From NCBI GenBank assembly GCA_035631035.1, contig DASQJL010000032.1, positions 1 through 61,324 on the forward strand: a DNA stretch of 61,324 bases, in the 5' to 3' direction. Within the stretch, counting starts at the first letter, position 1. Each line of letters opens with the position of its first letter. The position numbers were made by a program, and so were the translations under genes. The DNA comes from Candidatus Binatia bacterium. Lineage in GTDB: Bacteria > Eisenbacteria > RBG-16-71-46 > SZUA-252. Under the pieces are notes generated by a model. That model did no database searches. It was not told the origin of the DNA and was given only the letters and a program-made list of their open reading frames with translations. This document shows, piece by piece, positions 1 to 61,324 of this stretch.

Positions 1-1140
1 GGCTCCGAATGTCTGCTCGGCTGCATGCTGATTGTGCGCGCGGCACCGGAGGCGCAAGCCATCCACGTGGGACATGCCGCCGCGAGCGAACGGCTCGATA
101 TGGTCGAACTCGAGGAAGCGGCGGGACGCGCACCGATACCCGTCCGCGCTCACGAACGTGCACCTGCCCCCGTCGCGCTCCCACACCGCGCGCCGGACCT
201 GGGTCGGAATGTGGCGCGTCCCCGCGTGGCGCGTCCGCCTGGGACGAACGAGGACCGTCCGGACTTCGCCTGCGGCGTCCGACGTAGTCCGGCCGGCACC
301 CAGCTTCCGCTTCTCGAGCCGCGCAATCAGCGCGTCGAGCGCGCGATCGAGCACCTGCGCCACGTCGCCGGACGGAACCGCATGGCTGAGCAGGGCTTGA
401 GCATGACGAAGCTTGTCGTGGGTGCTGCGGTCGATGGTGACCCGCACGAGGTAGCGTTCGGCATCAACATGCCCTGGGGCATGTTCGCTGCGGTCATGAT
501 CCTGATCAATATGCCCTGGGGCATGTTCACCGCGGTCATGATCCCGATCAACATGCCCTGGGGCATGTTCGCCGCGGTCATGATCCACATCAACATGCCG
601 CGGGGCATGCACACCCAGTCCCAAGTCGACATGCCCTGGGGCATGTCCATCGAACAGACTCGCATCCGCGAATCCCGGCCGACCGATCCCGGTGCCCACG
701 GGCCGGATGACTGCGGCGGCTACAGGCGGCCGAAACGCCGGGAACCGGCGCGCCAGGTAGGATTCGATCTCCGACTTGCGTCGATGCGTCGCGGCCTCGA
801 TCAGCTCGTCCGCGTTCTCCGGCGTGATGTGCGGTGCCAGGAGCCACACCGCGGAGAGATGCATCCTGCCTTCCGCGAGCGCGTCGAAGAGCGCCGGAAC
901 CCGGCGGGCGGCCCGGGCCGCATGAATGCGCTTCGAGGCCGAGTCTTCAGAGAACCGAAGACGATCGACGCAGTAGGCAAACATGGACGCGCAGCCCTCG
1001 GGGACATACGCGCGCCGGAAATCGACCTCGGCAATGTACGCCAGGAGCATCGCCGTCAGTTCTCGGTCTCGAGTCGCCTGTACCGTCAATCCACGAAGAA
1101 GGGCCGCGTCATTGAGGTGGGTCAACGTGTAGTTGCGCAT
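1..1140 (-). CDS. HNH endonuclease-like protein (DUF222/13E12-like), 3' end cut by window edge
   Basis: The minus-strand frame is open from an ATG at 1140 to base 1 (380 codons) with no stop, so the C-terminus lies outside the window. The ATG is preceded by a GAGGAGA ribosome site. Residues 1-150 are an Ala/Arg-rich helical region starting MRNYTLTHL, like the N-terminal part of DUF222/13E12 HNH proteins. Residues about 165-225 are a His/Asp-rich repeat (HAPGHVD, then DHDRGE) encoded by tandem palindromic DNA. Residues about 320-373 are an HNH nuclease domain: CTFVSADGYRC, then FDHIEPFARGG and CRAHNQH, giving the expected D-H ... H-N pattern. I infer a DNA-nicking or cutting enzyme, possibly tied to a mobile repeat. 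It stands alone and points away from rpmB. The family call is good; the biological role is unknown. Confidence 0.82.
   Translation of the reverse strand, partial: MRNYTLTHLNDAALLRGLTVQATRDRELTAMLLAYIAEVDFRRAYVPEGCASMFAYCVDRLRFSEDSASKRIHAARAARRVPALFDALAEGRMHLSAVWLLAPHITPENADELIEAATHRRKSEIESYLARRFPAFRPPVAAAVIRPVGTGIGRPGFADASLFDGHAPGHVDLGLGVHAPRHVDVDHDRGEHAPGHVDRDHDRGEHAPGHIDQDHDRSEHAPGHVDAERYLVRVTIDRSTHDKLRHAQALLSHAVPSGDVAQVLDRALDALIARLEKRKLGAGRTTSDAAGEVRTVLVRPRRTRHAGTRHIPTQVRRAVWERDGGRCTFVSADGYRCASRRFLEFDHIEPFARGGMSHVDGLRLRCRAHNQHAAEQTFGA
466..647. repeat. Five tandem palindromic units inside the HNH gene
   Basis: Copies lie at 466-485, 508-527, 550-569, 592-611 and 628-647. The core is AACATGCCCTGGGGCATGTT: two 9-base arms around a 2-base centre. 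Start-to-start spacing is 42, 42, 42 and 36 bp, all multiples of three, so the reading frame is kept. The fourth copy has a changed centre and right end. The fifth has G...C instead of A...T at the outermost pair, a compensatory change that keeps the pairing. The same palindrome occurs at 58526 and 58678. Confidence 0.93.
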
Positions 1141-1487
1141 GGTGCCGTCTCTCCTCGGGGCGATGTGTGGCGAAGGCGACATGGGCCGGATCGGACGGGG
1201 CAGATCATTTGTATCATGGGGAAATGTGGCGGCGGCCAAGGGCGCAGGAGAGGATCGAAGCGCCTCCGAGTCATTCGCGATGTGAGGGTTTCGATCGGCG
1301 CTCAGAACAGTTCTCAAGAGCGCTCGATGCGCGTTGCGAAGCGCGATGGAGAACTCGCGCGAGAGAGCCGCGAGATCTCGTCAAGAATAAATTCGGGCTC
1401 ATCCATTTTTCTGAAAGTATCGGAGGCGAACTGAGTCAGCATGGAGTCGGGGCTGCCGCAGGCTCATGCGTTGGCGGCCGCATAGAC

Positions 1488-1538
1488 GCGGGGCCGAAAC
1501 GCGGGGCCGAAACGCGGGGCCGAAACGCGGGCCGAAAC
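1488..1538. repeat. 13-bp tandem repeat, about four copies
   Basis: GCGGGGCCGAAAC is repeated exactly at 1488-1500, 1501-1513 and 1514-1526. A fourth copy at 1527-1538 lacks one G. It lies upstream of the rpmB promoter. No function is evident; it looks like a replication-slippage array. Confidence 0.9.
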
Positions 1539-1613
1539 CCGGAGCGCAACCGGCGACCCGCTTGCGAAGCCCGCCCCTGGCCTGGCCGCGCCGGGCGGGG
1601 CGCCACACCCCAC

Positions 1614-1642
1614 TGGACAACCCCGCCCCCCTCCGCTAGACT
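1614..1642 (+). promoter_or_regulatory. Sigma70-type promoter of rpmB
   Basis: TGGACA at 1614-1619 and TAGACT at 1637-1642 are separated by 17 bp, about 30 bp before the rpmB start. The predicted transcription start is near 1649. The same two hexamers with the same spacing occur before the foldase gene at 55011. Confidence 0.7.
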
Positions 1643-1671
1643 TCCCCGCTCGTATCCTTACCGGAGGAACC

Positions 1672-1896
1672 ATGGCCAAGATTTGCGACATCTGCGGCAA
1701 GGGCGTGCAGTTCGGGCAGAACGTGAGCCACGCGAACAACGTGACCAAGCGCCGCTGGGAAGTGAACTTGCAGACGGTGCGCGCCACGGTGGAAGGCCGC
1801 CCGAAGCGGCTGCGCGTCTGCACGCGCTGCATCCGGACCGGACGGGTCCAGAAGACCATGCCCCAGGCGCAGGCGCTCCGCGCCCGCTCGGCCTAG
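1672..1896 (+). CDS. rpmB: 50S ribosomal protein L28, zinc-ribbon type
   Basis: A 74-residue protein with the L28 pattern: [21 protein letters not shown], followed by the basic core with WEVNLQTV. L28 is a small protein of the large ribosomal subunit. Two CxxC pairs (CDIC near residue 5 and CTRC near residue 51) mark the zinc-binding paralogue rather than the Cys-free form. The ATG has a GGAGG ribosome site 5 bases upstream and its own promoter at 1614. It is a single-gene unit convergent with ftsZ, and both share the hairpin at 2023-2051. Confidence 0.96.
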
Positions 1897-1980
1897 CCGG
1901 GCGGACCACGGCCGAGCCCCGCGGGCTCGCGCCTCAGACAGGCTGCCGCCCAGCGCGTCAGACCGGCTCGCGCGCCGCGC

Positions 1981-2015
1981 GGCAGCAGCCCAGCTACCGG
2001 CAGCAGCCCAGCTAC
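1981..2015. repeat. 18-bp direct duplication
   Basis: GGCAGCAGCCCAGCTACC at 1981-1998 is followed directly by a second copy at 1999-2015 that lacks only the last base. It lies in the short space between the convergent rpmB and ftsZ genes, just before their terminator. It appears to be a local tandem duplication. Confidence 0.88.
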
Positions 2016-2022
2016 AAACGCA

Positions 2023-2051
2023 AACGCCCGCTCCTTCCCGGAGCGGGCGTT
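2023..2051. terminator. Bidirectional intrinsic terminator between rpmB and ftsZ
   Basis: A perfect 12-bp stem, AACGCCCGCTCC (2023-2034) with GGAGCGGGCGTT (2040-2051), encloses a 5-base loop. On the minus strand the stem is followed by TGCGTTTG; on the plus strand by CGCTTTG. The U-tracts are modest, but the stem is strong and sits exactly between two convergent genes. Confidence 0.85.
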
Positions 2052-2150
2052 CGCTTTGTCGGGCCGGGTGACCCCTTCCCTGGGCCGGCCCGGCTCCTCC
2101 CCTTCACACCTTAGCGCCGCAAGCGCGGCGCCGCCACCCCTCCCTCCCCC

Positions 2151-3452
<1,302 letters not shown>

Positions 3453-3522
3453 CCCCTCCCTGTTGCGTGTCCGCCGGTGCCTCCGGTCATCTCCAAAGCC
3501 CAGCTCCCCCGAACCCTCACGT

Positions 3523-4749
3523 CTAGACCAGCTCCTCGATCCAGCGGCGGATCCCGACCGAGATCCGCCCGAACAAACCCTCTCCGGCGACGTGCGGGCT
3601 CGCGTCGTTCCAGAACGCGTGCTGCGCCAGCCCGACGCCCGTCGCGAACCGCGGATCCGAAACCGCTTCGACCATGCCCGTCACGCCGGTCGGAATGCCC
3701 CGTCGCACCGGCAGGTCGAAGACCTGCTCCGCGAGCTCCGGCATGCCGGGAAGCGCCGAGGCGCCCCCCGTCAGCACCACGCCGGCGCCCAGGAGGTCGG
3801 CGACATGGCTCTTCCGGATCTCACGGTTGGCCATCGCGAAGATCTCCTCCACGCGCGGCTCGATCATCATGGCGAGCATGTGGCGGGAGATGTCCCGGTC
3901 GGGCCTCCCTCCCACGCTCGGCACCTTCACCGTCTCGTCGGGGCGCACCATGGAGGTCAGCGCGCACCCGCTCCCCAATTTCAAGATTTCCGCCCGCTCC
4001 ACCGGCGTGCGGAGGCCGATCGCGAGATCGTTCGTCACGTTCGATCCGCCCAGGCCGATCACGGCCGTGTGGCGGATCGCGCCCTCGAAGAAGACGGCGA
4101 CGTCGGTGGTCCCTCCTCCGATGTCGAGGAGCGCCACCCCCAGGTCCTTCTCATCGGGGGCGAGCACCGCGTTCGCCGAGGCGAGCGGCTCCAGCACCAG
4201 TTCCTCGACGTGCACCCCGGCGCGCTCGGCGGCGCGGATCACGTTCCGGCATGCCGCGGCGGCGCCGGTGATGATGTGCGCCTCGGCCTCGAGCCGCACG
4301 CCGCTCATCCCGACCGGATCGCGGATCCCTTCCTGGTCGTCCACGATGAATTCTTGAGGAAGGACGTGCAGGATCTCCCGGTCGGCGGGAATCGCGACCG
4401 CCTTGGCGGCTTCGATCACGCGCGCCACGTCGTTGGGGCGGATCTCGGCGTCCTTGCGCGAGACCGCGATGACCCCCCGGCTGGTGAGGCCCCGGATGTG
4501 GTCCCCGGCGATGCCGGCCCACACGCTCTTGATCGATCGTCCCGAGACCCGCTCCGCCTCTTCCAGCGCGTGCTGGATCGAGCGCACCGTCTTCTCGAGG
4601 TTCACGACGACGCCGCGCTTCAAGCCGTCGGACGGGGCGGTGCCCACGCCGATGATGCGCAGCGACTCGCCGTTTTCGTCCGGCTCGGCGACGATGACGG
4701 TGATCTTGGTCGTCCCGATGTCCAGTCCAGCGTAGATCTTGGCTTCCAT
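3523..4749 (-). CDS. ftsA: Cell division protein FtsA
   Basis: 408 residues, usual for FtsA, an actin-like ATPase that tethers FtsZ to the inner membrane. Visible features are the phosphate-1 loop [15 protein letters not shown] near the N-terminus, the phosphate-2 motif [13 protein letters not shown], an adenosine motif around [13 protein letters not shown], and a C-terminal amphipathic helix ([13 protein letters not shown]) that would be the membrane anchor. The ATG at 4749 has a strong GGAGGGGAGGA site directly upstream, which decides the start. It lies 23 bp after ftsQ and 70 bp before ftsZ, the classic ftsQ-ftsA-ftsZ order. Confidence 0.97.
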
Positions 4750-4772
4750 TCCTCCCCTCCCGGCGCCCCTGG

Positions 4773-5624
4773 CTAGACCTTGGCCCGCGGATCCACGCCC
4801 GTGCGCGCGCCCGTCGAGCTGTCCGGGCCGCAGCGCACCACGACCTGCCCTCGGTACCGCGCGTCCATGACGAGGACGCGTCGGTCTCGTTCCCTGACGT
4901 CCCGGAGCGTGGCGGCGACCGCGCGCATCGCGGCCAGCGTCACCCGCTCGGGGTCGACGACGATCGGTATCTGGTCCCGCGACGTGCGGAGCACGGCACG
5001 CGCCGGCGCATCGGACGCGATCTCGGAGATCTCGGAGACCAGCCCCACCTCGGGCGCCTCGAGGAGTGCCACCAGGCGGAGCAGGTCCTGCATCCGCTCG
5101 CCCGCGAGCTTGGAGCCGGGGGCGGCGGGACGGAGCTTCAGGCCCGTGATGATCGGACGGTCGGCGACCAGGCCGCGCTTCAAGGGCGAGAGCACGGTGC
5201 CGTCGGCGTCCACCTCGAGGAGCGATCCCGCGCTCACGAGCACGAAGGTCCGCCGCTCGGTCACGCGCACGATCAGCTTGCCCGGCACGCGCGCCACCTG
5301 CGCGCGCTCCACGCGGGCGTTCTTCTCGATGGCGGCCTCCACCCGCGCCGGGTCGACGAGGAGGAGGTTGTCCCCCACGCGCGCCCCGGCCTGGGCGACG
5401 CTCGACCGGATCTCCTCCGGAGCCAGGTAGAGGAGCCCGCTCACCTCGATCGACCGCACCTGGAAGGGCTCGAGCGATCCCAGGGCGCGCGCCGCGGGCT
5501 TCACGGCGAGCGGTGCCGTGACGGCGGCGAGCGCGCTCAGGCCCAGGAGCATCACGATCCTCCGGCGGCGCCGCTTCAGCGCCGGCTTCTTCCAGGAGGG
5601 GAGCGACCGGTAGCCCGCTCTCAC
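4773..5624 (-). CDS. ftsQ: Cell division protein FtsQ (POTRA-domain)
   Basis: 283 residues with the FtsQ/DivIB layout: a basic cytoplasmic tail (PALKRRRRR), one membrane segment (about residues 23-45), then a POTRA domain starting FQVRSIEVSGLLYLAPEEI and a beta domain around VLVSAGSLLEVDADGTVL. It is a bitopic divisome protein that links FtsA/FtsZ to FtsL and the septal synthase. The GTG start overlaps the murC stop as GTGA. murB and ddl, which often lie between murC and ftsQ, are absent. Confidence 0.94.
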   Translation of the reverse strand: MRAGYRSLPSWKKPALKRRRRRIVMLLGLSALAAVTAPLAVKPAARALGSLEPFQVRSIEVSGLLYLAPEEIRSSVAQAGARVGDNLLLVDPARVEAAIEKNARVERAQVARVPGKLIVRVTERRTFVLVSAGSLLEVDADGTVLSPLKRGLVADRPIITGLKLRPAAPGSKLAGERMQDLLRLVALLEAPEVGLVSEISEIASDAPARAVLRTSRDQIPIVVDPERVTLAAMRAVAATLRDVRERDRRVLVMDARYRGQVVVRCGPDSSTGARTGVDPRAKV

Positions 5625-7015
5625 GCGCGCCCCGCCGCGGCGGGGGCGTTTTCCCCCTCCGCCAGGATGATCTCGCCCACCTTGTAGACGTCGCCCGCGC
5701 CGATCGTGAGGAAGAGGTCCCCCTCGCGCACGAGGTCGCGCGCGGCGCGCGCCGCCTCGTCGTAGTCGGCGGCGTAGCGCACCGTGACGCCGCTCCCGCC
5801 GCGGATCCGCTCGGCCAGCGACTCCGCCGTGACGCCCGGGATCGGCGCCTCGCCCGCGGGATAGATCGGGAGGAGCACCAGCTCGGCCGCGCCGCGGAAC
5901 GCGGTCGCGAATCGGTCGGCCAGCGCGTGCGTCCGCGTGTAGCGGTGCGGCTGGAACACCGCGACGATCCGCCGCTCGTAGGTCGCGCGGAGCGCGGCGA
6001 CCGCGGCCTCGATTTCCGTGGGATGGTGGCCGTAGTCGTCGATCCAGACCGCGCCGAGGAGATCCCCGCGCCGCTCCAGCCGCCGCCCCACGCCGGCGAA
6101 GCTCCGGAGCGCGCCGCGGATCGCCGCGATCGGAACGCCCAGCTCCCAGCCGACCGCGAGCGCGGCGAGCGCATTCCGCGCGTTGTGCGCCCCGGCGACC
6201 GAGAGCTCGATCGTGCCCTCGGATTCGCCGCGCACGAGCAGGTCGAACCGGACGCCCGCGGGCCCCACCTCGAGGTTCTTCCCCTCGAAGTCGAGCCCCG
6301 GCGTGAAGCCGTAGGTCAGCGCGCGGCGCTTGGCGCGCGCGCGGATCGGCGCGGCGTTCGGGTCGTCGCCGGGCAGGATGATCGTCCCGTAGAAGGGGAT
6401 CCGGTTCGCGAACGCGGTGAACGCGAGCTGCACCCCCTCGAGCGACTTGTGGTAGTCGAGGTGCTCGGCATCGATGTTCGTGATCACGGCAATCGTCGGC
6501 GCCAGGAGCAGGAACGATCCGTCGCTCTCGTCCGCCTCGGCCACCAGGAAGGGTCCCTGCCCCAGCCGCGCGTGCGCGCCGACCGTCTTGAGGCGTCCGC
6601 CCACGATCACCGTCGGATCCAGGCCCCCGTTGGCGAGGATCTCCCCCACCATGGAGGTCGTCGTCGTCTTGCCGTGCGCGCCCGCCACCGCGACCGAGGT
6701 CTTGATCCGCATCAGCTCCGCGAGCATCTCCGCGCGGGGGATCACCGGGATGCCGAGCGCGCGGGCGCGGCGGATCTCGGGGTTGGTCTCGGGAATGGCG
6801 CTCGAGACCACCACGACGTCCGCGCCGACCACGTGCATGGCGTCGTGCGTGGACGCGATCCGCGCACCGATGTCGCGCAGCCGCGCGACCGCCTCCCCCT
6901 CCTTCGGGTCGGAGCCGGTCACCTCGTAGCCCAGGTTCAGCAGCACCTCGGCGATCCCGCTCATCCCGCTCCCGCCGATACCCACCAGGTGGATCCTCCG
7001 GATGCGTCCGTACAC
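5621..7015 (-). CDS. murC: UDP-N-acetylmuramate--L-alanine ligase MurC
   Basis: 464 residues. MurC adds L-Ala to UDP-MurNAc in the cytoplasm, the first amino-acid step of peptidoglycan precursor synthesis. The N-terminal Rossmann motif is IHLVGIGGSGMSGIA, the ATP loop is GAHGKTTTTS, EADESDGSFL is the conserved acidic patch, and the C-terminal domain carries IDDYGHHPTEI and QPHRYTRT. I chose the GTG at 7015, two bases after the murG stop; the frame runs further upstream only inside murG. The end overlaps the ftsQ start. Confidence 0.97.
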   Translation of the reverse strand: MYGRIRRIHLVGIGGSGMSGIAEVLLNLGYEVTGSDPKEGEAVARLRDIGARIASTHDAMHVVGADVVVVSSAIPETNPEIRRARALGIPVIPRAEMLAELMRIKTSVAVAGAHGKTTTTSMVGEILANGGLDPTVIVGGRLKTVGAHARLGQGPFLVAEADESDGSFLLLAPTIAVITNIDAEHLDYHKSLEGVQLAFTAFANRIPFYGTIILPGDDPNAAPIRARAKRRALTYGFTPGLDFEGKNLEVGPAGVRFDLLVRGESEGTIELSVAGAHNARNALAALAVGWELGVPIAAIRGALRSFAGVGRRLERRGDLLGAVWIDDYGHHPTEIEAAVAALRATYERRIVAVFQPHRYTRTHALADRFATAFRGAAELVLLPIYPAGEAPIPGVTAESLAERIRGGSGVTVRYAADYDEAARAARDLVREGDLFLTIGAGDVYKVGEIILAEGENAPAAAGRA

Positions 7016-7017
7016 GC

Positions 7018-8238
7018 CTAGCTCGTCCGCTCCGCGGGGACCGCTCCCGCGAGCGATTCGATCGAGGTCACCAGCCGCTCGGCCGCGTTGGTGCGCGAGA
7101 AGGCCCGCGCGTTCCGCGCCATGCGGCGAAGCCGCGGCTCGTCCTGGAAGAGCTGGACGATCCGACGCGCCAGGTCCTCCGCCTCCAGCTCGTCGTCCCG
7201 GATCACCTCGGCGGCGCCCCGCTCCATCAGGCCCCGCGCGTTCACCGTCTGGTGGTCGTGGGTCGCGTGCGGGTAGGGGATCAGGATCGAGGGCACGCCG
7301 CACGCTGTCAGCTCGGCGATCGTCATGGCCCCGGCGCGGCAGACCGCGAGGTCCGCCACGGCGTACGCCTTCTCCATCTGGTCGAGATAGGGCAGCACGT
7401 GGACCGGGATCGAGAGCGACTTCACGCGGTCGCGGATCGCCGCCGCCTCGTCCTTCCCCGTCTGCCAGACCACCTGGATGTTCTGGAGCCGCGTCAGGCG
7501 CGGCAGCGCGTCCTGGAACGCCCGGTTGATGCTGGTGGCGCCGCGGCTCCCGCCGAACACGAGCAGCGTGCTCCGGTGCGGGTCGAGGCGCAGGAACTCG
7601 TAGGCGCTGGTCCGGTCCTGGCGGAGCAGGGATCGGCGGATGGGATTGCCGGTCACCTTCAGGTTGTTCCGCCTCCGGAAATAGTTTCGCGATTCCACGA
7701 ACGAAATGTGCACCTCGTCGGCGATCAGGTTGAGCCAGCGGTTCGTCGCCCCCGGCACCGAGTTCTGCTCCTGCACCACGACCGGGATGCCCCGCAGCTT
7801 GGCCGCCAGCCCCACCGGTCCGCTCACGTACCCTCCCGTCACCACCACGACCTGCGGCTTGAGCTCGCGCAGGAGCGACTGCGCCTGCACGAAGCTCTGG
7901 ATCAGCGCCACCACCGCCCGCACCGCCCCGAACCCCAGCCGCCGCGGGATCCCGCGCGCGGCGATGGTCCGGAGCGCGAACCCCGCCTGCGGCACCGCCG
8001 TGCTCTCGACGCCGCGCGCCGTGCCGACGAACACCACTTCCGAATCGGGATGCCGCCGCCGCCATTCCTCGGCGACCGCGATCCCGGGGTAGACGTGCCC
8101 CCCGGTTCCGCCGGCCGCGATCAGCAGGCGGAGCGGTGCGACCCTATCGGACGCGCCGGCGTCCGACTCCGGGCGGCCGGACGACCGCGGGCGTCCGATA
8201 CCCTGTCTCCATTTGATGGGCGATGTTGAGGAGAACAC
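7018..8238 (-). CDS. murG: UDP-GlcNAc:lipid I N-acetylglucosaminyltransferase MurG
   Basis: MurG converts lipid I to lipid II at the inner face of the membrane (GT28). Clear motifs are LLIAAGGTGGHVYPG, VTGGYVSGPVGLAAK, the GGSRGATSIN loop and CRAGAMTIAELTACG plus the HQTVNA region. The start is uncertain: the family normally begins just before LRLLIAAGG, but no ATG, GTG or TTG lies there (the codons are GTC GCA CCG CTC CGC CTG CTG). The only standard start is the ATG at 8238, which adds 32 residues and overlaps ftsW by 95 bp. A non-canonical CTG start near 8127-8124 is the alternative. Confidence 0.93.
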   Translation of the reverse strand: MFSSTSPIKWRQGIGRPRSSGRPESDAGASDRVAPLRLLIAAGGTGGHVYPGIAVAEEWRRRHPDSEVVFVGTARGVESTAVPQAGFALRTIAARGIPRRLGFGAVRAVVALIQSFVQAQSLLRELKPQVVVVTGGYVSGPVGLAAKLRGIPVVVQEQNSVPGATNRWLNLIADEVHISFVESRNYFRRRNNLKVTGNPIRRSLLRQDRTSAYEFLRLDPHRSTLLVFGGSRGATSINRAFQDALPRLTRLQNIQVVWQTGKDEAAAIRDRVKSLSIPVHVLPYLDQMEKAYAVADLAVCRAGAMTIAELTACGVPSILIPYPHATHDHQTVNARGLMERGAAEVIRDDELEAEDLARRIVQLFQDEPRLRRMARNARAFSRTNAAERLVTSIESLAGAVPAERTS

Positions 8239-9316
8239 CGATTACCCCCAAGTTGACGACGAGGGCCGAGCCCCCATAGCTGACGAACGGCAGCGGCAGG
8301 CCGGTGGTGGGAATCACCCCGGTCACCACTGCGATGTTCATGGCGACGTAGACCGACAGGTTGACCGTGAGGCCGGCGGCCAGGAGATAGCCGAACCGGT
8401 CCGGCGCTCCGGCCGCGACCTTGAGTCCACGCAGGAACAGAACCGAGAAGGCGGCGAGCACGCCCGCCGTTCCCAGAAGACCCAGCTCCTCCCCGATGAC
8501 CGCGAAGATGAAGTCGGTGTGCGGGTCGGGGAGGAAGAACACCTTCTGCAGACCATGACCCGGCCCGGCGCCGAGGACGCCCCCGGAGCCCAGGGCCAGG
8601 ATCGACTGCGACACCTGCCAGTTCTTGCCGAGCGAGTCGGAGCGGCCGTGCCCCCACTGGGAGAGCCATCCCTGGACCCGCTCCATCATGTATCCGTTGT
8701 GAGAGACGGCGAGCACCGCCACGAGCACGCCGCCGAGGACCAGCAGCGCCAGATGCGAGCGCCGCGCCCCCGAGAGGTGGAGCATGACGAATCCGGTCGA
8801 GAGGAGCGCGATCGTGCTCCCCAGATTCGGCTGGAGGAGGATGAGGAAGGCCATGAGCCCGAGCACCATGCAGGCGGGCAGCACGCCCTCGCGGAAGGAC
8901 GCCATCCGCTCCCCTTTCCGGTCGAGGAGCTTGGCCAGGTAGACGACGCAGGCGACGCGCGCGATCTCGGTGGGCTGGATCGTGACCGTCGCGAGCGAGA
9001 GCCAGCGATTGGCGCCGCGCACCGCGCTCCCCAGGGCCAGCAGCGCCCCCAGGAGGAGCACCGTGCCGCCCAGCGCCCAGGGCGCGAGACGCTGCAGCAC
9101 GTGGTAGTCGGTGCGGGCGACCACGACGAGAAGGGCCGCCCCGATCAGCACGCGGACGAAGTGCCGCTTCAGGAAGAAGTACTCCGAGTTGTAGCGGTGC
9201 GCCGCGAGGCTCGCGCTGGACGAGAAGACCATGACGAGTCCCAGCGCCACCAGGCAGACCACCGGAACGAGCAGCTTGAAATCGGGGCGGCGCGCGCGAT
9301 CCAGGGCCACGTTCAC
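8144..9316 (-). CDS. ftsW: Septal peptidoglycan polymerase FtsW (SEDS family)
   Basis: 390 residues with about ten membrane segments. FtsW is the SEDS glycosyltransferase that polymerises lipid II at the septum together with FtsI. Signature stretches are VMVFSSSASL near the N-terminus, GANRWLSL, the catalytic-loop region QPTEIARV, DFIFAVIGEELGLLG, and GLPLPFVSYGGSA at the C-terminus. The GTG at 9316 overlaps the murD stop (GTGA). It sits between murD and murG as in most division clusters, and the partner ftsI lies a few genes upstream in the same operon. Confidence 0.97.
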   Translation of the reverse strand: MNVALDRARRPDFKLLVPVVCLVALGLVMVFSSSASLAAHRYNSEYFFLKRHFVRVLIGAALLVVVARTDYHVLQRLAPWALGGTVLLLGALLALGSAVRGANRWLSLATVTIQPTEIARVACVVYLAKLLDRKGERMASFREGVLPACMVLGLMAFLILLQPNLGSTIALLSTGFVMLHLSGARRSHLALLVLGGVLVAVLAVSHNGYMMERVQGWLSQWGHGRSDSLGKNWQVSQSILALGSGGVLGAGPGHGLQKVFFLPDPHTDFIFAVIGEELGLLGTAGVLAAFSVLFLRGLKVAAGAPDRFGYLLAAGLTVNLSVYVAMNIAVVTGVIPTTGLPLPFVSYGGSALVVNLGVIGVLLNIAHQMETGYRTPAVVRPPGVGRRRVR

Positions 9317-10704
9317 GGCTTCACCCGCGCGGGGTCCCGCTGCAGCGCGTGCACCGCCGCTTCGAAGCGGGCGCCGCGCTCCTCGAAATTCCGGAACATG
9401 TCGTACGACGCGCAGCCCGGCGACAGCAGCACGACCCCGCCGGCCGGCGTCTCGTTGCGCGCCATGCGGACCGCGTCCTCGAGCGTCGCCGCGCGCTGGG
9501 CGGAAACGTGCGGCCACGCCCGCTCGAGGATCGGCGCCGCCTCCCCTACGTAAAGGGCGCGGCGCACCTTCTCGGCCACGAGCGAGGCGATCGCGGCGAA
9601 GTCGCCGTTCTTGTCGCGTCCGCCGGCGATCAGGGTGATCGGGGCGTCGCCGAACGACTCCAGCGCGCGCTTCATGGAATCCACGTTCGTCGCCTTGGAG
9701 TCGTTCACGTAGCGCACGCCCTCGATCTCCGCGACCAGCGCCAGCCGGTGCGGGAGCCCGCGGAACTGGCGGAGCGCCGACGCGATCGCGCGCTCCGAGA
9801 TCCCGACGGCGAGCGCCGCCGCTGCGGCGGCCGCCATGTTCTCGGTGTTGTGCGGTCCCTCGAGCTTCGCCTCGCTCCGCTTCACGATCGTCCCCTCGCG
9901 CCCCTCGAACCGGAAGCGGAGCGCGCCGCCCTCTTCCCACACGCCGTCGGCGGTGGGATCGGTGAAGCCGAACCAGAGCGGCCGCGAGCGCATCGGGGCG
10001 AGCAGCGAGACGAGGAGCGGGTCGCCGAGCGGCTGGACCCGGTAGTCCCGCTCGGTCTGGTGCGCGAAGAGCCGCGCCTTGACCGCGGCGTAGCGCTCCA
10101 GCGTGCCGTGGCGGTCCAGGTGGTCGGGCGTCACGTTCAGGATCACCCCCACGTCGGGACGGAAGCGCGTGCAGGTCTCGAGCTGGAAGCTGGAGACCTC
10201 GACGACCAAAAGCCCCTCTTCCGGCACCGACTCGGCGCGCTCGGAGAGGGCCGTGCCGATGTTGCCGAGCACCTCGGTCGGCTTGCCCGCGGCGCGGCCG
10301 AACGCGCCGAGCAGCTCCACCGTCGTGCTCTTGCCGTTCGTGCCGGTCACCGCCACGATCGGCGCCTTCGCCACTGCGAATCCCAGCTCGATCTCGGCCG
10401 CGATCGGGATGCCGCGCCGCTCCGCCTCGCGGAAGAGCGGCAGGTCGAGCGGGACGCCCGGGCTCACGACGACGAGGTCGCGCCCCTCGAGGGCCGCGGG
10501 GTCGGTGCCCCCGGCGCGCAGCTCCACGCCCAGCGACTCGAGATCGGCCGCGTCGGGCGAGAGCTCCTCGGCGCGCCGGCGGTCCACCGCGCGCACGGAG
10601 GCGCCGTGGCGCCGGAGCAGCCGCGCCGCGGCGATGCCGCTCCGCGCCAGTCCCACGACCAGCGCCTTCGATCCGGCGAACCAGGGTTCCGTCGTCGCGC
10701 TCAT
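9313..10704 (-). CDS. murD: UDP-N-acetylmuramoyl-L-alanine--D-glutamate ligase MurD
   Basis: 463 residues. MurD adds D-Glu to UDP-MurNAc-L-Ala. The N-terminal domain has ALVVGLARSGIAAARLL, the ATP loop is VTGTNGKSTTVELLG, then NVTPDHLDRHG and, in the C-terminal domain, VNDSKATNVDSM and LLSPGCASYDMFRNFEERG, all typical of MurD. The ATG at 10704 overlaps the mraY stop as ATGA, and the stop overlaps the ftsW start as GTGA. Length and motifs fit an active enzyme. Confidence 0.97.
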   Translation of the reverse strand: MSATTEPWFAGSKALVVGLARSGIAAARLLRRHGASVRAVDRRRAEELSPDAADLESLGVELRAGGTDPAALEGRDLVVVSPGVPLDLPLFREAERRGIPIAAEIELGFAVAKAPIVAVTGTNGKSTTVELLGAFGRAAGKPTEVLGNIGTALSERAESVPEEGLLVVEVSSFQLETCTRFRPDVGVILNVTPDHLDRHGTLERYAAVKARLFAHQTERDYRVQPLGDPLLVSLLAPMRSRPLWFGFTDPTADGVWEEGGALRFRFEGREGTIVKRSEAKLEGPHNTENMAAAAAAALAVGISERAIASALRQFRGLPHRLALVAEIEGVRYVNDSKATNVDSMKRALESFGDAPITLIAGGRDKNGDFAAIASLVAEKVRRALYVGEAAPILERAWPHVSAQRAATLEDAVRMARNETPAGGVVLLSPGCASYDMFRNFEERGARFEAAVHALQRDPARVKP

Positions 10705-11789
10705 TGCAGCTTCAGGGTGCTCAGGGCCAACAGCGCGCAGAGGGCGGCCGCGATCCAGAAACGGACCACGACCCGCGTCTCCTTCCAACCGCTCAGCTCG
10801 AAATGATGATGCAACGGAGCCATCTTGAGAACCCGTATCCCCCACAGCTTGAAGGAGACCACCTGGGCCATGACCGAGAGCGCCTCGATCACGAACACGC
10901 CGCAGACGATGGCCAGCAGGAATTCCCGCTTGATGAGCACCGCCACCGTTCCCAGGGCCGCCCCCAGGGAGAGCGAGCCCGTGTCCCCCATGAAGACGTC
11001 GGCGGGGTGGCAGTTCCACCACAGAAACCCGAGCGTGGCCCCGATGATCGCCGCGCAGAAGACCGCGAGCTCCCCGGTGCCGGCGATGTAGGGCACCTGG
11101 AGGTACTGCGAGAACTTGACGTGCCCCGTGATGTAGCACATCCCCCCGAGCGCGACCGCTCCGAAGGCGGCGAGCCCCGCCGCGAGGCCGTCCAGCCCGT
11201 CGGCCAGGTTCACCGCGTTCGACGCGCCGGTGATGACCAGGATGACGAAGGGGAGATAGAGCCATCCGAAATCCACCACCGTGCGCTTCAGGAAGGGGAT
11301 GTTGGTCTCGGCCGGGTCGAGGAGCCCGTGCGCGGGATAGAAGAAGACCGCCGCGAAGACCCCGATCCCCAGCGTGATCTGGCCGGCCAGCTTGTAGCGC
11401 CCGAGGAGCCCCTTCCGGAAATTCTTCACGACGCGCAGGTAGTCGTCGATGAAGCCGACCGTCCCCATCCAGATCGTGGCGATGAGCGCGATCCAGACGT
11501 TCCGGTTCGAGAGATTGCCCCAGAGCAGCGTCGTCACCGCGATCGAGATGACCATGAGCACGCCGCCCATCGTGGGCGTCCCCGCCTTCGGCAGATGGCT
11601 CTGCGGCCCGTCGTCGCGCACCTTCTGGCCGATCTTCATCGCGCGCAGCCTCCGGATCACCGGCGGACCCAGGAAGAGCGCGATGAAGAGCGCCGTCGCG
11701 AGCGCGTAGGCCGCGCGAAACGTGATGTAGCGGAACACGTTGAACGGCGCGAAGTGCTCGTGCAGGGGATAGAGGAGGTGGTAGAACAC
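10701..11789 (-). CDS. mraY: Phospho-N-acetylmuramoyl-pentapeptide transferase MraY
   Basis: 362 residues with about ten membrane helices. MraY transfers phospho-MurNAc-pentapeptide to undecaprenyl phosphate, making lipid I. Conserved patches are the nucleotide-side loop around GTPTMGGVL, GFIDDYLRV with the Asp pair, SNAVNLADGLDGLAAG, FLWWNCHPADVFMGDTGSL and the His cluster MAPLHHHFELSGW. The GTG start lies 3 bp after the murF stop. Its stop overlaps murD. Confidence 0.98.
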   Translation of the reverse strand: MFYHLLYPLHEHFAPFNVFRYITFRAAYALATALFIALFLGPPVIRRLRAMKIGQKVRDDGPQSHLPKAGTPTMGGVLMVISIAVTTLLWGNLSNRNVWIALIATIWMGTVGFIDDYLRVVKNFRKGLLGRYKLAGQITLGIGVFAAVFFYPAHGLLDPAETNIPFLKRTVVDFGWLYLPFVILVITGASNAVNLADGLDGLAAGLAAFGAVALGGMCYITGHVKFSQYLQVPYIAGTGELAVFCAAIIGATLGFLWWNCHPADVFMGDTGSLSLGAALGTVAVLIKREFLLAIVCGVFVIEALSVMAQVVSFKLWGIRVLKMAPLHHHFELSGWKETRVVVRFWIAAALCALLALSTLKLQ

Positions 11790-11792
11790 CCG

Positions 11793-13235
11793 TCAGTCCC
11801 TCCCCGCCCCGGCCTGGGCGCCCGCGGCCTGAAGCGCCTGCACCACGCGCTCGAGGCGCATCCCGCGCGATCCCTTCACGAGGACGAGATCGCCCGCCCG
11901 GGCGTCCGCCGCCACCGCGGCGGCCATCGCGTCCACGTCCTCGAAGCGGCGGATCCGCGCCGCCGCCACGCCCGCGGCCTTCGCCCCCCGCTCGATCGCC
12001 GCGGCGAAGGAGCCCGCGACGTAGAGCCAGGCGTCCGCGGGCACCGCGCGGCCGACCGCCTCGTGGAGCGCCTCGCTCCCGGGACCCAGCTCGAGCATGT
12101 CGCCCAGCACCGCCCGACGCGCCCCGGGGACGGTCACGCCGCCCAGGATCCCCAGCGCCTCGCGCATCGAGGCGGGGTTTGCGTTGTAGGCGTCGTCCAG
12201 CACGGAGATGCCGCCGGCGCGCAGGATCTCGAGGCGGTGCTTCGCCGGTCGTAGCGCCGCCAGGGCGGCGAGCGCCGCGTCGCGCGGCACCATCAGCTCG
12301 TCCCCCACCGCGATCGCCGCGAGCGCGTTCCGCACGTTGTGCCGCCCGAGGAGCGAGAGCCTTCCCTCGCTGCCGTCCTCGAGGGTGAAGCGCGTGGTGC
12401 CGTCCTCGCCCACGGTGACGCGCGTGGGGCGGAGGCCCGCATCGGGATTGTCGAGCCCGTAGGTGGTCTTCCGCACGATCCGCTCGCGATTCATCGGGTA
12501 GAGGAGCGGGTCGTCGGCGTTCAGGACGAGGAGCCCCTGCGTCGGCAGCGCCTCGGCCAGCTCGCTCTTCGCGCGCGCCACTTCCTCCACCGAGCCGAGC
12601 TGCTGCAGGTGCGCGGCCGAGGCGTTCGTGAGCACGCCGATCGTCGGCTGCGCCATCGCCGCGAGATCGCGGATCTCGCCGCGCGCGCTCATGCCCATCT
12701 CGACGACCAGCGCCTCGTGCTCGGGGCGGAGCCGGGTGAGCGTGAGCGGCACGCCGATGTGATTGTTCAGGTTCCCCACGTTCTTGTGCACCCGGCGCGA
12801 CGTGCCGAGCACGGCCGCGGTCATCTCCTTGGTGGTGGTCTTCCCGTTGCTGCCCGTGATGGCGACCACCGGGATCCCGGCCCGGTCGCGGCACCACCGG
12901 CCCAGCGCCTGCATGGCGCCGAGCGGGTCCGCGACACGGATCACCGGCTTCCGGGTGGCGGCCGCTTCGGGAGGAACCGCGCGGTCGCGGCCGATCAGGC
13001 TTCCCGCCGCGGCGCCCTGAAGCGCCGCCGCGATGAACTCGTGGCCGTCGGCGCGCGTGCCGGGGAGCGGGACGAAGAGATCTCCGGCCTGGAGGGCGCG
13101 GCTGTCGATGGCGCAGCCCGCGAACTCGACGTCGCGCGGCGCAACGGATGTCGTTCCGGCAGGCGAGGCCAAGGTGCCGTCCACGGCGCGGAGGACCCCC
13201 TCCAGCGTGAGCCAGCCGCGGGCGGCGGCGGTCAC
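11793..13235 (-). CDS. murF: UDP-MurNAc-tripeptide--D-Ala-D-Ala ligase MurF
   Basis: 480 residues. MurF adds the D-Ala-D-Ala dipeptide and completes the cytoplasmic pentapeptide precursor. The N-terminal domain carries CAIDSRALQAGDLFVPLPG, the ATP loop is ITGSNGKTTTKEMTA, followed by KNVGNLNNHIGVPLTL and VVEMGMSARGEI, and the C-terminal domain has VLDDAYNANPASM and VKGSRGMRLERV. The GTG at 13235 overlaps the murE stop as GTGA. No ddl gene for its D-Ala-D-Ala substrate is in the window. Confidence 0.97.
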   Translation of the reverse strand: MTAAARGWLTLEGVLRAVDGTLASPAGTTSVAPRDVEFAGCAIDSRALQAGDLFVPLPGTRADGHEFIAAALQGAAAGSLIGRDRAVPPEAAATRKPVIRVADPLGAMQALGRWCRDRAGIPVVAITGSNGKTTTKEMTAAVLGTSRRVHKNVGNLNNHIGVPLTLTRLRPEHEALVVEMGMSARGEIRDLAAMAQPTIGVLTNASAAHLQQLGSVEEVARAKSELAEALPTQGLLVLNADDPLLYPMNRERIVRKTTYGLDNPDAGLRPTRVTVGEDGTTRFTLEDGSEGRLSLLGRHNVRNALAAIAVGDELMVPRDAALAALAALRPAKHRLEILRAGGISVLDDAYNANPASMREALGILGGVTVPGARRAVLGDMLELGPGSEALHEAVGRAVPADAWLYVAGSFAAAIERGAKAAGVAAARIRRFEDVDAMAAAVAADARAGDLVLVKGSRGMRLERVVQALQAAGAQAGAGRD

Positions 13236-14749
13236 CCCGAAAACCCCCGCGCCCGGAGCGCCTCGCGCGCCGCCGTTCGGTCGTCGAAGGGGATCGTTCC
13301 CGTGGAGAGGATCTGGTAGGTCTCGTGCCCCTTGCCCGCGATGAGCAGGGCGTCCCCCGCCTGCGCCTCGTCGACGGCGGCGCGGATCGCTTCGGCTCGG
13401 TCCACGATCGTCGAGACCGACGCGGTGCCGCGGGCGCCCGCTTCGATCTCGCGAACGATCGCCTCGGGGTCTTCGCTGCGGGGATTGTCCGACGTGATGA
13501 TGACCCGGTCGGCGAGCCGCGCGGCCGCGGCGCCCATGAGGGGGCGCTTCCCGCGGTCGCGGTCGCCGCCGCAGCCGAAGACGCAGAGGATCCGGTGCGG
13601 GCCGAACGCGCGCACCGCCTCCAGCGCGCGCTCCAGCGCGTCGGGGGTGTGGGCGTAGTCCACCAGCACCTGGAACGGCTGCCCGGCGTCCACGGGCTCG
13701 AGGCGCCCCGGCACCGCGGCGACCGACTCCAGGCCGCGCGCGATCGCCTCGGGGGGCGTCCCGGCGGCGTAGGCCGCGGCGAACGCGGCGAGGGCGTTCG
13801 CGACGTTGAACCGCCCCCGGAGTTTCAGGGCGACGGAGACGGAGCCGCGCGGATATCGGATCCGAAGTCTCGTGCCTGCCGGACCGAGCCGCGCTTCTTC
13901 CGCGACGACCTCCGCCGCCCCCACGTCCCCGGGGCCGGTTGGGCCCCCTCCCCCGTAGCCGATCGTCGGGCTCTCGGCGCGCTCGCGAATCCAGCGTCCC
14001 GCCTCGTCCTCCATGTTGAGGACGCCGGTCATGGTCTTCGTGCGGTCGCCCCGCGTCTCGGCGCGGAAGAGCCGCGCCTTGGCGTCGCGATACGCCTCCA
14101 TCGTCCCGTGGAAATCGAGATGGTCCTGCGTCAGGTTCGTGAACACGCCCACGTCGAACGCGATCCCGTAGGTGCGGTCCTGCGCGAGCGCGTGGGAGGA
14201 GACCTCCATCACCACGCCCGAAGCGCCGCGGTCGCTCCAGCGGCGGAAGAGCCGCGCCAGCTCGGGGGCTTCGGGGGTGGTGTGCGCCGCGGCCTCGTGC
14301 TCCCCTTCCAGCTCGTAGCCGACCGTGCCGATCAGCCCGACGCGCTCGCCGCGCTCCTGCAGCGCCGCGCGGATCAGGTGCGTCGTGGTGGTCTTGCCGT
14401 TGGTGCCGGTCACGCCGACGACGAGAAGGTCGTGCGAGGGGTGGTCGGTCTCTTCGCCCGCGAGGATCGCGAGCGCGCGGCGGGCGCTCTTCACGCGCAC
14501 TTCGGGCCAGGCGGCCTCGGGCGTGAAGCGCTCCACGATCGCGGCCAGCGCCCCCTTCTTCACGGCCTCCGGCACGAACGCGTGTCCGTCGGACTTCTCG
14601 CCGGAGATCGCCACGAACACGTCGCCGGGCTGAACGGCCCGGGAGTCGTACTGCACGCGCGTCCACTCTCCGGCCGGCGCCCCCCGCATCTCCAGGGCGC
14701 CGACGATTCGCGGCAGGGCCGCGGCTTCGCGGAGACCGGAGGCGATCAC
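13232..14749 (-). CDS. murE: UDP-MurNAc-L-Ala-D-Glu--meso-DAP ligase MurE
   Basis: 505 residues. MurE adds the third amino acid of the peptidoglycan stem. Visible are YDSRAVQPGDVFVAISG, the ATP loop VTGTNGKTTTTHLI, TTPEAPELARLF, EVSSHALAQDR, NLTQDHLDFHG and, near the C-terminus, the substrate motif DNPRSEDP. DNPR is the form seen in enzymes that use meso-diaminopimelate rather than lysine, which fits a Gram-negative-type wall. The GTG at 14749 overlaps the ftsI stop as GTGA; no better start exists downstream. Confidence 0.96.
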   Translation of the reverse strand: MIASGLREAAALPRIVGALEMRGAPAGEWTRVQYDSRAVQPGDVFVAISGEKSDGHAFVPEAVKKGALAAIVERFTPEAAWPEVRVKSARRALAILAGEETDHPSHDLLVVGVTGTNGKTTTTHLIRAALQERGERVGLIGTVGYELEGEHEAAAHTTPEAPELARLFRRWSDRGASGVVMEVSSHALAQDRTYGIAFDVGVFTNLTQDHLDFHGTMEAYRDAKARLFRAETRGDRTKTMTGVLNMEDEAGRWIRERAESPTIGYGGGGPTGPGDVGAAEVVAEEARLGPAGTRLRIRYPRGSVSVALKLRGRFNVANALAAFAAAYAAGTPPEAIARGLESVAAVPGRLEPVDAGQPFQVLVDYAHTPDALERALEAVRAFGPHRILCVFGCGGDRDRGKRPLMGAAAARLADRVIITSDNPRSEDPEAIVREIEAGARGTASVSTIVDRAEAIRAAVDEAQAGDALLIAGKGHETYQILSTGTIPFDDRTAAREALRARGFSG

Positions 14750-16836
14750 GTCCCCCGGGGGGACAGCGTGAGGGAGCACCGCGTATCGGGTCGCACGGGG
14801 CGCCCGGGCTCGGGATTCTGGTTCACGACGCTGCCCGTCCCGACGACCCGCCCCACCGGAATCGAGAGCGCGGAGAGGCGCGCGACGGCGTCCCGGATCG
14901 GGAGGCCGCGCAGGTCGGGCACGACGGCCTCGGCGGGCGACTCGGAGGCCAGCGTGAGCTCGACGACCGCGCCCGCGGGGACCACGGCGCCCGGCGCCGG
15001 CGATTGCGCCGCCACCCGTCCCGCGTCGCCCAGGATCTTCGGCGCATAGCCGGCGCGCTCCAGGATCTCCGCCGCGCGATCGGCGGCGAGGAGCCGCACG
15101 TCCGGGATGGGATCGGCGACCGGCGCGGGGGCGGAGGCCATGGGAGGCAGCACCGCGGCGGGAAGCGCGATCGGGCCGTGCCCCTGCGCCGCCCACGCGG
15201 CCACGATCTCGCGCCAGACCGGCGCGGCGACCGACCCGCCGTAGTAGGCGCCGCGGGGCTCGTCCAGGATCACGAGGCCCACCACGCGCGGATGCTCCGC
15301 GGGCGCCATGCCGAGGAAGGACGAGGTGTAGCGTCCTCCGCGATAGCCGCCGGCGGCGGCGTCGAATTTCTGCGCCGTTCCGGTCTTCCCGGCCACGTCG
15401 CACCAGGGGAGCGCCGCCTCGGTGCCCGTCCCCGAGACGACGGTCTCGCGGAGGAAGGACCGGAAGGTGCGCGCGGTCTCCTCGGAGATGACGCGGCGCA
15501 CCTGCTCGACGGGAAACTGGCGCACGACCCTGCCGTTTTCGTCCACGAGCGCGCTCGCCAGCCGCGGCCGGAGCAGCGTCCCTCCGTTCGCCACGGCGGC
15601 GTAGGCCATGACCAGCTGAAGCGGCGTGACGAGGACCTCCTGCCCGATCGAGATGGTGGCCAGCGACCGGGCGGACCAGCGCGACGGAGGACGGATCTGG
15701 CCCGGCGCCTCGCCCGGCAGGGTCACCCGCGTGGGCTGTCCGAAGCCGAAGAGGCGCGCGTAGCGATAGAGCCGCTCGGCGCCCACCCGGGTCCCGATCT
15801 GCGCGTAGCAGACGTTGCTCGAGTGCGCGGTCGCGCGGTGGAACGTGAACCATCCCGTCTCGGGATGGCTGTCGTGAATCGTGAAGCCCCCGAGATTCAC
15901 CTGCCCATGGTCGACGAAGATCGAGTCCTCGGGATCGAAGACCTTCTCTTCCAGGGCGGCGCATCCCGCGAGCACCTTGAACGTCGATCCGGGCTCGTAC
16001 TGATCGGCGACGATGCGATTGCGGTGGCCCGTCTCCTTGTCGACCCCCGGGCCGTCCACGGTGGCCATGGCCAGGATGTCGCCGGTATTCGGGTCGACGA
16101 ACACCGCCATCGCGCTCTTCGCGCCGGAGGTGGCCATCGCCTCGCGCAGCTTCATCACCGTCAGGGTCTGCGCGTCGAGGTCGATGGTGCTCACCAGGCT
16201 GGCCCCCGCCTCCGGGAGCTTCACCATGCTCCCCGGCAGCTCGTAGGCCAGCCCGCGCCCGTTCTGGAAAAGGGTCGCCCATCCGGCCGTTCCCTTCAAG
16301 TCGCGGTCGTAGACCGCCTCGAGCCCCTCGAGCCCGCTCCCCTCGTGGCCCACGACGCCGACGACCGAGCGCGCCACGTCGTCGAGGGGATAGACCCGTC
16401 CCGGCACCGGATCGACGTGCACGCCGCGCGGGAGCGCGCTGGTCGTGAGGGCGAGCTCCTGCTCCGGGCGCAGCTGCTGGCTCACGCGCACGTACATGCG
16501 GTGCCGGACGCGGCCGGCGCGGAAGCGGCTGACCGCCTCCGATCCCGCCGCCTTCTTGAGGAACGCCGCCGCGGCCGCCGCGTTCTCGACCTCGCGGGGG
16601 CGCACCGAGATCTGGCTCAGCTCGACGTTCTCGGCGAGCGGCCGGAGGTGGCGGTCGAAGATCAGACCGCGCTCGGGCTCCAGGATGACGCGCTGCGTCT
16701 GCTGCGCGGTCGCCTCCCGGGCGAGCCGGCCATGGTCCAGCACCTGGATCTGCACCAGGCGGAGGAGCAGCACGGCGAAGGCGAAGATTCCGGCCAGCGC
16801 GAGCGCCCGAAGGCGGCCCGCGTCGCGAGGGGTCAA
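14746..16836 (-). CDS. ftsI: Septal transpeptidase FtsI/PBP3-type with two PASTA domains
   Basis: 696 residues. A class B penicillin-binding protein that cross-links septal peptidoglycan in the periplasm. An N-terminal membrane anchor (about 10-32) and dimerisation domain precede the transpeptidase domain, with the catalytic motifs STFK (Ser284), SSN (339-341) and KTGTAQ (484-489). Two PASTA modules follow (about 575-635 and 637-695; the second starts VVPDLRGLPIRDAV). PASTA tails are typical of SpoVD/PBP2x proteins and less usual in Gram-negative FtsI. ATG at 16836 overlaps the ftsL stop; the stop overlaps murE. Confidence 0.96.
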   Translation of the reverse strand: MTPRDAGRLRALALAGIFAFAVLLLRLVQIQVLDHGRLAREATAQQTQRVILEPERGLIFDRHLRPLAENVELSQISVRPREVENAAAAAAFLKKAAGSEAVSRFRAGRVRHRMYVRVSQQLRPEQELALTTSALPRGVHVDPVPGRVYPLDDVARSVVGVVGHEGSGLEGLEAVYDRDLKGTAGWATLFQNGRGLAYELPGSMVKLPEAGASLVSTIDLDAQTLTVMKLREAMATSGAKSAMAVFVDPNTGDILAMATVDGPGVDKETGHRNRIVADQYEPGSTFKVLAGCAALEEKVFDPEDSIFVDHGQVNLGGFTIHDSHPETGWFTFHRATAHSSNVCYAQIGTRVGAERLYRYARLFGFGQPTRVTLPGEAPGQIRPPSRWSARSLATISIGQEVLVTPLQLVMAYAAVANGGTLLRPRLASALVDENGRVVRQFPVEQVRRVISEETARTFRSFLRETVVSGTGTEAALPWCDVAGKTGTAQKFDAAAGGYRGGRYTSSFLGMAPAEHPRVVGLVILDEPRGAYYGGSVAAPVWREIVAAWAAQGHGPIALPAAVLPPMASAPAPVADPIPDVRLLAADRAAEILERAGYAPKILGDAGRVAAQSPAPGAVVPAGAVVELTLASESPAEAVVPDLRGLPIRDAVARLSALSIPVGRVVGTGSVVNQNPEPGRPVRPDTRCSLTLSPRGT

Positions 16837-17375
16837 GGGGCGACCTCCGCGTTCACGGGCAGGACCCGAAGATCATCGGGAGTGCGGGGCGCTGCGCGGC
16901 GGGCCGGGAGGATGCCTCGAACGAAACGGCCGACGTCTGCCGAAAGGCGCGCCATCGCGCCCTGTCGAGACACCACGCGGGGGAACGGCTGGGCCAGGTC
17001 CACGTCCACGAGGGCGTCGGGACCGGGACTCTGGAAGCCCTGCTTCGCCAGGGCCGCGTAGTCAAGGCCCTGGTGGAGCGCTTCCTGGATCGCGAGATCG
17101 GAGGAGAGGCGGATCCGGTTGTCCAGCGCGGCCACTTCCTTCCGGAGCCGGTCCTTCTCCATGGCCAGCGCATGGGACGAGGTCACCTGCCAGACGCGCA
17201 CGAAGAGGAGCGCCGTCACCACGGTCACGCCGATCACCAGCGGGAGCGGCGGTCTCGCCTGCGCCCTCCGCTCGGCCCCGCGCACCCTGCGGAGATAGGC
17301 GCTCTTCGGAGCGGTGCGTGCGGGCTCCCGGCGTTCGGCGGGCAGGGCTTCGTCGATCACGGCCACGTGCGTCAT
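16833..17375 (-). CDS. ftsL: FtsL-like divisome protein
   Basis: 180 residues, no strong family motif. Position between rsmH and ftsI, one membrane segment (PLPLVIGVTVVTALLFVRVW, about residues 43-62) and a following coiled-coil-like stretch (MEKDRLRKEVAALDNRI) match FtsL, which joins FtsQ and FtsB to activate FtsW-FtsI. The long cytoplasmic N-terminal part and the Pro/Arg-rich tail make it somewhat longer than common FtsL. The ATG at 17375 overlaps the rsmH stop as ATGA, so I rejected the longer frame that would extend into rsmH. Confidence 0.8.
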   Translation of the reverse strand: MTHVAVIDEALPAERREPARTAPKSAYLRRVRGAERRAQARPPLPLVIGVTVVTALLFVRVWQVTSSHALAMEKDRLRKEVAALDNRIRLSSDLAIQEALHQGLDYAALAKQGFQSPGPDALVDVDLAQPFPRVVSRQGAMARLSADVGRFVRGILPARRAAPRTPDDLRVLPVNAEVAP

Positions 17376-18298
17376 TCCATGCCTCCACGGCGTCGCGCGG
17401 CGCGCAGGAGCGCGCTCCTCGCGCGAGGGTTTCGGGCCGACTCCTCCGCCGAGGGGCGGATCGGACGGCGCGTGAGCGGCTCCCACGGCGACGCGGGAGC
17501 TTCGGACGGGGGGAGCCAGGGATCGAAGGAGCGCGGCGGGGAGAACGCGCGCTTCACCATCCGATCCTCGAGCGAGTGATAGGCGATGACCACCAGGGTG
17601 CCGCCCGGGCGGACGATCCGCGCGGCGGCCTCGAGCAGGGCCTGAAGCTCGCCCAGCTCGTCGTTCACCGCGATGCGGAGCGCCTGGAACGCCTGCGCCA
17701 TCCGGCGCGGGCGCGACGGCCCGGGATAGAGCGGCGCCAGCGCGGCGCGGAGGCCGCCTGTCGTGAGCGGCCGCTCCGTCACTGCGGCGCGGCGGATCAC
17801 GCGCGCGGCGGTCTTCGCGCGCGGGAGCTCTCCGTACTCGGAGAGGAGCCGCGCGAGCTCCGGCTCGCCGATGCGGCGGATCAGCCGGTCGGCGGTCTCG
17901 GAGCGGGACGGATCGAGCCGCATGTCGAGCGGGCCCTCCGCTCCGAACGCGAGCCCGCGGGCGGGGTCGTCGAGCTGGTCCGAGGAGAGCCCCAGGTCGG
18001 CCAGGATGCCGTCCACGCGCTCGACGCCGCGCTCCTCGAGCGCCGCCTCGAGCGTGGAGAAGCGCGCCAGGGCCGCGACGAAGCGCGGTGCCATGGCCGG
18101 CGGGTTCGCCTGCGCGCGGGCGATCGCCGCGGGGTCGCAGTCGATTCCGATCACCTTGGACTCCTCCCCTCCCAGCGCCGCCAGGATCCTTGCGGCGTGT
18201 CCACCACCACCCAGGGTCGCATCGACGTACGTGCCCCGCGGCTCCGTCACCAGCAAACGCACGGCCTCATCGGCGAGAACCGGGACGTGCCCCGGCAT
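17372..18298 (-). CDS. rsmH: 16S rRNA (cytosine1402-N4)-methyltransferase RsmH (MraW)
   Basis: 308 residues. RsmH methylates N4 of C1402 in the decoding centre using S-adenosylmethionine. MPGHVPVLADEAVRLL opens the protein, the SAM site is YVDATLGGGGHAARIL, followed by GILADLGLSSDQLDDPARGLAF, RRMAQAFQALRIAVNDEL and the late VIAYHSLEDRMVK block. I chose the ATG at 18298, where the family similarity begins, 17 bp after the STAS gene; the longer frame adds a Gly/Arg-rich leader unlike the family. Confidence 0.97.
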   Translation of the reverse strand: MPGHVPVLADEAVRLLVTEPRGTYVDATLGGGGHAARILAALGGEESKVIGIDCDPAAIARAQANPPAMAPRFVAALARFSTLEAALEERGVERVDGILADLGLSSDQLDDPARGLAFGAEGPLDMRLDPSRSETADRLIRRIGEPELARLLSEYGELPRAKTAARVIRRAAVTERPLTTGGLRAALAPLYPGPSRPRRMAQAFQALRIAVNDELGELQALLEAAARIVRPGGTLVVIAYHSLEDRMVKRAFSPPRSFDPWLPPSEAPASPWEPLTRRPIRPSAEESARNPRARSALLRAARRRGGME

Positions 18299-18315
18299 CG
18301 AATTCGCGGAGGCGC

Positions 18316-18768
18316 CTACCGCGGGAAGCGGTCCGCTCCCGCCGCGCCGTCCACGCCGCTCCTCGCGAAGGGTCGGATCGGCTCGCGCCGTGCCCGCTCC
18401 TCCGGCTGCCACGCCAGCTGGCGCACGACCGATCCCTGGCCCGCGACGTCGAACAGACTGCGCACGTACGGCGACAGGCCGACCAGCCAGAGCGAAGCGC
18501 CCCGGTGCCGGTGCCGCGCGATCTTCTGCGCGAACTCCGGAAGCGCGCGGAAGTCGAGGTGGGCGACGTTCTCGAAATCGATCGAGACGACGTCCCGCGG
18601 CGAGCGCGCGCGCTCCGCGATCGTCTCCACGACGAGCGCGAGCTCACGGCGGCCCAGGGAGCCATAGAGTCGAAGCGTGGCGGAGGCGAGCCCCGAGGCC
18701 GCCTCCCACTGGAGCAACGGCCGCTCGTGCGCGGCCGGGCGTCGTGCGGAATGGAGCGGTGCGATCAC
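18316..18768 (-). CDS. STAS-domain protein inside the division cluster
   Basis: 150 residues. The pattern VSIDFENVAHLDFRALPEF fits a STAS (anti-sigma-antagonist-like) fold: strand, conserved Asp and helix. In canonical antagonists the motif is D-S-S-G-L and a serine is phosphorylated; here it is D-F-R-A-L, so the serines are gone and switch-type regulation by a kinase is unlikely. The start is the GTG at 18768, which overlaps the mraZ stop as GTGA; an upstream ATG would overlap mraZ by 82 bp. Partners and function are unknown. Its place between mraZ and rsmH suggests co-expression with division genes. Confidence 0.78.
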   Translation of the reverse strand: MIAPLHSARRPAAHERPLLQWEAASGLASATLRLYGSLGRRELALVVETIAERARSPRDVVSIDFENVAHLDFRALPEFAQKIARHRHRGASLWLVGLSPYVRSLFDVAGQGSVVRQLAWQPEERARREPIRPFARSGVDGAAGADRFPR

Positions 18769-19205
18769 AGTAGAAGTTCTCCGGCGATCTCTTCGTAGGT
18801 GCGAGGGGAGCTCTGCAGATACTTCTCGAACAGCTCGGGATTCCACAGCTCGAGGTGGTCCAGCATGCCGGCCACGAGAACGTCCTTCTCGAGCTGGGCG
18901 TGCGCGATGAGCCGCGGGGGAAGAGCGACGCGCCCCTGGGCGTCGAGCGTCTCGTCCCGCGAGTCGACGAGCATCATGCGCTGGTAGCGGCGGTTGGCTT
19001 CGTCGGAGTACGGACGCGCCCGGAGGCGCTCGTCCAGGCGGCGGAACTCGTCGGCGGGATAGAGCGCGATGCAGGTGTCGAGGCCGCGTAGGACCACGAA
19101 GGTCTCATCGGCCTCCCCCGAAAGCTGCCTGCGATAGCGCGCGGGAATGCTCACGCGACCCTTGTGGTCGATCGTGTGCGTATAGCTTCCCCGGAACGCC
19201 GCCAT
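18765..19205 (-). CDS. mraZ: Transcriptional regulator MraZ
   Basis: 146 residues with two AbrB-like halves: FRGSYTHTIDHKGRVSIPAR at the N-terminus and the second copy near DAQGRVALPPRL. MraZ binds GTGGG-type repeats ahead of its own operon and modulates the division cluster. I chose the ATG at 19205 because the family begins at this point; the frame extends 25 codons upstream without similarity and over the operator boxes. First gene of the 17-kb dcw operon. Confidence 0.96.
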   Translation of the reverse strand: MAAFRGSYTHTIDHKGRVSIPARYRRQLSGEADETFVVLRGLDTCIALYPADEFRRLDERLRARPYSDEANRRYQRMMLVDSRDETLDAQGRVALPPRLIAHAQLEKDVLVAGMLDHLELWNPELFEKYLQSSPRTYEEIAGELLL

Positions 19206-19252
19206 GCCGCCCTGACCCTCCCCACCAGCTCCGTCCCTGGAGCTACACAGTT

Positions 19253-19270
19253 CCCCACTTACCCCCACTT
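19253..19270 (-). promoter_or_regulatory. MraZ-type operator: two AAGTGGGG boxes
   Basis: On the minus strand AAGTGGGG occurs twice exactly 10 bp apart (19270-19263 and 19260-19253). One-helical-turn spacing of GTGGG boxes is the known MraZ binding arrangement. They sit between the predicted transcription start and mraZ, so binding would hinder early elongation or initiation. A further TGGTGGGG copy at 19227-19220 is out of register. Confidence 0.78.
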
Positions 19271-19285
19271 CTTGCCACAAGCGGC

Positions 19286-19315
19286 ACTCTAGGCCCCCGG
19301 AATCGGGAGTGTCAA
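19286..19315 (-). promoter_or_regulatory. Promoter of the division and cell-wall operon
   Basis: On the minus strand, TTGACA (19315-19310) and TAGAGT (19291-19286) are 18 bp apart. An A/T-rich run at 19322-19350 directly upstream could act as an UP element. The predicted start near 19279 gives a leader of about 75 bases that holds the MraZ boxes. Confidence 0.82.
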
Positions 19316-19408
19316 GCCGGATTCGCAGAAAAATAAAAAAATTATTCGATTGGGGCGCTTCGGCTTAAGCCTGGGGGGAGAGGGTGGGGAGCGAAAGCGG
19401 CGGAGGGG

Positions 19409-20782
19409 TCAGGCGTCCACGATTCGAGACAGCATTTCGGCGGCTCGGGCGGCCCAAAATTGGCGGTCCCAGGCCTCCCGGAGCCCATTCGGGACTACGG
19501 GCCGGGGGGCACCCGCCCGCCACGAGCCGAGGGCGGCCCCCAGCCAGGCCGCAACGCCTTCGACATCCGCCGAGGCGAAGACCCCGGGGTGGCCCGCTTC
19601 CCGGAGCAGGTCGGCCGCGGGGCCGGCGTCCAGGATGGCCAGGATCGGCCTGCCGCTGGTGAGGTACTCGTAGATCTTCCCCGTGTAGAGGAACGCGTCG
19701 GCGCGGCCGCCGTGCCCCAGGAGCGCCAGCGCGTCGGCCCGGCGCATCGCGGCGAGCGCTTCGAGATGCGGACGCGAGGGATCGAGCGCGACCACGTCGC
19801 CCAGGGCGCGGAGGAGCGGATCTCCGGCGGCGATCTCTTCGTTCCCTCCGAGAAACCGCAGCCGGAGCGACCTCGCGAGCGCCGGATCGGCCGCGAGCAC
19901 CCGGCGCGCCGCCTCGAGCAGCGTGCGGGCCGTGGGGCGATGGGCGAGCTGTCCCGCGTGGAGCAGCACGAACCGGCCCTGGTCGCGCGCGGCGTCCCGC
20001 GCCGTGGACTCGAACCGGCCCGCGTCCGCCCGCCTCCAGTCATCGGGGTCGACGCCGTTCGGCAGCACGACGATCCGCTCCGGCGCGAGATCGGGATAGC
20101 GCTCGCGATAGAGCGCCGCCATCGCCTCGCTCACGACGGTGATCCGGTCCGCCGCGCGCGCCACCGCGGCCTCGAGCGCGCGATGGCGCGCGTCGTGCCA
20201 TCGCGACGGAGGCGCGTAGGTGACCCGCCCGACCCAGGGATCGCGGAAGTCGGCGATCCAGGGGAGGCGGAAGCGGCGCTTCAGGGAAAGGCCCGCCACG
20301 TGGGCGCTCTCCGGGCTCGACGTGGTCCAGATCGCGTCGACGCCGCCCGCCCGGATGCGCCGCGAGGCCGCGCGCGCTCCGGCGCGGGCCCATCCGACGT
20401 AGCCGTCGGGGATCATCACCCAGGACTGCGCGCGCCGGAGCGCACGGAAGACGCCGCGGCGCCGCGATCCCTGCGCCTCCTCGAGGCGGGCCCCACCGAT
20501 CCCCACGCCCCGCGTGAGCGCGAGCAGACGCTGCGCGGTGAGCGCGCGCACGCGGATCACCTCGGTGCCGGCGGGAATCTCCCCGGCGAGGGAGGGGTCG
20601 AGAATCCAGTAGTCGGGATCGCGCACGGTGACCACCGTCGAGCTCCACCCGAGGGGCTCGAGATAGCGGACGAGCTTGAGCGTGCGCTGGCAGCCCCCGC
20701 CGCCGAGCGGCGGAAAGAAGTAGGCGAGCCAGAGGAGACGGCGGGAGCCCTCCCCGCCCGCGCGCCCGGCCGGCGACGTCAA
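19409..20782 (-). CDS. GT4-family glycosyltransferase
   Basis: 457 residues. The N-terminus has WLAYFFPPLGGGGCQRTLKL, typical of WbuB-like GT4 enzymes, and the C-terminal Rossmann domain shows VVLPNGVDPDDW, FVLLHAGQLAHRPT and TGKIYEYLTSGRPIL with the usual donor-binding Glu. It probably transfers a nucleotide-activated sugar to a lipid-linked surface glycan; the sugar cannot be read from the sequence. Start: TTG at 20782, overlapping the upstream stop as TTGA; no ATG or GTG is nearby. It is the last gene of glycan cluster 1. Confidence 0.88.
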   Translation of the reverse strand: MTSPAGRAGGEGSRRLLWLAYFFPPLGGGGCQRTLKLVRYLEPLGWSSTVVTVRDPDYWILDPSLAGEIPAGTEVIRVRALTAQRLLALTRGVGIGGARLEEAQGSRRRGVFRALRRAQSWVMIPDGYVGWARAGARAASRRIRAGGVDAIWTTSSPESAHVAGLSLKRRFRLPWIADFRDPWVGRVTYAPPSRWHDARHRALEAAVARAADRITVVSEAMAALYRERYPDLAPERIVVLPNGVDPDDWRRADAGRFESTARDAARDQGRFVLLHAGQLAHRPTARTLLEAARRVLAADPALARSLRLRFLGGNEEIAAGDPLLRALGDVVALDPSRPHLEALAAMRRADALALLGHGGRADAFLYTGKIYEYLTSGRPILAILDAGPAADLLREAGHPGVFASADVEGVAAWLGAALGSWRAGAPRPVVPNGLREAWDRQFWAARAAEMLSRIVDA

Positions 20783-21909
20783 CGCGCGATCTCCCCGCGC
20801 GCCACCGCCCCGGGCCGGGTCGCGGGCGCGCTCGAAAGCGCGGCCATCGCCGCGAGGAGCGCCTCCGTCTCGGCCACGGTGTCGGCGAAGCGGGCGCGGC
20901 GCGCGACCTCCTCGCGCGCCCGCGCCGCCATCGCCGCAGCGGCCGGCGCGGTGTCGCGCGCGATCTCGGCGAGGGCGCATGCGACCGCCTCGGCGTCCCG
21001 TTCCCCGACCAGGAGCCCCGTCGTGCGATGGGTGATCCACTCCCGGTTTCCCTCGATGTCGGTCACCACCGGGAGGATCTCCGCCGCCATCGCCTCGAGC
21101 AGCGACTGCGAGGTGGAATCGGAGCGCGAGAGCGAGACGTAGACCTCGTGCTCGCGAAGGAGCGCGCGGAGCGCCTCCTCCCCCACCCATCCGGTGAAGC
21201 GGACGGCGGCGGCGATCTCCAGGCGGCGCGCCTCCGCCTCGAGCGTCCCGCGGAGCGGCCCCTCCCCCGCGATCGTCGCGCGGAACGCGACGCCGCGCGC
21301 GCGCAGGATCCCCAGCGCCTGGACGAAGGTCACCGGGTCGTAGAGCGGCGACAGCGTGCGGGTCCAGAGCAGCCGCAGCTCGGGCGCGCGCGCCCGGCGC
21401 GCGGCCCAGGTCTCGCGCGGCGCGAGCGCGTCCACGTCGACGCCCCAGGGGCGCGTCCAGACCCGCCCCTCGGGCGCGCCCAGCCGCACCGCCGCGCGCG
21501 CGAGCATGTCGGCGTCCACGTGCACGCGATCGGCGCGCGCAAGGACGAAGCGCGCGCGCGCCGCATGGAACGGCGTGCGCGTGGCGTTCACGAGCAGGTC
21601 CGATCCCCACGCGACCAGGAGGAGCGGACGGAGTCCCGCGAGCGCCGCCAGGAACCCGTAGTTCGGAAGGAAATGCGCCACCGCCACGTCGGGGCGGAAC
21701 GCGCGCGCTTCGCGCAGCACGGCGCCCTTGGCGCTCGCATAGCGCAGGGCGCCGATCGGAAGCGGCGCGCCCACGACGGCGCCCGGAAAGGCCGCGCCGG
21801 GCGCCGCCTTCGCGGTGAGCAGCCGGACCTCGTGCCCGCGCGCCGCGAGCGCCGACGCCCACCGCTGCGTGTGGACCACCGGCGCGTGCGCGAGGAGGAG
21901 GATCCGCAC
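20779..21909 (-). CDS. GT4-family glycosyltransferase
   Basis: 376 residues, GT-B fold. MRILLLAHAPVVHTQRWASAL opens a Rossmann half with acceptor contacts, and VAWGSDLLV and WTRPWGVDVDAL follow. The donor half shows LLWTRTLSPLYDPVTFVQAL, GEGPLRGTLE and YVSLSRSDSTSQSLLEAMAAE, where the Glu of the EX7E-like motif lies. The DST..LLEAMA pattern is close to glycosyltransferases of capsule and O-antigen loci. GTG start at 21909, 7 bp after the acyltransferase gene. Sugar and acceptor unknown. Confidence 0.88.
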   Translation of the reverse strand: MRILLLAHAPVVHTQRWASALAARGHEVRLLTAKAAPGAAFPGAVVGAPLPIGALRYASAKGAVLREARAFRPDVAVAHFLPNYGFLAALAGLRPLLLVAWGSDLLVNATRTPFHAARARFVLARADRVHVDADMLARAAVRLGAPEGRVWTRPWGVDVDALAPRETWAARRARAPELRLLWTRTLSPLYDPVTFVQALGILRARGVAFRATIAGEGPLRGTLEAEARRLEIAAAVRFTGWVGEEALRALLREHEVYVSLSRSDSTSQSLLEAMAAEILPVVTDIEGNREWITHRTTGLLVGERDAEAVACALAEIARDTAPAAAAMAARAREEVARRARFADTVAETEALLAAMAALSSAPATRPGAVARGEIAR

Positions 21910-21916
21910 GCGGCGG

Positions 21917-22912
21917 CTAGGGGCGGAGCCGGCGATGCAGGCCGCTTCGCCGCTCGAGGATCAGCACGGGGCGCCGCGTGGCGCCCCACCCCTCCTTGAA
22001 CCGGATGAGCCCCTCGGCGTCCGGCGGCGACGCACCGAAGTTGTATTCCAGGTACCCGGCCGCGCACAGGCTCTCCAGCACGTGCGCGATCAGGAAATTG
22101 TTCGGGCGGAGGGGCCACGAGGATTCGCGCGAGACGGGAAGCCAGCTCACCGCCTTCCCCTCGTGAAACAGGTGCAGGCTGCCCGCCACCGGCTCCGATC
22201 CCCGCGAGACCAGGTGATAGCGCGCGAGGCCGCGGGGCACGAGCGCCTCCGCGATCCGCTCGTAGAGCGAGAGCGGCTTGGGCTGGCCGCCGCGCCGGCG
22301 CACCGTCTCGACGGCGATGTCGTAGAAAGCGCGGAGATCCTCCGGCGAGACCGCCGGCCGGATCGAAAGGCCGCTCGCCTCGGCCTGCCGGATGAGCCGC
22401 CGGGTCGAGGGGGAGAAGCGCGAGGCGAGATCCCCGAAATCGGTGCCCAGCGGCAGCACGTGCGTGAACGATTCGCTCGCCGCGAGATCGTCGGGGAATT
22501 CCGCGGCCGTGCCCTCGTACCACGCCAGCGAGGCACGCAGGACGGCACGGCTCCGGATCCATTCCCGGAAGGCTTCGAGGAGCGCCCGGCGCGCGGCGGG
22601 CGGGTCGGGGTGGCCGCGGCGGACGATCGGACCGCCGTACGTGGCGAAGGGCATGGAATCCACGCTGCGCCAGAAGCCGCGCCGCCGCACCAGGGCGCCG
22701 AGGCCCGCGGCGTAGCCCGCCTCGTCCTCGATCACCAGCGCCTCCCACCGCGCGTCCTTCCACTCGTCGGTCCAGACCGAGGCCCACGAGGAGGTGTGAA
22801 AGATCGACGCCCCGTCGGCCTCGGCGACCATCGCGTCCCATCGCTCCGGGTCGGGAGGCTCGAGGCGGTGGACCTCCATCGCCCTCCGCGCGTCCTGCGC
22901 GACGGCGCTCAC
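21917..22912 (-). CDS. FemAB/GNAT-like N-acyltransferase
   Basis: 331 residues. The fold signature is the double-GNAT arrangement of FemAB-like proteins: ASIFHTSSWASVWTDEW early, STRRLIRQAEASGLSI in the middle, then SEPVAGSLHLFHEGKAVSWL and YLEYNFGASPPDAEGLIRFK near the C-terminus. The last pattern is typical of the acyltransferases found in exopolysaccharide loci, which probably acylate an amino sugar or a lipid-linked intermediate. The GTG at 22912 overlaps the stop of the propeller gene as GTGA. Confidence 0.8.
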   Translation of the reverse strand: MSAVAQDARRAMEVHRLEPPDPERWDAMVAEADGASIFHTSSWASVWTDEWKDARWEALVIEDEAGYAAGLGALVRRRGFWRSVDSMPFATYGGPIVRRGHPDPPAARRALLEAFREWIRSRAVLRASLAWYEGTAAEFPDDLAASESFTHVLPLGTDFGDLASRFSPSTRRLIRQAEASGLSIRPAVSPEDLRAFYDIAVETVRRRGGQPKPLSLYERIAEALVPRGLARYHLVSRGSEPVAGSLHLFHEGKAVSWLPVSRESSWPLRPNNFLIAHVLESLCAAGYLEYNFGASPPDAEGLIRFKEGWGATRRPVLILERRSGLHRRLRP

Positions 22913-25188
22913 CGCGTCACCGCGATCCGCAGGGTCTGGACCCTCGCTCCGTCGCGGAGGGTGACCAGGTAGACGCCGGGAGCCGCCGGAGACCCCGAAG
23001 CGTCGCGCAGATCCCAGGCCGCGCTGGAGACCGGGTCGACGCGGAAGTTCCGGACGAGGTTCCCCGCGAGGTCGCGGACCTCCCCGGTCACAGCCCCGGT
23101 CAGCCCCCCGATCCGAACGGCGCCCGAGGCGCCCGTCGCCGGGTTCGGGTACGCGTAGGCGGCCGCCGAGAACCCGGGCGCGCCTGCCGCCTGCGGATGC
23201 ACTTCCGATACGCCGTGCGCGGTCGCCACCCAGAGGATCCCCCGCCCCTCGTCCCACGCGAGGCCGCGAACGTCGTCGTCCACCAGTCCGTCGGCCGTCG
23301 TGAACCGCTCCATGGCGCGCGACGCGGCGTCGTAGCGCGCGAGCCCCGCCGACGTGCCGATCCACACCACCCCGCGCGGATCGTGCGCCAGGTCCTGCAC
23401 CGGCACGGCGCCGATCACGTTGTTCACGTCGGCCATGCGCGCCCGGTCCAGGAGTCCGCCCGCGATCACGACCAGCCCCGCCTGCGTGCCCACGTACGCC
23501 GTGGTCGTGTCGAGCGCGACGACGGCGAGCGTCTTGGCGCTCGGAAATCCGGTGGCGAAGTGATCCCAGAGATCGTCGCCGTGCGAAGCCGTCCCGCGGC
23601 CGTCCCAGCGGTCCACGCCCACGTTGGCCGTCGCGATCCAGCCGACCCCCGCCGGGTCGAACGCAATCGCGCGGAGGTCGTTGCTCGAGAGCCCCGAGCC
23701 CCGCGCGGAGCCCTGGGTGTTGAGCGGGGTGAGCGAGTCGACGACGGCGCCGGAGGGATCGAAGACGTAGACCCCGTTCTCCAGCTCCACTCCGGCGCCG
23801 TAGACGAGCCCGTCGGGAGCCTGCCCGAACGACCAGACGTTGGTCGGGCCGGGGTAGACCCACGCGTTCGAGTCGGGATCGAAGCGCTCCACCCGGGGCC
23901 GCGGCGCTCCGGAGCCGCAGCAGTGCCCGAGCCAGAGATCGCCCTCGCGCGCGGCGAGAATGCCGAACACCGAGGTCGCCTGGAGCGCGCCCCCGGTGCT
24001 GGTGTTGCTCACGACGCTCCACGAGACGCCGTCGGTGCGGAGGACGAATCCCGCGGCCAGGCCGGGAGCGATCTCGTTCCCCGGCGTGAACCACGCCTCA
24101 TGATCCCGCACCGCGACTTTCTGCAGCGACTCGACCGCCGGACCTTCCGTGCCGTAGGGGGTCCAGGCGCCGCCGCCCGCGTCGAGGCGCGCGAGCCCCG
24201 CCGACGCGCCGGCCCAGAGCGCGCCGTCCGGCGCCACGGCCAGCGCCCTGGTGCTGCCGAACGGCAGTCCCGAGCTGATGCGCGTCCATGCGCCGGCGTC
24301 CCGGCGATAGACGCCGAGCCCGTTCGATCCGGAGTAGATCGTGCCGCCGAAACGGGCCAGCGAGAGGGATCCCCCCGCGTACCCCGGCTCGACCGGCGCG
24401 AGCACGCCGTTCGCGAGAGCGCGCGGCCCCGCATCGGTGCCGATCCAGAGCGTGTCCCCCACCGCGAGCAGCGCGTGGACCGCGCCGCCGAACAGCGCGC
24501 TCCGGTCCCGCCACGCGCCCGAGGCGAACGAGGCGAGGCCGCCGCCGGTGCCCGCCCAGAGCGTGTCCCCGACGATCGCGAGCGCGCGAACGTCGTCCGA
24601 GACGAGCGCCCCCGCGGTGCTCGCGCGCGAGTCGGAGCGGCGAAGCGCCACCCGAGCGTTCGCCGGAGTCTCGGCGAAGAGCGCGACGCCCCCCGAGGTG
24701 CCGACCCAGACGCTGTCGCCGCTCCGGAGGAGCGCCTGCACGTCGTTGGAAGGAAGCCCGTCGAACGTGGTGAGCGCGCGCCTCCACCGCCCCGCGGGAG
24801 AGCGGCGCGCGATGCCGGCGTCCGCCGTGCCGATCCAGAGATCCCCGCTCGGGCTGACCGCCAGGCAGAGCCCCCGGTTGGAGGGCAGCCCTCCGGGGGT
24901 GGCGATGGTCTTCACCAAGGGCCCCGCCGGCATGGCCACCGTGACGAGTCCGCCCGTCGTGGCCGCGACCAGGCTCCCCTGCCATGCGGCCAGCCCGCGC
25001 ACGTCGTTCGAGGCGACGTGGTTCCTGATGTAGAGGCGGGTGGCGGCCACGGCCTTGCCCGGGACGGCTGCCGCGACGAGCGCCGCCGCGACGAGCGCCG
25101 ACGCGAGGAGCGCTGCCGCGACGAGCGCCGCCGCGACGAGGCCCTTCGCCGCGACGTGCGGCGCGACGCTCCGCGGGCGCGCGGTCAC
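22909..25188 (-). CDS. Secreted two-component-type beta-propeller protein with C-terminal sorting-like domain
   Basis: 759 residues. An N-terminal signal peptide has a hydrophobic core made of five VAAAL-type repeats. The body consists of repeated Reg_prop blades of the kind GLPSNDVQALLRSGDSVWVG and SLWIGTADAGIAR, enough for one or two seven-blade propellers as in hybrid-sensor periplasmic domains. No kinase or DNA-binding part follows; instead the protein ends with a FlgD-like / secretion-type Ig domain (YPNPATGASG ... WDLRDASG ... APGVYLVTLRDG). I infer an exported surface protein rather than a sensor kinase. The GTG start overlaps the GT2 stop. Confidence 0.82.
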   Translation of the reverse strand: MTARPRSVAPHVAAKGLVAAALVAAALLASALVAAALVAAAVPGKAVAATRLYIRNHVASNDVRGLAAWQGSLVAATTGGLVTVAMPAGPLVKTIATPGGLPSNRGLCLAVSPSGDLWIGTADAGIARRSPAGRWRRALTTFDGLPSNDVQALLRSGDSVWVGTSGGVALFAETPANARVALRRSDSRASTAGALVSDDVRALAIVGDTLWAGTGGGLASFASGAWRDRSALFGGAVHALLAVGDTLWIGTDAGPRALANGVLAPVEPGYAGGSLSLARFGGTIYSGSNGLGVYRRDAGAWTRISSGLPFGSTRALAVAPDGALWAGASAGLARLDAGGGAWTPYGTEGPAVESLQKVAVRDHEAWFTPGNEIAPGLAAGFVLRTDGVSWSVVSNTSTGGALQATSVFGILAAREGDLWLGHCCGSGAPRPRVERFDPDSNAWVYPGPTNVWSFGQAPDGLVYGAGVELENGVYVFDPSGAVVDSLTPLNTQGSARGSGLSSNDLRAIAFDPAGVGWIATANVGVDRWDGRGTASHGDDLWDHFATGFPSAKTLAVVALDTTTAYVGTQAGLVVIAGGLLDRARMADVNNVIGAVPVQDLAHDPRGVVWIGTSAGLARYDAASRAMERFTTADGLVDDDVRGLAWDEGRGILWVATAHGVSEVHPQAAGAPGFSAAAYAYPNPATGASGAVRIGGLTGAVTGEVRDLAGNLVRNFRVDPVSSAAWDLRDASGSPAAPGVYLVTLRDGARVQTLRIAVTR
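25067..25141. repeat. 15-bp tandem repeat encoding the signal-peptide core
   Basis: Five consecutive 15-bp units of the form GCCGCCGCGACGAGC lie at 25067-25081, 25082-25096, 25097-25111, 25112-25126 and 25127-25141 (third unit with two changes). They encode five-residue Leu/Val/Ala repeats in the propeller protein's hydrophobic core. Changing the copy number would keep the frame and alter the signal-peptide length. Confidence 0.9.
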
Positions 25189-27122
25189 GACCCCGCCCCG
25201 CGGGTCGCGCGCAGGAAAATGCGGAGGTCCTCGGCGAGGGAGAAGCGAGCGAGATAGGCGAGCTCCGCCTCGAGACGCGAAGCGCGCCCGTTCTCGTCGG
25301 CCGGCGACACCACGCCGGGACGCACCGATTCGAGCGCAAGGCGTGCCCATGCGGGCACGCCCGCCCAGCGGTCCCGCTCGTACTCGCTGCGTCCCACCCA
25401 GCTCCGCTCTCCCGACCAGACGCGCCGCCACGCCTCGCCCGGCGCCAGGCCGCCCCCGGATCGGGCCAGGTGGCGCCTCAGGCCTCCCCAGCGCCAGGGG
25501 GCCACGAGCACCGAGAGGAAGACGTCGCTCGCCCGCTTCCGCGCGCGCAGCGAGAGCCCGCGGCTCGGCGCATGCAGCAGCGCCGCGCCCACGGGGCCGA
25601 CCGCGCGCGCGCCGGAGCCGGGCACGAGATGCGCGAGCGAGCCGGCCCAGTAGATGGCGGCGCCGGAGTCGCGCAGCGCCGAGGCGAGCGCGAGGAGGTA
25701 GGGCAGCTCCTCCGCCTCGGGCACGATGCAGACGATCTGGATCCGCTCGTTCGCGACCAGCGCGCGCAGCCGCGCCGCCGCCGCTTCGGGCGCCTCGGAC
25801 CCGTCCGCCATCGCCTCGGCGTGGAGCGGCTCGAAGCCCGAGGCGCGGGCCCCCTCGAGGGCGGCGCGCGCCGCCTCCATCTCGGCGCCCGATCCGAGCA
25901 GCAGCACGCGCCGGAACGCGAAGCCCTGCCGCTTCGCTCCCGCTTCGGCCCCGGCGAGGAGCGAGCGGACGGCGAGGAGGCAGAGCCATTCGAGCGGGAG
26001 GAGCAGCAGCACGAGGAGACGCGAATAGCGCGGCGTCTGGAAGAGGAACGTGGTCGCCATGAGCAGAACGCCCGCCTGGAGCACGGCGCGCCCCACCTGG
26101 AAGGCGCGGTCGATCGCGTCGCGGAAGGCCGCGCGCCGGTAGAGGCCGTTCCACGCGAGCGAGGCCACGCTCACGGCGATCGCGAAGAAGAAGAGTCCCG
26201 AGTAGGCGGCGAGCGGGTAGACCGGCTTCTCGAACCAGGCATCGAGGCCGATCCGGATGCCGTAGGCCGCGGCGCACGCGGCGGTCGCGGCGGCGATGTC
26301 GGCCGCGAGCAGCGCCGCCTGGGTCAGCCGCCCGCGGTTCTGGCTCAGCGCGTACACCAGAGCGCTCCATTTCTCGGTGAAGCGCAGGAGACCCGCCGCG
26401 TGCGCGCGCAGGGAGCGGGGCCGGGCCTGCGCGCTGGACCTCGCGTACTCGTGAACCATCCGTGCCGTGGGAACGTACAGCACCTCCCAGCCGTGGCGCC
26501 CCATGCGCTGGCACCAGTCGACGTCTTCGAAATAGAGGAAATAGCGCTCGTCCATCAGCCCGACGTCGCGCATGGCCCGCCGACGCACGAGCATCGCCGC
26601 GCCGATCACCCAGTCCACCCGCCGCAGATCGGCATGGTCCCACTCCGCCATGACGTGATCGCGCAGGACCCGGCTCTTGGCGACGAAGGGTCCGAGCGGC
26701 ATGCGGCGAAGGAGGAGGGTCTTCCAATTGTAGAAGCGCCGCGCCGAGAGTTGAAGCGTCCCGTCCAGGTTCTGCAGCCGGGGCGCGAGGATTCCCGCCC
26801 GGGGGTGGTCCTCCGCGGCGGCGACCAGCGCCTCGATGGCGCCGGGCAGGATCTGGATGTCGGGATTCAGGACGAGCACGTCCCGGTCCCCCACCGCCCG
26901 GATCCCGGCGTTCACCCCGCGCGCGTACCCGACGTTCCGCCCGGGAGCGATCACCCGCACGGGCCAGGGCGCGCCGGCGAGGGCGGCGTCGAGCGGCTCC
27001 CCCGAGTTGTTCACGACGACGATCTCGGCGACGGGAGCGGGGCGCGCGGCGGCGAGCGAGGCGAGGAGCCGCGCGAGGGCGTCCCCGGTCCGGTAGTGCA
27101 CGATGACCAGGGCGAGCGCCAC
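25185..27122 (-). CDS. Fusion: GT2 glycosyltransferase + WbaP-like membrane region + degenerate sugar-phosphate transferase
   Basis: 645 residues. Residues 1-260 are a GT2 domain (VVVNNSGEPLD, VLNPDIQILPG, DERYFLYFEDVDWCQRM). Residues about 270-395 hold several membrane segments, and 403-500 resemble the CoA-binding-like domain of polyprenyl-phosphate sugar transferases (FRRVLLLGSGAEME). The end (527-645) recalls WcaJ/WbaP enzymes: RKRASDVFLSVLV, GERSWVGRSEY for the usual GxMSLVGPRPE, RPGVVS for RPGIxG. The middle with the catalytic Asp-Glu pair and DELPQ is missing, so this part is probably inactive. GTG start at 27122, 7 bp after the mannosyltransferase stop. Confidence 0.8.
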   Translation of the reverse strand: MALALVIVHYRTGDALARLLASLAAARPAPVAEIVVVNNSGEPLDAALAGAPWPVRVIAPGRNVGYARGVNAGIRAVGDRDVLVLNPDIQILPGAIEALVAAAEDHPRAGILAPRLQNLDGTLQLSARRFYNWKTLLLRRMPLGPFVAKSRVLRDHVMAEWDHADLRRVDWVIGAAMLVRRRAMRDVGLMDERYFLYFEDVDWCQRMGRHGWEVLYVPTARMVHEYARSSAQARPRSLRAHAAGLLRFTEKWSALVYALSQNRGRLTQAALLAADIAAATAACAAAYGIRIGLDAWFEKPVYPLAAYSGLFFFAIAVSVASLAWNGLYRRAAFRDAIDRAFQVGRAVLQAGVLLMATTFLFQTPRYSRLLVLLLLPLEWLCLLAVRSLLAGAEAGAKRQGFAFRRVLLLGSGAEMEAARAALEGARASGFEPLHAEAMADGSEAPEAAAARLRALVANERIQIVCIVPEAEELPYLLALASALRDSGAAIYWAGSLAHLVPGSGARAVGPVGAALLHAPSRGLSLRARKRASDVFLSVLVAPWRWGGLRRHLARSGGGLAPGEAWRRVWSGERSWVGRSEYERDRWAGVPAWARLALESVRPGVVSPADENGRASRLEAELAYLARFSLAEDLRIFLRATRGAGS

Positions 27123-27129
27123 GGGAGGC

Positions 27130-27843
27130 TTAGAGCGCGCCGATCAGGTCGAGCAGGCGGAGTCGCCAGACCATCCATGCCGCCTCGTGGACGATGCGGC
27201 GCGACATCTTCGACTCGCCCGCCTTCCGGTCCACGAACACGATCGGGATCTCGCGGATCCGGAACCCCTTCCGCCACGCCTTGAAGGTGATCTCGATCTG
27301 GAACGCGTAGCCGTCGGAGCGCACGCGGCTCCAGTCGATCGATTCCAGCACGCGCCGCCGAAAGCACTTGAAGCCGCCGGTCAGGTCCTTCACGCGCATG
27401 CCGGTGATGATCCGGCTGTAGACGTTGGCGGAGTAGGAGAGGATGAGCCGCTTGATCGGCCAGTTCACGACGGTGACGCCGTTCAGGTAGCGCGACCCGA
27501 GGACCAGGTCGGCGTTCTCCAGCTCGTGCAGGAAGACCGGGAGGCTCTCGGGGTTGTGCGAGAAGTCCGCGTCCATCTCGAACACGGCCTCGTAGTCGCG
27601 CTCGAGCGCGTAGCGGAAGCCCGCGACGTAGGCCGAGCCCAGCCCCTGCTTTCCCGCGCGGTGCATCACGTGCACACGCGGGTCGCTCGCGGACGCCTGG
27701 TCGGCGATCGCCCCCGTCCCGTCCGGCGAGTTGTCGTCCACGATCAGGACCTCGCACTGGGGCACGTAGGCGAAGATGCGCTCGAGCAGCGCCACCACGT
27801 TTTCCTTCTCGTTGTAGGTGGGGACGATGACCAGGGCCTTCAC
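27130..27843 (-). CDS. Polyprenol-phosphate mannose synthase-like GT2 (DPM1-like)
   Basis: 237 residues. ALVIVPTYNEKENV, LIVDDNSPDGT, EMDADFSHNPE (the DAD metal site) and GSRYLNGVTVVNWPIKR plus DLTGGFKCFRR are the standard DPM1 motifs. The enzyme would move mannose or a similar sugar from its nucleotide to polyprenyl phosphate on the cytoplasmic face, supplying donors for GT-C transferases. There are no membrane helices, as in the soluble DPM1 class. The GTG at 27843 overlaps the stop of the YfhO-like gene, a candidate user of its product. Confidence 0.93.
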   Translation of the reverse strand: MKALVIVPTYNEKENVVALLERIFAYVPQCEVLIVDDNSPDGTGAIADQASASDPRVHVMHRAGKQGLGSAYVAGFRYALERDYEAVFEMDADFSHNPESLPVFLHELENADLVLGSRYLNGVTVVNWPIKRLILSYSANVYSRIITGMRVKDLTGGFKCFRRRVLESIDWSRVRSDGYAFQIEITFKAWRKGFRIREIPIVFVDRKAGESKMSRRIVHEAAWMVWRLRLLDLIGAL

Positions 27844-30266
27844 GCCGCCTCCCCCGGCGGGACGGGGGCGGCCACGCGCGCGCGCCGGCGCCCCAGGAAG
27901 AGCCCGGCGATCCCGAGCAGCATCGCGGCCGCGGCCGAGGCCAGCGAGATCCGGATCCCCGCCTGGAGCGAGGCGGGAAGGTAGCGGAGCCGGATCCGGT
28001 GGACGCCTGCCGGCACCTCGATGCCGCGCATCAGGTAGTTCACGCGCCGGACCTTCACCGGCGTTCCGTCGATCGTCGCGGTCCAGTCGGGATCCCACTG
28101 ATCCACCTGAACGAGGAGGCCGGGCGTGGAGGTGCTGACCATATAGTCGGACCCGTTCATGTCGTAGCGCAGGCGGATCACCGAATCGGGCGCGGCGGGC
28201 TCCGGCCACTTCGGGTAGGGCGGCGGGTCCTGCCACACCGCGTACTGGCCCGGCCCGAGCACCGGCGCCGTGCGCACCATGGCGAGCGCGGCCGATTCCC
28301 CCTTCACCGGGAAGACGCGATGCACCATGTAGGCGCGCGGAGCCGTCCCCTTCACCTCGTAGACCTTCACCGGGCCGTCGAGACGCAGGGTCAGGTCGGT
28401 CGTCGTGTCGGGGTAGTAGCCGTCGGTCAGGACGTACTTGATGTTCAGGAGCCGCACGATCCGGAGGTTGGCGATGCCGACCGTGTCCATGAAGGCCTGG
28501 TAGAGGCGCGGCTTCGCGGGGTGATAGCCCATGATCGACGCGATGCCGAACGCCGAGAAGCGGGTGTCGTCCCAGCGGAGCGGAAGCACCCGGAACTCGG
28601 TCGAGTCCTTCTTCAAGAACGCGATCTCGGGCGTCTCGGCGAAGTTCTGCGCGTATTCGTTCGCGCTCCCGATCTGGGGATCCATGATCTTCCGGTCGAT
28701 CCCCCAGAGGTCGACGGCCGCGACGCCGACGACGAGGAGCGCGGCCGCGGTGCGGGAGAGCCGCCCGCGCGCGTGCAGGGCCAGAACGAAGAAGGCGGCC
28801 GCGAGCAGGATTCCGGACTTGAGCGCGTCCAGCGTGGCCATGTCCAGGGCCTGGCGGGCCGTGTCCGGCGTGATGTAGTCGCGCGCTTTCGAGGCGGCGG
28901 CGAGGATCGACGGGCCGAGGAGCTGGAGCAGCACCACCGCGCCGACGCCGCCGGCACCCGCGAAGACGGCCCACCGCATCCAGCGGGCTCCGAAGTCGCC
29001 GGCGTCGCTCCCCTTCCGCTTCGCGGCGGCCGTGCCCCGCCCCCTCGCTCCCGGCGCGGGACGCGCCGGCGCCGCCGGCGCGCCGGGCTGGCCGAGGGCC
29101 GCGTCCAGCCCGAGCGCGGCCAGCACCGCGACCGCGAACTGGACCAGCACCAGGATCATCACGGGAACACGGAACTTGTTGAAGTAGGGCACGCGCTCGT
29201 AGAGGAGCTGGTAGAGCGGCGCGAAATGCTTCCCGAACGAGATCAGGAGCGCCACCGCGGCGAGAGCGACCCAGAAGCCGCGCATCGCCCCCCGCGCGCG
29301 CGCGGCGCCGTAGACGGCAAGCGCCAGCGGAACGATCCCCATGTAGTTCGGATAGTCGGTGAACGGCATCGTTCCCCAGTAGGTGCGCCCGCCGAACCCG
29401 AACATCGAGGGGATGACGAACGTGAGCATCTCCTTGGGATGGAACGACCACGACGTGGCGTACGCGAAGCCCGCGCCCGAGCCCTCGGCCGCGCTGCGGA
29501 TCGAGAGCTTCGCGTATTCGTGGACGGGCAGGTAGAGGAAGCAGCTCATCCCGAACCCCAGCCCGATCCCGACCGCCAGGCCGGCCAGCGCCCGCGCGGC
29601 GTCGCCGCCCCGGCGCGCGCGCGCCGCGGCGATCGCGAGGAAGAGCGCGTAGAGGCCGAGCGCGAGCCACGTGTAGAAGACGATCTGCACGTGGGAGCGC
29701 AGGAGCTGGAGGGCCGCAGCGAACGCGAACCCCGCCAGCGCGAGCAGCGAGCCGCGCCGGGCGAATCGGTCGTAGAGCAGGAACAGGAGCGGCAGGTACG
29801 CCGCGGTCATGATCTGGCTTCCGTGCCCGAACGCGCCCACCGCGACCAGGTTCGGCGTGAGGGCGAACGCCACCGCGCCGATCAGCGCCGCGTCGGGAGC
29901 GGCGCCGAGCGCGCGCGCGAGCAGCACCATCGCCACCGCGATGAGCAGGTAGTGGGCGAGCAGCCAGGTGAGGTCGGGGAAATGGAGCGCGGTGTTCAGG
30001 AAGCCGAAGACGGGGTCGAGCGGATAGACGTAGGGGACGAACGCCAGGCTCCCGAAGCTGGGCATGCCGAGGAACTGGAACGGATTCCAGAGCGCGTAGA
30101 CGTGGCGCGTCTTCAGCGCCTCCATCGCGAACTTGGAGAAGCCGGCCGGGGCCACCGAGTCGGGCGAGACGAAGACCTTCCCGAAGACGAGCGGATAGAA
30201 GAAGACGAGAACGATGGCCGACGCGATCGCCGCGGCCATGGCGGTGGAGAGTCCGGCGCGCTTCAC
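27840..30266 (-). CDS. YfhO-like multispan membrane protein, putative GT-C glycosyltransferase
   Basis: 808 residues. About twelve membrane segments fill the first two thirds, and a soluble C-terminal part with YMVHRVFPVKGESAAL and WTATIDGTPVKVRRVNYLMRG resembles the extracytoplasmic end of YfhO proteins; a last helix closes the protein. The loop after the first helix carries FVSPDSVAPAGFSKF and later HVYALWNPFQFLGMPSFG, in keeping with GT-C proteins that use polyprenyl-linked sugars. It is next to a polyprenol-phosphate mannose synthase-like gene. GTG start at 30266 overlaps the upstream stop. Confidence 0.82.
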   Translation of the reverse strand: MKRAGLSTAMAAAIASAIVLVFFYPLVFGKVFVSPDSVAPAGFSKFAMEALKTRHVYALWNPFQFLGMPSFGSLAFVPYVYPLDPVFGFLNTALHFPDLTWLLAHYLLIAVAMVLLARALGAAPDAALIGAVAFALTPNLVAVGAFGHGSQIMTAAYLPLLFLLYDRFARRGSLLALAGFAFAAALQLLRSHVQIVFYTWLALGLYALFLAIAAARARRGGDAARALAGLAVGIGLGFGMSCFLYLPVHEYAKLSIRSAAEGSGAGFAYATSWSFHPKEMLTFVIPSMFGFGGRTYWGTMPFTDYPNYMGIVPLALAVYGAARARGAMRGFWVALAAVALLISFGKHFAPLYQLLYERVPYFNKFRVPVMILVLVQFAVAVLAALGLDAALGQPGAPAAPARPAPGARGRGTAAAKRKGSDAGDFGARWMRWAVFAGAGGVGAVVLLQLLGPSILAAASKARDYITPDTARQALDMATLDALKSGILLAAAFFVLALHARGRLSRTAAALLVVGVAAVDLWGIDRKIMDPQIGSANEYAQNFAETPEIAFLKKDSTEFRVLPLRWDDTRFSAFGIASIMGYHPAKPRLYQAFMDTVGIANLRIVRLLNIKYVLTDGYYPDTTTDLTLRLDGPVKVYEVKGTAPRAYMVHRVFPVKGESAALAMVRTAPVLGPGQYAVWQDPPPYPKWPEPAAPDSVIRLRYDMNGSDYMVSTSTPGLLVQVDQWDPDWTATIDGTPVKVRRVNYLMRGIEVPAGVHRIRLRYLPASLQAGIRISLASAAAAMLLGIAGLFLGRRRARVAAPVPPGEAA

Positions 30267-31402
30267 GCCGCGTCCTCCAGGCAGACCGACGCGAAGCGCC
30301 GGGCGATGGCGTCCCAGTCGTGGCGGCGCGCGAACGCGAGGAGCCCGGCCCGGTCGGGCGGCGCCGCCAGCAGGGACCGCGCCTCGGCGATGAAGGCCTC
30401 CGCCGTATCCGCCACGCGAGCCGCGCCGTCCCACGCGTCCACCTCGTCGGTGAAGCGGGTGGCCACGCACGGGACGCCCGCGGCCGCGTACTCGTATAGC
30501 TTCACCGGATTCACCGCCTCGGTGAGCGGCGTGCGCCGGAAGGGGATCAGCCCGACCCGGAACGCGCGCACGATGCCGGGCACCTGGTCGTAGGGCTTGG
30601 GTCCGGTCCAGTGGAGGTTCGCGTTCTCGCGCGCCGCGCGCGCGAGCGCCGCGGCGGTCTCGGGGTGCGCGGGACCCACCAGGACGACGCGCGCCTCGGG
30701 ACAGGCGCGCGCGAGCGCGGCCACCAGCGGCACGTCGAGCCAGGAGTGGAGGGAGCCGACATAGCCCAGCACCGGGGCGGCGGGGTCTCCGGGCAACGAC
30801 GCCGGCGCGACCCGGTCGGGATCGAAGCGCGCCGCCTCGACGCCGTTGCCGATGAGCGTCGCCGCGCGCGCGCCCGCCGCGGTCGCCAGCGATTCCAGCG
30901 CGTGCGACGTCACGATGACGCGGTCGGCGCGGCGCAGGAGACGCTCCCAGCGCGGCACGAGCCGCGGTGGAACGGGAGCGAAGTGGAGCGGCGCGTCGAT
31001 CATGTCGTAGACCACCCGGTCGGGGCGGAGCGCGTCCAGGAACGGCTCGGCCATGAAGTTCTGGACCAGCGCCAGCCGCTTCCGGGAACCGTCACGAAGC
31101 CCGAGCGCGCCGAGCCTCTGGAGCTGGAAGAATCCCTCCGCGAGCGGGGACGACCCGACGGCGTACGCCGCGCGGCGCAGGCCGTGGGACCGGGCGTGCA
31201 GCGGAAGGAACGGAAAGGAGACGCGGCGCACGCGGGGAGCGGCGTCGGCGGGGCGCATCGCGCCGCGGTGGCCGAGCGTCCAGGGCTCGACGAACAGGAC
31301 GCGCGCCCGCTCGGGAAAACGGGTCGCGAGCTGCTGAGGACGCTGCCAGAGAGCCGACCAGGGAATGTCACTGAGCCACACGACGTCCCAATCGGGACGC
31401 AC
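30263..31402 (-). CDS. GT1/GT4-like glycosyltransferase (TuaH-like)
   Basis: 379 residues from the start I chose. It shows DVVWLSDIPWSALWQRPQQLA at the N-terminus, VVYDMIDAPLHFAPVP, VIVTSHALESLA, GNGVEAARFDPDR, VLGYVGSLHSWLD and NPVKLYEYAAAGVPCVAT, the layout of TuaH-like GT-B enzymes. An ATG exists at 31429, but the promoter at 31431-31460 would start transcription at about 31424, inside that frame; the GTG at 31402 has a GGAGG site 5 bases upstream. First gene of glycan cluster 1. Confidence 0.85.
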   Translation of the reverse strand: MRPDWDVVWLSDIPWSALWQRPQQLATRFPERARVLFVEPWTLGHRGAMRPADAAPRVRRVSFPFLPLHARSHGLRRAAYAVGSSPLAEGFFQLQRLGALGLRDGSRKRLALVQNFMAEPFLDALRPDRVVYDMIDAPLHFAPVPPRLVPRWERLLRRADRVIVTSHALESLATAAGARAATLIGNGVEAARFDPDRVAPASLPGDPAAPVLGYVGSLHSWLDVPLVAALARACPEARVVLVGPAHPETAAALARAARENANLHWTGPKPYDQVPGIVRAFRVGLIPFRRTPLTEAVNPVKLYEYAAAGVPCVATRFTDEVDAWDGAARVADTAEAFIAEARSLLAAPPDRAGLLAFARRHDWDAIARRFASVCLEDAA

Positions 31403-31430
31403 GGCTGCCTCCGGGGTCGCGCACCTCATA

Positions 31431-31460
31431 AGCGTATCCGTCCTCGCAACATCATGTCAA
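31431..31460 (-). promoter_or_regulatory. Promoter of glycan cluster 1
   Basis: On the minus strand TTGACA (31460-31455) and TACGCT (31436-31431) are 18 bp apart. The predicted start is near 31424 and supports the GTG at 31402 as start codon of the first gene. Confidence 0.78.
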
Positions 31461-31475
31461 GTCGCAGGATGCGAC
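31461..31475. promoter_or_regulatory. Inverted repeat between divergent promoters
   Basis: GTCGCA-GGA-TGCGAC, a perfect 6-bp dyad around 3 bases, directly abuts the -35 box of the minus-strand promoter and lies about 27 bp before the -35 of the plus-strand promoter. It could be an operator for either unit; no regulator is identifiable. Confidence 0.4.
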
Positions 31476-31501
31476 GAATCGTCCAGCCCCCTTCCGAGTC
31501 G

Positions 31502-31530
31502 TTGACCGCTCCGCACCGCTCCCGTAGCTT
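31502..31530 (+). promoter_or_regulatory. Promoter of the divergent GT4 gene, apparently leaderless
   Basis: TTGACC (31502-31507) and TAGCTT (31525-31530) are 17 bp apart. The ATG at 31537 is only 6 bases after the -10 box, so transcription would start at or next to the start codon, giving a leaderless message. Confidence 0.65.
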
Positions 31531-31536
31531 CCGGCG

Positions 31537-32670
31537 ATGAATCGCCCGCTCCGCGTCGCGATCGATCTCCGCCCGCTCGCCCTCGATTCCGGCGGCGGCG
31601 TCGGCCTCCTGATCGCCCAGATCGTCGAAGAGCTCGCGGGGCGGAACGTCGCCTTCACGGGCATCGCCGATCGCGAGCTGCCCCCGGGGAAGGTCCCCGC
31701 CGCGATCCCCGTCTGGACCGCGGCCGGGACGGGCGGGCGGATCCGCTGGGAGTCGTTCGCCCTCCCCGGCGTCCTGCGCGGCATCGATCCCGCGCCCGAC
31801 CTCTTCCATGCGACCTGGAACCACGGCGTGCCCGCGGGACTCCCCTTCCCCTCGCTCCTCTCCCTGCACGACCTGATCCCGTGGCGCGCGCCGCGCTACG
31901 TCCCCTGGCCCCGGCCCGCGTGGCTGCATCGCGCGCTCTACCGCCGGGCCGTGCGAACCTCCGCCGGCGCCGCGGCGCGCATCGTCACGCTGAGCGAGGC
32001 GAGCCGGCGCGACATCGAGTCCGCGCTGCCCGAGACGCGCGCGAAGATCGAGGTGGTCCCCTGCGCCGTGCCGCGCGGCTTCTCCGCTCCGCCTCCCGAG
32101 GCGGTGGCCGCGCAGCACGCGCGCTTCGGCGGACCCTACTGGCTGTATCTCGGCGGGTTCGATCCCCGCAAGGGGGTGGACACCCTTCTCGACGCACTGC
32201 TTTCGCTCGAGGCGGGAGGCGAAGCTCTCCCCCCGGTCGTGCTCGCGGGCGCCCTGCGCGGCGACGCGCGCGCGCTCAAGGGCCGCGCCGCGCCGCTGGG
32301 CGCCCGGATCCACTTTCCCGGCTTCGTCCCCGACGCCGACCTGCCCGCGCTCTACGCCGGCGCGGCGCTCTTCCTCTACCCGTCGCGCGCCGAGGGGTTC
32401 GGCATCCCGCCGCTCCTCGCCATGGCCTCGGGCGTCCCGGTCGTGGCGGCCGACTCCGGCGCGGTCACCGAGACGCTGGGGGGGGCCGGCATCGTCGTGC
32501 CCCCGGGCGACGCCGCGGCGCTCGCGGCGGCGCTCCGGGCCATCCTTCGCGATCCGGATCCGCTCAGCGACCTTCGCGCGCGCGGACGCGCACGCGCCGC
32601 CGCGTTCACCGTGGACGCGCTGGCCTCGCGAATGCGAGCGGCGTACGAGCGCGCGGCGTCCCGCCCATGA
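31537..32670 (+). CDS. GT4-family glycosyltransferase
   Basis: 377 residues and the only plus-strand gene of the glycan region. VAIDLRPLALDSGGGVG opens the N-terminal half, followed by SLHDLIPWRAPRYVPW and VTLSEASRRDIE. The donor half shows YLGGFDPRKGVDTLLDAL, then FLYPSRAEGFGIPPLLAMASG with the EX7E Glu pair and PVVAADSGAVTETLGGAG. This pattern is close to mannosyl- and rhamnosyl-transferases of O-antigen loci. No ribosome site precedes the ATG, as expected for a leaderless start. Its 3' end overlaps the convergent GT2 gene by 65 bp. Confidence 0.9.
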   Translation: MNRPLRVAIDLRPLALDSGGGVGLLIAQIVEELAGRNVAFTGIADRELPPGKVPAAIPVWTAAGTGGRIRWESFALPGVLRGIDPAPDLFHATWNHGVPAGLPFPSLLSLHDLIPWRAPRYVPWPRPAWLHRALYRRAVRTSAGAAARIVTLSEASRRDIESALPETRAKIEVVPCAVPRGFSAPPPEAVAAQHARFGGPYWLYLGGFDPRKGVDTLLDALLSLEAGGEALPPVVLAGALRGDARALKGRAAPLGARIHFPGFVPDADLPALYAGAALFLYPSRAEGFGIPPLLAMASGVPVVAADSGAVTETLGGAGIVVPPGDAAALAAALRAILRDPDPLSDLRARGRARAAAFTVDALASRMRAAYERAASRP

Positions 32671-33565
32671 GGATGGCGGTGAAGTCGCGAAATCCCAGCA
32701 AGAGCGCCCCCGCGCTGGCCCGGTCGCCCGCCACGAGCGCGCGCGCGAAGAGGACGGCGGTCCACCCCGCGTAGGCGAGCCAGGCGAGCGGCCGCTCCCA
32801 GAGGGCCGCGTGGCGGGAGAGATAGAGCGCGCCGCTCCGAAGCCGGAAGTAGGCCTTGAGCGGCGTGAGGCCGCCCCCGCTGGTGACCGACACGTGGTGC
32901 CACCCGCGCGCGGCGGGCTCGTACCAGAGCACGAAGCCCGCCTTCCGCGCGCGCGCCGACCAGTCGACGTCCTCGACGTAGATCACGTACGACTCGTCCA
33001 GGAGGCCGGTCCGCTCGAGCGCGCTGCGCGAGAGGAGCGCGGCCGCGCCGGAGACGTAATCCACGGGACGCGGTCCGTCCCCCGATCCGATCAGGGCGTC
33101 GTCCTTCTTCCCCAGCCCGCGATGGCGGATCAGGGCGAAGCCGCGCGACACGATGCCGCCCGCGAACCAGACCCGGTCGGCAGGCTCGAAGGTGAAGAGC
33201 TTGGGACTGACCGCGCCGCGCCGCGGGTCGGCCTCGAGGGCCGCGGCCATCGCGCCCAGGGCGCCCCGCTCCAGGACGAGATCGTTGTTCACGAGGAGCA
33301 CCGACGCGGCGCCCCCCTCGAGCGCGAGCGCCAGCCCCGCGTTCACGCCTCCCGCAAACCAGCGGTTCTCCCCCAGGGCGAGGATGTCGACCTGGGGAAA
33401 CTCCGCGCGCGCGCGATCGGGGGTGCCGTCGGGAGAGCCGTTGTCCACGAGCAGGACGCGGTCGGCGGGCGGGTCGAGGGCGAGCAGCGCGCGCAGGCAC
33501 TCGCGGGTGTACTCGTACTCGCCGAAGGCGAGAACGACGGCCCAGACCGGGCGCGCGCCGCTCAC
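32606..33565 (-). CDS. GT2-family glycosyltransferase (rhamnosyltransferase-like)
   Basis: 319 residues, GT-A fold. AVVLAFGEYEYTRECLRALL, VLLVDNGSPDGT, WFAGGVNAGLALAL, VLLVNNDLVLERGAL (the metal site appears as NND) and YVIYVEDVDWSARARKAGF are typical of WbbL-like rhamnosyltransferases. One C-terminal hydrophobic stretch (LAYAGWTAVLFARALVA) may touch the membrane. The GTG at 33565 overlaps the upstream stop as GTGA. Last gene of the long minus-strand run that begins at ribD; its tail is antisense to the end of the plus-strand GT4 gene. Confidence 0.88.
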   Translation of the reverse strand: MSGARPVWAVVLAFGEYEYTRECLRALLALDPPADRVLLVDNGSPDGTPDRARAEFPQVDILALGENRWFAGGVNAGLALALEGGAASVLLVNNDLVLERGALGAMAAALEADPRRGAVSPKLFTFEPADRVWFAGGIVSRGFALIRHRGLGKKDDALIGSGDGPRPVDYVSGAAALLSRSALERTGLLDESYVIYVEDVDWSARARKAGFVLWYEPAARGWHHVSVTSGGGLTPLKAYFRLRSGALYLSRHAALWERPLAWLAYAGWTAVLFARALVAGDRASAGALLLGFRDFTAILMGGTPRARTPLAFARPARPR

Positions 33566-34701
33566 CGGCACGCCGACCCCAGCTCGATCAGCGCCTCGAC
33601 CAGCGCCTCCCACGTGAACCGCCCCCGAGCCTGCGCGACGCCTTCGCGCAGGCGCGGCGCCAACCCCTCGTCGAAGTAGCGCTCGATGGCGCGCGCGAGC
33701 GCCGGGGGATCGCCCGGAGGCACGAGAAGCCCGGTCACCCCCTCCTCCACCACTTCCTCCAGTCCGCCCGTGCGGGTCGCGATCACCGGGGTCCCCCCGC
33801 CGAAGGCGACCTGCGCGATCCCCGATCCGGTCGCCTCGCGATACGGAAGCGCCACCACGTCCGCCGCGGCCACGTACGCCGCCACCTCCTCGTTGGCGAC
33901 GTAGCGGTCCACGACGCGCACCTTGCCGCGGAGCGCGGGATGGGCGAGCGCCTGGGCGTAGCGCTCGCGCGGCTCGTAGAACTCCCCCACCACGTAGAGA
34001 AGATCCCAGGCGTCGGGCCGCGCCAGGGCGAGCGCCGCGAGCAGATCGGCGAGCCCCTTGTACGGGCGCACGTAGCCGAAGAAGAGGATCGTCCGCCCGC
34101 GCGCCTCCAGCGCGGCGCGCGCCCGCTCGCGGTCGGGAGCCCCCGCGTGGAACACCTCGTACGAGGGATGCGGATGCACCCGGACGGGGCGGCTTCCCGC
34201 GTAGCGCTCCAGCCGCTTCGCCTCGGAGCGCGCGTGCACCAGGAACCCGTCCGCCGCGCCCAGTCCGTAGGCCGCGAGCGCGCGCATCCCCGGCGCCGCC
34301 TCGTGCGGCTCCACGTTGTGGCACAGGAAGACGCGCTTGGGCGCCGAGGCGCCCCGGGGACGCGCCGCGCGCGCCGCCGTTCCGAGCGAGGGACCGAAGA
34401 AGGGGTGCCACCAGGGCACCACGAGGAGATCGGCCGCCATCGCGCGGATCCGCCGCCCGGCGCGGAGCCAGGTCCAGGGGAGCAGGCTGTCCACGACGCG
34501 ATCCGCGGGGACGGGCGGAGCGATCGCCTCCCCGCTCGCGTCGAACTGCGTCGCGCCCGGAAAGAGGAAGCCGGGGTACAGGCGCGTGAACGAAATCATC
34601 GCGACGTCATGGCGCGCCGCGAAGGCGCGGGCGAGAAGCGTCGTGTAGTGGGCGATGCCGCCGCGATAGGGGTGCGTCGGGCCGAGGAGCGCGATCTTCA
34701 C
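33562..34701 (-). CDS. GT4-family glycosyltransferase
   Basis: 379 residues. MKIALLGPTHPYRGGIAHYTT, LCHNVEPHEA, GFLVHARSEAKRLE, ILFFGYVRPYKGLADLLAAL, VALPYREATGSGIAQVAFGGG and VIATRTGGLEEVVEEGVTG define a GT4 enzyme. The REATGSG segment replaces the more usual E-x-x-G-x-P form of the donor Glu motif. The GTG start at 34701 is 36 bp after the preceding gene. Likely surface-glycan sugar transfer; specificity cannot be read. Confidence 0.88.
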   Translation of the reverse strand: MKIALLGPTHPYRGGIAHYTTLLARAFAARHDVAMISFTRLYPGFLFPGATQFDASGEAIAPPVPADRVVDSLLPWTWLRAGRRIRAMAADLLVVPWWHPFFGPSLGTAARAARPRGASAPKRVFLCHNVEPHEAAPGMRALAAYGLGAADGFLVHARSEAKRLERYAGSRPVRVHPHPSYEVFHAGAPDRERARAALEARGRTILFFGYVRPYKGLADLLAALALARPDAWDLLYVVGEFYEPRERYAQALAHPALRGKVRVVDRYVANEEVAAYVAAADVVALPYREATGSGIAQVAFGGGTPVIATRTGGLEEVVEEGVTGLLVPPGDPPALARAIERYFDEGLAPRLREGVAQARGRFTWEALVEALIELGSACR

Positions 34702-34737
34702 GCGGCCGCCGGCGGCGCGGGCGCGCCCGCGCCGGAT

Positions 34738-35700
34738 CTAGATCCGCTCCCGAATCGCGTACTCCGGCTCCGTCGTGCGGGTGCCCGCGATCAGCTCGCC
34801 CAGGAAGCCAAGCGAGAGGAACTGGATCCCGAGCACGATGAAGACGAGCCCGAGCACCAGCGAGGGGCGGAGGCGGAGCGGCTCGCCCAGCACCACCGGC
34901 CAGGCGGCCCAGACCGTGAAGAGGAAGCCGAGCATCGCCACGCCGATCCCCATCCGGCCGAAGACGTGGAGCGGACGCGTCGAGCTGGTGGTGAGGAACA
35001 TGACCGACAGGAGATCGAGGAATCCGTTCACGAAGCGCGCCGGACCGAACTTGGTCTTGCCGTGTCGGCGCTTGTGGTGGACGACGGGCAGCTCCCCGAT
35101 CGTGTATCCGTTCCAGTGGGCGAGCACCGGGATGAACCGGTGCAGCTCGCCGCGCAGGCGGACCGACTTCGCGGCCTCCGCGCGGTAGGCCTTGAGCCCG
35201 CAGTTCATGTCATGGAGCGAGACGTGCGTCATGGCCGAGGTGACGCCGTTGAAGATCTTCGAGGGGATCGTCTTCGAGATCGGATCCTGGCGGTTCTGCT
35301 TCCACCCCGACACCAGGTCGTAGCCCTCGTCCAGCTTCCGGAGGAGCGGCCCGATCTCGGCGGAGTCGTCCTGAAGGTCCCCATCCATGGTGATGATGGA
35401 GCGGCCTCGCGCTTCGGCGAAGCCGACCGACAGCGCCGCGGACTTGCCGTAGTTGCGCCGGAAGCAGATGGCGCGCAGCCCGCGGTGTCGCGGCTTCAGG
35501 GCGCGCAGCCGCTCCGCCGTGCCGTCGCTCGATCCGTCGTCCACGACGAGGATCTCGGCCCGGAGGCCGAGCGGGCGGAGATCCGCCTCGAGCTTCTCGA
35601 GGAGCGGCTCCATGTTGTCGGCTTCGTTGTAGACCGGGATGAGCACGGTGAGGTCCGGGGCGCCGCCCCGATCGAGGTCGGAGCCCGCCGCGCCCGTCAT
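34738..35700 (-). CDS. ArnC/DPM1-like GT2 with two C-terminal membrane helices
   Basis: 320 residues. TVLIPVYNEADNMEPLL, LVVDDGSSDGTAERL, FRRNYGKSAALSVGF, ITMDGDLQDDSAEI and DMNCGLKAYRAE are standard for polyprenyl-phosphate glycosyltransferases of the DPM1/ArnC/GtrB type, and the two helices near residues 255-310 fit the membrane-bound GtrB/ArnC class. It would make a polyprenyl-phosphate sugar for a GT-C enzyme, plausibly the DUF2723 protein in this operon. I chose the ATG at 35700, 17 bp after the epimerase stop, with GGAG upstream. Confidence 0.9.
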   Translation of the reverse strand: MTGAAGSDLDRGGAPDLTVLIPVYNEADNMEPLLEKLEADLRPLGLRAEILVVDDGSSDGTAERLRALKPRHRGLRAICFRRNYGKSAALSVGFAEARGRSIITMDGDLQDDSAEIGPLLRKLDEGYDLVSGWKQNRQDPISKTIPSKIFNGVTSAMTHVSLHDMNCGLKAYRAEAAKSVRLRGELHRFIPVLAHWNGYTIGELPVVHHKRRHGKTKFGPARFVNGFLDLLSVMFLTTSSTRPLHVFGRMGIGVAMLGFLFTVWAAWPVVLGEPLRLRPSLVLGLVFIVLGIQFLSLGFLGELIAGTRTTEPEYAIRERI

Positions 35701-35717
35701 CGCCGGTGCCGCTCCGG

Positions 35718-36659
35718 TCAGTCCGCCGGGTTCCGCTGCCATTCCCATTGCCTCCGCAGGCCCTCGTCGAGTCCCGTGCGCGGGCGGTAGTCGAGATCGC
35801 GGCGCGCGCGCGACGTCTCCGCGGACGTATCGCGCGGGTCTCCCGTCGCGGCCGGCTCGTGCCGGCGCTTCACGGGAAGGCCCGCCGCGCGCTCCACGGC
35901 GCTCAGCAGCTCGTTGACGGTGATCCGGTGGCCTCCGCCGACATTGTACACGAGCGATGGCACCGGGCGGACGAGCGCCGCCCGCGTGGCGGCGATGGCG
36001 TCGTCCACGAACGTGAAGTCGCGGCTCTGCTCGCCGTCGCCGTAGATCGGGATGGCGTCGCCGCGCCGGGCCGCTTCGAAGAAGCGGTGAATCCCCATGT
36101 CGGGACGCTGACGCGGTCCGTAGACCGTGAAGTAGCGGAGCCCCACCGCCGGGACGCCGCACGAGTCGCGATACGCCTGGAGCAGCGCCTCGGTCGCCAC
36201 CTTGGTCACGCCGTAGGGCGAGAGCGGCCGCCTCGGCTCCTCTTCCGGGGTCGGAAGCCGCTCGGGGGTGCCGTACACCGAGGAGCTCGACGCCACGACG
36301 ACCCGCTCCACCCGGGTGTCGCGCAGGGCCTCGAGGAGCCGCTGGGTCGCGAGCACGTTGTGCTCGGCGTAGTCGCGAAAGGCCGGTCCCCAGGAGGCGC
36401 GCACGCCGGCGAGCGCGGCCAGGTGGACGACGTGCGTGACGCCCGGGAGCAGCGCGCCGAGATCGGCCACGCGGAGGTCGGCCTCGACCAGGCGGAACCG
36501 CCCCTGCGCGGAGGCCCGCGCCAGATTCCGGCGCTTCACCGGCTCGGGATAGTTCGGCACGAACGCATCCACGCCGACGACCTCGGCCCCCTCTTCGAGG
36601 AGGGCGTCGCAGAGGGTCGAGCCGAGGAACCCCGCCGCGCCGGTGACCAGCGCGCGCAT
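35718..36659 (-). CDS. NAD-dependent sugar-nucleotide epimerase/dehydratase (extended SDR)
   Basis: 313 residues. The NAD site is ALVTGAAGFLGSTLCDAL and the catalytic motif is YGVTK with SSSSVYG as the Ser/Thr site, so the extended-SDR triad is complete. Overall similarity is to UDP-glucuronate or UDP-glucose 4-epimerase-like proteins (YGPRQRPDMGIHRF, FTFVDDAIAATRAAL). It would supply a modified UDP-sugar to the nearby transferases; the exact substrate is open. ATG at 36659, 4 bp after the DUF2723 gene stop. Confidence 0.9.
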   Translation of the reverse strand: MRALVTGAAGFLGSTLCDALLEEGAEVVGVDAFVPNYPEPVKRRNLARASAQGRFRLVEADLRVADLGALLPGVTHVVHLAALAGVRASWGPAFRDYAEHNVLATQRLLEALRDTRVERVVVASSSSVYGTPERLPTPEEEPRRPLSPYGVTKVATEALLQAYRDSCGVPAVGLRYFTVYGPRQRPDMGIHRFFEAARRGDAIPIYGDGEQSRDFTFVDDAIAATRAALVRPVPSLVYNVGGGHRITVNELLSAVERAAGLPVKRRHEPAATGDPRDTSAETSRARRDLDYRPRTGLDEGLRRQWEWQRNPAD

Positions 36660-36663
36660 GCCG

Positions 36664-39294
36664 CTAGGGCGTCCCGGCCGGAAGACGGAGCGGAGCGGCG
36701 CCGCCCCGGCCGGTGCCGAGCGAATCCTCGTAGCGCTGGAGATAGGCCGCGGCCTGGGGGTCGTCGGGATGGGCCCGCGTCCAGGTGCGGAGCACCTCCA
36801 CCCCTTCCTCGCGCCGGCCGGTGCTCCAGAGCGCCGCGAAGAGGGCGTTGAACCAGTCGAAGAACTGCTGCGAGAGCTCGCACGCCTTCCGCAGCTCCGC
36901 GATGCCCGGCTCGACCTGGCCCTCGTTGAAGAGCATCAGCCCGATGTGATAGTGGAACTCGGCCGCGTTCGGGAAGCGCCGCACCCCGTCCTCGTAGACC
37001 CGGCGCGCCAGGTCCGGCCGCCCCGCCTCTTCGTAGACCCGCCCCATGTACTCGAGCAGCCCGGAGAAGTCGGGCGAGATCTTCACCGCGTCCTGGAGGA
37101 TGCGCACCGCCTGGTCGGCCTGCTTGTTCTGGATCAGGTAGGTCGCGAGCTGCACATGCGCGGCCGTGTAGTTCTGGACCAGGCGGTTCGCGTTGTCGTC
37201 CTTGTAGACCGACCGGTCGTAGGCGCGGTTCTTGTCGAGGAGGCCGCGGTACTTGTAGACGTGATACAGGTTCTCGTACGTCATCTTCGGGTCGATCCCC
37301 ACCGGATCGGGATGCGGCTGGATGCGGAAGACCAGCCCCTCGAACGTGAGCTGCTTGTCCATCCCCTCCTGCTCGGGCACCGTCACCGCCAGGTAGAGCG
37401 GCTTCCGCCAGGCGTTGGTCTTCACGATGTCGGCGAACGCCTGGTCCTTCACCCAGACCACGTTGTTGGTCTTCTCGTCCAGGTAGGGCTGCACCGCGGC
37501 GAGCTGGGTGTCGTTGTAGGAGAGCGGCACTTTGGGCGCCTGGTCGCGCAGCTGGGCGATGTACCACGGCGTATTGAGAAGGCTCATGTTCACGACCCGC
37601 ACGTCGGGACGCACCTTCTCCACCTCCTGGATGTACCAGAGCGGGAAGGTGTCGTTGTCGCCGTTCGTGAAGACCACGGCGTCCTTCTGGAGCGGGACCA
37701 GCATGTTGTAGGCGTAGTCGTGCGCGATGTAGAAGCCCGAGCGGTCGTGGGTGTACCAGCCGGCCTTGGCCGGGAGGAGCGAGATCCCCACGAGGCTGAG
37801 GGTGGCCACGGCCACCGCGCCGCGCGTGGAGACGCCGGGGGGGAGAGGCTGGAGCGGCCGTTCGCCCGTCTCCTCGAGATCTCCGCCGGCCAGGACGGGC
37901 GCGCCTTTACCTGCGGGTGTCGCTTTCTCCGCGCTTCGCGCGGAGGGCATCGAGCTTCGCTCGGAGGTAAATGCATCCAGCACCCACGCCAGCACGGCGG
38001 TGGCGCCCATCCCCATCCAGATCGCGATCAGGTGGTACGAGTTCGTGAAGAAGTAGTCGCGCTCGCGCACCTCGTGGTCGGTGAAGTTGAGATAGAAGAT
38101 GAGCATGGGGCCCATCACGAAGTGCTGGGCCGCGAAGAACCAGAAGGTCTTCTTGTCCCGCTTGTAGTTCCATGCCCCGCCGGCGAAGAAGAGGAAGTAG
38201 GGGATCGCGTTGATCAGCCGGACCGGCAGCGACGTCTCGCCGAAGCTCCCCAGGCGGCTCACCAGCTGGAACTGCTCCCAGACGTACCGGAGGTACATGT
38301 GCTCGATCTGGTACCAGAGGTCGGCGCGGCGCACGAAGGGGTTTGTCGGCCCGTACTGCTTGCGGAGCAGGTAGTCCTTCCAGGTCTCGAGCGTCGCCGG
38401 CATCCCCTCGTTGATGTGCGGCATCTGCTGGCTGCGGACGAGCAGGAAGAACTGGACCGTGAAGCCGGCCACGATCGCGAGCACCCACCAGGTGGCCAGG
38501 TTGTTGCGCACCATCTTGTCGCGGTTCAGGCCGTAGTAGGCCACGATCGCGGCCAGCATCACCAGGAACAGCCCGTTCGGAATCCCCCAGTCCTCCACCT
38601 CGTTCATGACGACGAGCATCAGGAAGAAGCCGAGGATGGCGGCCGAGGCCCAGAAGCGGCCGTTGAAGATGGCGCTCGGGCGGATGATGGCGAGCAGCAG
38701 CACCAGGCCGGGGGCGACGAGGATCGTCCCCAGGTGGACGCCGATGGAGACCGCGAGGAGATAGGCGATCAGGACCAGCAGCAGGTCGTTCCGCGCCGTG
38801 CCGATCCGGTCCCACCACCGGAAGGCGAGCCAGATCACGAACGCGATCATGAACGAGGAGAGCGAGTAGACCTCGGCTTCGATGGCGCTGTCCCAGAAGC
38901 TGGAGGCGAACGCGATGAAGAAGGCCGCCACCAGTCCGCCCGCGCGCGCCGCGATCCACTGCGCGGCCGACGCGGGCCGCCCGCCGAACGTCCGCTCCAG
39001 GGCGCGGGTCGCGACGAGGAAGGTGAAGAGGCAGCAGAGCGCCGAGGCCAGCGCGCTCATGAAGTTCACCCGCCACGCCACGCCCGCGATCGGCAGGAAG
39101 GTCATAATCCGCCCGAGCATGGTGTAGACCGGGTTCCCCGGGGGATGCGGCAGCCCCAGGATGTACGACGTCGCGATGAACTCCCCCGAATCCCAGAACG
39201 GCACGGTGGGCGTGAGGGTGCGGATGTAGGCGATCAGGGGAACGCCAAACGCCAGCGCCCCCACCAGCGCGTGCGCGCGTTTCCAGGAAATCAC
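36664..39294 (-). CDS. DUF2723-family GT-C-type membrane protein with TPR tail
   Basis: 876 residues. The first loop carries TVPFWDSGEFIATSYILGLP followed by HPPGNPVYTMLGR, the hallmark of DUF2723 proteins, which are placed with GT-C protein O-glycosyltransferases; the WDSGE acidic pair is the probable catalytic site. Around 12 membrane helices are followed by an extracytoplasmic region (VFTNGDNDTFPLWYIQEVEK) and TPR-like repeats (about residues 690-860). I infer transfer of polyprenyl-linked sugar to exported proteins. GTG start overlaps the upstream stop. Confidence 0.88.
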   Translation of the reverse strand: MISWKRAHALVGALAFGVPLIAYIRTLTPTVPFWDSGEFIATSYILGLPHPPGNPVYTMLGRIMTFLPIAGVAWRVNFMSALASALCCLFTFLVATRALERTFGGRPASAAQWIAARAGGLVAAFFIAFASSFWDSAIEAEVYSLSSFMIAFVIWLAFRWWDRIGTARNDLLLVLIAYLLAVSIGVHLGTILVAPGLVLLLAIIRPSAIFNGRFWASAAILGFFLMLVVMNEVEDWGIPNGLFLVMLAAIVAYYGLNRDKMVRNNLATWWVLAIVAGFTVQFFLLVRSQQMPHINEGMPATLETWKDYLLRKQYGPTNPFVRRADLWYQIEHMYLRYVWEQFQLVSRLGSFGETSLPVRLINAIPYFLFFAGGAWNYKRDKKTFWFFAAQHFVMGPMLIFYLNFTDHEVRERDYFFTNSYHLIAIWMGMGATAVLAWVLDAFTSERSSMPSARSAEKATPAGKGAPVLAGGDLEETGERPLQPLPPGVSTRGAVAVATLSLVGISLLPAKAGWYTHDRSGFYIAHDYAYNMLVPLQKDAVVFTNGDNDTFPLWYIQEVEKVRPDVRVVNMSLLNTPWYIAQLRDQAPKVPLSYNDTQLAAVQPYLDEKTNNVVWVKDQAFADIVKTNAWRKPLYLAVTVPEQEGMDKQLTFEGLVFRIQPHPDPVGIDPKMTYENLYHVYKYRGLLDKNRAYDRSVYKDDNANRLVQNYTAAHVQLATYLIQNKQADQAVRILQDAVKISPDFSGLLEYMGRVYEEAGRPDLARRVYEDGVRRFPNAAEFHYHIGLMLFNEGQVEPGIAELRKACELSQQFFDWFNALFAALWSTGRREEGVEVLRTWTRAHPDDPQAAAYLQRYEDSLGTGRGGAAPLRLPAGTP

Positions 39295-40367
39295 GTTCTC
39301 CTTTCCCCCGCCGCCACGGCGCGCTCCGCCCGCCGGCGCTCCAGGCGCTGGGCGATGGCGCGTCGCGGCGGCCGCGACAGGAAGATCAGCCCTCCGAGAA
39401 GGCTGATGACGACCGAGACGACGTACGTGAGAAACGGGATCGTGAACGACTGCTCCCGCGTGAGACCCACCGTGTGAAACAGAACCACCGCCGCCCCCTC
39501 CCGGACCCCGAGGCCGTTCATGGAAATGGGCAGCGAGACGAGGACGGCCAGCACCGGGACGAAGACGAAGTAGTAGCCCGCCGCGATCCGCACTCCCAGC
39601 GAGAGGCCGACCAGGTAGTGAACGTAGATGCGGCTGACCTGGACGACCATCGAGGCGAGGAACACGGCCAGCAGCGTGCCGCCCTGGGAGCGGTAGCCGT
39701 GCATGTCGTCGAGCAGGCGCCCCAGGGCGTCGGCGACCCCGCGGGCGCCGATCGCGCGGAAGGGCCATTCGAACGCCGTCAGCACGCGGCGCGAGAAGAC
39801 GCTGAGGAAGGCGGCCACCGACGTGAGGAAGATGGCGACGAGCGCGACATAGATCGCGGTGAGGTGCAGCCGCGGCAGCACCCCGAAGGACGCGACGACC
39901 GCCAGCAGGCCGATCGCGACGACCCCGATCAGGCGTTCCATCAGCGTGGCCGAGAAGACCGGGCTCACCCGGTCGGAGTATTTCGAGGCGTCGGTGATCC
40001 GCGCGATGTCCCCGCCCACGTTGGAGGGGAGGAAGTTGTTGAAGAAGAGGCCGACGAAATAGTACGCGGCCACCTTGCGGTACGGGATCGGGACCCCCTG
40101 GGCGCGCAGGAGCCTTCCCCAGAGCCAGCTTCCCACCAGGCTGGAGAAGAGGAAGAGCCCGGCGGCGGCGGCGAGAAGACGCGGGTCGGCGGGCCGCATC
40201 GTGGCCCAGACGTTCCCCGGCGAAACCTTGGCGACGACGTAGGCGAAGAGCGCCAGGGAGAGGGCGATCTTGAGCACCGCGAGGAGCGCCTTCCGGCGCG
40301 GCGAGAGGGAGCCGAGGCCCGCCGCTCCCGGAGCGGGATCCTTCGCCATCGCCGAGAGCGCGCTCAC
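39291..40367 (-). CDS. Lysylphosphatidylglycerol-synthase-type TM protein (UPF0104), flippase-like
   Basis: 358 residues with seven or eight membrane helices. YYFVGLFFNNFLPSNVGGDIAR, SATLMERLIGVVAI and VSLPISMNGLGVREGAAV are the three conserved blocks of the LPG_synthase_TM family. The soluble synthetase domain of true MprF is absent, so lysyl transfer is excluded; many such stand-alone proteins sit in glycan loci and are thought to move polyprenyl-linked intermediates. The GTG at 40367 overlaps the upstream GT4 stop. Confidence 0.88.
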   Translation of the reverse strand: MSALSAMAKDPAPGAAGLGSLSPRRKALLAVLKIALSLALFAYVVAKVSPGNVWATMRPADPRLLAAAAGLFLFSSLVGSWLWGRLLRAQGVPIPYRKVAAYYFVGLFFNNFLPSNVGGDIARITDASKYSDRVSPVFSATLMERLIGVVAIGLLAVVASFGVLPRLHLTAIYVALVAIFLTSVAAFLSVFSRRVLTAFEWPFRAIGARGVADALGRLLDDMHGYRSQGGTLLAVFLASMVVQVSRIYVHYLVGLSLGVRIAAGYYFVFVPVLAVLVSLPISMNGLGVREGAAVVLFHTVGLTREQSFTIPFLTYVVSVVISLLGGLIFLSRPPRRAIAQRLERRRAERAVAAGERRT

Positions 40368-41476
40368 GCGGCCCCCGCCGCCTCCGCCATCACCTGGCGG
40401 CTCTCGCGGTAGCAGGCTTCCCAATCGAAGGTGCGCGCCCAGCGGAGCGCGGCCTCGGCCATCCGGAGTCGGAGCGAGCGGTCGGTGAGCAGCCGGACCA
40501 CCGCGGCGCCCAGCGCCTCGGCGTCGCCGTGCGGCACGAGGAGGCCCGTCTCCCCTTCCCGCACCGATTCCACGAGCCCGGGGCTGCGACTGGCCACGAC
40601 GGGCACGCCGCAGGCGTTCGCCTCGATCACGGTGAGTCCCCAACCTTCCTTGGGCGACGGGCAGACCGCGACCTGGGCCTCGTTCAGGGCCCGCACCTTC
40701 TCGGCGTGCGGCAGCGCGCCGAGAAAGCGCACGGCGTCGCCCAGCCCCAGTGAGGCCGCCAGGGATTCGAGGTCCTTCCGGTAGGGGCCGTCCCCCACCA
40801 CGTCGAGGCGCGCGGCGGGCACGTCGCGCCGGACGACCGCCATGGCGCGGATCGCGTGCTGCGCCCCCTTGTACTTGCGGAGGCGCCCCAGGAAGACGAC
40901 CACCGGCTCGGCGCGTCCGGCGGGAGGCGTGGTCACTCCGTAGTCGTTCTGCGTCAAGCCGCAGCGCACCACGCGAATCCGCCGGGGGTCGATGCCGCGC
41001 CGCGCGAGGTCGTCGCGCGTGCTCTCGGAGATGGCAAGGAACGGGGTGCGGCGGTAGACCAGGGGCAGCACCGACTCGTGCGCCCAGACCAGGAGTCCCA
41101 CCGCGGGCGGGGCCTCGCGGAAGACGGCCGAGCCGAAGAGATGCGGCACGACGGCGAGCACGGGAGCACCGGCGAAGAGCGGAGTGAAGAACGGAACCTT
41201 GTTGATGTCCTCGAGGACGAGGTCAAACCGCTCCCCTCGGAACCGGCGGCGATAGAGTGATCCCAGGGCAAGGTGCGCATTGTACCACGAGCCGGCGCGG
41301 TGGATTTCGATCCCCTCGATCCGGTCCTCGGCCGGCGCGCCCGGAAAGCGCTCGGCCAGCCAGACCACCCGGTCGCCGTCGCGGACGCAGCGGCGCAGGA
41401 TCTCGAAGAGGTGGAGCTCCGCGCCCCCCGCCTCGGGATGCCGCGGGTCGCGCCAGTTGAACGCGAGGAGGTTCAA
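40364..41476 (-). CDS. GT4-family glycosyltransferase
   Basis: 370 residues. LLAFNWRDPRHPEAGGAELHL is a pattern I associate with GT4 enzymes of protein and lipid glycosylation loci; DLVLEDINKVPFFTP, ISESTRDDLARRGI, VVFLGRLRKYKGAQHAI, VVGDGPYRKDLE and CPSPKEGWGLTVIEANACG with the Glu pair complete a canonical fold. Start: TTG at 41476, which overlaps the methyltransferase stop as TTGA. No ATG or GTG fits the conserved N-terminus. Confidence 0.9.
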   Translation of the reverse strand: MNLLAFNWRDPRHPEAGGAELHLFEILRRCVRDGDRVVWLAERFPGAPAEDRIEGIEIHRAGSWYNAHLALGSLYRRRFRGERFDLVLEDINKVPFFTPLFAGAPVLAVVPHLFGSAVFREAPPAVGLLVWAHESVLPLVYRRTPFLAISESTRDDLARRGIDPRRIRVVRCGLTQNDYGVTTPPAGRAEPVVVFLGRLRKYKGAQHAIRAMAVVRRDVPAARLDVVGDGPYRKDLESLAASLGLGDAVRFLGALPHAEKVRALNEAQVAVCPSPKEGWGLTVIEANACGVPVVASRSPGLVESVREGETGLLVPHGDAEALGAAVVRLLTDRSLRLRMAEAALRWARTFDWEACYRESRQVMAEAAGAA

Positions 41477-42267
41477 CCAGCGCCACCGCCCGCACCCGAA
41501 TCCTTCCGTCCGAGCGCGCCGATCACGAAATAGGTCGCGAACGCGACCGGCGTTCCCTCCCAGAGACCGCGCCAGCGCCCGAGCACGGCGGAGAGGAGCG
41601 GGATGCGCGGCGGATCGAGCGGGAGGCGCGCCGCCTTGAGCTTGAGGAGCGCGGCCCGCAGCGAGCGATAGAAGAGCCCCGGCACCATCCAGGCGCCGTA
41701 GCGGCTCACCACGCGCACGCCCGCCGCCCGGAGGAGGCGCTCCAGCTGGCCGATCGTGAACTCGGTCTCCCATCCCGCGAACCAGGTGCCGGTGGCGATC
41801 ATCGCGTGCTTGAGCGCGGTGTAGAGATGCCAGCGCTGCGGCACGTCCACGAGAAGGAGCCCCTCTCCCTTCAGCGCGCGCACGTTCTCGCGAAGCAGCG
41901 GCATCGGATCGCGGAAGTGCTCGAGCAGCCCCTGGTGGAAGATCACGTCGAAGGCGCCGTCACGGAACGGAAGCCGAAGGGCGTCGGCGCGGACCAGGAT
42001 CGGCGCCGCGCCGTGGCGGCCCGCGACCCTGCGCGCCGTCTCCAGCGAGGCCATGGAATAGTCGAGGATGAACGCCACGGCGCCCTCGGAGGCGAGCGCC
42101 ACCGAGTCGCGCCCGGAGCCGGCGCCCACTTCGAGCACGCGCCGGCCGCGAACCGGGCCCTGCGCCAGGATCTGTTCCACGACGCGGCCGTCGGTCGGAT
42201 AGACCGCGTCGATGTCCTCCCGCTCCTTCCAGAAGCGGGTCCAGTGGGCTTCGGTGGACGCGCGCAG
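41473..42267 (-). CDS. Class I SAM-dependent methyltransferase
   Basis: 264 residues from the start proposed here. RRVLEVGAGSGRDSVALA is the SAM site, FILDYSMASLETARR the acidic loop, and DVIFHQGLLEHFRDPMPLLREN the post-I motif. No ATG, GTG or TTG lies between the upstream gene and the conserved HWTRFWKERED stretch; the best choice is a CTG at 42267, 5 bp after the phosphoesterase stop and 9 bases after GGGGGA. Substrate unknown; a sugar or a lipid-linked glycan intermediate is plausible from context. Confidence 0.84.
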   Translation of the reverse strand: MRASTEAHWTRFWKEREDIDAVYPTDGRVVEQILAQGPVRGRRVLEVGAGSGRDSVALASEGAVAFILDYSMASLETARRVAGRHGAAPILVRADALRLPFRDGAFDVIFHQGLLEHFRDPMPLLRENVRALKGEGLLLVDVPQRWHLYTALKHAMIATGTWFAGWETEFTIGQLERLLRAAGVRVVSRYGAWMVPGLFYRSLRAALLKLKAARLPLDPPRIPLLSAVLGRWRGLWEGTPVAFATYFVIGALGRKDSGAGGGAG

Positions 42268-42272
42268 GAGAG

Positions 42273-42998
42273 CTATTCCCCCGTGGACAGGCGCGTCGCG
42301 AGCACCTCGGGGAGGTGCGCCTCGCGGATCCTGGCCTGCGCTCCCTCGATGTCGTACGGGACGCGCACGTACTCCAGCTCGCCCGAGCCCTCGCGCAGCA
42401 CCACGAAGCAGGCGCGGGGGTCGCGGTCGCGCGGCTGGCCGACGCTGCCCACGTTGATGATGTAGCGGCGCGCCGGGTCGAGCCGGAGCGTTCCCACCGG
42501 GAGCGACCGCGTGCCGCCCGGGTCGGCCATGAAGACCGCGGGCTGGTGCGTGTGGCCGATGAAGCAGACCGGCTCGGTAAAGTAGGCGAACTGCGGCTCC
42601 GCGTCGAAGCGGTCCAGCAGGTACTCCCAGTCGCGCGGCGTCGCCGGCGAAGCGTGCACGCAGAGGAACGACGCGCCCGGCGCGGTGAGCGGGAGCTTCT
42701 GGAGATATTCGCGGTTGTCGCGGGTCAGCGTGCGGGCGGTCCACTCGGCCGCGGTGCGCGCGTAGACGTTGAACCGCGCGGCCTCCGGGCCTCCGCTGGC
42801 GGCGGCGTCGTGGTTGCCGAGCAGCACCACGTCGCAGCGGGAGCGGACCAGGTCCAGGCACTCGTTCGGGCTCGCGCCGTAGCCGACCACGTCCCCCAGG
42901 CAGAGGATGCGGTCCGGCTTCCGCGCGTCGACGGCGGCCAGCACGGCCTGCAACGCTTCGAGATTGGCGTGGATGTCGGAGAGGAGGACGGTGCTCAT
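42273..42998 (-). CDS. Calcineurin-like metallophosphoesterase (YfcE/MJ0936-like)
   Basis: 241 residues. The metal-binding set is complete: SDIHAN (D-x-H), CLGDVVGYGA (GD), LLGNHDAAA (GNHD), VHASPA and IGHTHQP. Length and the GDVVGYGASPNEC loop match the subgroup of small phosphodiesterases related to MJ0936; the natural substrate is unknown. The ATG at 42998 overlaps the nusB stop as ATGA, placing it in the riboflavin/nusB run. Confidence 0.93.
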   Translation of the reverse strand: MSTVLLSDIHANLEALQAVLAAVDARKPDRILCLGDVVGYGASPNECLDLVRSRCDVVLLGNHDAAASGGPEAARFNVYARTAAEWTARTLTRDNREYLQKLPLTAPGASFLCVHASPATPRDWEYLLDRFDAEPQFAYFTEPVCFIGHTHQPAVFMADPGGTRSLPVGTLRLDPARRYIINVGSVGQPRDRDPRACFVVLREGSGELEYVRVPYDIEGAQARIREAHLPEVLATRLSTGE

Positions 42999-43411
42999 CC
43001 GACGGAGGGTCGCGCCTCGTGGGCAATGCGGTCAAGGATTCCGTTCACGAACGATCCGGACGTATCCATGCCGTATTTCTTGGCGATCTCGATCGCCTCG
43101 TCGAGAGCGACCCGCGTGGGGGTGTCCCCGTGATAGAGAAGCTCCGCCGCCGCGACCCGGATGACCGAACGGTCCGTGGCGGCCATGCGCCCCAGCGGCC
43201 AGTTCCGGGCGATGCGGGAGACGGCGGCGTCCACTTCCGCGACGTGGGCCGAGAGGCTCTCGATCAGGGAGGCGGCGAAGCTCCGCGTATCGTCGGCGGG
43301 GCCCACCTCGTCCAGGATCTCGCCGAGGCAGCGGTCCATCGGCTCGCCGGTCACGTCGGACTGGTAACAGGCGCGGAAGGCCAGCTCGCGCGCGAGGCGC
43401 CGCGCGTTCAT
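42995..43411 (-). CDS. nusB: Transcription antitermination factor NusB
   Basis: 138 residues. NusB binds boxA RNA with S10 and supports rRNA antitermination. ARRLARELAFRACYQSDV at the start, NWPLGRMAATDRSVIRVAAAELLY and DEAIEIAKKYG near the end are the diagnostic blocks. The ATG at 43411 overlaps the ribH stop (ATGA), the frequent ribH-nusB pairing. Confidence 0.97.
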   Translation of the reverse strand: MNARRLARELAFRACYQSDVTGEPMDRCLGEILDEVGPADDTRSFAASLIESLSAHVAEVDAAVSRIARNWPLGRMAATDRSVIRVAAAELLYHGDTPTRVALDEAIEIAKKYGMDTSGSFVNGILDRIAHEARPSVG

Positions 43412-43977
43412 GGGGTCCGCGCCGCCCGGAGCGAGCGCACGAGGTTGGCCATCGCGACCGCGCCCGCCGCGCACTCCGCGCCCTTGTTGCCGTGCCGTCC
43501 GCCCGCGCGCTCCATGGCCTGCTCGTTCGAATCGGTCGTGAGCACGCCGAAGAGCGCGGGCACGCCGGTCTGCTCGGCGACGCGCGCGATCCCGCCCGCG
43601 GCGGCACCCGCCACGAAATCGAAGTGAGGGGTCTCGCCGCGGATCACCGCCCCCAGGCAGACCACGGCGTCCACGCCGCTTCGCGCCAGGTGGAGCGCGG
43701 CGACGGGAAGCTCGAAGGCGCCCGGCACGCGCGCCACCACGATCTCCTCGGTCCGCACGCCCAGGCGCGCCAGCTCCACCAGGGCCCCCTCGAGGAGGCG
43801 CTCGCACACGGCTTCGTTGAAGCGCGCGCAGGCGATCGCGACCTTGAGTCCGCGGCCGTCCAGGCGCCCTTCCACGAAGCGGGGGCGGATCGTCCGGAGC
43901 GCCGCGCCGGCCGCGGGGCCCAGATCCTGGCCCGAGCCGCCCGGGCCGCCCGGGACGGGACGCCCCTGCTGGGTCAT
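43408..43977 (-). CDS. ribH: 6,7-dimethyl-8-ribityllumazine synthase
   Basis: 189 residues. RibH condenses the pyrimidine intermediate with dihydroxybutanone phosphate. VAIACARFNEAVCERLLEGA, VPGAFELPVAALHLARSG, CLGAVIRGETPHFDFVA and GVLTTDSNEQAMERAGG are the active-site blocks; His in TPHFDF is the catalytic residue. About 40 extra N-terminal residues (Gly/Pro-rich) precede the usual start, but the ATG at 43977 overlaps the ribBA stop as ATGA and no nearer start fits better. Confidence 0.96.
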   Translation of the reverse strand: MTQQGRPVPGGPGGSGQDLGPAAGAALRTIRPRFVEGRLDGRGLKVAIACARFNEAVCERLLEGALVELARLGVRTEEIVVARVPGAFELPVAALHLARSGVDAVVCLGAVIRGETPHFDFVAGAAAGGIARVAEQTGVPALFGVLTTDSNEQAMERAGGRHGNKGAECAAGAVAMANLVRSLRAARTP

Positions 43978-45314
43978 CGCGCGCTCCTCGCCCTGCGGGC
44001 GCCGTTCTCGCGGCGGGCGCGGGCCGCCTTGGGCTCCCCGTTCTCCCGCCGCGCGCCGTTCGCCGCGGGCGTGAGCGTGGGATGGCGCAGCAGGTGGCCC
44101 AGCCGCTCCCGCTTGGTGAGGAGGTAGCGCTCGTTCACGGCGTTGGGGCGCACCTCGATCGGCTCGCGCGCCACCACGTCGATGCCGTAATCGCGGAGCG
44201 CCTCGATCTTCTTCGGATTGTTCGTGAGGAGCCGGACCTTCGTGAAGCGGAGGTCGCGGAGGATCTGCGCCGCGACCCCGTAATCGCGGAGGTCCGCCGC
44301 GAAGCCCAGCTTGAGGTTCGCGTCCACGGTGTCGAGCCCCAGATCTTGAAGCTCGTACGCCTTGAGCTTGTTCGCGAGGCCGATCCCCCGGCCCTCCTGG
44401 CGCATGTAGAGGAACACGCCGCAGCCCTCCCGGTCGATCCGGTCGAGCGCCACGGCGAGCTGCTCGCCGCAGTCGCAGCGCATCGAGCCGAACACGTCCC
44501 CCGTCAGGCACTGCGAGTGCACGCGGATCAGGCCGGGCGTCCCCTTGCCGGGCGTGCCCTTGACCAGCGCCACGTGGTGATCGCCGTCCACGCGGCTCTC
44601 GTAGACGAACACGCGGAAGGAGCCGAAGCGGGTCGGGAGCTTGGACACGGCGAGCCGCTCCACCAGGCTCTCGTGGAGATAGCGGTAACGGATCAGGTCG
44701 CGGATCGTGATGAGCGGCATGCCGTGGCGCCGCGCCAGGCGCGCCAGCTCGGGTCCGCGCGCCATGCGGCCGTCGGCCGAGAGGATCTCGCAGAGCACGC
44801 CGGCGGGCTTCATCCCGGCGAGCCGCGCCAGGTCGAGCGCGGCCTCGGTGTGCCCCGGCCGCCGCAGCACGCCGCCCCCCGACGCGCGGAGCGGGAAGAC
44901 GTGGCCCGGCCGCGCCAGCTCCTCGGGACGCGTGCGCGGCGCCGCCAGCGCGCGGATCGTCGCGGCCCGGTCGTGCGCCGAGGATCCGGACGTCGTGCCC
45001 TGGAGCAGATCGACCGACACGGTGAAGGGCGTGGCGAAGCGCGCCGTGTTCATCGGCGCCATGAGCGACAGTCCCAGCGCTTCCAGACGCTCCGCGGGCA
45101 TCGAGACGCAGAGGAGCCCGCGCGCGTCGCGCGTCATGAAGTTCACGTCGGCGGGCGTGCAGCGCTCCGCCGCCATCACGAAGTCCCCTTCGTTCTCGCG
45201 GTCCTCGTCGTCCACGACGACCACCATCCGCCCGGCCCGGATCGCGCGCAGCGCGGTCCCGACCGCATGGATGCGGTCCGCGCCGTGCAGGGCTCTCCGT
45301 TCGGCCTGGGTCAT
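43974..45314 (-). CDS. ribBA: Bifunctional DHBP synthase / GTP cyclohydrolase II
   Basis: 446 residues. The N-terminal half makes 3,4-dihydroxy-2-butanone 4-phosphate (VVVVDDEDRENEGDFVMAAE, then RRPGHTEAALDLARLAG). The C-terminal half is GTP cyclohydrolase II: HSQCLTGDVFGSMRCDCG holds the three zinc Cys and RQEGRGIGLANKL the catalytic Arg. Both substrates of the pathway start here. After the normal end the protein adds an Arg/Ala/Glu-rich tail with a repeated RRENG motif. ATG at 45314, 37 bp after ribE. Confidence 0.97.
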   Translation of the reverse strand: MTQAERRALHGADRIHAVGTALRAIRAGRMVVVVDDEDRENEGDFVMAAERCTPADVNFMTRDARGLLCVSMPAERLEALGLSLMAPMNTARFATPFTVSVDLLQGTTSGSSAHDRAATIRALAAPRTRPEELARPGHVFPLRASGGGVLRRPGHTEAALDLARLAGMKPAGVLCEILSADGRMARGPELARLARRHGMPLITIRDLIRYRYLHESLVERLAVSKLPTRFGSFRVFVYESRVDGDHHVALVKGTPGKGTPGLIRVHSQCLTGDVFGSMRCDCGEQLAVALDRIDREGCGVFLYMRQEGRGIGLANKLKAYELQDLGLDTVDANLKLGFAADLRDYGVAAQILRDLRFTKVRLLTNNPKKIEALRDYGIDVVAREPIEVRPNAVNERYLLTKRERLGHLLRHPTLTPAANGARRENGEPKAARARRENGARRARSAR

Positions 45315-45351
45315 CGCGCGCTCCCTGGGTTCCGGCTCATCGGCGCCACGC

Positions 45352-45951
45352 TCATCGGGACACCGCCTCGGCCGCGAGCAGGCGCTCCAGGTAGCGGGCG
45401 ATCAGATCGGCTTCCAGGTTCACCCGCGTTCCCTTCGCGTAGCCCGAGGCGATCGTGTGCTCCAGCGTGTAGGGGATGAGCGCCACCTCGAAGCGGGCGT
45501 CGTTCCGTCCCGCGACGGTGAGGCTCACGCCGTCCACCGCGATGGAGCCCTTCATCGCGACGAGGCGCCGAAGCGGTTCGGGCGTCTCGATCCCCACGCG
45601 CACGCCGTCCTTCTCGCGCTCCACGGAGACCACGGTCGCGACGGCATCCACGTGCCCCTGCACCCAGTGGCCGCCCAGCTCGTCCCCCACCCGGAGCGCG
45701 CGCTCCAGATTGACGCGGGAGCCGGCCGCGAGCGCTCCCACCGTGGTGCGCGCGACGGTCTCGGGAACGGCCGTCACCTCGAACACGCCGTCCCGCACGC
45801 GCTCCACCGTGAGGCAGACGCCGTTCACGGCGACGCTGGCCCCGGCCTCGGGGTCGGGGTCGAACCCCGATCGGATCGCGAGCCCCATCCCTCCGGCCGT
45901 CTTCCAGATCCGCTCCACGGTTCCGACGAGGGCCACGATGCCGCTAAACAT
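45352..45951 (-). CDS. ribE: Riboflavin synthase alpha chain
   Basis: 199 residues with two lumazine-binding barrels: MFSGIVALVGTVERI opens the first, VNGVCLTVE and GHWVQGHVDAVA follow, and VDGVSLTVAGRND marks the second. The enzyme dismutates two lumazines into riboflavin. The ATG at 45951 overlaps the end of ribD by 8 bp. C-terminal helix NLEADLIARYLERLL for trimerisation is present. Confidence 0.96.
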   Translation of the reverse strand: MFSGIVALVGTVERIWKTAGGMGLAIRSGFDPDPEAGASVAVNGVCLTVERVRDGVFEVTAVPETVARTTVGALAAGSRVNLERALRVGDELGGHWVQGHVDAVATVVSVEREKDGVRVGIETPEPLRRLVAMKGSIAVDGVSLTVAGRNDARFEVALIPYTLEHTIASGYAKGTRVNLEADLIARYLERLLAAEAVSR

Positions 45952-47074
45952 GACCGTCCTCCTCGCGCGACGCGTCCGCGCCCCATGCGGCCCGCGGCTC
46001 GATCGGACCCGAGAGCCAGACGTCCCGCCCCAGGCGCCGCACCGCGAGCCTGCCCACCGCGATCGCCTCCTCGAGGCGTTCCCGGCCGAGATCGGCGGTC
46101 CAGGTCGGCGCCGAGGCGCCGCCCAGCAGCACCGGCGCGATCCCCACCGCCACCTCGTCGGCAAGGCCCTCGCGCAGCAGCGTGGTGTGCACCGTGGGCC
46201 CCCCCTCGACGAGCACGGCGTAGCGCCCTTCGTCGGCCAGGCGGCGCAGCACCGCGCCCGCGGGCACGCGGCCCCGCGCATCGGGGTCGAAGCGCCACAC
46301 CGTGGCACCGCGGGTCTCGTACTCCCGCGCGCGCGCGGCGTCGGGCGAGCAGGTGGCGATCACGAGCGGCGCCGCGGCCGCCGTACGGACCAGCCGCGAA
46401 TCGAGCGGCGTGCGAAGCGTCGAGTCGAGCACCACGCGCCAGGGCTGCGCCCCCGCGCGCCCGCGGCCGAGCCGAACCGTGAGGAGCGGGTCGTCCCGCA
46501 GCGCCGTGCCGGAGCCGATCAGCACCGCGTCGCTCTCGGCGCGCAGCCGGTGCACCAGGCGCTGCTCTTCGGGACCGCCCAGCCCGCGGGACTCGCCGCT
46601 GGCGGCGGCGACCCTTCCGTCCAGGGAGACCATCGACTTGAGGGTGACCCAGGGAAGCCCCGTGGCGCGCCACTTGAGGTAGGGCGGGTTGAGCGCGCGG
46701 CATTCCTCCGCGCGAAGGCCGAGCGCCACGTCGATGCCCGCGCGGCGGAGCGCCTCGACCCCCTTCCCGTCCACGAGCGGGTTCGGGTCGAGCATCCCGA
46801 CCACCACGCGATGGATCTTCGCCTCGCGGATCGCGTCCACGCAGGGCGGCGTTCGACCCACGTGCGCGCAGGGCTCCAGGGTGACCACCAGGGTGGCGCC
46901 GGCGGCGTCCGGTCCCGCCTCGAGGAGGGCCCGCGTCTCGGCGTGCGCCTCGCCGGCGCGCTCGTGCCACCCGCGCGCGACGACGGAGCCGCCGCGGAGC
47001 ACGACCGCGCCCACGCGCGGATTGGGGTGGGTGGTGCCGATGCCCCGGCGTGCCCAGCGGATGGCCTCCGCCAT
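45944..47074 (-). CDS. ribD: Bifunctional pyrimidine deaminase/reductase RibD
   Basis: 376 residues. The deaminase part shows THPNPRVGAVVL, the zinc motif GEAHAETRALL and EPCAHVGRTPPCVDAI. The reductase part has VTLKSMVSLDGRVA, GSGTALRDDPLLTVR and VLVEGGPTVHTTLL. It performs steps two and three of riboflavin synthesis. The ATG at 47074 has GGAGGA seven bases upstream; a TTG at 47164 in frame lacks a ribosome site and follows directly on the terminator U-tract. First gene behind the FMN riboswitch. Confidence 0.96.
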   Translation of the reverse strand: MAEAIRWARRGIGTTHPNPRVGAVVLRGGSVVARGWHERAGEAHAETRALLEAGPDAAGATLVVTLEPCAHVGRTPPCVDAIREAKIHRVVVGMLDPNPLVDGKGVEALRRAGIDVALGLRAEECRALNPPYLKWRATGLPWVTLKSMVSLDGRVAAASGESRGLGGPEEQRLVHRLRAESDAVLIGSGTALRDDPLLTVRLGRGRAGAQPWRVVLDSTLRTPLDSRLVRTAAAAPLVIATCSPDAARAREYETRGATVWRFDPDARGRVPAGAVLRRLADEGRYAVLVEGGPTVHTTLLREGLADEVAVGIAPVLLGGASAPTWTADLGRERLEEAIAVGRLAVRRLGRDVWLSGPIEPRAAWGADASREEDGHV

Positions 47075-47166
47075 GGCGCGGTCCTCCGCGGCGCTCGGGC
47101 GCGCGTCATCCGCCCCCGGCCCTTTCGGGACCTCGTTCGTTCGTATCGGCGATGAAAGGCTCAATG

Positions 47167-47196
47167 AAAAAACCCCGCAGGCAGACACCCGCGGGG
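47167..47196 (-). terminator. Intrinsic terminator of the FMN riboswitch
   Basis: On the minus strand CCCCGCGGG-TGTCTG-CCTGCGGGG forms a 9-bp stem (one G-U pair) with a 6-base loop, followed by six T (47172-47167). It lies 50 bp after the aptamer and 93 bp before ribD, the usual place for FMN-induced premature termination. Confidence 0.92.
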
Positions 47197-47245
47197 CGGC
47201 CGGAAGGGCCATGGCGCCAGGAAACGGCGGACCCATCCTACGATC

Positions 47246-47368
47246 ATCCTTCTCCCATCCAGACTGTGACTGTCGGCTCCGGAATCGCGCCGGATCCTGC
47301 CCTGGACCTTGGCCCCGGGCTCGCGGGCTATGACCGCCGGTGGGGACTTTCACCCCGCCCCGAAGGAT
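47246..47368 (-). promoter_or_regulatory. FMN riboswitch (RFN element)
   Basis: The aptamer is well conserved on the minus strand: ATCCTTCGGGGCGGGGTGAA at its start, then CACCGGCGGTCATAGCCCGC, and at the end CCGACAGTCACAGTCTGGAT followed by GGGAGAAGGAT pairing back to the first bases. FMN binding would favour the terminator at 47167-47196 and stop transcription before ribD. The aptamer plus terminator control everything read from this promoter. Confidence 0.97.
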
Positions 47369-47381
47369 GTCTGCTGGAAGG

Positions 47382-47410
47382 AGAATAGGGCTTGGGGGCG
47401 CCCGGCGCAA
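47382..47410 (-). promoter_or_regulatory. Promoter of the riboflavin operon
   Basis: On the minus strand TTGCGC (47410-47405) and TATTCT (47387-47382) are 17 bp apart. Transcription would begin about 7 bases further on, a few bases before the aptamer. Confidence 0.68.
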
Positions 47411-47421
47411 CCCCCCCGGGT

Positions 47422-50202
47422 CTAGCGCAGGAGGACGGCCTTGCGCGACCGCGACCCCTCGGCGGTGTCCATGTGGATGAAGTAGGCCGCGCTCCCGACG
47501 TCGCGACCGCGGTCGTCCTTGCCGTCCCAGCGCACCGCGTGCTCTCCGGGTGGAAGCGGAGCGTCGACGAGGACGCGCACGCGCGCCCCGGCCACGTTGT
47601 AGACGGCGACGCGGACACGGCCGGGGCGTCCCACCGTGAAGCGGATCAGGGTGGAGGGGTTGAAGGGGTTCGGCGCCGGCGCCTCGATGCGATCGGGCGC
47701 GGCCGGCGCACCCTCGCTCAGCTCCACGGAAGTCGGGGTGGTGCAGTACGGCGTCTCCATCTCCTCGACCAGGGTGCGCCAGAGGAGGAGATTCCGGCGC
47801 GCCGCGTTCGGCATTTCGGCCAGGGAGAAGCCGAGCATCACGACGCGCGCGCTGTCGGTGCCGGCCAGGGCCGCGCGCCGCTCCGTCCCCGCCATCATGG
47901 TGTTCGGATAGCGCAGCCAGGCCCGGCCGCTCGCTCCGGCGCAGGTCGATACGGAGAGGGCGTCGAAGCGGTTCAGCGTGGGACAACCGCCGTTCAACGG
48001 GAAGGGCTCCGAGGCGATCCTCGTCCCCGATGCGCCCGTCAGCGTGGGCAGGAGCGAGTCCTGGGGCGACGTCTCCCAGACGTCGCGTCCGAAGGTCGCG
48101 CCCACGGTGCACGCGAGGAAGGTCCCCGTGTCGGCCCCGTTCGTCGTCAGGTCGTAGGCGAGATTGTCCCCGGCCAGGATCAGCCCCCGGTTCTTCCCGC
48201 TCGTCCCGAGCCAGGAGCTGAGAAGCGCCTGGTCCTGGGCGCTCAAGGTCAGCTGGGAGCGCTCCCCCACGTCCCAGAGGATCGCCGAGTACATCGTGGC
48301 GAGCGATGCCGCGCTCACGCCCGGCCAGAGCACGCCGTTGTTGGCGGGATCGCCGCCTCCCGGCGTGTTGCCGAGGCCGGCCGTGGCGGCATTCACGTCG
48401 AAACGGTCGTAGCGCACGCCGAGCGCCGCCAGCGCCTGGTCCACGCCGGTCGTGGCGTCGGGCCCGGCGAACGCGTTCACGTAGAGCACGCGCGCGCTGT
48501 CGGTCGGGCAGGCTCCGGTCGGGGTGAAGGCGCCGGGAAGGATGCTGGCCGTGAAGTAGTGCCCGCTCCCGGCGTCGACCGGAAGCGTGATCACGGCATT
48601 GGCCGAGTCGGTGGCGCTGAAGTAGTAGCGGAGCTGCGTCCCGCGCGGGTAGGCGGCCGCCGGCACGTCGCCGTAGTAGATGTCGGGAGCCGCCGCGCCC
48701 ACCGGAAGGAGCGGCGTCGCCGTGAAGGGGGCGCCGTTCAGGCTGTAGAAGAACTGCGCCAGCTTGAGCCCCTGGGAGGCGCCGATCCGGACGGTGGTGC
48801 TGTCGCCGCGCGGCGTGTTGAAGTTGTCGTTGCCGAGGAATGCGGTGGTCTTGAACGTATCGTTCATCAGGCTCGATTCCGAGGTGGCCAGCGAGGGTCC
48901 GGCCTGCCCGAGCACCCGGATGTCCAGGTTGTCGATATAGAGCAGCGTTCCGGGCGCCGAGGAGACGCCGTCGCAGAAGACCGCCGCGTAGTCCTTGATC
49001 TCCAGGCGCACCTGCACCGATTCCGCCCCGGCCGCGCTCGCCAGAGGCACGCTCTGCCGCAGCCACTCGTTCTCACTGCCGTAATAGAGCAGTCCCGTCG
49101 GATCGCTCCAGTTCGACCAGGCCAGCCCCGGCTGCTTCGAGCGCACCCCCAGGCCGTAGTAGAAGCACCCGCCGAAGGGCAGGTTCCGGTAGACGTCGAA
49201 GGCGAGGAACACCTGGTCGGCGCCGTTGGTGGCGACGCGCGGGGAGATCAGCTGGTCGTCGATGCGCGGGACCAGGTTGCCGGTGAGCGGCTCGATCGGA
49301 GTCCAGGCTTTCGACGTGTTGGAATTGCAGAGCTGTTGGGTGTTCCCGGCATTGGTCACTCTCCAGAAATCACCCACGGACGGAAAGGTGGAGACGCTCC
49401 AGGTGCCGGTCCCCGCCTCCATGTCGTCGAAGAAGCGCAGGTCGGCCGCCCCCGCCCTCACGGTCACGTTGTCGACCGACCATCCTTCTCCGTCCGGGTA
49501 GAGCCCGTCGGCCGAGCTCCCCTGGACGTCGGTCGTCAGCAGGAAGCGGAACCGGACGGCCGGCCCCTTGGCGATGATCGAGTCGGGGATCTGGACGCTG
49601 AACGTGTCGCAGACGCCGGAGTTGGGAATCTTTCCCGTGAACGACGCGAGGGTGACCCAGTCGTCGGCCACGGGATCATTCACCTGGACGTATCCGAAAT
49701 CGAAGCCGGGCTCCAGATTCAGGCGGTGCTTGAAGCCGAGCTTGACCGGCGAGCTGGCCCCCGTCAGATCGACGTAATTCGTCAGCGCCTGGACCCAGCT
49801 GTTGTCGTAGCCGTGCCGGTCGGGGTCGCCGGTCCAGGAAGAATCGATGAGCCCGGCCCAGAAGGCATTCCCCTGGCAGGCCACCGTCGGAGCGATGTGC
49901 CACGCCGTCGGGGTGCCCGACTTGTCCACGTGGGTCCATCCGCCCTCGTTGCCGGGACTGGAGAAGCTCTCGAAATCGGCGTGGTAGACCGTGACCGTGT
50001 CGGTGGTGCTGAGCGCGGGAGCGAGCGACGCGCGGGCGATCGAGACGGGGGCGACGTCGCCCGTGCTGCGCGCCGGGGCCCGCTGGGCGAGCGCCAAGGC
50101 CGCCCCGGCCGGAGAGGCGGAAACGAGCCCAAGAAGGCCCAGCGCGGCCGAGACGATCGCGGTGCGGAAACGCAAGATGCTGACGGCCGAAGGACGGGTC
50201 AC
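47422..50202 (-). CDS. Large secreted protein with FlgD-like / sorting-type C-terminal domain
   Basis: 926 residues. A signal peptide (TAIVSAALGLLGLVSASPAG) is followed by jelly-roll-like modules resembling the MAM/immune-inhibitor-A type (DFESFSSPGNEGGWTHVDKS; later FFDDMEAGTGTWSV), a flavodoxin-like or gingipain-like middle (VLYVNAFAGPDATTG ... AILWDVGERSQL) and a terminal domain, PNPFNPSTLIRFTVGRPG to WDGKDDRGRDVGSAAYF, ending KAVLLR. No protease triad is visible. The GTG at 50202 follows TAAAAT by 6 bases, suggesting a leaderless start. Function unknown; likely surface exposed or released. Confidence 0.82.
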   Translation of the reverse strand: MTRPSAVSILRFRTAIVSAALGLLGLVSASPAGAALALAQRAPARSTGDVAPVSIARASLAPALSTTDTVTVYHADFESFSSPGNEGGWTHVDKSGTPTAWHIAPTVACQGNAFWAGLIDSSWTGDPDRHGYDNSWVQALTNYVDLTGASSPVKLGFKHRLNLEPGFDFGYVQVNDPVADDWVTLASFTGKIPNSGVCDTFSVQIPDSIIAKGPAVRFRFLLTTDVQGSSADGLYPDGEGWSVDNVTVRAGAADLRFFDDMEAGTGTWSVSTFPSVGDFWRVTNAGNTQQLCNSNTSKAWTPIEPLTGNLVPRIDDQLISPRVATNGADQVFLAFDVYRNLPFGGCFYYGLGVRSKQPGLAWSNWSDPTGLLYYGSENEWLRQSVPLASAAGAESVQVRLEIKDYAAVFCDGVSSAPGTLLYIDNLDIRVLGQAGPSLATSESSLMNDTFKTTAFLGNDNFNTPRGDSTTVRIGASQGLKLAQFFYSLNGAPFTATPLLPVGAAAPDIYYGDVPAAAYPRGTQLRYYFSATDSANAVITLPVDAGSGHYFTASILPGAFTPTGACPTDSARVLYVNAFAGPDATTGVDQALAALGVRYDRFDVNAATAGLGNTPGGGDPANNGVLWPGVSAASLATMYSAILWDVGERSQLTLSAQDQALLSSWLGTSGKNRGLILAGDNLAYDLTTNGADTGTFLACTVGATFGRDVWETSPQDSLLPTLTGASGTRIASEPFPLNGGCPTLNRFDALSVSTCAGASGRAWLRYPNTMMAGTERRAALAGTDSARVVMLGFSLAEMPNAARRNLLLWRTLVEEMETPYCTTPTSVELSEGAPAAPDRIEAPAPNPFNPSTLIRFTVGRPGRVRVAVYNVAGARVRVLVDAPLPPGEHAVRWDGKDDRGRDVGSAAYFIHMDTAEGSRSRKAVLLR

Positions 50203-50208
50203 CCGTTC

Positions 50209-50214
50209 ATTTTA
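50209..50214 (-). promoter_or_regulatory. -10-like box of the large secreted protein gene
   Basis: TAAAAT on the minus strand is 6 bases ahead of the GTG at 50202. The matching -35 region (GGAACC, 17 bp upstream) is poor, so this is a weak prediction; the spacing suggests a leaderless transcript. Confidence 0.4.
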
Positions 50215-50229
50215 CCATCTTCGGAGCGG

Positions 50230-50248
50230 CCGGTTCCGAGGGAACCGG
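50230..50248. terminator. Hairpin between the SLH lipoprotein and secreted protein genes
   Basis: CCGGTTCC (50230-50237) and GGAACCGG (50241-50248) form a perfect 8-bp stem with a 3-base loop, 46 bp after the upstream stop. No U-tract follows, so it may be a pause or processing site rather than an intrinsic terminator. Confidence 0.4.
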
Positions 50249-50293
50249 GCGCTGCGGGGCGCGCCGCTCCAAGTCCTGCGCCCGCCTCAGATA

Positions 50294-51292
50294 TCAGCCG
50301 GTGCCCGGCTCCGCCCGCACGACCGGCACGGCCCCCAGGAGACGCGCGAGCCCGCGAACCGACCGGAGCGCCTCGTCCCCCGTGGCCGCGGCGAGCGGCT
50401 CGAACTTCCCTTCCCGGAGCGGAAGTCCGAGCCGAACGGCCTCCGCCGCGGCTCGCGCCAGGTAGTGCCGCGCGCCCATGTCGGCGAACACCGTGTCCGG
50501 GGCGCCTCCCCGCGATCCCTTTCCCCGGCCGGCCTCGGTTCCCAGCCGCGCGAGGATCAGCGCGAGCTGTCCGCGGGTCATCGGATCGTCCAGATGGAGC
50601 GAGCCGTCCGGGAACGCCTCGATCCAGTGCCGCACCACGGAGGCGCGGAGCCATCGCGCGCCCCAGGCCTGATCCAGCTCCGGCCAGTTGAGCCGCTGGA
50701 CTTCGTCGGACCGCCAGGCGGCGCGATCGGGGTCGGCACCGAGCTCGACGGCCAGGATCACGCCCAGCTCGCCGCGCGAAACCGTGGAGTGGCCGCCCAG
50801 CTTGGTGTAGTCGCCGGGGATGCCCGCCGCCACGTAGCTTCCCTCGAGCAGTCCGGCGAGCGCCTCGCGCGCGCGGGCATGCCCCGGATCCAGCTCGAGC
50901 GCCCGCGCGAAGGAAGAGCGCGCGGGCTCCTTCTGCCCGTCCGCCAAGTAGGCGACGCCGAGCAGGTAGAAAGGCTCCGGGCTTCGGGGATCGAGCGCGG
51001 CCGCGCGGTCCAGCTCCGCCTTGGCGTCCCGGTAGCGGCGGATCGCGGTGAAGAACCTCCCCCGGGCCAGGTGGACCGGCGCGCTCTCGGGCGCCAGCGC
51101 GAGCGCGCGGTCGAGCGCGCGCCGCGCGGTCGCCGCGTCCGCGGCCGCGATCGCGGTGTCGGCCTCGGCGATCAGGGCGGCGGGGTCGGACGAGGACGCC
51201 GCGCCGGGATGGACCGAGGGCCCGCGCGCGCCGGAGCAGCCGGCCGCGAGAAGGGCCAGCGCCACGGCCCAGAGCACCGCGCGCTCAGCCAC
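50294..51292 (-). CDS. Lipoprotein with TPR repeats and SLH-like domains
   Basis: 332 residues. The lipobox LLAAGC lies near residue 19, so the protein is probably lipid-anchored. Residues about 40-150 hold three or four TPR units (APVHLARGRFFTAIRRYRDA, then SPEPFYLLGVAYLADGQKEP). The second half contains S-layer-homology-like stretches: STVSRGELGVILAVEL, DDPMTRGQLALILARLG and FADMGARHYLARAAAEAV. SLH domains bind the cell wall, so it may link the outer membrane or inner membrane to peptidoglycan. The GTG at 51292 overlaps the radC stop by 8 bp. Confidence 0.82.
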   Translation of the reverse strand: MAERAVLWAVALALLAAGCSGARGPSVHPGAASSSDPAALIAEADTAIAAADAATARRALDRALALAPESAPVHLARGRFFTAIRRYRDAKAELDRAAALDPRSPEPFYLLGVAYLADGQKEPARSSFARALELDPGHARAREALAGLLEGSYVAAGIPGDYTKLGGHSTVSRGELGVILAVELGADPDRAAWRSDEVQRLNWPELDQAWGARWLRASVVRHWIEAFPDGSLHLDDPMTRGQLALILARLGTEAGRGKGSRGGAPDTVFADMGARHYLARAAAEAVRLGLPLREGKFEPLAAATGDEALRSVRGLARLLGAVPVVRAEPGTG

Positions 51293-52004
51293 GCAGGAGC
51301 CTCCGCTCCTTGAAGCTGGCGTAGCTCTCCCGCGCGACGACGACGTGGTCGAGCAGGTCGATGCCCAGGATCCGCCCCGCTTCCAGGAGCCGCCGCGTGA
51401 TGGCCAGGTCCTCCTCGCTGGGGGTCGGATCCCCCGAGGGGTGGTTGTGCGCGAGCACCACGCTCGCCGCGGACATCGCCACGGCCGGCAGGAAGACCTC
51501 GCGCGGGTGGACGATGCTCGCGTTCAGGCTCCCGATCGAGATGATCTCGCGCCGGAGGACCTGGTTTCGGGAGTTCAGGTAGAAGCCCACGAAGTGCTCC
51601 CGGTTCATCGCGCGAATGTCACGCGTCAGCTCGTAGACGCTCTCGGGGCCGCGCACGAGGGGCGTCGTGTCCCCGTCGGGCCAGAGCCTGCGGCCCAATT
51701 CGGCCGCCGCGAGGAGCTGCGCCGCCCGGGCCCGTCCCACGCCCCGGATCGTGAGCAGATCCTCGGGCGCGGCCTGATGGAGCCGCCGCACGTTGACCGC
51801 ACCGGTGACCCGGGCCGCCGCCGCGAGCGCCGGCGTGCCGGCGCTCCCCGTTCCCAAAAGGACCGCGATCAGCTCGGCGTCGGTGAGGACGCCGGCGCCC
51901 AGCTCGAGCAAGCGCTCGCGCGGACGGTCCGCGGGGTCGATCTCGTGAAGTTCCAGACGTCGCTCCGGCTCCAAGGCTTCCTCCTGACGAGGGAGCCGGG
52001 GCAC
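51285..52004 (-). CDS. radC: RadC-family JAB-domain protein
   Basis: 239 residues. N-terminal helix-hairpin-helix with RERLLELGAGVLTDAELIAVLL and TIRGVGRARAAQLLAA; C-terminal MPN/JAB domain with the metal motif VVLAHNHPSGDPTPSEED (JAMM type: H-x-H then S-x7-D-like). RadC proteins are linked to DNA-related processes, but the old repair role is disputed and the biochemical activity is not established. GTG at 52004 and 34 bp after the foldase stop; no strong ribosome site. Confidence 0.94.
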   Translation of the reverse strand: MPRLPRQEEALEPERRLELHEIDPADRPRERLLELGAGVLTDAELIAVLLGTGSAGTPALAAAARVTGAVNVRRLHQAAPEDLLTIRGVGRARAAQLLAAAELGRRLWPDGDTTPLVRGPESVYELTRDIRAMNREHFVGFYLNSRNQVLRREIISIGSLNASIVHPREVFLPAVAMSAASVVLAHNHPSGDPTPSEEDLAITRRLLEAGRILGIDLLDHVVVARESYASFKERRLLRG

Positions 52005-52038
52005 GGCGAAGCTCGAGGAGCCATGATCCTAGAACGGA

Positions 52039-55011
52039 TCAGCCGGCGGCGAGAAGGGACTTCAGATCTTTCCGGTACAGAACAACCTGGGCGCGGGAGC
52101 GGAGCCGCGCCGTCCAGGCCTCGATGCGCCGATCCACGATGTCGCGCCAGACCTCGTCGCGGTGGCGCGCGAAGTCCACCGGGGGCGGCACCGTGACGCT
52201 CTCCACGATCATGTAGATCGTCCCCATCGAGCTCTTCACGGGGGGAAGCACCTTGCCGGGGCGGCTCGCGAAGATCCGCTCGAGCAGGACCGAGTCGCTC
52301 GCCACGCGGGGGTCGCGATCCTTGAAGTCGGGAATGGGGCCGGAGCGCGCGAAGGGCCGGCTCATCCGCATCCCGCCCATGCCGTCGAAGAGCGCCTCGA
52401 CGTTCTCGCCGCGCCCGACCGCTTCGCGGAGCTTCTGGTCGACCGAGTCGGCCAGGGCGCGTCGCTGCGCCATCTGGTACTCGGCGATCGCGCGCTCCTT
52501 GACCTCCGTGAACGGCGCGGGGGCCGGCTCGACCTCCCGGACGCGGCGCGCGACCAGGTATCCCTCGCCCACCTGGACCGGCTCGGGCGTCGTGGCGCCG
52601 TCGGCGATCCCGCCGATCGCCGTGGCCACGGTCTCGAAGGGACCGATCCCGGGCAGCGCCTCGCCGGCCTGGGTCGGGCCGCTGCGCACAGCACCACCGC
52701 GCGCGGCGGCCAGCGAATCGAACGAGGCCCCGGCTTCGAGGGAGTCGATGAAATTCTTCGCCGCGAGGAAGGCGAGCGAATCGGCCACGGGCTGTCCCAG
52801 CACGGTCTGGATCTCGGCGCGAGCGTCGGACAGCGGCCGGAGCGTGTCCCCGGTGCGCTCGTCCACCTTGATCAGGTGGAACGCGTTGCGCGCCTCGATC
52901 ACGTCGCTCAGCTGGCCGACCGGGATCGTGAAGATGACGTCGGCCAGCTCCTTCATGAGGCGGCTCTTGGTCACGTCGCCGATGAGGCCGCCCTGCTCGC
53001 CGCTCTCGCGGTCATCCGAGACCTCCTTCGCCACCGCGGCGAAGTCCTCCCCCTTTGCGATCCGGTCGTGCGCCGCGTTTGCCCGCTGGAGCGCTTTCTC
53101 GCGCGCCTCGGGACCGTCGGACGGCCGGTACTGGAAGAGGATGATCCGGGGCTTCGCCGTGGCCGGCGTGGTGAACTCGAGCGGACGCTCGTGGTAGTAG
53201 GCCGTGATCGCGCTGTCGGGGACCGGCACGCTGTCGGGGTGCGCCCGCTTGAAATAGACGTAGTCGAAAACCCACTCCGGCTTCGTCTTGAAGTCCTCTT
53301 TGTGGGCTTCGTAGTAGCTCTCGGCCTCCTTCTCCAGCGCCCACCGCTTGACCATCTCGGCGTTCGAGCTCGCCGCTTGGCGCACGGCCTCGTAGGGCGG
53401 CACGAACCCGGGATCGATCCGGTCCACGCGCACCACGAACAGCGAATCGTGCGCCGCCCGCGGGCCGACGATCGCGCCGGGCCGCATCGTATAGAGGGAA
53501 TCGAGGAACGAGCCCTCGAGGAGGATCGGCTCTTCGATCGGCTGGCCGCGGTAGAGATCCACCGCCTGCGCGACGCCGCCCGTCTCGTTCGCAACGCGCG
53601 GGCCGGGGGCGCCGCTACGGAGCCCCGCCATCGTCCCGCGGAAGACGCGCTGGATCGCCTCGTCGCGCCGCTGCTTTCGCACCTCGGCCGGCAGGGCCGC
53701 GGCCAGCGAATCGAGCCACGCCCGGTTGGACTTCTTGATCTTGGCCGCCTTCCGCCGCTTCTCGAGGAGCTTCTCGATCTCCTTGGCCGTGGGAGCGGCG
53801 CCCGTGTCGATCTCGGCCGACGAGCGCGCGATCACGGTGGCGGTCAGGCGGGGCACGGCGTACGTCTGCGGATGCAGGCGGAGCTCCTCCCGGCCAAGCG
53901 AATCGGCCAGCCCCTCGCGGACTTGCGCGTCGGCGCGCCGCTTCGCCTGTCCGGCCACCTCGCGGAAGCTCTGGATGCGCGCGGCGCGCCGGTCCACCAG
54001 GCGGATCACGACGTAGTGGGCCCCGGCCCGGATCGGCGTCTTGATCCAGGTGCCGGGAGCGGCGGCGCGGATGGCGTCCTGGATCACCTCGGAGCGCCCG
54101 AGCCCCCGAATCGGATCGGAGAGGCGGAACCAGCCCGTGTCATGGAGTCCGCCGTAGACCTTGGCCGCCGTCTCGACGGGCGCCCCGGACTGCATCGCTC
54201 CGACGAGATCGCTCGCGGCCTTCTGGGCACTCGTGACGGCGGCATCCTTCGCCGAATCGCCGGAGGCCGCCTCGATCGGAACCCGCACGTACTGGATCCA
54301 GGCGGAATCGGGGGTCTCGAACTCCTGCTGGTGCGCGTCGTAGTAGGCGCGGATCTGCCTGGCTTCGGCCTCGGGCTCCAGCGACACGGCCTCCGGACCC
54401 AGCACGAAGTAGCGCACCGTGGCCTGGCTCGCCAGATCCTGGTAGGCCTTTCGCACTTCGGGCTCGCGGGGTCCGAACCGCCGCTCCATCCACCGCGAGT
54501 AATCCTCGAGGAGGATCCCCATCGCGACCTGATCGCGCAGCAGCGCGTAATTCGACGTCGGCGAGCGCTTGAAGGCGAGGAACTTCGCCTCGTCCACCTT
54601 CCCGTTCACCTTGAAGAAGGCGTTCGCCTTCATGCGCGCGTCCACGACGTCCTCGTTCACCCTCATGCCGCGGCGATGGGCGTCGGCCAGCCACAGCCGC
54701 TCGCGGATCAGCTCGTCGAGGAGGTTCTTCCGGAGCTGGCGCTTCTCGTCGTCGGTCAGCTTCCGCCCGGCCTTGGCCTCGACCTCCTGGAAATAGGGCG
54801 CGGCGAGGCGATCCCACTCGCTCTGAAGGAGGGGAACGCCGTCCACGACGCCGAGGAGGTCGACGCCCGGCCGGGGGGACGGTCTGGCGGCGGGAGCGCG
54901 CGGAGATGCCACGGGCGCCGAAAGGGCGGCGACCGCGACGGCAAGCACCGGTACCGCGAGCAGCGTCGGACGGAGGCGCGCGAATCGGGAAGGAATGGAG
55001 CGGATGTTCAC
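52039..55011 (-). CDS. SurA/PpiD-like periplasmic peptidyl-prolyl isomerase, 990 residues
   Basis: A signal or anchor (about 14-33) is followed by a SurA_N-like chaperone region (VDLLGVVDGVPLLQSEWDRL to about 180) and up to three parvulin-like modules: about 240-350 (WFRLSDPIRGLGRSEVIQDA), about 620-720 (EQGGLIGDVTKSRLMKELAD, best match) and about 760-850 (degenerate). It should fold or escort outer-membrane and secreted proteins. It is almost twice as long as PpiD (about 620). The GTG at 55011 is directly downstream of TGGACA-17-TAGACT, so the message has a leader of only a few bases. Confidence 0.9.
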   Translation of the reverse strand: MNIRSIPSRFARLRPTLLAVPVLAVAVAALSAPVASPRAPAARPSPRPGVDLLGVVDGVPLLQSEWDRLAAPYFQEVEAKAGRKLTDDEKRQLRKNLLDELIRERLWLADAHRRGMRVNEDVVDARMKANAFFKVNGKVDEAKFLAFKRSPTSNYALLRDQVAMGILLEDYSRWMERRFGPREPEVRKAYQDLASQATVRYFVLGPEAVSLEPEAEARQIRAYYDAHQQEFETPDSAWIQYVRVPIEAASGDSAKDAAVTSAQKAASDLVGAMQSGAPVETAAKVYGGLHDTGWFRLSDPIRGLGRSEVIQDAIRAAAPGTWIKTPIRAGAHYVVIRLVDRRAARIQSFREVAGQAKRRADAQVREGLADSLGREELRLHPQTYAVPRLTATVIARSSAEIDTGAAPTAKEIEKLLEKRRKAAKIKKSNRAWLDSLAAALPAEVRKQRRDEAIQRVFRGTMAGLRSGAPGPRVANETGGVAQAVDLYRGQPIEEPILLEGSFLDSLYTMRPGAIVGPRAAHDSLFVVRVDRIDPGFVPPYEAVRQAASSNAEMVKRWALEKEAESYYEAHKEDFKTKPEWVFDYVYFKRAHPDSVPVPDSAITAYYHERPLEFTTPATAKPRIILFQYRPSDGPEAREKALQRANAAHDRIAKGEDFAAVAKEVSDDRESGEQGGLIGDVTKSRLMKELADVIFTIPVGQLSDVIEARNAFHLIKVDERTGDTLRPLSDARAEIQTVLGQPVADSLAFLAAKNFIDSLEAGASFDSLAAARGGAVRSGPTQAGEALPGIGPFETVATAIGGIADGATTPEPVQVGEGYLVARRVREVEPAPAPFTEVKERAIAEYQMAQRRALADSVDQKLREAVGRGENVEALFDGMGGMRMSRPFARSGPIPDFKDRDPRVASDSVLLERIFASRPGKVLPPVKSSMGTIYMIVESVTVPPPVDFARHRDEVWRDIVDRRIEAWTARLRSRAQVVLYRKDLKSLLAAG

Positions 55012-55020
55012 GAGAGATTG

Positions 55021-55049
55021 AGTCTAGAAACCGCGGAGGAGCATGTCCA
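55021..55049 (-). promoter_or_regulatory. Promoter of the foldase gene, nearly leaderless
   Basis: On the minus strand TGGACA (55049-55044) and TAGACT (55026-55021) are 17 bp apart, identical hexamers and spacing to the rpmB promoter. The predicted start is at about 55014, three bases before the GTG at 55011. Confidence 0.72.
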
Positions 55050-55064
55050 CGAGAGAAACGAAAT

Positions 55065-55141
55065 CAGGCCCTCGGCGGGCGGCTCTCGCGAAGTGTGGGG
55101 GGCTTATCGTTCGCGAGTCTGCCGTCACAACCGAGGGCCTG
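55065..55141. ncRNA. Candidate structured RNA: 77-nt three-stem hairpin
   Basis: CAGGCCCTCGG (55065-55075) pairs with CCGAGGGCCTG (55131-55141) over 11 bp. Inside, CGGC (55080-55083) pairs with GCCG (55121-55124), and CTCGCGAA (55085-55092) with TTCGCGAG (55110-55117) around a 17-base loop rich in G or C. The three nested stems with asymmetric internal loops look more like a structured RNA than a simple terminator. It matches no RNA family I recognise, and the strand is unknown. Confidence 0.4.
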
Positions 55142-55341
55142 TTCTACCCTCTCGGTCCCCCGGAACCACGCTCGATCGGAGTGCCGTGCCTTCCCACGCG
55201 CCGGCAACTCTCCCCTTCACCGCTTTCCTGGCCTTCACGAGCGTTCTTGCGTGACTCGTGAGGCGAGGACCCTTGCCCCAACACGTCGAGCTTCAGTCCG
55301 AGGGCCCGAGAGAGTCCAAGACTCCCCTGGCGAATTCGCCT

Positions 55342-55360
55342 ATGGCACCCACCGTGCCAT
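55342..55360. promoter_or_regulatory. Palindrome resembling a sigma54 -24/-12 element
   Basis: ATGGCAC-CCACC-GTGCCAT is a perfect 7-bp dyad. It contains TGGCAC-N5-GTGC with GG and GC exactly 10 bases apart, the key sigma54 spacing; only the first T of TTGC is replaced by G. Because of the symmetry it reads the same on both strands. It lies about 200 bp from the 3' end of the sigma54-activator gene. It could equally be an operator. Confidence 0.35.
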
Positions 55361-55556
55361 GCTCCGGAGCGGCCCCGGTCGGTCGGCGTTGCATTGATGT
55401 AACGTCTTGGTACTACGTAGTATGACTCATGAGTGTGCCAGGGTGACCGCGTAGACGCCGGTTAGGTTTAGTACTGCACCTGTGGGACGGGATGGCACAT
55501 CGAGAGGCACAATATGGGGCTATATCATTTGTAAATAGGTATTTATGAGATATGGG

Positions 55557-56978
55557 TCAGTTAGACACAGACGGGGCGTCCCGTCTCACCTTTGATCTGC
55601 GGGACCGGACCGCGCCGTAGCGGTCCAGCATGCGGTAGAGTGTCCGGCGTGGAACGCCGAGCACCCGCGCGGCCTCGGTCTTGTTGCCGCCGACCTCTTC
55701 AAGCACCTGAAGCACGTACTCCTGGATCGTCTCGTCCAGGGTGGCCCGCTTGATCTCCACACTCCGGCCCTGGCTGTCCCGGCTGCCGGTGCGGGCGTGC
55801 ACGATCAGCTTATCGGGGAGATCGGTCAGCTCCACGATCGACCCGGGCGCGAGCGCCACGGCCCGGTCCACGACGTTCTCCAGCTCCCGCACATTGCCCG
55901 GCCAGGCGTAGGCCTGCAGCGCCATCATGGCCGAAGCCGAGAATCCCAGGAGCGGACGGTTGGAGAGCGCGCCGAAGCGGCGGAGGAAGTGCTCGGCCAG
56001 GAGCGGAATGTCCTCCGGGCGCTCGGCCAGGCGCGGCACGCGCAGCGTGACCACGTTCAGGCGGTAGTAGAGGTCCTCGCGGAATCGTCCGGCGCGCACC
56101 AGCGCGTCCAGGTCTTGATGGGTCGCCGTCACCATGCGCACGTCCACCGGAATGGTCTCGTTCGATCCCACCGGCTTCAGCTCGTGCTCCTGGAGCACGC
56201 GGAGCAGCTTCGCCTGCATCGGGAGCGACATGTCTCCGATTTCGTCCAGGAAGATCGTGCCGTGGTTCGCCTCGACGAAGAGTCCGGGGCGGCGCTCGAT
56301 CGCGCCCGTGAAGGCGCCTTTGACGTGTCCAAAGAGCTCCGATTCCAGGAGCGCTTCGGAGAGGCTCGTCACGTTCACCGCGACGAACGGGCGCGCCGAC
56401 CGCGGGCTTCCCTGGTGGATCGTCCGGGCGATCAGCTCCTTCCCGGTGCCGCTGTCCCCCTGGATCAGCACGCTCGACTTGGTCGCGGCCACGCGGGAGA
56501 CCAGCTTGAACAGCTCCACCATGGCCGGATTCCGGCCGATGATCGGGCGCGCTTCCGTGCTCTCGGCGGCGGCCGTGCCCGCGGCCGCGGCACTCCTCTG
56601 GAGCCGGCGGCGCTCCATGGCGCGCTCCACGGTGAGACGGACTTCCTGGAGCGTGAACGGCTTCCGCACGTAGTCGAAGGCGCCCTCGTGGAGCGCCTTG
56701 ATCGCGGTCTCATAGGTGCCGAAGGCGGTCACCATGATGACCGCGGCTCCGGGCATCTCGCGGCGGATGCGGCGCAGGAGCTCGATGCCGTCCATGTCGG
56801 GAAGCTGCACGTCGCAGAGCGCGACGTCGAAGGGGCGGGCGGGAGCGAGGGCGAGCGCTTCTTCCCCGCGGGCCGCGAGCGTCACCTCGTAGCCTTCCTG
56901 CTGGAAGATGTCGCGGAGGAGTCCCGAGGAGCCGGGATCGTCATCCACGACGAGCATGGTGGGCCTGTGTCGCGCCAT
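55557..56978 (-). CDS. NtrC-family sigma54-dependent response regulator
   Basis: 473 residues. Receiver domain with the phospho-acceptor Asp56 (VALCDVQLPDMDG) and Lys106 (RKPF). The AAA+ domain has Walker A GDSGTGKE (174-181), the sigma54-contact loop GAFTGA (221-226), Walker B TIFLDEIGD and the Arg fingers in FREDLYYRLNV. A Fis-type HTH ends the protein (NKTEAARVLGVPRRTLYRML). It activates sigma54 promoters in response to a kinase, but no sensor kinase is nearby, so it is an orphan here. ATG at 56978, divergent from mgtE. Confidence 0.96.
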   Translation of the reverse strand: MARHRPTMLVVDDDPGSSGLLRDIFQQEGYEVTLAARGEEALALAPARPFDVALCDVQLPDMDGIELLRRIRREMPGAAVIMVTAFGTYETAIKALHEGAFDYVRKPFTLQEVRLTVERAMERRRLQRSAAAAGTAAAESTEARPIIGRNPAMVELFKLVSRVAATKSSVLIQGDSGTGKELIARTIHQGSPRSARPFVAVNVTSLSEALLESELFGHVKGAFTGAIERRPGLFVEANHGTIFLDEIGDMSLPMQAKLLRVLQEHELKPVGSNETIPVDVRMVTATHQDLDALVRAGRFREDLYYRLNVVTLRVPRLAERPEDIPLLAEHFLRRFGALSNRPLLGFSASAMMALQAYAWPGNVRELENVVDRAVALAPGSIVELTDLPDKLIVHARTGSRDSQGRSVEIKRATLDETIQEYVLQVLEEVGGNKTEAARVLGVPRRTLYRMLDRYGAVRSRRSKVRRDAPSVSN

Positions 56979-57024
56979 GAGGCCGCGTCACCGCCCTTCC
57001 GTGGGGCGAGCCGCCATGCGCCGC

Positions 57025-57030
57025 ATTGTA
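57025..57030 (-). promoter_or_regulatory. -10 box of the NtrC-type regulator gene
   Basis: TACAAT on the minus strand, 46 bp before the ATG at 56978. The -35 region is weak (CTTCCC about 18 bp upstream). Confidence 0.45.
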
Positions 57031-57080
57031 TCCGAGTCGCGCCATGAGGGAAGAAAAACGATGCGGGGTCGATGCTTCGG

Positions 57081-57110
57081 TTGCCCGCTCCCGGAGCCTT
57101 CCACTAGGAT
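57081..57110 (+). promoter_or_regulatory. Promoter of mgtE
   Basis: TTGCCC (57081-57086) and TAGGAT (57105-57110) are 18 bp apart, giving a transcript with a leader of about 55 bases before the ATG at 57171. I see no Mg-sensing riboswitch in that short leader. Confidence 0.6.
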
Positions 57111-57170
57111 GGGCGCCACTCGAGGACGAGCCCGGCTGCCGCGAAGCCCGGCACCCACGGAGGCGATCGC

Positions 57171-58508
57171 ATGGCACCGCCCGATTCCGATTCCGAAGTC
57201 GCCGAGAGACTTTCGGTCGAAGACCTCCGGGAAGTCTGGAATCTCCTGGTCCCCGAGGACCGGATCGAGAGCTTCCGCGCATTGCCCCGACCGGAGGCCG
57301 AGGACCTCTTCCTCGAGCTCTCCGCCCGCGACCAGACCGAGCTGGTCCTGGCCCTGCCCGCGCCGGAGCGCCGCTCGTGGGTGCGGCTCCTCCCGCCCGA
57401 CGACGCGGCCGACCTGATCCAGGAGGCCGGGTCGGAGCACCGCGAGGCGCTCCTCCAGCTCCTCGACGAACCCACGCGCAAGGACGTGCACGCCCTGCTC
57501 GCCTACGCCGAGGACGACGCCGGCGGGCTGATGAACCCGCGCTACGCACGCGTGCGCCCCGAGATGAGCGCGGACGAGGCCCTCACCTATCTGCGCCGGC
57601 AAGCCAGCGAGCAGACCGTGTCGCTGCCCTACGCCTATGTGCTCGGACCGGATCAGAAACTGATGGGCGTCGTCTCCTACCGCGAGCTCTTCCTCGCGCG
57701 CCCCGAGCAGCAGGTGCAGGACGTCATGCGAACCGAGCTGGTCACGGCTCCCGAGTCGATGGACCAGGAGGAGCTGAGCCGGCTCTTCTCCGAGAGCCGC
57801 CTCATCTCCATCCCCGTCGTCGACGCCGAGGGCCACATGAAGGGGATCGTCACCCTCGACGACATCGTGGACGTGGTGCGCGAGGAGGCCACGGAGGACA
57901 TCCAGAAAATCGGCGGTACCGCGGCCTTCGACGAGCCCTACCTGCGCCTCAGCGTGAAGGAGATGATCATCAAGCGGGCGGGTTGGCTCTCGGTCCTCTT
58001 CCTGGGCGAGAGCATGACGGCCGCCACGATGGGCTACTTCGAGCAAGAGATCGCGCGTGCCGTGGTGCTCGCGCTGTTCGTTCCGCTCGTGATCTCGAGC
58101 GGCGGCAACTCCGGAGGGCAGGCCACGACCCTGGTGATCCGCGCCATGTCGCTCGGCGAGGTGCGGCTGCGCGACTGGTGGCACGTGATGCGGCGCGAGA
58201 TCCTTTCGGGGCTTGGGCTCGGCACCATTCTCGCCGTGATCGGAATCGTTCGCATCATGGTATGGCAGGCGATCTTCCACTCGTATGGCGAGCACCATAT
58301 GCTCATCGCGCTGACGGTTGCCGTGAGCCTGGTCGGCGTGGTGATGTGGGGAACTCTGGTGGGCTCGATGCTCCCCTTCATCCTCCGGCGCCTGGGCCTC
58401 GACCCCGCGACCGCATCGGCACCGTTCGTCGCGACCCTCGTCGACGTGACCGGGCTGATCATCTACTTCTCGGCGGCGCGGGTGTTCCTGGGGGGCGTGC
58501 TTCTCTAA
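57171..58508 (+). CDS. mgtE: Magnesium transporter MgtE
   Basis: 445 residues. MgtE is a Mg2+-gated channel. The cytosolic N domain (about 15-125) has the superhelical repeats ending DAADLIQEAG, then the linker motif DDAGGLMNPRYARV, the paired CBS domains (about 130-250, with LDDIVDVVREEATEDIQKIGG) and five membrane helices. The pore-lining signature VISSGGNSGGQATTLVIRAM is intact. ATG at 57171 with GGAGGCGA upstream. Monocistronic; the palindromic repeat 18 bp past its stop may end the transcript. Confidence 0.97.
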   Translation: MAPPDSDSEVAERLSVEDLREVWNLLVPEDRIESFRALPRPEAEDLFLELSARDQTELVLALPAPERRSWVRLLPPDDAADLIQEAGSEHREALLQLLDEPTRKDVHALLAYAEDDAGGLMNPRYARVRPEMSADEALTYLRRQASEQTVSLPYAYVLGPDQKLMGVVSYRELFLARPEQQVQDVMRTELVTAPESMDQEELSRLFSESRLISIPVVDAEGHMKGIVTLDDIVDVVREEATEDIQKIGGTAAFDEPYLRLSVKEMIIKRAGWLSVLFLGESMTAATMGYFEQEIARAVVLALFVPLVISSGGNSGGQATTLVIRAMSLGEVRLRDWWHVMRREILSGLGLGTILAVIGIVRIMVWQAIFHSYGEHHMLIALTVAVSLVGVVMWGTLVGSMLPFILRRLGLDPATASAPFVATLVDVTGLIIYFSAARVFLGGVLL

Positions 58509-58525
58509 GCCGGACCACGATGCGC

Positions 58526-58545
58526 AACATGCCCTGGGGCATGTT
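58526..58545. repeat. Free-standing palindromic repeat, copy A
   Basis: AACATGCCCTGGGGCATGTT, identical to the first and third units in the HNH gene, lies 18 bp after the mgtE stop. On RNA it would form a 9-bp stem with almost no loop; it could be an end-of-transcript structure or a mobile repeat. Confidence 0.92.
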
Positions 58546-58677
58546 CACTCGGCTGGGAAGCGCTGACCGTCCACGGAAGCGTCAAGGTCCGTTACCCGCG
58601 CTGGCGCGCGTGAAATGGACGTCACTCGTCATCAAGCGAAGACACCATCTCAGCGCGCGTTGATCCCGGCGAGAACG

Positions 58678-58697
58678 GACATGCCCCGGGGCATGTT
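58678..58697. repeat. Free-standing palindromic repeat, copy B
   Basis: GACATGCCCCGGGGCATGTT, with a perfectly symmetric 18-base core, is 132 bp after copy A and 90 bp before the end of the convergent lipA. A short A/T-rich tract (GTATATATTAAC) follows. The space between the copies encodes nothing I recognise. Confidence 0.92.
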
Positions 58698-58787
58698 CAC
58701 GTATATATTAACTTGCGCCGGATCGGTCTGAATGGGAATTGCGTCGACACGCGGCTCGTCGGGGCGCTCCGGACCGCTGCCGGCAAC

Positions 58788-59840
58788 CTACGGAACGAAG
58801 ACGGTTTCTCCCGCCTGTTCCTCGGCGTGGAAGCTGGAACGAACGAGGGGACCGGACGCGACCTGGCGGATGCCGAGGGACAGGCCGTACTCGCGGTAGT
58901 GGCGGAATTCGTCGGGGTGGACGTAACGCTCCAGCGGCAGGTGCGATCCTGACGGCGGGAGGTACTGCCCCACGGTGACCATCGAGACGCCGTGGTCATG
59001 CAGGTCGCGCAGCAATTCGTCGACTTCTTCCTGCGTCTCCCCCACGCCGACCATCACCCCCGACTTCGCGGGGATGCCCGGGGTCCAGGTCGCCACGTTC
59101 TTCAACAGCTGCAGCGAGCGCTCGTAGCGGCCCGCGGGGCGCACCCGCTTGTACAGCCGCTTCACCGTTTCCATGTTGTGATTCAGGACGTCCGGCCTGG
59201 CGTCGAGCACGGTGCGCAGCGCGTCCTCGTCGCCGAGGAAGTCGGGAATCAGCACCTCGACACGCGCCCCGGGAATCGCTCCGTGAATCGCGCGGATCGT
59301 CTCGGCGAAGTGCGCGGCACCGCCGTCCGGCAGCTCGTCGCGATTCACCGACGTGACCACGATGTAATGGAGCCCGAGCCGCCGCGAGGCGTCGGCGACG
59401 CGCGCGGGCTCTTCGGGGTCCACGGGAAGCGGCTTCCCATTTCGAATATCGCAGAAGGGGCAGGAGCGCGTGCAGACGTTGCCCAGGATCAGGAACGTCG
59501 CGGTGTGCCGCGAGAAGCAGTCGCCGATGTTCGGGCAGTTCGCGCTCTCGCACACGGTGTGCAGATCGAGCGTCCGGAGGATCGACTTGGTTTCGAGATA
59601 GTTCCGGCCCGTCGGAATGCGCGCGCGGAGCCAGTCCGGCCGGCGCACGGGGAGCGGCTCGCCGCTCTGGCGCTCGTACGGGCGCAGTGGCTTCCGCTTC
59701 TCGCCGGCCTGGACGCGCCGGTCGGAGGGGAGCGTCAGCGAGATGGCCGTGCCGGAGATCGGATGGCGCGGCACGTCCGAAGCGATCGGCCCCGGGACGC
59801 TCGCAGCGCCACTCCCTTCCTCGCGACGGATCTCAGACAT
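58788..59840 (-). CDS. lipA: Lipoyl synthase LipA
   Basis: 350 residues. A radical-SAM enzyme that inserts two sulfurs into protein-bound octanoate. The auxiliary cluster motif CESANCPNIGDC and the radical-SAM motif CTRSCPFC are both intact; RNYLETK, TSVNRDELPDGG and NHNMETVKRLYK and the final SSFHAEEQ also fit. I chose the ATG at 59840, which overlaps the lpdA stop by 8 bp; an ATG at 59864 would overlap by 32 bp. The product would serve 2-oxoacid dehydrogenases using the adjacent LpdA. Confidence 0.96.
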   Translation of the reverse strand: MSEIRREEGSGAASVPGPIASDVPRHPISGTAISLTLPSDRRVQAGEKRKPLRPYERQSGEPLPVRRPDWLRARIPTGRNYLETKSILRTLDLHTVCESANCPNIGDCFSRHTATFLILGNVCTRSCPFCDIRNGKPLPVDPEEPARVADASRRLGLHYIVVTSVNRDELPDGGAAHFAETIRAIHGAIPGARVEVLIPDFLGDEDALRTVLDARPDVLNHNMETVKRLYKRVRPAGRYERSLQLLKNVATWTPGIPAKSGVMVGVGETQEEVDELLRDLHDHGVSMVTVGQYLPPSGSHLPLERYVHPDEFRHYREYGLSLGIRQVASGPLVRSSFHAEEQAGETVFVP

Positions 59841-61224
59841 GGATCGCCCGTCCCTCGGTTCCAAACATCGCCTCCATCGTCGCCTCGGACAGCGTCGGGT
59901 GCGCGTGCACGACGTTGGCCAGCTCTTCCGCGGTCGCCTCGAAGTGCCGCGCGACGACCGATTCCGCGATCTGCTCGGTGGCCTGGACGCCGATGATGTG
60001 GACGCCCAGGATCTCGCCGGTCGCGGCGTCCGCGACGGCTTTCACGAAGCCGTCCCCTTCCCCGAGGATACTGGCCTTCGAGCTGGCGGTGAACGGGAAC
60101 TTCCCCACGCGCACCTGCCGTCCCGCCGCGCGCGCCTGCGCCTCGGTCATCCCGACGCTCGCGACCTGCGGGTGGCAGTAGGTGCAGCTTGGGATGGCGT
60201 GGTGGTTCACGCGATGGGGTCTTTTTCCCGCGATCGCCTCGACGGCGGTGATCCCCTCGTGCGAGGCCACGTGCGCGAGCGCGGCGCTCTTCGTGACGTC
60301 TCCGATCGCGTACACGCCGCCCACGTTCGTCCGCTGCAGGCAGTCCACGTTCACGTAGCCGCCGTCCATGGCGACGCCGATCGCCTCGAGTCCGATCCCC
60401 TCCGTCGCGGGCCGCCGGCCCGCCGCCATCAGGACGCGCTCCACGCGGAACCGGCGCGCCGCGTCGTGCGCCCGGACCTCGACCCACGCGCCGTTGCCCT
60501 CGACGCGCACGGGATTCAGCTCCGCGCCCACGAACACCTCCATGCCCTGGCGCCGGAAGGAGCGAAGCAGGGCTTCGGAGATCTCCGCGTCCTCCAGCGG
60601 CATCAGCCGCGATTCCCGCTCCACCAGGGTCACCTTGGTTCCGAACGTATGGTAGATCGAAGCGAACTCGACGCCGACCGCGCCGGCGCCGATCACCAGC
60701 ATCGACTCGGGCACGCGGTCGAGCCCGAGCACGTCGTCGCTCGAGAGCACCACCCGGTGATCCAACGGCGCGATCGGCAGCGATCCGACGACGGAGCCGG
60801 TCGCGACGATCACGGCGCCGGCCTCGATCTCCCCGGCGCCGTCGCCCTCGATCCGGACCCGGTCCGCCGCGACCAGGGTCCCCGCGCCCTTGATCGTTTC
60901 GACCCGGTTCTTCCGCAGCAGGGCCTCGGTGCCCATGAAGTTCTTCCGGACCACCCGCTCCTTCCGCTCCTGCGCGGCCTTGAGGTCCAGCGTCGCCTCA
61001 GCCACGCGCACGCCGAATTCCCCGGCGCGCCGGCAGAGGAGCAGCACCTCCGCAGTCTCGATCAGGGCCTTGGTCGGGATGCAACCCCAGTGCAGGCAGG
61101 TGCCACCCGGCCGGTCCCTCTCGATCAGCGCCGTCTTCAGCCCGAGCTGCCCCGCGCGGATGGCGGCCACGTAGCCCCCCGGCCCGGCGCCGAGAATGGC
61201 GACGTCGTACCGGGATCGACTCAC
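59833..61224 (-). CDS. lpdA: Dihydrolipoyl dehydrogenase
   Basis: 463 residues. The E3 component reoxidises dihydrolipoamide with FAD and NAD+. FAD site DVAILGAGPGGYVAAIRAG, redox disulfide GGTCLHWGCIPTKAL (Cys43/Cys48), NAD site VIGAGAVGVEFASIYHTFG, FAD site 2 VYAIGDVT and the catalytic NVVHAHPTLSEA at the interface are intact. The GTG at 61224 overlaps the upstream stop as GTGA. Its pairing with lipA places it in lipoate-dependent metabolism. Confidence 0.96.
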   Translation of the reverse strand: MSRSRYDVAILGAGPGGYVAAIRAGQLGLKTALIERDRPGGTCLHWGCIPTKALIETAEVLLLCRRAGEFGVRVAEATLDLKAAQERKERVVRKNFMGTEALLRKNRVETIKGAGTLVAADRVRIEGDGAGEIEAGAVIVATGSVVGSLPIAPLDHRVVLSSDDVLGLDRVPESMLVIGAGAVGVEFASIYHTFGTKVTLVERESRLMPLEDAEISEALLRSFRRQGMEVFVGAELNPVRVEGNGAWVEVRAHDAARRFRVERVLMAAGRRPATEGIGLEAIGVAMDGGYVNVDCLQRTNVGGVYAIGDVTKSAALAHVASHEGITAVEAIAGKRPHRVNHHAIPSCTYCHPQVASVGMTEAQARAAGRQVRVGKFPFTASSKASILGEGDGFVKAVADAATGEILGVHIIGVQATEQIAESVVARHFEATAEELANVVHAHPTLSEATMEAMFGTEGRAIHV

Positions 61225-61324
61225 GTGCGGGGTCCCGCGGTCAGCGCCGCGGCCCGCGCCTTGAGGATCGGCTCGAAGAGATCGATCGGAATCGGGAAGA
61301 CCGTGGTCGAATTGTTCTCGGTCG
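61221..61324 (-). CDS. C-terminal end of an SPFH/slipin-like protein, 5' part outside window
   Basis: The minus-strand frame entering from the right edge reads TENNSTTVFPIPIDLFEPIL and stops with TGA at 61223-61221. S-T-T-V-F-P-I-P-I-D-L-F resembles the C-terminal end of SPFH (band 7/slipin) proteins. Only 33 codons are visible, so the call is tentative. It overlaps lpdA as GTGA, so it is probably in the same operon. Confidence 0.5.
   Translation of the reverse strand, partial: TENNSTTVFPIPIDLFEPILKARAAALTAGPRT

Follow-up and report, generated by a model that had tools for sequence, protein, structure and literature searches.

A dispersed palindrome linked to an HNH-family gene that carries it in its own coding sequence in Candidatus Eisenbacteria

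Why a putative nuclease gene should hold, within its own reading frame, a short palindrome that recurs as free copies far away in the chromosome is the question raised by this locus. The window, meaning the whole stretch of 61,324 nucleotides analysed here, is the whole of contig C32, so that the HNH-family gene at its left end, read on the minus strand from an ATG at 1138-1140, continues beyond the contig start. Among named records, the nearest are MAGs of Candidatus Eisenbacteria, uncultured bacteria of soil and groundwater. A first-pass annotation had described five in-frame copies of the palindrome in this gene, with a 42-bp and then a 36-bp period, and two extra copies between mgtE and lipA; positions and spacing proved to be exactly as claimed. 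Indeed, the pattern AACATGCCC-NN-GGGCATGTT, searched with up to 3 mismatches, has 7 matches in the window (at 466, 508, 550, 592, 628, 58526 and 58678) against 0.02 expected by shuffling, and the five in-gene copies are spaced by 42, 42, 42 and 36 bp. The free pair is flanked by what we take, from the translations and without a family search, to be mgtE (end at 58508) and lipA (58788-59864, minus strand). The features are as follows.

1 to 1140, minus strand: HNH-family gene with 380 codons present and the C-terminal tail missing, recognised from the open reading frame, its paralogs and weak Pfam HNH and DUF222 matches.
739 to 1134, minus strand: N-terminal helical domain, DUF222-like by profile match, without palindromes in every gene examined.
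460 to 738, minus strand: variable linker holding the palindromes; the structure predicted for a paralog shows it as disordered.
466 to 485, no strand: palindrome copy 1, perfect, AACATGCCCTGGGGCATGTT.
508 to 527, no strand: palindrome copy 2, 1 mismatch.
550 to 569, no strand: palindrome copy 3, perfect.
592 to 611, no strand: palindrome copy 4, degenerate, 3 mismatches.
628 to 647, no strand: palindrome copy 5, perfect; its outermost pair has changed in a compensatory way from A..T to G..C, as first annotated.
289 to 459, minus strand: middle domain (THDKLRxAQALLSH), without palindromes.
10 to 204, minus strand: predicted HNH nuclease domain (zinc-type Cys/His plus D-H...N), from residues invariant in the reference paralog and a weak HNH Pfam match.
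58526 to 58545, no strand: free copy, perfect, downstream of mgtE, found by pattern match.
58592 to 58613, no strand: third palindrome, of another type, TTACCCGCGC-TG-GCGCGCGTGA, with 2 mismatches, between the two free copies.
58678 to 58697, no strand: free copy GACATGCCCCGGGGCATGTT, followed by the AT-rich tract GTATATATTAA.

Palindrome types in the source genome

The source genome (G000; 3.35 Mb in 135 contigs, with counts that rest on pattern scans and fetched stretches) contains about eight HNH paralogs, the window gene among them. Every paralog with a readable linker (n = 7) has a palindrome of about 20 bp there, in the stretch that joins the N-terminal and THDKLR domains, and six types are found in total. 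In particular, the window gene carries five copies of AACATGCCC-CA-GGGCATGTT, the C2 paralog two copies of AACATGCTT-TG-AAGCATGTT, the C7 paralog two copies of AACTTGCGC-TG-GAGCAAGTT with one mismatched pair, and the C81 paralog three linker copies of AACTCGCCC-CG-GGGCGAGTT plus one in its tail, while single copies are present in the near-identical fragments on C84 and C68 (TTACGTTCCCCGGGGAACGTAA) and in the C76 paralog (ACCGCCGCTAGCGGCGGT). Since contig ends often truncate HNH genes (window 1-1140; C7, C84, C68 and C78), copies are probably undercounted.

All six linker types are also found free in the same genome, those of C76 and C7 as close variants. The 18-bp core, allowing up to 2 mismatches, is found at 21 places and its reversed control at 1, and a generic palindrome pattern gives 73 places against 15 for its own reversed control, so the palindrome is far above chance frequency in the genome as in the window. 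Some free copies are intergenic and some lie inside unrelated genes; one of the latter falls in the C-terminal end of a HAD-like gene (C96). The preferred distance between neighbours is 36 bp, and in 40 of 67 neighbouring pairs the two palindromes are of unlike types. Moreover, an AT-rich tract like TTAATATATATTAA adjoins 14 of the 43 perfect free copies, compared with 0.6% of random positions; this tract was not seen beside free copies in two other palindrome-bearing genomes, G005 and G039. Examples of it are found at C36:15152, C2:32185 and C12:41047.

Two further arrangements were observed in the source genome. Arrays of unlike palindromes with superperiods of 263 bp and 223 bp occur at C57:2910-3520 (L043) and C105:210-690 (L044), on small contigs or at contig ends, and 47-bp tandem units (TTCACCGC..GCGGTGAA plus GCGACAACTGTC), which match the type that the C76 HNH gene carries, are present at C24:13642-13731 (L048) and C11:23279 (L056).

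Constraint on the palindrome and its association with the HNH family

Across relatives, 41 of 118 genomes have the HNH family. Of the 54 genes analysed first, 33 have a perfect linker palindrome, with 49 copies where dinucleotide shuffling gives 0.53, and none was found in the DNA of the flanking folded domains (20.7 kb from the N-terminal domain and 9.0 kb from the middle one). In a wider set of 62 complete genes with all three domains, 42 carry a perfect linker palindrome (58 copies) and 20 lack one. The expected presence of the repeats in family members is thus borne out in 42 genes, and the versions differ between paralogs, which goes further than the first annotation proposed. All 58 linker copies are read in the identical frame, although all frames are open, which points to old vertical inheritance at the linker site rather than to fresh insertion. 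The edges and the centre of the palindrome are conserved, and the centre is always a YR step (CG 35, CA 15, TG 5 and TA 3 among the 58). The encoded peptides together with the codon usage of the family would yield 0.07 perfect palindromes against the 58 seen; therefore, the constraint on the linker palindrome acts on the nucleic acid and not on the peptide. On the HNH protein tree, close paralogs have different palindromes and the same palindromes reappear on distant branches, so that recognition of a specific sequence by the protein core is not apparent.

The symmetry itself is kept while the sequence changes. Indeed, AACNNGCCCYRGGGCNNGTT, a pattern with two free positions on each side, has 74 matches in 17 of the 118 genomes and 0 control matches, and the unconstrained NN pairs, of nine different kinds, are complementary in 72 of the 74, in line with the earlier proposal that pairing is maintained. 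These matches occur in 17 of the 41 genomes with the HNH family and in 0 of the 77 without it (Fisher 1e-9), and within the class in 17 of 33 against 0 of 14 (4e-4); this co-occurrence is partly built in, because many of the counted copies lie inside HNH genes. The free copies are the independent part of the association, and they too are absent from genomes lacking the family. Equal abundance in relatives without the gene, which would have spoken against the first annotation, is thus not what was found.

Palindromes reach tens of copies per genome in two relatives besides the source genome. G005 holds 20 copies of ACTTGCCC in a type-specific scan, against 0-2 elsewhere, and 15 of the ACYTGCTS types, which its own HNH genes carry and of which the other 46 genomes have 1; in G039, a type-specific scan gives 22. 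Free copies generally match the palindromes of HNH genes in the same genome: in the fetched stretches, 14 of 19 free types do so against 3.1 by permutation, a figure inflated because the stretches were partly chosen with HNH-derived palindrome patterns. Copy number had been expected to correlate with the presence of the family. AACNNGCCCYRGGGCNNGTT is indeed confined to HNH genomes, but copy number does not simply follow the number of HNH genes, as family f8 has 10-26 HNH matches in many genomes, many of its genomes combine 10-20 HNH genes with few free copies, and few or none are found in many of its HNH-bearing genomes. With a palindrome far above chance, found only alongside the HNH family and carried by most of its genes, the idea of a self-linked repeat system is supported.

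The gene itself also looks mobile. In G023, several HNH copies (L124, L125, L126 and L127, the last one truncated), 88-93% identical, have in common a unit of about 1.5 kb with sharp borders, the left one being CGCTTGACGACTTTCG, and unrelated flanks. No terminal inverted repeats are visible in these units, and palindromes as their ends were considered and set aside, as none lies at the borders of the units inspected.

Alternative explanations

The palindromes could be passive mobile insertions, similar to the Rickettsia palindromic elements, which some other enzyme spreads and which HNH linkers merely tolerate. Copies do occur outside the linkers: one lies in the kdsB gene of G003, within an in-frame insertion of about 14 residues that is absent in eight relatives as well as in KdsB of known structure, another is the HAD-like gene end, and three HNH tail copies are read in a frame different from that of the linker copies; the disorder of the linker would also make it permissive. 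Against this stand the single frame of the linker copies, the different types carried by paralogs, the lack of palindromes in the 77 HNH-less genomes and the absence of RAYT, the usual enzyme, from the palindrome-rich family f1. We regard passive insertion as unlikely.

Somewhat less likely still is a control site, in which the HNH protein or an mRNA hairpin represses its own gene and the free copies act as operators or decoys. A symmetric 20-bp sequence with conserved edges and centre is typical of dimer binding, and its position inside its own gene would suit such a role. However, free copies often stand in clusters with palindromes of other types, about 36 bp apart, and some lie in genes, a placement that is not promoter-like. 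The RNA version is set aside on the mismatches of the imperfect copies: among these 18 copies, 8 A.C and 4 G.T mismatches are found, and the lack of an excess of G.U over A.C argues against an RNA hairpin.

A mutational origin, in which quasi-palindromes are corrected by template switching and perfection is kept without function, would explain compensatory changes without selection; we consider it improbable, as it leaves unexplained the restriction to HNH linkers and HNH-bearing genomes, the dispersal of identical copies, the conserved edges and the YR centre. Selection of HAPGHVD-type peptides as a linear motif, with the palindrome as a by-product, would account for the one reading frame of the linkers and the recurrent [QE]-[LH]-A-P-x-x-V peptides, but is highly implausible and contradicted by the 0.07 palindromes expected from the peptides, by the tail and kdsB copies, which encode NMPRGML in the other frame, and by the intergenic free copies.

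The HNH protein and a putative self-marking system

The residues C306, C316, D325, H326, C345, H348 and N349 (reference-paralog numbering) are invariant in 43 sequences, 41 of which match a phage HNH family; that the zinc and HNH positions are conserved speaks for an active nuclease. The AlphaFold2 model of the C2 paralog predicts a disordered linker (residues 141-207, mostly with pLDDT <50) between confident domains. After the HNH domain, tails contain a RuvA_C-like domain (e.g. L122, L135 and L095); in two members the match exceeds the curated cut-off, and in most it is weak. In its predicted fold, the tail is similar to RuvA domain III (some 50 residues at about 1.5 A), with Foldseek E-values >0.8, and the whole model has no Foldseek match below E 0.001; the likeness hints at a link to four-way junctions and is no proof of one. 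We know of no earlier combination of an HNH domain with a RuvA_C-like tail.

Several known classes were considered for this protein and its palindromes. A phage origin was rejected, as no relatives were found among viral contigs, and so was a known defence system, to which PADLOC gives only marginal matches. IscB and Cas9d share a weakly matching HNH domain, but the scores are far under the curated cut-off (NCBIfam 21.9 bits against 175 for IscB) and the match is confined to that domain, so that an RNA-guided nuclease was also set aside. The REP13E12 or DUF222-HNH genes of mycobacteria are likewise multi-copy DUF222-like HNH genes and behave as repeats (PMC10589994), whereas DUF222 similarity is only marginal here (20 bits for the window gene against PF02720, below the cut-off of 24.4).

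The closest parallel is given by REP/RAYT systems (REPtrons, REPINs), in which short dispersed palindromes of several types per genome are tied to a nuclease family and copies are either solitary or grouped at intervals, with some located within genes (PMC3733652, PMC3116915, PMC2817692). All these traits are shared. However, the enzyme is HNH here and HUH/Y1 there, and the palindromes here form part of the enzyme's own coding sequence (in the linker and sometimes the tail) instead of standing beside the gene. No Y1/HUH transposase (PF01797) was found in the 9 genomes of family f1, including G000 and G005 with the most free copies, and membership of REP-RAYT was rejected on this absence and on the position of the palindromes; one or two such transposases are present in most f8 genomes and also in the HNH-less G036. 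Among the copies inspected by eye, neither a GTAG nor a CGTC tag was seen beside the palindromes. RPE are palindromes that have entered protein genes without shifting the frame (PMC3733652), as has the one in kdsB of G003, but they occur in Rickettsia, no dedicated enzyme is described for them and the related repeats are CGTC-tagged, whereas here a 20-bp core is found in Ca. Eisenbacteria and is carried by most members of a nuclease family. PARCEL elements (PMC2996958) are likewise dispersed, mobile coding repeats that occur in tandem and have dyad symmetry; they form a 25-residue amphipathic repeat of membrane proteins rather than a nuclease linker, and their abstract mentions no matching free palindromes that belong to an enzyme.

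Taken together, we favour, with moderate confidence, a dispersed REP-like palindrome system tied to an HNH nuclease family that carries its own putative substrate in the gene. The data establish the linkage, the kept symmetry, the constraint on the nucleic acid, the dispersal and, as evidence of mobility, one insertion in a conserved gene (kdsB of G003). A typical HNH gene holds one to five copies of its own palindrome of about 20 bp in the disordered linker. The HNH protein may recognise the palindrome as a two-fold symmetric site or as an extruded cruciform and nick it, and repair after the nick could copy it to new places, in the way that RAYT spreads REP. Gene and substrate would remain together whenever the gene is copied, since one contains the other, and binding of the protein to its own gene may limit expression, as a form of self-regulation. 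A more specific version is conceivable, and we put it forward tentatively: a selfish element whose HNH domain and RuvA-domain-III-like tail would read the shape of a four-way junction and not its sequence, carry the substrate in its own coding sequence and spread freely diversifying palindromes, with each paralog founding its own REP-like family. Recognition of shape would fit the free drift of the sequence, the GC-rich core and the RuvA-like tail.

Searches of open-access papers found no described family in which a nuclease gene carries its own dispersed palindrome, as the first annotation had stated, and the data suggest an undescribed self-marking mobile DNA system. To our knowledge, RAYT is the only well-worked enzyme link for REP-type dispersed palindromes of bacteria, and if another, unrelated class of enzyme had palindromes of its own, this would mean that the strategy arose independently. 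If this reading is true, enzyme and substrate are physically one gene and their co-evolution could be read directly from the paralogs; if recognition is by cruciform shape, the nuclease would let the sequence of its palindrome turn over while the symmetry is conserved.
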